The notes beneath the pieces were generated by a model. The model was given only the letters and a program-made list of their open reading frames with translations, was not told the DNA's origin and did no database searches. This document shows positions 1 through 34,400 of a DNA stretch of 34,400 nucleotides, one piece after another. The first letter of the stretch is position 1. Every line of letters starts with the position of its first letter. Source of the DNA: Candidatus Thioglobus sp. (GTDB taxonomy: Bacteria > Pseudomonadota > Gammaproteobacteria > PS1 > Pseudothioglobaceae); the NCBI GenBank assembly GCA_012964205.1, contig DTUI01000072.1, forward strand, positions 1 to 34,400, in the 5' to 3' direction. The position numbers and the translations under genes were made by a program.

Positions 1-76
1 TGGTGCCGAAGACCGGACTCGAACTGGTGACCTACTGATTACAAATCAGTTGCACTACCAACTGTGCTACTTCGGC
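1..76 (-). tRNA. tRNA-Thr (anticodon UGU), CCA encoded
   Basis: Reverse complement GCCGAAG...CTGATTTGTAATCAG...CTTCGGCACCA folds as a cloverleaf: 7-bp acceptor GCCGAAG/CTTCGGC, anticodon loop TTTGTAA with TGT. Confidence 0.95.
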
Positions 77-86
77 ATTAGCGCAA

Positions 87-92
87 ATTATA
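87..92 (-). promoter_or_regulatory. -10 element of the tRNA-Thr promoter with GC-rich discriminator
   Basis: Minus strand reads TATAATTTGCGCTAAT then the tRNA 5' end: perfect TATAAT followed by GCGC. No good -35 seen. Confidence 0.55.
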
Positions 93-151
93 CCAAAAAA
101 TTATGGATATTATTTAATAATAACAGTTGATTTTATAACTTTTTATTGGCC

Positions 152-182
152 AAAAAAAATGCCTCTATAAAGAGGCATTTTT
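152..182 (-). terminator. Rho-independent terminator after ccoP
   Basis: Stem AAAATGCCTCT / AGAGGCATTTT with 4-nt loop ATAA and T-rich tail on the minus strand (also T-rich on plus, possibly bidirectional). Confidence 0.85.
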
Positions 183-202
183 AACTTTAAAACAATTTCA
201 GT

Positions 203-1369
203 TTAGAATCTTGGGCCTGCAGTTACAGCTACTGAAGCTTGCCTTAATGCATTGACTGCTTGAGTATTTGCTCTAGCTGCCAAGCTAGCATCCTTTGTCT
301 TTTTAGCTTCTTTAATCAACTTTCCTGTATCTCTCCAACCAGAATTTTGAGCTACGTTCTTTTTATAGTTTGCCTCAGCCGCTGCAATCACATCAGCGAA
401 TGAATCGCTTTTTGCAATCACTGGTGCGTACTTAGCATCTTTTGATACTGCTACTTTTTTAGGTGCTGGCTTAACTGGATCTCCGCCACCTAATTGGTGT
501 ACATAAATTACAAGCTTCTTAAGCTGTACTGCATCGATCACGTTTGAATGACCAAAAGCCGGCATTATTGCATTTTGAGTTTGCGCATCTACTGGGTTGT
601 TTACACCATGCAGAATAGTACGAACCACTGAAGCATGCTGATCTTCTGCCTTAAAGCGATAAATACCATCACTTAAATTGGCAGAGCCAAGCATTTGATT
701 ACCCTTCAATGTTGGACCGTGACAACCGATACATCCTTTAGAAAAGTATAATGCCTTTGAAGCTGGGTTAGGGTTACCTTGCGCACCTTTACCTGTTTCA
801 ATTAAGAAGGTTGCAAGCTCAGCCGCTTGTGCGTCAGTAATACCGAGCATACGAGCAGGCATATTACCTTTACGACCGTTTTTAATAGTTTGCTCAATTT
901 TAGCTAATGAACCACCATATAACCAATCATCGTCAGCTAACACTGGGAAGCCGTCATTACCTTGTCCACCTGCACCATGACATGCAGCACAGTTGTCACC
1001 AAATAGGGTTTTAGCTGTTTTAATCGAATAGGTTCTTAATTCATCATCACGAACAATATCTTCCAATGAGCTGTCTGCAATTGCTTGTTCAGTAGCGGCA
1101 AACTTTCTTTCACGATATTCTTCAAGTTGTGCAACACTTTCCTTCATTTCAGTGATCTGAGTCCAGCCAGCTGAACCTTTATAGTGATCACCAAACCAAG
1201 GAATACTCGGATAGTAGAATGAATAAATAACAATCGCTACCAAGCCTACTAGCATAGACTGCATGTACCAACGTGGCGGTCGATTGTTTAACTCTCTTAG
1301 ATCCTGCTCATCATCCCAAAAGTGACCTGTATTGTTTTCACCTGGGAATGGATTTTTATGTTCGCTCAT
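203..1369 (-). CDS. ccoP: cbb3-type cytochrome c oxidase subunit III (diheme c), with long C-terminal extension
   Basis: 388 aa; N-terminal TM; two CxxCH motifs (CAACH, CIGCH); last gene of ccoNOQP. Confidence 0.95.
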   Translation of the reverse strand: MSEHKNPFPGENNTGHFWDDEQDLRELNNRPPRWYMQSMLVGLVAIVIYSFYYPSIPWFGDHYKGSAGWTQITEMKESVAQLEEYRERKFAATEQAIADSSLEDIVRDDELRTYSIKTAKTLFGDNCAACHGAGGQGNDGFPVLADDDWLYGGSLAKIEQTIKNGRKGNMPARMLGITDAQAAELATFLIETGKGAQGNPNPASKALYFSKGCIGCHGPTLKGNQMLGSANLSDGIYRFKAEDQHASVVRTILHGVNNPVDAQTQNAIMPAFGHSNVIDAVQLKKLVIYVHQLGGGDPVKPAPKKVAVSKDAKYAPVIAKSDSFADVIAAAEANYKKNVAQNSGWRDTGKLIKEAKKTKDASLAARANTQAVNALRQASVAVTAGPRF

Positions 1370-1381
1370 TATCTTCTCCTC

Positions 1382-1528
1382 TTAACGTTCGTCATCATCA
1401 TTGACAAAATTTCGTAAGTCTTCAAATTGTTGCTTATTTTTTGGCCTATAGGCATAAAAATAAGCGCCTGCTAATAAAACAAATACGACGACTGCTGTTG
1501 CTGCACCAATTTTATCAACTAAAGTCAT
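1382..1528 (-). CDS. ccoQ: cbb3-type oxidase subunit CcoQ (48 aa, not in ORF track)
   Basis: My translation: [53 protein letters not shown] overlap with the ccoO stop; lies between ccoO and ccoP. Confidence 0.9.
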   Translation of the reverse strand: MTLVDKIGAATAVVVFVLLAGAYFYAYRPKNKQQFEDLRNFVNDDDER

Positions 1529-2259
1529 TATTCGCGGTAAGTAACGCCGTTTTCAAATTTAATCATTGTGCCTAATGTTTGTAAATAAGCAACCATCGCA
1601 TCCATTTCAGTTTTGCCTGCAACTGCTTTTTCAGCACTTGCAATATCTGCATCTGTATATGGCACACCCACTTTTCTTAGTCCGCTCATGTGTGTGGCAA
1701 TTTCTTCACCATCAACCATTGCATTTTCTAAGAATTTATACTTAGGCATTACTGACTCTGGCACTAATGCTTGTGGATGACGCAAATGCAAGATATGCCA
1801 CTCATCTGAATATTTACCACCAACACGCGCTAGATCAGGGCCTGTTCTTTTAGAGCCCCACTGGAACGGATGATCATATACTGATTCCACTGCTAGAGAG
1901 AAGTGGCCATAACGCTCTTTCTCATCTCTGAATGGACGAATCATTTGTGAATGACACAAGTAACAACCTTCACGTTGATAGATGTCACGTCCTGCTACCT
2001 CTAAAGGTGTATTAGGGCGAACACCATCGCCAGCTTTCCAATCAGACAAAGACTGATCTTCAGCACGCTGCCAAAGCAAGCTTTGTGTACTGCCATCTGC
2101 TAGCGTCACTTCATCTTTAATTGTTTCAGGATTTGTGAACAAAGGCACAATTTGTACAATACCGGCTAATGACACAGCTAGCGCCATAAACAAGTACATT
2201 GCAAAAATGTTCTTTTCTAGTTTAGTTTGTAAGCTCTCTTTTCCATTATTATTTGCCAT
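1528..2259 (-). CDS. ccoO: cbb3-type cytochrome c oxidase subunit II (monoheme c)
   Basis: 243 aa; CYLCH heme motif; '[24 protein letters not shown]' is typical CcoO. Confidence 0.97.
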
Positions 2260-2270
2260 GATGATCTCCC

Positions 2271-3689
2271 TTATGCGTTGGCTGTTTGCACAGATTCCGA
2301 TCTACGGATCGTACTAACAATATTGATTAACATAATGATTGCACCAATAAGCACTAGCACACCTCCCGTTGCTCTCATTACATAATAAGGGTGCATCGCA
2401 GATACCGACTCAGCAAATGTGTATGCTAATGTACCGTACTCATCGTACGCTCTCCACATCAAACCTTGCATGATGCCAGATACCCACATTGCAACAATGT
2501 ATGTCACTGTACCAATGGTGTGCACCCAGAAGTGAGTAGCCATTAATTTTTGATTCATTCTTACGTTGTAGATTCTTTCAATCATGTGATACATTGCACC
2601 TGCGGCAACCATAATGTTCCAGCCTAATGCACCTGCATGTACGTGACCAATAGTCCAGTCCGTGTAATGCGATAATGCATTTACGTTTTTAGCGGCCATT
2701 ACTGGACCTTCAAAAGTAGCCATTGCATAGAATGCTAACGACATAATTAAGAAACGTAAGATGTAGTCTTCACGTAAACGATCCCATGCACCTGATAGGG
2801 TCAAGATTCCGTTTAGCGCACCACCCCATGATGGGATGATCATTGCAAGAGAAATTGTTGCACCTAATGAGCCCGCCCAATCTGGCAATGCTGTGTATTG
2901 TAGGTGATGAGCACCTAACCATACATAACCAAACATCAATGCCCAGAAATGGATCACAGATAGACGGTATGAATATACTGGTCGCTCTGCTTGCTTAGGA
3001 ACAAAGTAGTACATCATTCCCAAGAAGCCTGCTGTTAAGAAAAATCCAACGGCGTTATGACCCCACCACCACTGAATCATTGCATCTTGCACGCCAGAGA
3101 AAATAGAATAAGATTTAAACCAATCTACTGGAATAGACAGATTGTTAACTACGTGAAGATAAGTTACCATCACCATCATGCCCATAAAGAACCAGTTCGC
3201 TACATAAACATGCGGCACCTTGTTGCGATCACGGACGTGAATTGTCATAACAAAATTGTATAAATATGACGCCCAAGATAAGGTAATTAGGATGTCAATT
3301 GGCCATTCTAATTCTGCATATTCTTTAGACTGAGTTAACCCTAAAGGCAGTGTTATCACAGCAAGAAGGATCACTGTATTCCATGACCAGAAAGTAAACC
3401 AAGCCATCTTATTAGACCAAAGGCGTACCTGATTAGTTCGCTGTACAATGTAGAAAGCTGTTGCCATTAGTGCCGATCCACCAAAAGCGAAAATTACCGC
3501 ATTAGTATGAAGCGGTCTAAGACGACCAAATTGGAAGTAAGGAAGGTCTGTACCCAGATCGTTTAAGAATGGGAAGGCCAACTCGGAAGCGATGTATACG
3601 CCTAGCAGTGTACCAACCACTAAGTAAACTGATGCCATAATGGTAAACCACTTGACAACGCCTAAGTCATACTTTTCTGTTAAATTCAT
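2271..3689 (-). CDS. ccoN: cbb3-type cytochrome c oxidase subunit I
   Basis: 472 aa polytopic heme-copper oxidase subunit with CcoN-type sequence ('[31 protein letters not shown]'). Confidence 0.97.
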
Positions 3690-3805
3690 GAATAATCCTC
3701 TTTGTTTTTTTTGTTTTATTTAAATCTTTAGGTAATATAGGCTACTAATAATCAAACGCCTTCCTGCACCGTTTAATATGATACCGTTATTCAAGTCGGC
3801 ATTTA

Positions 3806-3819
3806 TTGATATAAATCAA
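3806..3819 (-). promoter_or_regulatory. FNR/Anr-type binding site upstream of ccoN
   Basis: Perfect palindrome TTGAT-ATAA-ATCAA; a TATCAT -10 lies downstream at 3778-3783 on the minus strand. Confidence 0.75.
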
Positions 3820-3867
3820 TTTTTATGGGTTTTTTAAATTATTTTAGAAAAAACACTAAAGTAATAA

Positions 3868-4563
3868 TTACGATGGACGTTTTAACAATAACCTAAGACT
3901 AATTATAAATAAAGCTAATGCCATTAAAAACCATTGCAACGCATAACCTAAATGCTTATCAACACTGCCATAAAAAGGCTTCCATTGTCTAAAAAAACCA
4001 TCTCTCTGTGTTTTTTTAAGTCGTCCAATTATGGGTATTAAATCTAATTTTGACTGACTCGAGAGTTGCCCTATATTGAGCGATTGAATAAGCATTGGGA
4101 ATTTTTTAGTTGTTTTTTCTTTGCTTAATTCAGGCCTCTGGACTGGCTTTATAAGTGACACCTCGATGGTTCTTTGCTGATCATCAATAGTAATATCAGC
4201 AATCCTATCGCGCCTGCCATTCCATGGAATAAAGCCACGATTAATAAGAATCGATTGACGATCGTTCATAATAAACGGTGTCATGACATAATATCCAGCA
4301 TTCGAATTAACAATTTGATTGTCATAAATAAACTGAAGATCAGCTGCATAATGGCCACTTACAAGCACATTGTAATGCTCTTTTTTGATTAACTCTAACG
4401 GGTTGGAAATCAACTTAGGCTTTGAACTTTGAGCTTCAAAAATTTGCCGCTCAATATCACGCTTTTCGTCAGCACGATCAAGCTGCCAAAAGCCTAGCGA
4501 CACCAGGAAGTAAATAACAACAACTATTAACGCCCCAGGAATAGAGACGATTTTTCTAATCAC
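3868..4563 (-). CDS. SURF1-family cytochrome oxidase assembly protein
   Basis: 231 aa; N- and C-terminal TM, 'LGFWQLDRADEKRDI', 'LINRGFIPW', 'HLGYALQWFLMALAL'. GTG start in a GTGA overlap with the upstream gene. Confidence 0.85.
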   Translation of the reverse strand: MIRKIVSIPGALIVVVIYFLVSLGFWQLDRADEKRDIERQIFEAQSSKPKLISNPLELIKKEHYNVLVSGHYAADLQFIYDNQIVNSNAGYYVMTPFIMNDRQSILINRGFIPWNGRRDRIADITIDDQQRTIEVSLIKPVQRPELSKEKTTKKFPMLIQSLNIGQLSSQSKLDLIPIIGRLKKTQRDGFFRQWKPFYGSVDKHLGYALQWFLMALALFIISLRLLLKRPS

Positions 4564-4787
4564 TTGTCGATGGTACCGTCCATAATTACAACATTAGGCT
4601 CAATCCACCCCATGTAGCCTGATAGCATTAACAAGCCAAATAAGAATAAAGATAGCGCAACTCGCACCACCAATGAGCGGAACATTTTATCTGATCCAGC
4701 TGAGCCACCACGCGTTAGACCAATCAGCCCCGATCCTAGCGCCAATAAGATGGCAACAATAATAACTATAATAATTAAGCTTGACAT
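4560..4787 (-). CDS. DUF2909 small twin-TM protein
   Basis: 75 aa, two TM helices, position between coxIII and SURF1. Confidence 0.7.
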   Translation of the reverse strand: MSSLIIIVIIVAILLALGSGLIGLTRGGSAGSDKMFRSLVVRVALSLFLFGLLMLSGYMGWIEPNVVIMDGTIDK

Positions 4788-4807
4788 ATTATCTCCTTAT
4801 ATAAAAT

Positions 4808-5692
4808 TTAGACCCAGTAAACGAATACAAACAATCCCAACCAAACTACGTCAACGAAATGCCAGTACCATGCCACCCCTTCAAAAGCAAAGTGGTTATC
4901 CGAACTAAAATGACCTTTTTGCACTCTAAACAGAATCACCGTTAACATTATCACACCTAGTGAAACATGAAAACCATGGAATCCTGTCAACATATAGAAT
5001 GTAGAGCCGTAAATACCCGAAGTAAGCTTTAATCCAGTTGCATATGCATGCCCATATTCGACCACCTGAAATCCTAAAAAAGCCACTCCCAGTGCAATGG
5101 TTGCAATTAACCAACCAACAACATGATTGCGGTTATCAGTTCTTAATGCATGGTGTGCAAATGTCAAGGTAACGCCAGAAAGCAATAATAGTATTGTATT
5201 TAAGGCTGGCAATCCTGTGGCAGCAACCAATTCTGTTGGAATTGAAATTGCTGTTCCAGATTGCAATACAGTGCCCGGTGTTGAAAAGGCGATTTGCTGC
5301 CAGCTTGCGCTAAACCCATTCCATAACTCGGGAGTGAATACGTTATTGTCGGCACCACCAAGCCATGGCACACTTAAGGTTCTGGCGTAAAAAAGCGCGC
5401 CAAAAAAGGCGGCAAAAAACATAACTTCTGAAAAGATAAACCAACTCATTCCCCAACGGAAAGAGCGATCAACTTGCGCATTGTATTTACCGTTCACACT
5501 TTCATTAACAACTTGACCAAGCCAACCAAACAACATAAATACCGTAATAGCAAAACCCAATACCATAACCGATGACCCCCAGCTAACACCATGCATTTGA
5601 TTAGCAAAGCCGACTAGCAATGTTGTAATACCAATAGAGCCAATAATTGGCCAATAAGTTCCCTCTGGAATATAGTATTGTTTTTCGCTCAT
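4808..5692 (-). CDS. ctaE: Cytochrome c oxidase subunit III
   Basis: 294 aa; 'FRWGMSWFIFSEVMFFAAFFGALFYAR', 'GFHGFHVSLGVIML', 'WYWHFVDVVWLGLF'. Confidence 0.95.
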   Translation of the reverse strand: MSEKQYYIPEGTYWPIIGSIGITTLLVGFANQMHGVSWGSSVMVLGFAITVFMLFGWLGQVVNESVNGKYNAQVDRSFRWGMSWFIFSEVMFFAAFFGALFYARTLSVPWLGGADNNVFTPELWNGFSASWQQIAFSTPGTVLQSGTAISIPTELVAATGLPALNTILLLLSGVTLTFAHHALRTDNRNHVVGWLIATIALGVAFLGFQVVEYGHAYATGLKLTSGIYGSTFYMLTGFHGFHVSLGVIMLTVILFRVQKGHFSSDNHFAFEGVAWYWHFVDVVWLGLFVFVYWV

Positions 5693-5709
5693 TTCCCCTT
5701 CCTTATTGT

Positions 5710-6249
5710 TTAATTTTCAAGTTTAAAAAAATTGTATGATAAGCTAATGTCTTGAATTCGCATATCTAACTCTGGCTCTACCACGAACCTTAATGTCATT
5801 TCAAGCTCCTCATGTGGCTTGAACACTTGCCTATTGAAACAAAAACATTCCAATTTCTTAAAGTGTAGTGCCGCATCAGTTGGCGCAACACTTGGTACCG
5901 CTTGACCAATAATAATTTGATCTGTATTGTTTTTAGCAATGTAACTGGTTGTGTAGAATTTTCCAGGAATGACTTCCATTGAATTAACCTTAGGCTTAAA
6001 TTGCAAAGGAAACCCTCCCATCGTCATTGCAAAAAAACTCACCTCAACCTTTCTATTTTCATTAACAACATATTGTTGTTCAGCATTAACCCGCCCAGTT
6101 GTTCCATTAAATCCTGTTATTTCACAAAATACATCATAAATTGGCGGCATGATAAACACAGCAAAAACAAACATAAAAATGGGTGCAGATATTAACTTAA
6201 CCCAAAATGATGTCTTAATCTTACGTTGTGGCCTCAACTCATTAGCCAT
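5710..6249 (-). CDS. ctaG: Cytochrome c oxidase assembly protein (Cox11/CtaG family)
   Basis: CFCF copper motif ('KLECFCFNRQVF'); likely start is the internal ATG ([10 protein letters not shown]) at 6249, overlapping the upstream small ORF stop. Confidence 0.9.
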   Translation of the reverse strand: MANELRPQRKIKTSFWVKLISAPIFMFVFAVFIMPPIYDVFCEITGFNGTTGRVNAEQQYVVNENRKVEVSFFAMTMGGFPLQFKPKVNSMEVIPGKFYTTSYIAKNNTDQIIIGQAVPSVAPTDAALHFKKLECFCFNRQVFKPHEELEMTLRFVVEPELDMRIQDISLSYNFFKLEN

Positions 6250-6340
6250 AAAAAACAATCGTTGCCACAAATACTGCAAATGCAATACTGCCAGTAATAA
6301 TCGTTGTAACTACAACCCCTTTATTTCTATCCTCACTCAT
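6242..6340 (-). CDS. 32-aa single-TM protein between ctaD and cox11 (not in ORF track)
   Basis: My translation: [36 protein letters not shown] overlap with the ctaD stop and overlap with the cox11 ATG. Confidence 0.75.
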
Positions 6341-7941
6341 GAATGCTGAGACTCCGATTCAATTAACTCTCTAGATGGTGGTGTATTAAAGCTGTGGTAT
6401 TGTGCTTTTGGCGCTAGTGTCCATTCTAGTCCTTTGGCACCTTCCCAAGGTCTTGCAGTTGCAGGTTTGCCGTTTCGAATACAGTCAAATACAATATAAG
6501 TAAATAAAATAAACGAAGCACCGAATGCAAAACCACCAATTGATGAAATAAAATTAAAATCAGCAAACTGCAATGAATAGTCTGGAATTCTTCTTGGCAT
6601 GCCAGCAAGACCTAAAAAGTGCTGAGGGAAAAATAAGACGTTCACTGAGATAACTGCCCACCAAAAATGAATCTTTGCTAAGCTTTCGTTGTACATTTTT
6701 CCAGTCCACTTCGGCAACCAATAAAAAGTTGCTGCAATAATTGACCACAGGGCGCCAGTCACCAATACATAATGAAAGTGTGCGACCACAAAATAAGTAT
6801 CATGATATTGAATATCTGCAGGCGCAATACCTAGCATTAATCCGGAAAATCCGCCAATCGTAAATAAGAATACAAATGAAATTGCCCACAACATTGGTGT
6901 TTCAAATGTCATTGAACCGCGCCACATAGTTGAAATCCAATTAAATACTTTCACACCTGTAGGTACAGCAATGAGCATGGTTGCGTACATGAAATATAGC
7001 TCCCCGGCAACCGGCATGCCGGTTAAGAACATATGGTGCGCCCACACAATATAAGACAAGAATGCAATGGATGCAGTTGCATATACCATGGATGAATACC
7101 CAAACAGAGGCTTACGAGAGAACGTTGGGATAATATGTGACACCACACCAAACGCTGGCAGAATCATAATATATACTTCTGGATGACCAAAAAACCAGAA
7201 GATATGCTGGAACATAACTGGATCACCACCACCTGTTGCATCGAAAAACGCAGTGCCGAAATTTCGATCAGTTAGCATCATAGTTACAGCACCTGCTAAA
7301 ACTGGCATTGCACCAATCAGTAAGAATGAAGTAATTAACCATGTCCATACAAACAAAGGCATATCCATTAATTTCATTGCTGGGGCACGCATATTAAGTA
7401 CAGTTGCAATAATATTAATCGCACCCATGATGGATGAAAATCCTAATAAATGAACTGCAAAAATAAAGAAATCAGTACTGTCTGGGGCAAAGGTAGTTGA
7501 CAAAGGTGCGTAAAACGTCCAGCCAAATGCCGGTGCACCACCTTCCATAAAGAACGTGCTTAATAACAGTCCGCCAGCAAATGGAAGAATCCAAAATGAC
7601 CAATTATTCATACGAGGCAATGCCATATCTGGAGCACCTACCATCATCGGAATTAACCAATTTCCCAACCCAACAAAAGCAGGCATAATGGCACCAAACA
7701 CCATAATAAGCCCGTGCATAGTGGTTAGCTGGTTAAAAAATTGTGGCTCCATTAATTGCAAACCTGGCTGTAAAAGCTCCATACGAATGCCCATTGCTAG
7801 CGCACCACCAATTAATAACATTGAAAATGCAAACCATAAGTAAAGCGTACCAATATCCTTGTGGTTAGTAGTTTTAACCCATCTCATCAGACCTTTTTCT
7901 GGACCATGATGAGTGTCGTGAGAAGCTGTTGCTGTTGTCAT
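6337..7941 (-). CDS. ctaD: Cytochrome c oxidase subunit I (aa3-type)
   Basis: 534 aa; '[22 protein letters not shown]', '[14 protein letters not shown]'. Confidence 0.98.
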
Positions 7942-7957
7942 TGTATTTCTCCTTTAA

Positions 7958-9094
7958 TTAACGAGCAGATTTAACATCTGAAGGTTGAACCACGCTACCA
8001 GTATTTCCAAATGCGTTACGCTCATAAGTAATAACAGAGGCAAGATCTGCATCACCCAGCATTTTAAATGTTGGCATTCCAGCTTTGCCGTGTAGTACGA
8101 TTGTCATATGCTCCGAAGCTATACCGTTTGCAATAGCAGAGTCTTTTATGGCTGGAAAAATTGGCGGCATACCAGAGCCATCCATCTTATGACAGCCTGC
8201 GCAATTTGATTCATACACTTTCTTACCCTTAGACATTAGGTCGGCTTTTGACCAAACCTGGGTAGCACTTGCAATAGCAGCAGCAGCACTTGCCTGCTCT
8301 TTTTCAACCCATTTAGCATAATCTGCCTTAGAGACTACATCAACAACAATTGGCATAAAGCCATGGTCTTTGCCACATAGCTCAGCACATTGGCCACGAT
8401 AGGTACCGATTTTATCGACCTTAGCCCATGCATCATTAATAAAGCCCGGATTAGCATCTTGCTTCACGCCGAAATCTAAAACCCACCAGTTATGAATTAC
8501 GTCGTTCGAAGTAATCAAGAAACGAATTGAAGTATCGACTGGCAAAACAAGACGCTTATCTACTTCCAATAGGTAGTTATCAACACTTGTCGCACCTGTT
8601 TTGTAGTTCTCATTGTTTAGATTATCTATATCTGAAGCGACTGAATCCTTAGAAGTTTTTGCCAAATTAGAAATAAAGCTTATACCTTCTTTAGGATAGT
8701 CATATTGCCACTTCCATTGGTGTCCTGTGACCTTAACGGTCATTTCAGCCTTGGACGTATCCTCTAAATCAATTAATGTTTTAGAGGCGGGAATAGCCAT
8801 TCCCACTAAGATAACAACTGGAACCAGTGTCCATAGAATTTCTGCTTTAGTGCTTTCATGGAATTGGGCTGCGACAGCGCCTTTGGATTTTCTATGAGCA
8901 AAAACAGAATAGAACATTGCGCCGAATACGATCGCAGCAATCACCACACATACCCAGAAAACCATCATATGTAGATCGTAGATATCATGGCTGATTGAAG
9001 TAACGCCTTCAGTCATGTTTAAGCCGTATTCTGAAAATACTGCTGTAGATAATAACGCTATAGACGATGCTATAACCTTTGATAATTTGCCCAT
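7958..9094 (-). CDS. ctaC: Cytochrome c oxidase subunit II with C-terminal cytochrome c domain
   Basis: CuA motif 'CAELCGKDHGFM', heme motif 'CAGCH'. Start at MGKLSKV (9094), preceded by a G-rich RBS, preferred over the track's 9145. Confidence 0.94.
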   Translation of the reverse strand: MGKLSKVIASSIALLSTAVFSEYGLNMTEGVTSISHDIYDLHMMVFWVCVVIAAIVFGAMFYSVFAHRKSKGAVAAQFHESTKAEILWTLVPVVILVGMAIPASKTLIDLEDTSKAEMTVKVTGHQWKWQYDYPKEGISFISNLAKTSKDSVASDIDNLNNENYKTGATSVDNYLLEVDKRLVLPVDTSIRFLITSNDVIHNWWVLDFGVKQDANPGFINDAWAKVDKIGTYRGQCAELCGKDHGFMPIVVDVVSKADYAKWVEKEQASAAAAIASATQVWSKADLMSKGKKVYESNCAGCHKMDGSGMPPIFPAIKDSAIANGIASEHMTIVLHGKAGMPTFKMLGDADLASVITYERNAFGNTGSVVQPSDVKSAR

Positions 9095-9235
9095 ATACCC
9101 CCCCAGATAAAAGCAGTCGCCTGTGTGAAATACCAGACTGATCAAAAAATTTAGAGCTATCTTACTATAGATTTTTAGCTTGTTGCACTATTTTTTAAGA
9201 ATAAAATTAATTTAAATCAAGGTTAAATAATATTC

Positions 9236-9264
9236 TTGACAAGTTAAAGAATGAATGATTTAAT
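9236..9264 (+). promoter_or_regulatory. Sigma-70-type promoter for the DUF2189 gene
   Basis: TTGACA - 17 nt - TTTAAT, 32 nt upstream of the ATG. Confidence 0.65.
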
Positions 9265-9295
9265 ACAAAACAATTAACTTTAATGAGGAGAGTGA

Positions 9296-10123
9296 ATGGC
9301 ATCAATGCAAACAGTTAGAATGCAAAAGAATGCAGGAAAAAAAGCAACCGTAAATAGTATTGGTCTTGGATCTCCGGCAACGTGGATTATCAAAGCCTTT
9401 AAGGATATTATGATTTGTCCTAAACTGGCTGTTTTTTATGGCGGATTATTTACTATCGTGGTATACAATCTATGGACATTTTTATCACAATCAGCCTCAT
9501 TGCATGATGTCGCAGCTCCGTTGGTGGTTATGACCATCTTGATTCTTGGTCCTATTTCTGCCATCAGTCTTTACGATGTTTCTAGAAAAATTTCAAACGG
9601 TGAAAAGCCTACTATTGGTAGCGTTTTAAAAGCCTCTATTAAATCAAATGGCTCATGTCCTTCAATATTTTTATCTATTTTATTGATGCTAATAGCGGTA
9701 ACTTGGATGGTGTTAACACCTTTGATCTATGCAGTATTTACCGCCGGATCTTTGAATACCATTGGCGCAGATCAAACGATCATTCAAGGTGTTTTGAGTA
9801 GTTTGACTAACGGTGAAAACACAGCATTTTTAATTGTCTATTCAATTTTTACAGCAGTTCTGGCGCTAATCGCATTTATGATCAGTTGGTTCTCATTCCC
9901 AATGATCCACGATCAAGATGTTGACCCACTAACTGCAATTACTACCAGCCTTAGAGCGGCATCTAAAAATGCACTAGTGATGTTTTTCTGGATACTGCTA
10001 GTTGGCTCTGTGGTAACACTAGGATTGTTAACACCCTATTTCTTTGGCTTAGTTATTATTATCCCTGTGCTGGCTCATGCCACATGGCACGCTTACAAGG
10101 AAATGATTAACTATATAGATTAA
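9296..10123 (+). CDS. DUF2189 integral membrane protein
   Basis: 275 aa, about 6 TM, 'LGPISAISLYDVSRKISNGEKPTIGSVL' typical of DUF2189; adjacent to the oxidase genes. Confidence 0.75.
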   Translation: MASMQTVRMQKNAGKKATVNSIGLGSPATWIIKAFKDIMICPKLAVFYGGLFTIVVYNLWTFLSQSASLHDVAAPLVVMTILILGPISAISLYDVSRKISNGEKPTIGSVLKASIKSNGSCPSIFLSILLMLIAVTWMVLTPLIYAVFTAGSLNTIGADQTIIQGVLSSLTNGENTAFLIVYSIFTAVLALIAFMISWFSFPMIHDQDVDPLTAITTSLRAASKNALVMFFWILLVGSVVTLGLLTPYFFGLVIIIPVLAHATWHAYKEMINYID

Positions 10124-10142
10124 AGAAGATTAATCTATATAG
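10111..10142 (+). repeat. Perfect 13-bp inverted repeat spanning the DUF2189 stop codon
   Basis: CTATATAGATTAA-agaaga-TTAATCTATATAG. Confidence 0.9.
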
Positions 10143-10181
10143 ACCACCACTTAGTATCAATACTAAGTGGTGGTTTTTTTT
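10143..10181 (+). terminator. Strong Rho-independent terminator upstream of ctaA
   Basis: 14-bp stem ACCACCACTTAGTA / TACTAAGTGGTGGT, loop TCAA, followed by T8. Confidence 0.92.
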
Positions 10182-10202
10182 GGCACATAACTAAAAAAAC
10201 TC

Positions 10203-11171
10203 ATGTACAAAAAGTTGTTGAAATTATCGATTATCTTAGCTTTGATAGTGGTCATACTTGGTGCTTATACGCGCCTTGCTGATGCTGGCCTGGGCTGTCC
10301 TGACTGGCCAGGATGTTACGGACAGCTGACTGTCCCAGATGCAGTAGACGGAACGCAGCTTGAGGGCTATGATCGGCCACTGGAATCAGCCAAAGGCTGG
10401 AAAGAAATGATTCATCGATATGCCGCTTCATCTCTTGGCTTGGTTATCTTGTTACTTTGGTGGCAAGCACTCAAAAAAAGACCTTTGTATCGCCAGTCGA
10501 TGCCACTACCAACTTTTGCTGCTTTTTTTGTTATGCTCCAAGGTGCATTTGGCATGTGGACTGTGACCTTATTGGTTCATCCTGGTATTGTAACCATTCA
10601 CCTGCTGGGTGGATTTATAACCACTTCAGTACTTTTTTGGCTACTACTTAATCAAAATAGGGTTAGTTTTGTTTTAAGTAATATTTCCAAAACCAATAAG
10701 CTATTACTGCTAACAACTCTGATTGTGTTATTTATACAGATAGCGCTTGGTGGCTGGACTAGTACCAACTATGCGGCATTATCCTGTGGCAATCAATTTC
10801 CGACTTGTTTAGATACTTGGTGGCCACAAACAACACTTAGTCAGATCTTCTACTGGGGGCCAATTGGTATCAATTATGAATATGGAGTTTTGGACAACGC
10901 CACTAGAGCAGGCATCCAAATGGTACATCGAATTGGAGCGTTAACCACCACAGTGGCAATTGTTTTTACAATTCTGCGTTTCTATCAATACCGAGAGCTG
11001 CGCAATCATTTAAAAATTATTGCGGTATTATTAATGATGCAAATAGCGCTAGGAATCACTAACGTACTGCAGTCTCTACCTATGACTATTGCAGTTTTAC
11101 ACAATGTGGTTGGCTTGCTGTTACTATTAAGTGTAGTCAGTCTAATACACAAAACTTTTAAATGCCAATAA
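10203..11171 (+). CDS. ctaA: Heme A synthase (COX15/CtaA family)
   Basis: 322 aa; 'GAYTRLADAGLGCPDWPGCYGQL', 'HRYAASSLGL', 'VHRIGAL'. Confidence 0.93.
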   Translation: MYKKLLKLSIILALIVVILGAYTRLADAGLGCPDWPGCYGQLTVPDAVDGTQLEGYDRPLESAKGWKEMIHRYAASSLGLVILLLWWQALKKRPLYRQSMPLPTFAAFFVMLQGAFGMWTVTLLVHPGIVTIHLLGGFITTSVLFWLLLNQNRVSFVLSNISKTNKLLLLTTLIVLFIQIALGGWTSTNYAALSCGNQFPTCLDTWWPQTTLSQIFYWGPIGINYEYGVLDNATRAGIQMVHRIGALTTTVAIVFTILRFYQYRELRNHLKIIAVLLMMQIALGITNVLQSLPMTIAVLHNVVGLLLLLSVVSLIHKTFKCQ

Positions 11172-11175
11172 ATAT

Positions 11176-11862
11176 ATGAAATCAGAAAGAAAATACTCAC
11201 TCTTACAAATTACTTCGCTGCTAATTGTTATGGCTTTACTTGTGCTTACTTACTTTGCCACTAGCAAGCTTTCAATTCAACAACTTAAAAATCAAGTTGC
11301 ACCAACTTTGTCACTGTATCCTCAGGCTAAGCCTTTAACTGGCGAACTGAACTTACTAAATGATCAAAACAAAACTGTGCAACTTTCTGAGATAGCTAAC
11401 AAGAAGTGGTCTTTATTGTATTTTGGCTACACCTCTTGCCCAGATGTTTGTCCAACAGATTTGGCCATATTAAACCAAGCTGTTAGCAATATGAAGCTTG
11501 CAAATAGACTTCAAATTATCTTTATTTCAGTAGATCCAAAACGAGATCTTGGAAAGCTGGATGCTTTTGTGGCACGTTTTAATCAAGATTTTATAGGATT
11601 AAGCGCAACCCATAAAAATCTAGTTTCGCTAACCAAGCAACTAGGCGTTTATCATGAGAAAAGTAAGGCGCAACAAAAGATGGAAAAAGTGCATGGCACA
11701 ACTAATAATCACATGGATCAGCATGACAGCTACCTTATCAACCATACAGCAAGCTATATCTTACTAAATCCCGATTTAAAGCTAACCGGGTTGTTGACCA
11801 ACCCTCATTATTCGAAACAAATTGCAAGCGCGCTCGACTTAACAATCAGTACGCTAGATTAA
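11176..11862 (+). CDS. SCO1/SenC copper chaperone
   Basis: 228 aa; N-terminal anchor; 'GYTSCPDVCPTD' CxxxC motif, thioredoxin fold 'FISVDPKRD'. Confidence 0.92.
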   Translation: MKSERKYSLLQITSLLIVMALLVLTYFATSKLSIQQLKNQVAPTLSLYPQAKPLTGELNLLNDQNKTVQLSEIANKKWSLLYFGYTSCPDVCPTDLAILNQAVSNMKLANRLQIIFISVDPKRDLGKLDAFVARFNQDFIGLSATHKNLVSLTKQLGVYHEKSKAQQKMEKVHGTTNNHMDQHDSYLINHTASYILLNPDLKLTGLLTNPHYSKQIASALDLTISTLD

Positions 11863-11869
11863 TGAGTCT

Positions 11870-12070
11870 TTAAGACAGTACCAAGCCAACGGCCAGAACA
11901 ATTGCACCAATAAAAATACCTGTCATGATTAGTCCAACAATAATATAAGCTAGTGGCCCATGCTTTTCTGCTCTGCCAAAGTCTTTAGAGAGGTTTTCTT
12001 TCTTTCCTATGCCAATCATGGCGGATATAACCGCCTTAACCACCTGGCCAATGTCTTTCATGTTTGACAC
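11870..12070 (-). CDS. DUF2970 small membrane protein
   Basis: 66 aa, single C-terminal TM, DUF2970-like; directly downstream of ctaB. Confidence 0.65.
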   Translation of the reverse strand: MSNMKDIGQVVKAVISAMIGIGKKENLSKDFGRAEKHGPLAYIIVGLIMTGIFIGAIVLAVGLVLS

Positions 12071-12958
12071 CTATAGTGTGATTAGCCAATAGTGATCAAC
12101 CAACAAGGCCAGAAAAATTAACATCAGGTAATTGATTGAATAAGTAAACGTATTCCAGGCAATCTTAACGTCCTTAGGTCGATTGTTTATATTAATCGCA
12201 TAGCCTAAAAAAATACCGCCCAAAATCAAGGCTGAAACCAAGTAAATTAACCCAGACATGCCAACCAAATAAGGCAAGATACTGACTACAATCAATAAAA
12301 TGGTATAAAGTAGTATTTGTTTTTTTGTATAGTCAAGACCATGGGTAACAGGTAGCATTGGTATGTTTACCTTTTTATATTCCTTAACCCTGTGAATTGC
12401 TAACGCCCAAAAATGTGGTGGCGTCCAGATAAACACAATTAAAAATAATAATAAAGCAAATTCAATATTTTGACCACCGGTAATAGCTGTCCAGCCTAGC
12501 ACCGGTGGCGCTGCACCAGCAGCACCGCCAATAACAATATTTTGTGGCGTGGCACGCTTCAAGTACATTGTGTAGACTACTGCATAGCCAATTAAAGACA
12601 CAAAGGTCAAAACCATAGTTAGTGTATTAACAAATAACTCTAGTATACCAAGCCCGGTAATGCCCAATGCAACCCCCCAAATAAGCGCCTGGTGGCGCTT
12701 GACCTTTCCTTGAGGTAGCGGGCGCTGGTCAGTGCGTGACATTTGGGTGTCTATTTTTTCATCAACTACATGATTAAATACAGCCGCCGATGCGGCAGCC
12801 ATACCAATCCCCAATGAAGCATAAATAACCAACAACCAGTTTGGCAAGTAGGGCGCAGGGACAGCTAAAAACATACCAACCACTGCGGTTAACAGTATTA
12901 AAGAAACAACCTTTAATTTACAAAGGCCTAATAAGTTGGATATAGTAGTCATGGGCAT
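12071..12958 (-). CDS. ctaB: Protoheme IX farnesyltransferase
   Basis: 295 aa UbiA-type prenyltransferase: 'NHVVDEKIDTQMSRTDQRPLP', 'WTPPHFWALAI'. Confidence 0.95.
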   Translation of the reverse strand: MPMTTISNLLGLCKLKVVSLILLTAVVGMFLAVPAPYLPNWLLVIYASLGIGMAAASAAVFNHVVDEKIDTQMSRTDQRPLPQGKVKRHQALIWGVALGITGLGILELFVNTLTMVLTFVSLIGYAVVYTMYLKRATPQNIVIGGAAGAAPPVLGWTAITGGQNIEFALLLFLIVFIWTPPHFWALAIHRVKEYKKVNIPMLPVTHGLDYTKKQILLYTILLIVVSILPYLVGMSGLIYLVSALILGGIFLGYAININNRPKDVKIAWNTFTYSINYLMLIFLALLVDHYWLITL

Positions 12959-12966
12959 TATGTCGG

Positions 12967-13500
12967 TTAACCGATTCGAGAATATTTAAATAAGCGCTTT
13001 AGATCCTTAAGGACCCGCTTAATTGATAACCCCTCAGGATTGTAATGCAACATTACATTTCCTAGAGGGTCAATTAAAAACAAATGATTGTCTGGAAATG
13101 CTTTTAGCTGGGCAGTGAGCTTCTGGCTACCTTGCGCAAGCAATACGTTAGCATTTAAATCCTTAACTGGGCCGTTGATTAACAGTAAACTTTGAATACG
13201 ACGCATATTTTCATTAGTTAAAATACGTATTTTATTCATATCTTCAAGGGTTTCTCGACAGGACTGCTGACAACTACCGGTTACATAAGTCAGGGTCCAA
13301 ACACCTTGGAGCGTTCCATTGCTTGGCTGTCTAAAAATAACATCGCGATCGGCTGTACTAATAATCGGATTAACAAATTCACCATAATTAACCGTACTCT
13401 TGGTAAATGAGCCGGGGCTTAGGTAAAAAAAAGCACTACCAAAAGCAATTGGCAGTACAAAAGAAGCTAATAAAATCCACAGCTCTTTTCTTGAGTTCAT
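12967..13500 (-). CDS. Membrane-anchored Sco-like/thioredoxin-fold protein, probable oxidase assembly factor
   Basis: 177 aa; N-terminal TM; CxxxC (CQQSC) and later 'NHLFLIDPLGNVMLHY'; next to ctaB. Confidence 0.65.
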   Translation of the reverse strand: MNSRKELWILLASFVLPIAFGSAFFYLSPGSFTKSTVNYGEFVNPIISTADRDVIFRQPSNGTLQGVWTLTYVTGSCQQSCRETLEDMNKIRILTNENMRRIQSLLLINGPVKDLNANVLLAQGSQKLTAQLKAFPDNHLFLIDPLGNVMLHYNPEGLSIKRVLKDLKRLFKYSRIG

Positions 13501-13570
13501 GACAGCCTTTGATGTAAAAAATTAACTTATCATACACTTAGATTGCCAAGAAAAAATGGATTTGACTTGT

Positions 13571-14344
13571 TTAAAGTCTAACTTCAATACCTCTTTCACG
13601 CATAGAGCGCTTGGCCTGTTCAATTGTATATTCACCAAAGTGGAAAATACTGGCTGCTAATACTGCATCCGCTCCACCTTCTAGCACGCCTTCAGATAAA
13701 TGCTCTAAATTTCCAACACCACCCGAGGCAATAACTGGCACTTTGACTGCATCAGAAACTGCTCGAGTTAATTCAAGATCAAACCCTGTTTTAACACCAT
13801 CACAGTCCATCGACGTTAATAATACTTCACCTGCACCATGACTGCCTTCGGTCATTTTAACGGCCCACTCAATCGCGTCAATTCCTGTTGGCTTTCGCCC
13901 ACCATGGGTAAATATCTCCCATTTATTAGGAGTGCTTGATACTTTTTTAGCATCAATAGCAATCACAATACACTGTGAGCCAAATTTTTCACTCAGCTCA
14001 TTAATCAAATCTGGATTAAAAATAGCGGCAGAATTAACTGCCACCTTATCAGCACCCGCATTCAACATAATACGAACATCTTCAGCTTTACGAATGCCAC
14101 CACCAACGGTTAACGGAATAAATACCTGTTCTGCGATTTTTTCCACCATATGCACAGTTGTGTCACGACCCTCATGTGATGCGGTAATATCTAAAAAAGT
14201 GATTTCATCGGCGCCTTGCTCGTCATAGCCTTTGGCTACTTCGACTGGGTCACCCGCATCTTTAATATCGACAAATTGCACACCCTTAACCACTCGGCCA
14301 TCGCGCACATCTAAACAAGGAATAATTCTTTTTGCTAAACTCAT
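13571..14344 (-). CDS. hisF: Imidazole glycerol phosphate synthase subunit HisF
   Basis: '[35 protein letters not shown]'; canonical start is 7 codons inside the ORF. Confidence 0.97.
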
Positions 14345-14398
14345 AGGTTGAATTTTACCTCTCAACGTTTGTTATGTGGTCAATTATAACTGGTTGGG

Positions 14399-14404
14399 TA
14401 TAAT
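14399..14404 (+). promoter_or_regulatory. -10 box directly upstream of uppS
   Basis: Perfect TATAAT with only 8 nt before the ATG; -35 weak. Confidence 0.45.
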
Positions 14405-14412
14405 CTTGGCCT

Positions 14413-15123
14413 ATGACAAACATTCCAAAACACATTGCAATCATCATGGATGGCAATGGCCGCTGGGCCTCTAAGCGCAACTTACCGCGCATTGTTGGCC
14501 ATCAACAAGGTGTTAAGGCAGTACGCACTGTGGTTAAAGCTTGTGGTGCAATGGGTGTCAATACTCTAACGTTGTTTGCCTTTAGCAGTGAAAACAAAAA
14601 TCGCTCTAGTGAAGAAGTGTCTTTATTGTTTAAACTTTTTTTAACGGTACTTAAGCTAGAAGTTAAAAAACTTAACAAACACAATGTGCGCTTAAAGATT
14701 ATTGGAGATTTATCACTATTTCCAGATGATGTGCAAACAATCGCTCGTGAAGCTCAGGCTCAATTGGCTGATAACACCGGGTTAACCTTGGTTATTGCGG
14801 CTAATTATGGTGGCCAATGGGATATTGCACAAGCTGCAAAACAAGCTGCACAAGCTGCTATTAAAGGTGACATCAGCCCAGAAGATCTAACCATTGAAGG
14901 GTTTTCAAAATATTTATCATTGGCTAATGAGCCTGCAGTAGATTTACTTATTCGCAGTAGTGGCGAGCTTCGAATTAGTAATTTTTTGCTTTGGGATGTT
15001 GCTTATAGTGAATTTTACTTTACCGATACCCTTTGGCCGGATTTTGATGAAGCCGAACTAAACATAGCTATTGAAAGCTTTAATCATCGCGACCGACGCT
15101 TTGGCGCACGCAAGGAAACTTAA
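14413..15123 (+). CDS. uppS: Isoprenyl transferase (undecaprenyl diphosphate synthase)
   Basis: 'HIAIIMDGNGRWASKR', 'RISNFLLWDVAYSEFYF', 'RDRRFG'. Confidence 0.96.
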   Translation: MTNIPKHIAIIMDGNGRWASKRNLPRIVGHQQGVKAVRTVVKACGAMGVNTLTLFAFSSENKNRSSEEVSLLFKLFLTVLKLEVKKLNKHNVRLKIIGDLSLFPDDVQTIAREAQAQLADNTGLTLVIAANYGGQWDIAQAAKQAAQAAIKGDISPEDLTIEGFSKYLSLANEPAVDLLIRSSGELRISNFLLWDVAYSEFYFTDTLWPDFDEAELNIAIESFNHRDRRFGARKET

Positions 15124-15923
15124 TGTTATTAGCAAGAATCTTAACCGCTCTAATTTTGGCCCCATTGTTTATTTGGGCAATTTTCACCATGCCAACTGAT
15201 TATTTTGCTTATTTATTGTTGTCATTCGTTGCACTAGGTGCTTGGGAATTTACACGCCTGATTAAGATTGATCAACCACTTTATCGGGCACTTGTGGTAC
15301 TGGGCATTGTTGGCTGTGCCTTTGTTGCTTCAGCTCATTCGGAAAACTTACAAACCGTTTTGATTGTGTCTGCAGCCTGGTGGGGGTTAAATTTATTTTG
15401 GGTTGTTAGCTATCCTAAAAATGTGGCCTCTTGGTATGGCTCTGGCATAATTAGAGTAATGGGTGGCGTTATGCTACTAGTACCAATGTGGGTAGCGTTA
15501 ACTAGTTTGCATGCAAATTATGGCTCTGTTTATTTTCTATTATTAATGTTGTTAATTTGGGGTGCTGATACTGGCGCATATTTTGTTGGTAGAGCGATTG
15601 GTAAGCATAAACTTGCACCAAAAGTAAGCCCTGGAAAATCTATTGAAGGCGCTATTGGTGGTATTTTATTCGCCATTGTTATTATGGTTATATTTTTACA
15701 AATACAAGAAATTGCCGCCAGTGATTACGCTGGATATTTAATGCTTGCCGTTGTCATTTCCAGTGTTTCTGTTCTTGGCGATCTATACGAAAGCTTATTT
15801 AAGCGCACCTCTGGCATCAAAGATAGCGGTAATATTTTACCAGGCCATGGTGGAATTCTTGATCGTATCGACTCATTGACCGCTGCAGCGCCATTTTTCT
15901 TACTGGGTCTTAGCCTACTATGA
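15123..15923 (+). CDS. cdsA: Phosphatidate cytidylyltransferase
   Basis: Polytopic; 'KVSPGKSIEGAIGG', 'SVLGDLYESLFKRTSGIKDSGNILPGHGGILDRIDSL'. Confidence 0.95.
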   Translation: MLLARILTALILAPLFIWAIFTMPTDYFAYLLLSFVALGAWEFTRLIKIDQPLYRALVVLGIVGCAFVASAHSENLQTVLIVSAAWWGLNLFWVVSYPKNVASWYGSGIIRVMGGVMLLVPMWVALTSLHANYGSVYFLLLMLLIWGADTGAYFVGRAIGKHKLAPKVSPGKSIEGAIGGILFAIVIMVIFLQIQEIAASDYAGYLMLAVVISSVSVLGDLYESLFKRTSGIKDSGNILPGHGGILDRIDSLTAAAPFFLLGLSLL

Positions 15924-17071
15924 TCAATTTAACTTTATTAGGGGCGACCGGATCTATCGGGCAAAGCACTTTGTCTGTGGTTGATCTACACCCTGAAAAG
16001 TTCAATGTATTTGCAATAAGCGCACATACCAACTGGCAGCAGATGCTGGTTATTTGTGAAAAATATCAACCAGACTTTGCAGTCATGACTGATGAAACTG
16101 CAGCAGAGCAGCTTTCACGTGAAATTCAAAGTGATACAACGGTATTATCTGGTGCCGAAGCGCTTGAGACAATCGCCTCACATACTGATACTGATCAAGT
16201 TATGGCTGCTATTGTTGGTGCTGCCGGCATGGCATCTAGCCTTGCTGCTGCAAAAGCAGGTAAACGCATTATGCTTGCCAATAAAGAATCGCTGGTATTA
16301 GCTGGTGATCTTTTTATGCAGGCAGTAAAGGATAACGACGCTGAGCTTATTCCTGTTGATTCTGAGCATAGTGCTATTTTTCAATGCTTACAAGGCGGAT
16401 TATCAGGCTTAAGCAAAATACAGCTTACCGCCAGTGGCGGGCCGTTTTTACATACGCCGCTTAGCGAGCTAACCAATATCACGCCAGATCAAGCCTGCGC
16501 TCATCCAAATTGGTCAATGGGGCGTAAGATATCAGTAGATTCAGCTACAATGATGAACAAGGGCTTAGAAGTGATAGAGGCGCACTATTTATTTAATTTG
16601 CCAGCTGATCGCATTGATGTAGTCATGCATCCTCAAAGTATTGTGCACTCTTCGGTCTATTTTAATGATGGGTCAACACTTTCTCAGCTAGGAAATCCAG
16701 ACATGCGTACGGTTATTTCTTATGCTATGAGCTATCCTGATCGTATTAGCTCAGGCGTACCTGCGTTAGACCTAACTCAAAACTCACCGTTAGAATTTTA
16801 CCCACCAGATTTTGATAAATTTTCTTGTTTGCGTCTAGCGTTTGAAGGTCTTAAGCAGGGTGGCAGCGCCATGGGTACTATTAATGCTGCTAATGAAATT
16901 GCTGTTGCAAGTTTCCTTGATAATAAAATTAAATTTTTGGATATTGCCAAAATTATCGAAAAAACATTAGATATGTCTAGTCATTTTTATCCATCTTCTC
17001 TTGCTGAAGTTATTGATAATGACAAAATTGCACGACTAACTGCCAACGAGATCATTCAATCTTATGTCTAA
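15920..17071 (+). CDS. dxr: 1-deoxy-D-xylulose 5-phosphate reductoisomerase
   Basis: 'LGATGSIGQSTL', 'LANKESLVLAGDL', 'PVDSEHSAIFQ'. Confidence 0.97.
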   Translation: MINLTLLGATGSIGQSTLSVVDLHPEKFNVFAISAHTNWQQMLVICEKYQPDFAVMTDETAAEQLSREIQSDTTVLSGAEALETIASHTDTDQVMAAIVGAAGMASSLAAAKAGKRIMLANKESLVLAGDLFMQAVKDNDAELIPVDSEHSAIFQCLQGGLSGLSKIQLTASGGPFLHTPLSELTNITPDQACAHPNWSMGRKISVDSATMMNKGLEVIEAHYLFNLPADRIDVVMHPQSIVHSSVYFNDGSTLSQLGNPDMRTVISYAMSYPDRISSGVPALDLTQNSPLEFYPPDFDKFSCLRLAFEGLKQGGSAMGTINAANEIAVASFLDNKIKFLDIAKIIEKTLDMSSHFYPSSLAEVIDNDKIARLTANEIIQSYV

Positions 17072-18182
17072 ATTCTCTTCTTTTGTCTTACTACTGATAT
17101 TACTGAATACTAGTATTGGCACGGCTTTTTCACATAGCAAAGATAACGAATATCACTTTACTGTTAAGTCTGGCGATTCACTTAGCAAATATTTTTCTAA
17201 GTTAGGACTATCCAATCGACTTTTAGCCAACCTGCTGTCTGCTAGCAAACAAAACCAGCAGCTTAACCAGCTCAATATTGGTGAAAAAATTACCATTCGT
17301 TTACATACGAATCGCCACTTTAAATCACTTAGCCACAAACCTCACAATAAGAAGAGCCTTGAGGTTGTTTTATTAGGCACTCGATTTACCAATAAATCCA
17401 ATATAAATCAAACCGAGTCCAGGCCACTCTCAACCACTACTGTTGTCATTGACAATTCTTTTGGATATGACGCCCAAAGAGCTGGACTGAGCTTAAACAC
17501 GATCAATACAGTGGTTGAAGCCTTGTCATGGCGCTTAGACTTCAATTCAGATTTGCATAAGGGTGATCGATTTTTTATCATTAGTGATGGCTCTAAACAG
17601 CCTGTCGGCATTGTCTACAAGGGTGGCAACAAGCGCATTGAAGCTTTCTCCTATGCAGGCAGCCATAATCAGTCTTTATATTATGATCGCTACGGCTACA
17701 CACTCAACTCTTCATTCTTAAGGGCGCCACTTAAATATAAACGCATTAGCTCTAAATTTCAGCTCAAGCGCTACCATCCTATTTTAAAAACATACCGCCC
17801 ACACAGAGCGGTGGATTATGCTGCCACTCATGGCACACCAGTGCACTCAACTGCTGATGGCGTGGTTACGCTTAAAGACTGGAAAGGTGCACTTGGAAAG
17901 GCTATTATTATTAAGCATGGTGCTCATTACACCACTGTTTATGCTCATTTATCTAAATATTCACCTAGCCTTCGCAAAGGAAAGGAAGTTAAAAAAGGCC
18001 AAGTGATTGGTTATGTTGGGTCAACAGGTCGATCTACAGGCGCTCATTTACATTATGAATTACGCTACAAGGGTACACGTAAAAATCCACTTAGCCACAA
18101 GCTACCTATACAGAAAAAAATTAGTCGCGCTGAATTATGGAAATTTCGCTCGCAAGTGAATAAAGTTTTAGCCAGTTTATAG
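17064..18182 (+). CDS. M23 family peptidoglycan endopeptidase with LysM/OapA-like N-terminus
   Basis: Signal peptide; 'HRAVDYAATHGTPVHSTADGVV', 'HLHYEL'; overlaps dxr by 8 nt. Confidence 0.88.
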   Translation: MSKFSSFVLLLILLNTSIGTAFSHSKDNEYHFTVKSGDSLSKYFSKLGLSNRLLANLLSASKQNQQLNQLNIGEKITIRLHTNRHFKSLSHKPHNKKSLEVVLLGTRFTNKSNINQTESRPLSTTTVVIDNSFGYDAQRAGLSLNTINTVVEALSWRLDFNSDLHKGDRFFIISDGSKQPVGIVYKGGNKRIEAFSYAGSHNQSLYYDRYGYTLNSSFLRAPLKYKRISSKFQLKRYHPILKTYRPHRAVDYAATHGTPVHSTADGVVTLKDWKGALGKAIIIKHGAHYTTVYAHLSKYSPSLRKGKEVKKGQVIGYVGSTGRSTGAHLHYELRYKGTRKNPLSHKLPIQKKISRAELWKFRSQVNKVLASL

Positions 18183-18791
18183 CAATTGCTCGCTAATCCA
18201 CTGACTCCAATTCGCTGGCCTCAAATCGTGTAAATAATCTTTATTAATATATTGAGCTTGATAAGCTTGAGCGCCAGGCACTTTGTTTAAAATCGAAAAT
18301 GTAATCAGTTCATCAATTCGATAGGGGTTTTTTGTGCCCAAAACTAACGATTCGTTGCGAATGATAGCCGCCATCATGGCAGACTTAGCATTACCATGAG
18401 TGGTAAAAGATTCTTCAAATAAATTTAGCGCTAAAAACTCATTTTTGACAAAACCATGACTACCATCTAGTAAATACAGTGCGTATTCATACAGCGCTGG
18501 ATCGTAGCTTCTACGCACTAATTTGATTAAAATTTCGTTGGCTTCTCGCTTTTGTGGCTGATAGCCCATTAGCTCACTACCCTGTCTAACTTGTTTTGAG
18601 GCTTCATACATGGCATCAAAGTCATTGAGGTCAAACGCACCTTTTAACAATAAAGACTGACCTCTTAATACAACATCTCGAGAGCCAATTTCATTGCCAA
18701 TTTTAATTAGCCGCATGGCGCCATCAGAGAGTGGCGACGCCTTAACAGCAGGGCTTAGAAAAGTGGCGAGAATCAGTAGTTTTTTTAGCAT
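18177..18791 (-). CDS. Predicted periplasmic Sel1/TPR-like repeat protein
   Basis: 204 aa; signal peptide; helical repeat-like 'YEYALYLLDGSHGFVKNEFLALNLFEESF'. Confidence 0.5.
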   Translation of the reverse strand: MLKKLLILATFLSPAVKASPLSDGAMRLIKIGNEIGSRDVVLRGQSLLLKGAFDLNDFDAMYEASKQVRQGSELMGYQPQKREANEILIKLVRRSYDPALYEYALYLLDGSHGFVKNEFLALNLFEESFTTHGNAKSAMMAAIIRNESLVLGTKNPYRIDELITFSILNKVPGAQAYQAQYINKDYLHDLRPANWSQWISEQLL

Positions 18792-18934
18792 GGCGGTTTT
18801 ACGTCTATTTTACCATGAGCGAGATTGGTATAAATTAAAGCACAGTTTTAAAAAGGCTGATAATTTCTGATAATCGATTAAAATACGCCATAAGAGATCT
18901 TTACACTTACCACCATTATTAACAAGGACAGCCC

Positions 18935-19810
18935 GTGGACACACTATTTGAAACAGACCTAAATTTACCTCTTATTCAAAAAGGCAAGGTTAGGGACATC
19001 TACGATATTGATGAAAAGCGTATGCTAATTGTCACCACAGATCGACTTAGCGCTTTTGATGTTGTATTTGATGATGGTATTGCCAAAAAAGGCGCAGTTC
19101 TAACCGAGGTAGCTAACTTTTGGTTTGATAAAACACAAGATATTATTCCTAACCACCTGACTCATGAGCCACTAAACACCGTACTATCTACGGCTGATGT
19201 TCAACAGGTTGAAGGTCGAGCGATTATTGTTAAAAAGCTCAAGCCTTTGGCGGTAGAAGCAATTGTACGTGGCTATATTATTGGTTCGGGCTGGAAGGAT
19301 TATCAAAAAACTGGCAGTATTTGTGGCACCAAACTTCCTGACAATTTACAATTAGCAGAAAAACTTCCTGAAGTGCTTTACACTCCTTCTAGCAAGGCAG
19401 CTGTTGGTGAGCACGATGAAAACATTAATTTCTCCACTACGGTAGAAATTCTAGGCGAAGACTTGGCTCATCAAGTTAAAAATGCAAGTTTGGCACTATA
19501 CCAATTTGCCGCTGAATTTGCACTAGAGCGTGGCATCATTATTGCTGATACTAAATTTGAATTTGGCCTAGACGAAAACAACACGCTCACATTAATGGAT
19601 GAAGTATTAACGCCAGATTCTTCGCGTTTTTGGTCGGCCAAAGATTATCAAATTGGCACCAGCCCACAAAGTTTTGATAAGCAAATTGTGCGCGATTACC
19701 TAGAAACTTTGGACTGGAACAAAACTCCACCTGCGCCAACATTGCCCAAACACATTGTTGACAAAACAGCTGAAAAATATCAGCAAGTTCAGCAGCTACT
19801 TACCAACTAA
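18935..19810 (+). CDS. purC: SAICAR synthase
   Basis: 291 aa; 'KGKVRDIYDID', 'VRGYIIGSGWKDYQKTGSICG'. GTG start. Confidence 0.95.
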   Translation: MDTLFETDLNLPLIQKGKVRDIYDIDEKRMLIVTTDRLSAFDVVFDDGIAKKGAVLTEVANFWFDKTQDIIPNHLTHEPLNTVLSTADVQQVEGRAIIVKKLKPLAVEAIVRGYIIGSGWKDYQKTGSICGTKLPDNLQLAEKLPEVLYTPSSKAAVGEHDENINFSTTVEILGEDLAHQVKNASLALYQFAAEFALERGIIIADTKFEFGLDENNTLTLMDEVLTPDSSRFWSAKDYQIGTSPQSFDKQIVRDYLETLDWNKTPPAPTLPKHIVDKTAEKYQQVQQLLTN

Positions 19811-19817
19811 TATTTCG

Positions 19818-20618
19818 ATGCAGCTCAGCGGCCCAATTAGCAAAATGCACACCCATATTAATAGAGGGGTTGCACAATACCAACTGCCAATTGGTGACAA
19901 GCTACTCAATATGAATGACCTAATAGGTGAGTCGATTAGCCTAAGCTTCAACCAAGCTATTCATTGCCAAAATTGTGGCAAAAAAACCAACAAGAGCTAT
20001 TCTCAGGGTCACTGCTACCCATGCTCACAAAAGTTAGCAAGCTGTGATTTATGTATCATGAAACCAGAAACCTGCCACCATCATTTGGGCACTTGTCGTG
20101 AGCCACAATGGGGGTTAGATAATTGTTTTACACCGCATGTAATTTACCTAGCTAATTCATCGGGTGTAAAGGTTGGTATTACACATAAGAAGAATATGCC
20201 TCATAGATGGATCGACCAAGGTGCCGTTAGTGCCGTACCCATTCTTGAAGTGGATTCACGACTAAAGTCTGGTGAAGTCGAGATGGCACTTAAGCAATAT
20301 GTTAATGATAAGACCAATTGGCGAAAGATGCTGAAAAATGAGGTGGATTCGATTGATCTATTGCCAATTAAAGAAGATCTTCTTGAGCGTATACAAGATA
20401 CTATCAGCGCTACAAACGCTCAAATACTAGACAATCAAGCTTTGGAAATAAACTACCCTGTGGTAGAATATCCTAGCAAAATTAACTCGCTAAATTTTGA
20501 TAAAACGCCGGTTATTTCTGGCGTATTAAAAGGCATTAAGGCTCAGTATTTAATACTTGACTGTGGCGTGCTTAATATTAGAAAATTTAGCGCTTACAAT
20601 ATTACATTAACCTATTAG
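19818..20618 (+). CDS. DUF2797 protein with Cys-rich zinc-ribbon-like region
   Basis: Cys clusters CQNC...CYPC...CDLC; 'HVIYLANSSGVKVGITHKKNMPHRWIDQGA'. Start set to MQLSG, because the track start lies inside purC. Confidence 0.75.
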   Translation: MQLSGPISKMHTHINRGVAQYQLPIGDKLLNMNDLIGESISLSFNQAIHCQNCGKKTNKSYSQGHCYPCSQKLASCDLCIMKPETCHHHLGTCREPQWGLDNCFTPHVIYLANSSGVKVGITHKKNMPHRWIDQGAVSAVPILEVDSRLKSGEVEMALKQYVNDKTNWRKMLKNEVDSIDLLPIKEDLLERIQDTISATNAQILDNQALEINYPVVEYPSKINSLNFDKTPVISGVLKGIKAQYLILDCGVLNIRKFSAYNITLTY

Positions 20619-20627
20619 GAGAACATT

Positions 20628-20954
20628 ATGGCGGACTTAATTATTGAGGAATTAGCATTGGGCGAAGGCGAGGCTTGTAAAGCTGGCGATAGAGTTTCCA
20701 TGCACTATACAGGCTGGCTTACTAATGGCAAAAAATTTGACTCTAGCGTGGACAGAAATCAACCGTTTGATTTTAAGTTAGGTGTTGGACAAGTGATTCC
20801 TGGCTGGGATCAAGGTGTTGACGGCATGCAAGTAGGTGGCAAGCGCAAACTAACCATACCTTCAAAATTGGCTTACGGTGAAATGGGTGCAGGTAATGTT
20901 ATTCCACCGAATGCAACTTTGGTATTTGATGTTGAGCTTTTAGCAATTAACTAA
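20628..20954 (+). CDS. FKBP-type peptidyl-prolyl cis-trans isomerase
   Basis: 108 aa single FKBP domain: '[18 protein letters not shown]', 'VIPGWDQGV', '[14 protein letters not shown]'. Confidence 0.95.
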
Positions 20955-20961
20955 ACAAATT

Positions 20962-22149
20962 ATGAACGACGACTTCCCTAGAATTAAACGACTTCCTGCT
21001 TATGTTTTTGCCGTTACCAATGAGTTAAAATCAAAAGCGCGTTCTCGCGGGGAAGATATTATTGACTTTGGCATGGGCAATCCTGATCAGCCAACACCTG
21101 ATCACATTGTTGAGAAGCTAGTAGAGGCAGCTCGTCGCAAAGACACACATCGCTATTCCACTTCTCGAGGCATTCCTCGCTTACGCAAAGCCATCTCTAA
21201 TTGGTACAAAAAGCGATTTGATGTTGATATAGACCCTGAAACAGAAGCGATTGTTACTATTGGCTCTAAAGAAGGCTTGGCCAATCTAGCTCAAGCAGTG
21301 GTTGGTGCAGGTGATACTGTATTGGTACCCAACCCGGCCTACCCAATTCACCCATATGGCTTTATTATTGCTGGTGCAGATATTCAACACGTACCTTGTG
21401 GCCCAGAAGATGATTTTTTAGCTGAGCTAGAGCGCTCAATTAAAAACACTTGGCCAAAGCCTAAAATGCTGGTACTTAATTACCCATCCAACCCAACCAC
21501 CGAATGTGTTGAGCTAGAATTTTTTGAAAAAGTAATCAAGATTGCTAAAGAGCACGAAATATGGGTAGTCCAAGACTTAGCCTATGCTGATATTGCGTTT
21601 GATGGCTACGTAGCACCGAGCATTATGCAAGTCAAAGGTGCCAAAGATATTGCGGTTGAGTTTTTCTCATTATCAAAAAGTTACAATATGCCTGGCTGGC
21701 GTGTTGGCTTTATGGTTGGCAATCCAACCCTAGTGGGCGCACTTGCCAAAATAAAATCTTACCTAGATTATGGCATGTTTACCCCAATTCAAGTTGCCGC
21801 CATTGAAGCACTAGAAGGTGATCAAACTTGCGTTAAAGAAATATCTGATATGTATCAAGATCGTCGTGATGTTTTATGTGGTGGCTTAAATAGTATTGGT
21901 TGGACAGTGACACCACCAAAAGCCACTATGTTTGTTTGGGCTAAAATTCCAGAATTTTATCAATCTATGGGCTCACTTGAATTTACCAAAAAATTACTTA
22001 AAGTTGCAAAAGTCGGTGTTTCGCCTGGCGTTGGCTTTGGTGATTATGGCGATCAGTATGTACGCTTCGGTCTAATTGAAAATGAGCATCGTACGCGTCA
22101 AGCACTTCGCGGTATTCGCGACATGTTTAAAGCAGATGGCTTACTATAA
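20962..22149 (+). CDS. PLP-dependent aminotransferase, AlaC-like
   Basis: 395 aa fold-type I; '[16 protein letters not shown]', '[15 protein letters not shown]'. Confidence 0.88.
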
Positions 22150-22178
22150 CGCAAAATTTGACGTTAAAATCAAAGCAC

Positions 22179-23015
22179 ATGAGACTCTCTGCTGACGAAT
22201 TTAAAAATACCAAACAAAAGCGCTTAACGCTTTTGGGTATGTCTGGCGTGGGCAAAACCCACCTAGCAAAGCTCCTATCTAAAGAAGATCAATATTTTCA
22301 CTATTCAGGTGACTATCGCATAGGTGCACGCTACCTCAATCAAGATATTTTAGAAAATATCAAAGCACACGCCAGGCAAGATGACTGTCTTAGAAGTTTA
22401 TTAGACAACGAATCAATCATCATTCGAAACAATATCACCTTTGACAACCTCTCTTCGGTATCAGCTTTTTTAGGCAAGGTGGGCAATCCAGAGCTGGGTG
22501 GCCTGCCTATTGATGAGTTTATTCGTCGTCAAGCATTATTCAGACAAGCAGAATTCCAAACCATGCTTGATGTGCCAAAGTTTATCGACAAAGCTAAAAG
22601 CCAAGGTATTAATAATTTTATCAATGATGCGGGTGGCTCCTTATGCGAGCTAGATGACAATAAAGTTTATCAACTTTTATCCGAACACACTATTATTTTG
22701 TATATTCGCGCTAGTAAAGTTAATGAAGAAACCCTTGTTAAGCGCGCTCAAGCACATCCAAAGCCTCTTTATTATCAAGCAGAATTTCTACAAAAACAGC
22801 TCGAACAATACTTGGAAGAAAATAAGTTTACTTATGTAGCGCAAATAGATCCCGAAGAATTTGCACGTTGGATCTTTCCACGCCTGCTGGAACACAGAAA
22901 GCCTAAATATGAGGCCATTGCGCAGAAACATGGCTACACCATTGATAGTGAAGACTTGTACCAATGTAAAAATGCCGCTGAAGTGTTTAGGCTAATTGAA
23001 GGAGCGATGACGTAA
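22179..23015 (+). CDS. P-loop ATPase/kinase-like protein of unknown function
   Basis: Walker A 'GMSGVGKT'; between alaC-like gene and metA. Likely ATG start (MRLSADEF) rather than the TTG at 22158. Confidence 0.65.
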   Translation: MRLSADEFKNTKQKRLTLLGMSGVGKTHLAKLLSKEDQYFHYSGDYRIGARYLNQDILENIKAHARQDDCLRSLLDNESIIIRNNITFDNLSSVSAFLGKVGNPELGGLPIDEFIRRQALFRQAEFQTMLDVPKFIDKAKSQGINNFINDAGGSLCELDDNKVYQLLSEHTIILYIRASKVNEETLVKRAQAHPKPLYYQAEFLQKQLEQYLEENKFTYVAQIDPEEFARWIFPRLLEHRKPKYEAIAQKHGYTIDSEDLYQCKNAAEVFRLIEGAMT

Positions 23016-24070
23016 TGCCGCTTATTGCCCATTCAAATCTACCTTCGTTTGAGCGACTTAAATCAGAAGGTGAGATTGTTTTAAGTAAAGATCGTGCCAA
23101 TCAGCAAGTCATCCGAGAGCTGCATATCGGCCTGCTCAATATGATGCCCGATGCAGCGCTTGAGGCGACTGAACGTCAATTTTTCCGTTTAATTGGCCAC
23201 TCTAATCAAATTGCACAATTTTATCTACATCCTTTTACATTGCCTTCGATTGAGCGTGGTGACAAGGCTGCAAAACACATTAAAGATCACTATTTAAGCT
23301 TTGAAGAGATTAAAGCACAGGGGCTTGATGCGTTGATTGTTACAGGTGCACATGTTGAGCAGGCCAACCTACAAAAAGCTCCGTTTTACGAAGAGTTAAA
23401 GTCTGTTATTGACTGGTCGTATGATCATGTAACTTCCACTCTGTGTTCTTGTTTGGCGACTCACGCTGTAATGGAATTCAAATATACTCAAAAGCGCCAA
23501 GCCATGAAGCATAAATGTTGGGGAGTATTCAAACATCAAATTAAGGATCGCAGTCATCCACTCATGAGTGGTGTCAATACAGGCTTCAATGTACCACACT
23601 CACGTTTTAATGAAATCACCAAAACTCAGTTTGAAACAGCCGGCATTCACACTCTGGTCGATAGTGATATTGGTGCACATCTATGTGTGAGTGAAGATTT
23701 GTTGCGTCTTGTTTTCTTTCAAGGGCACCCAGAATATGACACTATTAGCCTGCTAAAAGAATATAAACGTGAAATTATTAGTTATTTATCAAAATCACGT
23801 GAAGATTATCCTATCTTTCCTGAGCATTATCTTAACGAGCAAAACAAGGCCATTCTTAATGAATATAAAGCCAAACTAATAGCAGGTGACTTTACAATTG
23901 CAGATTTTCCAGAAGGTTTGATCAGTAAGACGCTAGACAACACTTGGCATGATGCCACTCGACAAATTATTAGCAACTGGATTGGCTGCGTTTATCAAAC
24001 CACTCATGAAGATGTGAAAAAACCCTTCATGAAAGGCATTGATCCGGAAGATCCATTGAAATTGAAATAA
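23015..24070 (+). CDS. metA: MetA-family homoserine O-acyltransferase
   Basis: 'IGLLNMMPDAALEATERQFFRLIG', 'STLCSCLATHA', 'FQGHPEYD'; TAATG coupling to the upstream gene. Confidence 0.9.
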   Translation: MPLIAHSNLPSFERLKSEGEIVLSKDRANQQVIRELHIGLLNMMPDAALEATERQFFRLIGHSNQIAQFYLHPFTLPSIERGDKAAKHIKDHYLSFEEIKAQGLDALIVTGAHVEQANLQKAPFYEELKSVIDWSYDHVTSTLCSCLATHAVMEFKYTQKRQAMKHKCWGVFKHQIKDRSHPLMSGVNTGFNVPHSRFNEITKTQFETAGIHTLVDSDIGAHLCVSEDLLRLVFFQGHPEYDTISLLKEYKREIISYLSKSREDYPIFPEHYLNEQNKAILNEYKAKLIAGDFTIADFPEGLISKTLDNTWHDATRQIISNWIGCVYQTTHEDVKKPFMKGIDPEDPLKLK

Positions 24071-24131
24071 AACCCCTGTTTGATTAAATTTGTTTATCAT
24101 TGTTTGTAGCTAATACAACAGGTTAATAAAC

Positions 24132-24332
24132 ATGGAAACACTCGAAATTATCAATTATGGCTTATTATTTCTGTCAATAGCCTGGACTTTATTTATCTTG
24201 TTTAATATTCAAGCTAATTGCAAAAAAAACTGTAATATTACCACTATCAAGCAATGTATCAGCACCTACTTCTTTGGCTTAATACTAATCTTTGCTCTAT
24301 ATTTTGCCCATCGCTGGGTAATGCTCGGATAA
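24132..24332 (+). CDS. Small two-TM membrane protein of unknown function
   Basis: 66 aa, two hydrophobic segments, ATG start in the gap between metA and mutY. Confidence 0.45.
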   Translation: METLEIINYGLLFLSIAWTLFILFNIQANCKKNCNITTIKQCISTYFFGLILIFALYFAHRWVMLG

Positions 24333-24350
24333 CAGAGACTGGCTAACAAA

Positions 24351-25448
24351 TTGTCAAATTTCTCAATCCAGTTGCTAACTTGGTTCGATCAACATGGGCG
24401 CACCAATCTCCCTTGGCAAGCGATACATAGCAACCATCAAGAAGGGGTTACTAACAATCTTAAAATAAGCCAGCATGAAGAATCTTGTACTAACGTCTAT
24501 CACGTTTGGCTCAGTGAAATCATGCTTCAACAAACTCAGGTTGCAACGGTTATTGATTATTTCAACCGGTTTACACAAGTATTTCCAACGCTGGATGATT
24601 TGGCACATGCCTCAGAAGATGCTGTTTTAGCTCAATGGGCAGGGCTAGGCTATTATGCTAGAGCTAGAAATTTACACAAAACTGCAAAAATTATAGTTTG
24701 TGAATATGATGGCAAATTCCCTCAAGAATTTGAACAAGTAATTGCTCTGCCTGGCATCGGTCGCTCAACTGCAGGTGCAATTTTGTCACTAAGCTTTAAG
24801 CAAAAGCACACCATTCTTGATGGTAATGTAAAGCGTGTACTAGCAAGAGTCCACCAAGTAGAAGGGCATTATTCTCAGAGTGCAACGCTTAATCAATTAT
24901 GGAAATTGGCAGATAACTACACTCCAAACACCAGAACTGACCACTACACACAAGCTATTATGGATTTAGGTGCCACAATATGTACACGCAGTCAGCCAAA
25001 ATGCTCACACTGCCCCGTTGATAATTTATGCAATTCTAATAAAAATCAAACCCAATCTGAGTACCCAATACCCAAGCCAAAAAAAATTAAACCAAATCGT
25101 TCAATTGCGATGCTCGTTTTTATAAAAAATGGCCATATTCATTTGTACAAGCGACCAAGTAAGGGTATTTGGGGAGGGCTGTGGAGCTTTATTGAATGTG
25201 AAGACAACCCTGAAACAATTAATCAAGCGCTGCTAGAATTTGACCCATCCTGTTCCATCATAACCAAGCTTCCAATTTTTAAACACACCTTTACCCATTA
25301 CCATTTAAATATTCACACAATCATCGTTAGTTGTTCGCAGAACAATCACCATAAATTTTATAACCCTAAATTACTTAGCGTTGGCACTCCAAAACCTGTT
25401 TCTAGTATTATTAGTCAACTAGACAAGCACACAAAACAAACGCAATAG
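24351..25448 (+). CDS. mutY: Adenine DNA glycosylase
   Basis: 'WLSEIMLQQTQVATVIDYF', 'LDGNVKRVLAR', Fe-S 'CTRSQPKCSHCPVDNLC', NUDIX-like C-terminus; TTG start. Confidence 0.95.
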   Translation: MSNFSIQLLTWFDQHGRTNLPWQAIHSNHQEGVTNNLKISQHEESCTNVYHVWLSEIMLQQTQVATVIDYFNRFTQVFPTLDDLAHASEDAVLAQWAGLGYYARARNLHKTAKIIVCEYDGKFPQEFEQVIALPGIGRSTAGAILSLSFKQKHTILDGNVKRVLARVHQVEGHYSQSATLNQLWKLADNYTPNTRTDHYTQAIMDLGATICTRSQPKCSHCPVDNLCNSNKNQTQSEYPIPKPKKIKPNRSIAMLVFIKNGHIHLYKRPSKGIWGGLWSFIECEDNPETINQALLEFDPSCSIITKLPIFKHTFTHYHLNIHTIIVSCSQNNHHKFYNPKLLSVGTPKPVSSIISQLDKHTKQTQ

Positions 25449-25481
25449 AGTTCTACAAGTCAAATAGATTAAAATAGACTA

Positions 25482-26426
25482 ATGGAAATTATTCGCGGAC
25501 TACATAATTTAAAAAAATACACTGGTAGTGTTGTAACTATTGGTAATTTTGATGGTGTGCATATTGGCCATCATCACATTATTGATCACCTCGTTAAGCA
25601 ATCAAAACTATTAGGTCTGCCTTCTGTCTTAATTTCATTCTCGCCAACGCCGCAGAGTTTTTTCGGTCGAGAACAGGCAACTCTTAGCAACTTCAAACAA
25701 AAACACCAACTTTTAGAGCAGCTTGGCCTAGATTTTCATTTGATCATCAAATTTGACCAAGCTTTTTCCAACATGAGTGCTGATGACTTTATTCAAACAA
25801 TTTTAATCAATAAATTGAAAATGAAATTTTGCCTAATTGGTGATGATTTTCGATTTGGATCTGGCCGCACAGGTGATTTTAAATTACTGCAAAGTTCTGC
25901 TTTAAAGGCAAATTTTGAAGTTGAAAATACTCAAAGCATTTTATGTGATAGTTGTCGAGCAAGTAGCTCGAGCATTCGAGATCTATTAGCAAATGGCAAA
26001 CTTGAATCGGCTACTAAAATGCTAGGACGTGAATTTAGCATTGCTGGAAAAGTTATTCATGGAAGGCAGCTAGGTCGAACCATCGACTTCCCAACCATTA
26101 ATATTCCAATCAAGCGCAACATAAGCCCAGTATTGGGGATTTTTGCCGTGCAAGTAGATATCATCGGCCAAAGATTTAATGGTGTTTGCAATATTGGTAA
26201 ACGCCCAACAGTCAACGGTGAAAACATCTTGCTTGAAGTCTTTCTGTTTGATTTTGATCAGGTTGTTTATGGCGAATTAGCTAATGTTACTTTTAAACAA
26301 CGCATTCGTGACGAAAAAAAGTTTGATTCGTTCGAAGCACTTAAAGCTCAAATTATTTTAGACACTCAAAGCGCTAAAACATACTTTAATCAACAAGCTT
26401 CCAATTCAATACTTGGCCCGCCATAA
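25482..26426 (+). CDS. ribF: Bifunctional riboflavin kinase/FAD synthetase
   Basis: 314 aa; '[18 protein letters not shown]', '[15 protein letters not shown]'. Confidence 0.95.
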
Positions 26427-27420
26427 ACGGCACGATAGTTGATCCTGCATATTCATAACTATCTGGCACCGTCCAATCTTGCTTGGCTATGGTAATTGTA
26501 TTGGTATTTCTTGGTAAATTATAAAAATCAGGACCAAATTTTGAGGAAAATCCTTCTAATTTATCCAAGGCATTTTTTGATTCAAATGCGGTTGCATAAA
26601 GCTCAATTGCACAATGCGAACTTAATATTCCTGCACAACCACAAGCTGATTCTTTTGCATCTTTTGCGTGCGGTGCTGAATCCGTACCTAAGAAAAATTT
26701 AGCATTGCCGCTAGTTGCTGCATCCAGTAAGGCTAATTGATGTGGATTTTCTCGTTTTAGAATGGGCAGGCAAAAATAATGTGGGCGAATACCGCCTACA
26801 AGCATGTCATTGCGATTAGCCAATAAGTGGTGCGGAGTGATTGTAGCCGCAACATTTGCACTGGATTCTAAAACAAAATCAACTGCATCTTTGGTGGTTA
26901 TATGCTCAAATACTATTTTTAAACCGGGAAAATCTTTAACCACTTGGGTTAACACTTGATCAATAAAAACCGCTTCACGATCAAAAATATCAACACTAGC
27001 GTGAGTGACCTCGCCATGCACAAGCAGCAGCATACCAACCTTACTCATCATTTCTAAAGCGGGGTATATATTTTTAACGTTGGTGACGCCACTATCAGAA
27101 TTGGTTGTTGCGCCAGCAGGGTAAAGTTTCGCAGCCTTAACAATACCACTTGCTGCTGCTTGCTCAATATCCTTAATGTTGGTATTGTCGGTTAAATATA
27201 ACACCATTAAAGGATCGATTTCCACTCCATCTGGCAAAGCTGAAATAATCTCATCTCGATATGCTTGTGCTTGCGTAGCACTAGTCACCGGCGGGTTTAA
27301 ATTAGGCATGATGATGGCTCTACCCATTTGCCTGGCACTCATGCCAATCACTGATTTTAACGCCTCACCAGAGCGAACATGTAAATGCCAATCATCTGGC
27401 TGAAGTAGTTTAAATTGCAT
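26386..27420 (-). CDS. pyrC: Dihydroorotase (E. coli PyrC type)
   Basis: 344 aa; '[11 protein letters not shown]', 'MPNLNPPVT', '[16 protein letters not shown]'. Confidence 0.96.
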
Positions 27421-28486
27421 AAATCGCTCCTAATATTCTTGTTTGTTTTGCGCCAGTTACTTCGACTATATTCGATGGCTGCTGAGCAAGTGTTCGCTTA
27501 GCAAAATAAGCAAAGGCTGCAGCCTCTACGTAATCAACATGCACGCCTAATTCATTAGTTAGCATAATAACACTATTTGGGTTTAAATATCTTAGACGCT
27601 CTAGCAAAAATACATTGTGTACACCGCCACCACATAGATACACATCAGACTTATCTGAAATATACTGAGAAATACTCATTGCAGTTAGCTCAACCAATGT
27701 TCTTTGAACATCTTCTGGCGCCTCATTGCCCGTTAAATAACCAGTAAGCCATTCTAAATTAAAATACTCTGGCCCGGTACTCTTAGGCGTGCACAATTGA
27801 AAATACTCATCAGATAATAATTTTTCTAATAGGGTTTTATCAATTAATCCACTTCTAGACCATAAGCCATCGCGATCATAATCTAAAGCCTTGTGTTGCT
27901 TTATCCAATTATCCAATAATGTATTGGCCGGGCCAGTATCAAAGCCTGAAACCATATCGTTAGAGATCTGACTAATATTAGCAATGCCGCCTAGATTAAC
28001 CACCAAGCCAGATTTCCCATTCAGCAATAAGCGATGGTACATTGGCGTAAGTGGTGCTCCTTGACCACCTGCAGCTACATCCTGCATGCGAAAATCTGCA
28101 ACTGTAGTAACACCTGTTTGCTCAGCAATGAAAGCACCATGACCGATTTGCATAGAATAACGACCACCTTGATGATAAATCGTTTGTCCGTGTGAGCCGA
28201 TAGCGCTAATTTGTGTCGCCAATATTCCCGATTTGTCTAGCAAGCTCAACACGGTGTCAGAAAAAATATTAGCCACCTTAATATCTATCTCTGCCAAATT
28301 TGATAACGAGGTTTGTCCGCTTTGAGTTAACTGGCGTAAATCTTGCTTTAGCTGTTCAGTATAAGGCTGATAGGTTTGGGCGATAATTCGCTGACATTGA
28401 TGATCAACAATAACACCATCCACCCCATCAAGACTGGTGCCAGACATAAGCCCAATATAATATTGAGCTGGTGGCGTGCTAGCCAT
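27410..28486 (-). CDS. anmK: Anhydro-N-acetylmuramic acid kinase
   Basis: '[20 protein letters not shown]', '[11 protein letters not shown]', '[10 protein letters not shown]'. Start set to [10 protein letters not shown]; upstream ORF extension runs inside secA. Confidence 0.95.
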
Positions 28487-31142
28487 GGCAGTTTTTGTAT
28501 TTTTTTCCAGAACCACAAGGGCATGGATCGTTGCGACCCACCTTTTCACCTTCTCTTTCAACAGTGTTCGACTCTTCAGCTGCCTCACTATCCGCGACAG
28601 GCTCTTCATGTTGAGCTATAGCGCCAGCATTATCTTGTTGCTCAACATCTGCTGCGTTAGTCTCTTCATTAATCGTAACACTGGACAGAGATTTGACAAT
28701 TTCTATATCAATCACGCTCAAAAGATCTGTAAACATAGCAAAAGACTCGCGCTTGTATTCTTGAGTTGGGTTTTTTTGTGCATAACCACGTAAATTTACA
28801 CTCTGACGTAGATAGTCCATAGCAGCTAAATGCTCTTTCCAATAATGATCAAGCGTTTGTAACATAACAGCCTTTTCAAAGCCTCGCATTGATTCGACGC
28901 CAACGATTTCTTCTTTGTAATCGCAAATTGCACTTAAGCCTTCAACGATTCTACTTTCAAGCTCATCAACATCTACACCTTCATCAAGCCACTGTTGTAA
29001 AGGAAATTCGGCTTTATAATCAGCTTTTAAAGCATTATGCAAGCCTTCCACATCCCAGTCTTCTTCAGCTTGACCGGCACTAATATAGCCTGCAAAAAGA
29101 TCGCCAATAACGCTTTGTCTAATTTCAATAAAACGCTCTTGAACATCATTTGTACTCATCAATCCATCGCGCAAACTATAGATTACTTTACGCTGATCAT
29201 TTGCAACATCATCATACTCAAGTAAGTTCTTACGAGAGTCATAGTTCATGCCTTCAACTTTACGCTGTGCATTTTCAATAGCACGGTTAACCATCTTATG
29301 CTCAATAGCTTCACCTTTTTCCATGCCAAGCTTTTTCATCATGGATGCCATTTTCTCACTGGCAAAAATACGCATTAAGTTGTCTTCTAAAGACAAATAA
29401 AAACGTGTTGATCCAACATCGCCTTGGCGACCTGAACGACCACGTAATTGATTATCAACACGGCGAGATTCATTACGCTCGGTACCAACAATGTGCAATC
29501 CACCTGCTGCAATTACCTTATCATGCTCAATTACCCAATCTTGTTGTTGTTGCTCATTAGCATCATCAGCTTTTTTGCCACCTAGTACAATATCAGTACC
29601 TCGGCCAGCCATATTGGTAGCAATAGTAACTGCGCCTATTGCACCTGCATTAGCAATAATAATTGCCTCTCTTTCGTGTTGTTTGGCATTCAACACTTCG
29701 TGTGTAATATTTTTATTGCTCAGTAAGTCTGAAATCGCCTCAGAGTTTTCGATACTGCTTGTACCCACTAACACTGGCTGGCCAGTCTTCTGGCACGCTT
29801 CCACATCATTAGAAATTGCCTCTAACTTCTCTTCTAACGTAAGATAAATTTGATCTGCCTTATCATTGCGTTCCGATAATTTGTTTGGTGGAACAACCAC
29901 TGTTTCCAGGCCATAAATATCCTGAAACTCAACTGCCTCAGTATCAGCCGTACCTGTCATTCCAGATAGTTTTTCATATAGTCTGAAATAATTCTGGAAA
30001 GTGATTGAAGCTAGCGTTTGATTTTCTTTCTTAATGCTAACGCCTTCTTTGGCTTCAATGGCTTGATGCAAGCCCTCGCTCCAACGTCGACCTGGCATAG
30101 TTCTACCAGTAAACTCATCGACAATAACCACCTCATCACCATCTACAATGTAATTATCATCCTTGTGAAACAACATATGGGCCCTAAGTGCGGAGTTAAT
30201 ATGTTGCATTAAAAGGATGTTACTCGCATCATAAAGGCTTGCGCTTTTTGGCAATGCACCAGCATCAATTAATAAACCTTCTGCCTTAGCATGGCCGTCA
30301 TCAGTTAAAAACACTTGCTTATGCTTTTCATCAATGGTGTAGTCGCCAGCAACCTCCACAACAACCTCTTTACCTTCTCCACTTTCAGTTTGTTCGGTAA
30401 AGTTTGGAATCATGTGGTTGATTGCCCTATAAACCTCAGCATAGTCTGCAGCAGGACCAGAGATAATAAGTGGCGTTCTAGCCTCATCAATAAGAATTGA
30501 ATCAACCTCGTCCACAATAGCAAAACTCAAAGTTTTTTGTACTTTTTGATCTGTGGTGAAAGCCATATTATCACGCAAATAATCAAAGCCTAATTCGTTA
30601 TTAGTGGCATACACTACATCACAAGCATAAGCTGCTTGCTTTTCTTCTGGCGGTCTATTAGATGCAACAATACCAACGCTCAAGCCAAGAAATTCAAAAA
30701 CTTTTCCCATCCACTGGGCATCACGCTCAGCTAAATAATCATTAACCGTAACAACGTGAACACTCTTGCCACTTAGCGCATTTAAATAGGCGGGTAGTGT
30801 TGCCACTAAAGTTTTACCTTCACCCGTGCCCATCTCAGCAATGTTGCCATCGTTTAAAACCATGCCACCAATTAACTGAACGTCATGATGTCTTAAACCT
30901 AAGACCCTGACACTGGCCTCACGCATTACTGCAAACGCTTCAACCAATAATGAATCGAGAGACTTCTCCGCCTGGTAGCGATCTTTAAATTCCTGAGTTT
31001 TTGCACAAAGTTGCTCATCAGTTAATGACTGAATTTCACTTTCAAGCGCAGTAATGCTTTCAGCAGTTATGCGTAATTTTTTAATTAAGCGATCATTTCT
31101 AGAGCCGACAATTTTAGATAGAACTTTATTTATAATACTCAT
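28479..31142 (-). CDS. secA: Preprotein translocase ATPase SecA
   Basis: 887 aa; '[11 protein letters not shown]', '[10 protein letters not shown]', C-terminal '[19 protein letters not shown]'. Confidence 0.99.
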
Positions 31143-31210
31143 TAGAATATAAAGAATTGTTTTTTTATAAAAAACCTATTTTCTCATAGATAAACCGGCC
31201 TTTGCATTAA

Positions 31211-31516
31211 ATGTGTCAGCATAAACCAACAGATAATTTAACAAACTTTTCAACCAAAGGCTCGCTTGGTCAGCTGATGGCGCAGGCAAAAGTATACAAT
31301 CAAATCAATGCACAGCTACACTTACAACTTCCTGACACGCTTAAAGATTTAGAGCTTTGTCTAATCAAAGATAAAGTCGCAACCTTAATGACCAGCAATT
31401 CTGCCGTAGCCTTTAGAGCCAAACAACAAATAAATGAAATATTTACAATACTACAAGGCGTTTCTTCGAGTCAACAAATAAACCATGTTGAAATAAAAGT
31501 TCATACAAATAAATAA
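31211..31516 (+). CDS. DUF721 (DciA-like) protein
   Basis: 101 aa; DUF721-like pattern, divergent from secA. Confidence 0.6.
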   Translation: MCQHKPTDNLTNFSTKGSLGQLMAQAKVYNQINAQLHLQLPDTLKDLELCLIKDKVATLMTSNSAVAFRAKQQINEIFTILQGVSSSQQINHVEIKVHTNK

Positions 31517-31561
31517 CGCAACGACAGTCGAATTGCACATCATACATCAATAATATTAAAG

Positions 31562-31567
31562 TATAAT
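31562..31567 (+). promoter_or_regulatory. -10 box (TATAAT) upstream of petA
   Basis: Perfect TATAAT; no good -35 at standard spacing. Confidence 0.45.
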
Positions 31568-31582
31568 TATTGGGCTTTCTAA

Positions 31583-31599
31583 TATAGATTTAATCTATA
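31583..31599. repeat. 17-bp perfect palindrome in the predicted petA leader
   Basis: TATAGATT-T-AATCTATA, ending 28 nt before the petA ATG. Confidence 0.85.
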
Positions 31600-31627
31600 C
31601 ACATTCAAAATAAAGGACTGTAATTTT

Positions 31628-32224
31628 ATGTCAGAGCAAGAAATAGACTTAAAGAAAAGACGTTTCCTAACGGGTGCCACTAGTGTTGTAGGCGCAGTTG
31701 GTGTTGGTTTTGTATTGGTACCATTCTTATCATCTTGGATGCCATCAGCACGTGCAAAAGCAGCCGGCGCTCCCGTTGATGTTGATATTACAAAATTAGA
31801 AAATGGTCAGCTAGTTCGCGTACTATGGCGTAAAAAACCTGTTTGGATCTTTAGGCGTGACAAAACAGTACTAGACAATTTACCAACATTAAATAGCGAG
31901 CTAACTGATCCAGACAACACAGAAGACCAGCAGCCAGCTTATGCAAAAAATGCACACCGCTCAATCAACCCAGAGATTGCTGTCATTATTGGAATTTGTA
32001 CTCACCTTGGTTGCTCTCCAACTTACCGACCTGAAGTTGGTGCAGCTGACCTAGGTGGTGATGCATGGAAAGGTGGCTTCTACTGCCCATGTCATGGCTC
32101 TAAATTTGACCTATCTGGCAGAGTTTACAAAGGCGTTCCAGCACCAACTAACTTGGTTATTCCGCCATATCATTTCGTTACCGATTCACTAATTAGACTT
32201 GGTATTGATCCAAAAGCATCATAG
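31628..32224 (+). CDS. petA: Ubiquinol-cytochrome c reductase iron-sulfur (Rieske) subunit
   Basis: Tat-like 'KKRRFLTG'; 'CTHLGC' and 'CPCHGS' motifs. Confidence 0.97.
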   Translation: MSEQEIDLKKRRFLTGATSVVGAVGVGFVLVPFLSSWMPSARAKAAGAPVDVDITKLENGQLVRVLWRKKPVWIFRRDKTVLDNLPTLNSELTDPDNTEDQQPAYAKNAHRSINPEIAVIIGICTHLGCSPTYRPEVGAADLGGDAWKGGFYCPCHGSKFDLSGRVYKGVPAPTNLVIPPYHFVTDSLIRLGIDPKAS

Positions 32225-32235
32225 GAGTATAGAAT

Positions 32236-33462
32236 ATGGACAACAATAAAAACTGGATCGATCAAAGATTCCCACTGACTAAAGTTTGGAATGAACATTT
32301 AGCAGAATACTACACCCCTAGAAACTTTAACTTCTGGTATTTCTTTGGCTCTTTGGCCATGCTAGTACTAGTGATTCAAATTGTATCTGGTATATTTTTA
32401 GCGATGCACTATAAGCCTGATGCGGCACTTGCATTTGCATCGGTAGAATACATTATGCGTGATGTTGACTGGGGCTGGCTCATTCGCTATATCCACTCAA
32501 CGGGTGCCTCTGCATTCTTTATAGTCATCTACTTACATATGTATCGTGGCCTATTGTACGGCTCATACAAAGCGCCACGCGAACTGATTTGGGTTATCGG
32601 CATGGTTCTATACATCGCATTAATGGCCGAAGCCTTTATGGGATATGTACTGCCATGGGGTCAGATGTCATATTGGGGAGCGAAAGTAATTATCAATCTA
32701 TTTGGCTCATTTCCAATTGTTGGTGAATTAATTTTAGAATTTATTCTTGGTGATTACGCTGTAGGCGATCCGGTACTTAACCGCTTTTTCTCACTACACG
32801 TTATTGCTATTCCACTTATCTTGGTTATCTTGGTATTTATGCATATTGTAGCACTTCATACGGTTGGATCAAATAACCCTGATGGCGTTGAAATTAAGCA
32901 AAATAAAGATAAAAATGGCATTCCTAAAGATGGTATCCCGTTCCACCCTTACTACAGTGTAAAAGATATCATGGGTGTTGTCGTATTCTTGATGATTTTC
33001 AGCTCGATTGTATTCTTTGCACCTGCAATGAACGGATACTTCCTGGAGGCTCCAAACTATATTGAAGCAAATCCACTTAAGACACCAGATCACATTGCAC
33101 CATTATGGTACTTAACACCATTCTACTCAGTGCTAAGAGCCATACCACCAATGTTCGGTTCACAATTACCGGGTGTGCTAGCGATGTTTGCAGCACTATT
33201 AATCTTAATAGCACTGCCATGGTTAGATCGCTCAAAGGTTAAATCAATTAGATATCGTTCATGGCCTTATAAGGTAGCTTTAGGCATCTTTGTGGTTTCA
33301 TTTATCATTTTAGGCTGGTTAGGCATGCAAGCAGTAACACCGTTGTACAGCCTAATGGCTCAGATATTTACAGGCCTTTACTTTGCATTCTTCATTCTAA
33401 TGCCTTGGTTTACCTCAATAGGGAAAACTAAGCCAGTGCCTGAAAGAACGACGGAGCATTAA
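32236..33462 (+). CDS. petB: Cytochrome b of the bc1 complex
   Basis: 408 aa; 'GWLIRYIHSTGASAFFIVIYLHMYRGLLYGSYK', 'MGYVLPWGQMSYWGA'. Confidence 0.97.
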   Translation: MDNNKNWIDQRFPLTKVWNEHLAEYYTPRNFNFWYFFGSLAMLVLVIQIVSGIFLAMHYKPDAALAFASVEYIMRDVDWGWLIRYIHSTGASAFFIVIYLHMYRGLLYGSYKAPRELIWVIGMVLYIALMAEAFMGYVLPWGQMSYWGAKVIINLFGSFPIVGELILEFILGDYAVGDPVLNRFFSLHVIAIPLILVILVFMHIVALHTVGSNNPDGVEIKQNKDKNGIPKDGIPFHPYYSVKDIMGVVVFLMIFSSIVFFAPAMNGYFLEAPNYIEANPLKTPDHIAPLWYLTPFYSVLRAIPPMFGSQLPGVLAMFAALLILIALPWLDRSKVKSIRYRSWPYKVALGIFVVSFIILGWLGMQAVTPLYSLMAQIFTGLYFAFFILMPWFTSIGKTKPVPERTTEH

Positions 33463-33463
33463 T

Positions 33464-34153
33464 ATGAAAACATTATTAAATACAACACTGTCAGCAATGG
33501 CTGCAATGGTTATCTCTTTTAATGCAAGCGCATCAGGTGCTGGCGTTCATTTGGAAGCTGCAAAAACAGACATTACTGATCAAGCATCTTTACAACGTGG
33601 CGCTACATCATTCATGAACAACTGTTCAGGTTGTCATTCAATTGAATTAATGCGTTACAATCGAATCGCTAAGGACTTAAATATTAGCGAAGCAGATATG
33701 GCTAACAACTTAATGTTTAATGCTGATAAGACAGGAAGTCCAATTTTCTCCTCAATGCCAGAAGATGGTGCAAAGGAATGGTTTGGAACAACGCCACCGG
33801 ACTTATCGCTAACAGGTATAGCTCGTGGCACAGACTGGATCTATACTTATCTTAAAGGTTTTTACGCTGATGAAACTCGCCCTTATGGTGTAAACAATCA
33901 CGTATTAGAAAACGCAGCTATGCCTGACATCTTGTGGAAATCAAAGCAAGACAAGACTGAAAAAGAATTTAATAGAGAAGTTAGAGACATTACCAACTTC
34001 TTGGATTATGTTGCAGAACCCGTTAAGCTAATTAGATACGAAATTGGTGTTAAAGTCTTAGGATTTTTATTCATATTATTCATTTTGTCTTACCTCCTTA
34101 AACAAGAGTATTGGAAAGATGTTAAATATGGCAAATGGCGTGCGAAAGACTAG
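33464..34153 (+). CDS. petC: Cytochrome c1
   Basis: Signal peptide; heme motif CSGCH; C-terminal TM. Confidence 0.95.
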   Translation: MKTLLNTTLSAMAAMVISFNASASGAGVHLEAAKTDITDQASLQRGATSFMNNCSGCHSIELMRYNRIAKDLNISEADMANNLMFNADKTGSPIFSSMPEDGAKEWFGTTPPDLSLTGIARGTDWIYTYLKGFYADETRPYGVNNHVLENAAMPDILWKSKQDKTEKEFNREVRDITNFLDYVAEPVKLIRYEIGVKVLGFLFILFILSYLLKQEYWKDVKYGKWRAKD

Positions 34154-34179
34154 CTAGCCACCAATTATTAGAAACACAC

Positions 34180-34212
34180 AACAGCAATCTTTAATCTGAA
34201 TGCTGTTTTTTC
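34180..34212 (+). terminator. Possible weak terminator/attenuator between petC and sspA
   Basis: 7-bp stem AACAGCA / TGCTGTT with 14-nt loop and T-run. Confidence 0.35.
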
Positions 34213-34233
34213 ATTTTAAAAAGGGAAGAAATC

Positions 34234-34400
34234 ATGTTATTAAAACCTAATCCTTCATCGACAACTTTATATTCATCTCCACAAGAGATTGAGTCTCATG
34301 TTGTCCGCTTTATTATGGCTGAAAAAAATATTGAAAGAGATATTTTTAACATTCAAATCGATGAAATGCCAGAGGATATTTTAGAACTAAACCCTTGCCA
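34234..34400 (+). CDS. sspA: Stringent starvation protein A (GST-like), truncated by window end
   Basis: MLLKPNPSSTTLYSSPQEIESHVVRFIMAEKNIERDIFNIQIDEMPEDILELNPC...; petABC-sspA order is a known gammaproteobacterial arrangement. Confidence 0.8.
   Translation, partial: MLLKPNPSSTTLYSSPQEIESHVVRFIMAEKNIERDIFNIQIDEMPEDILELNPC

Follow-up and report, generated by a model that had tools for sequence, protein, structure and literature searches.

A SoxK-like tail on the CcoP subunit of the cbb3 oxidase in SUP05/Thioglobus relatives, a candidate link between thiosulfate oxidation and oxygen respiration

Among the SoxAX types, it is type III, with a monoheme SoxA, that depends on SoxK (PMC4003848; PMC4891895), a protein described as holding SoxX and SoxA together (PMC3368242; PMC4891895). 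SoxK, or SAXB, is known from Chlorobium tepidum and Allochromatium vinosum and is represented by the NCBIfam model NF052674. Additions to the C-terminus of CcoP, subunit III of the cbb3 oxidase, have been described separately. In Neisseria, a third heme domain on CcoP alters electron flow to nitrite reductase, and this triheme form has been called unique to the genus (PMC2924362). In Rhodobacter capsulatus, an engineered bc1–CcoP–cyt cy fusion (PDB 6xkx/6xkz) works with a domain on the CcoP C-terminus (PMC7876108). By analogy, these two cases show that fusions at this end of CcoP can work. SUP05 bacteria are sulfur oxidizers of O2-poor settings, namely oxygen minimum zones and plumes, and possess a high-affinity cbb3 oxidase (PMC5928099).

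The window analyzed here is a stretch of 34,400 nucleotides from Candidatus Thioglobus sp. (contig DTUI01000072.1, positions 1 to 34,400). A ccoNOQP locus lies at its start, with the following features.

1..76, minus strand: tRNA-Thr, directly downstream of ccoP and a same-locus marker in tailed and tailless relatives
203..1369, minus strand: ccoP, cbb3 oxidase subunit III with a SAXB/SoxK-like tail, 388 residues
479..1369, minus strand: canonical CcoP part, residues 1–297, with the FixP_N membrane anchor and two heme-c domains (CxxCH)
410..481, minus strand: linker, approximately residues 297–320, rich in Lys, Ala, Pro, and Val
206..409, minus strand: SAXB/SoxK-like three-helix tail, residues 321–388, ending in AGPRF; assigned from the NF052674 match, the predicted helices, and the tail clade
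1382..1528, minus strand: small ccoQ-like open reading frame, 48 residues, named from its position between ccoO and ccoP
1528..2259, minus strand: ccoO, over the TIGR00781 cut-off
2271..3689, minus strand: ccoN, over the TIGR00780 cut-off

The ccoP product combines FixP_N with two cytochrome domains, whose CxxCH motifs are at residues 127 and 213, and is encoded in an operon with ccoN and ccoO upstream. The CcoP model TIGR00782 scores 193.6 bits against a cut-off of 179.95 and covers residues 12–297. Since the model stops at residue 297, positions 203–481 (residues 297–388 and the stop codon) form an extension past a complete CcoP, in agreement with the preliminary description, which had claimed a C-terminal extension of ~90 residues. 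After the canonical end at about residue 297 comes a linker of ~24 residues and then a three-helix domain of ~68 residues. The ccoQ-like frame has no family match in a family search of the window.

The preliminary description had also likened the extension to SoxK-like proteins, and this family call stands. A profile search matches NF052674 to residues 318–381 (E = 4.6e-8); Pfam gives no match in the tail. The tail's 33.5 bits miss the equivalog cut-off of 95 bits, and the sox-linked saxB of the same genome is also under it, at 57.6 bits. When CcoP is searched against its own genome, exactly one other place is found, C91:15779-16006, with 58% identity to residues 320–388. This is the free saxB/soxK gene, which encodes a protein of 108 residues with a signal-like N-terminus and lies directly behind soxX, soxY, soxZ, and soxA. 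The tail aligns to this saxB with a score of 175, whereas 2000 shuffles average 32.6 and reach at most 73, so the likeness is no chance resemblance. SoxA of this genome has a single CxxCH and is over the TIGR04484 cut-off, and its SoxAX is classed as type III with a monoheme SoxA.

NF052674 is not specific to SAXB. Within the Gammaproteobacteria it also scores LysM-domain lipoproteins and a rhodanese fusion beside soxXA, and a LysM lipoprotein reaches 83 bits, above the 57 of the family's sox-linked saxB and the 33 of the tail. The family call for the tail therefore rests on the tree and on synteny, and with these, sequence comparison confirms the tail as a SoxK/SAXB domain. The equivalog model extends into a broader superfamily of WRDT hairpins, part of it near DUF4398. 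Its LysM-type lipoprotein matches are L070, L074, L078–L082, L084–L086, and L088. Beside soxXA, at L065:1492-2460 and L069:1444-2433, a SAXB-type domain is joined to a rhodanese domain, possibly as a SoxK–SoxL fusion.

Alignment with free SAXB shows that the tail keeps the core motif (WRDT, A, L-A, Q) and the AGPRF-like end. Seven residues between helices 2 and 3 are present in nearly all free SAXBs of close relatives and missing in the tail; among the tails, only that of G018 retains them. The tails also have consistent residues of their own, ANYKK and QAVNAL. The window's tail thus resembles the SoxK/SAXB of Chlorobium tepidum and Allochromatium vinosum in its helical domain, its WRDT-x-K motif, its soxA-linked relatives, and a genome with type III monoheme SoxA. 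It differs in being the C-terminus of CcoP instead of a free secreted protein beside soxXA (the free copy is separate), in its shorter helix 2–3 loop, in its score under the model cut-off, and in that its binding of SoxXA is proposed from homology. AlphaFold2 predicts three helices for free SAXB at 36–53, 59–73, and 77–103, mostly with pLDDT >90. In the full CcoP prediction the tail helices span 324–340, 346–358, and 361–383, mostly at pLDDT 85–95, so that the two are predicted to share the same three-helix arrangement. Neither sequence search nor fold search found a related solved structure.

The distribution of the tail was surveyed in 83 genomes of the family (SUP05/Thioglobus relatives) and an earlier set of relatives. 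The tail is present on CcoP in 14 genomes, the window's own, G000, and 13 others, from four genera of this one family; named carriers include Candidatus Thioglobus pontius and Candidatus Thioglobus perditus. Diheme CcoP with the tail has 379–393 residues (G000, G004, G005, G006, G010, G011, G018, G020, G026, G101; in G001 it is split over two contigs), and the tailless diheme form has 300–322 (G002, G003, G008, G009, and the symbiont genus g2). CcoP of a named Candidatus Ruthia record has no tail. Three genomes (G032, G098, G102) encode a triheme CcoP of 485–487 residues in which a c5-like domain precedes the tail, G099 and G100 a triheme CcoP without the tail, and G017 a tetraheme CcoP without it. 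The same fusion in 14 genomes rules out a frameshift or assembly artefact.

Every one of the 14 genomes with the tail carries soxA (partial in G004), followed closely by a free saxB. The tail is not required, since many relatives that possess soxA do without it. In genus g3, which has no soxA, both the SUP05-type CcoP and the tail are absent. Beyond the family, 339 genomes of the class and 399 of the phylum, two overlapping draws, were searched with a profile that runs across the CcoP end into the tail, and no fusion was found. Neither outcome that the preliminary description had named as refuting its reading is seen: a SoxK-like profile matches the tail, and in these samples the tail is confined to genomes with soxA rather than common in CcoP of organisms that do not oxidize sulfur. 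Long CcoP reading frames in other members of the class, of up to 392 residues, owe their length to an N-terminal stop-to-stop overhang and have no C-terminal SAXB tail. No relative was found on viral contigs.

The 14 tails group together as a single clade (97/97), which the tree places inside the family's soxA-adjacent saxB genes (98/96), near those of G018 and G027; the alignment has only 74 columns, which makes the inner forks uncertain. In the tree of the CcoP core, tailless forms are scattered among tailed ones. The ccoP–tRNA-Thr neighborhood is seen in tail genomes wherever the contig is long enough and, in nearly all checkable genomes, does not differ between tailed and tailless forms; G017 has no tRNA-Thr beside ccoP. 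Because the tails are monophyletic while tailless cores intersperse at the same locus, the simplest history is a single duplication of saxB and its fusion to ccoP, followed by several losses. A search downstream of tailless ccoP genes found no tail relic, and the weak matches look like chance. Across six codon-aligned genomes, dN/dS is ~0.055 in the core, ~0.20 in the linker (residues 297–318), and ~0.07 in the tail (0.068 over 70 codons), rough values given synonymous sites near saturation. The tail is under purifying selection, and the pattern is as expected if a flexible tether carries a folded domain with a function.

We propose with moderate confidence that the tail arose from a saxB duplicate fused to the 3′ end of ccoP and holds SoxXA at the CcoP hemes. 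This model builds on what is established: the architecture, the tail's homology to soxA-linked SoxK and its single origin, its conservation, and its co-occurrence with soxA. A soxA-adjacent copy of saxB was duplicated and fused once to ccoP in an ancestor of several SUP05/Thioglobus-related genera, so that the subunit through which electrons enter the cbb3 oxidase in the periplasm bears a flexibly tethered SoxK module. The module would bind SoxXA (type III, with monoheme SoxA) as free SoxK does, beside the CcoP hemes. Electrons from thiosulfate would then reach CcoP from SoxX either directly or by way of a nearby c-type domain, with less reliance on a diffusing cytochrome, and free SoxK would be retained for the soluble SoxXA pool. 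From homology and domain context we infer such docking and direct coupling, which the preliminary description had also suggested and which is the most likely function of those considered.

The evidence also bears on other roles. The loss of seven residues between helices 2 and 3 means that the tail's partner may have shifted. Together with the residues ANYKK and QAVNAL, the shortened loop would suit a SAXB-derived adaptor that has taken a new partner, such as a free c-type cytochrome like c5, SoxYZ, or another periplasmic protein, and the wider hairpin superfamily does occur in LysM lipoproteins and rhodanese fusions. However, the core motif and AGPRF-like end are kept, the nearest relatives are soxA-linked, and every carrier has soxA, so we regard a change of partner as unlikely, if worth keeping in mind. 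The tail could instead have an internal structural role, stabilizing CcoP or the assembly of cbb3 with no contact to Sox; it belongs to a subunit under purifying selection, and free SoxK itself stabilizes SoxAX (PMC4891895). Yet orthologous CcoPs at the same locus manage without the tail, which is attached by a fast-evolving linker, and this role appears quite improbable. Loss in several lineages would even be compatible with a neutral passenger of a chance fusion, but a dN/dS near that of the catalytic core and retention across the four genera make this very hard to credit.

If the tail docks SoxXA as the SoxK model proposes, the fusion may plug thiosulfate oxidation straight into oxygen respiration. 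The fused module makes a direct thiosulfate-to-oxygen electron route testable. A more tentative extension, which we would sooner doubt than accept, is a natural Sox–oxidase supercomplex in which SoxXA, with SoxK, sits on cbb3 through the CcoP module, assisted in some relatives by a c5 wire, and passes thiosulfate electrons to O2 at trace oxygen with no need of a diffusible carrier. As far as the literature was searched (subscription journals are poorly covered), it gives no account of a CcoP–SoxK fusion, in SUP05 or otherwise, and CcoP–SoxK is thus a conserved architecture of two known parts, undescribed in the literature searched.

The nearest natural parallel is the triheme CcoP of Neisseria, where a duplicate of another electron-transport part, a c5 domain, was likewise joined through a low-complexity linker to the C-terminus of CcoP and later lost in one lineage (PMC2924362). 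The window's tail differs in having no heme and in being a proposed binding module tied to sulfur oxidation, and G032, G098, and G102 combine both kinds of addition. The engineered Rhodobacter capsulatus fusion differs in being artificial and in that its added part is a cytochrome. Since relatives have a c5-like insert before the tail, or extra cytochrome domains in its stead, the end of CcoP is suggested to be an electron-entry point, a place where sulfur oxidizers may hang modular parts such as SoxK, c5, and other cytochrome domains.

The c5-like third heme domain lies between CcoP and the SAXB tail at L043:1501-2955, L046:424-1884, and L047:554-2014; triheme CcoP with this domain and no tail is found at L055:1252-2448 and L057:611-1831. 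Free proteins related to the inserted domain occur in the family, at up to 68% identity, and the triheme CcoP of SUP05 relatives looks like a case independent of Neisseria. CcoP of genus g7 (G017, L090:1128-2627) has two extra tandem cytochrome c domains, for four CxxCH motifs in all. The window also encodes a bc1 complex and a caa3-type oxidase, a neighboring aa3-type enzyme whose subunit II, at 7958–9145, carries a cytochrome c domain of its own at the C-terminus.
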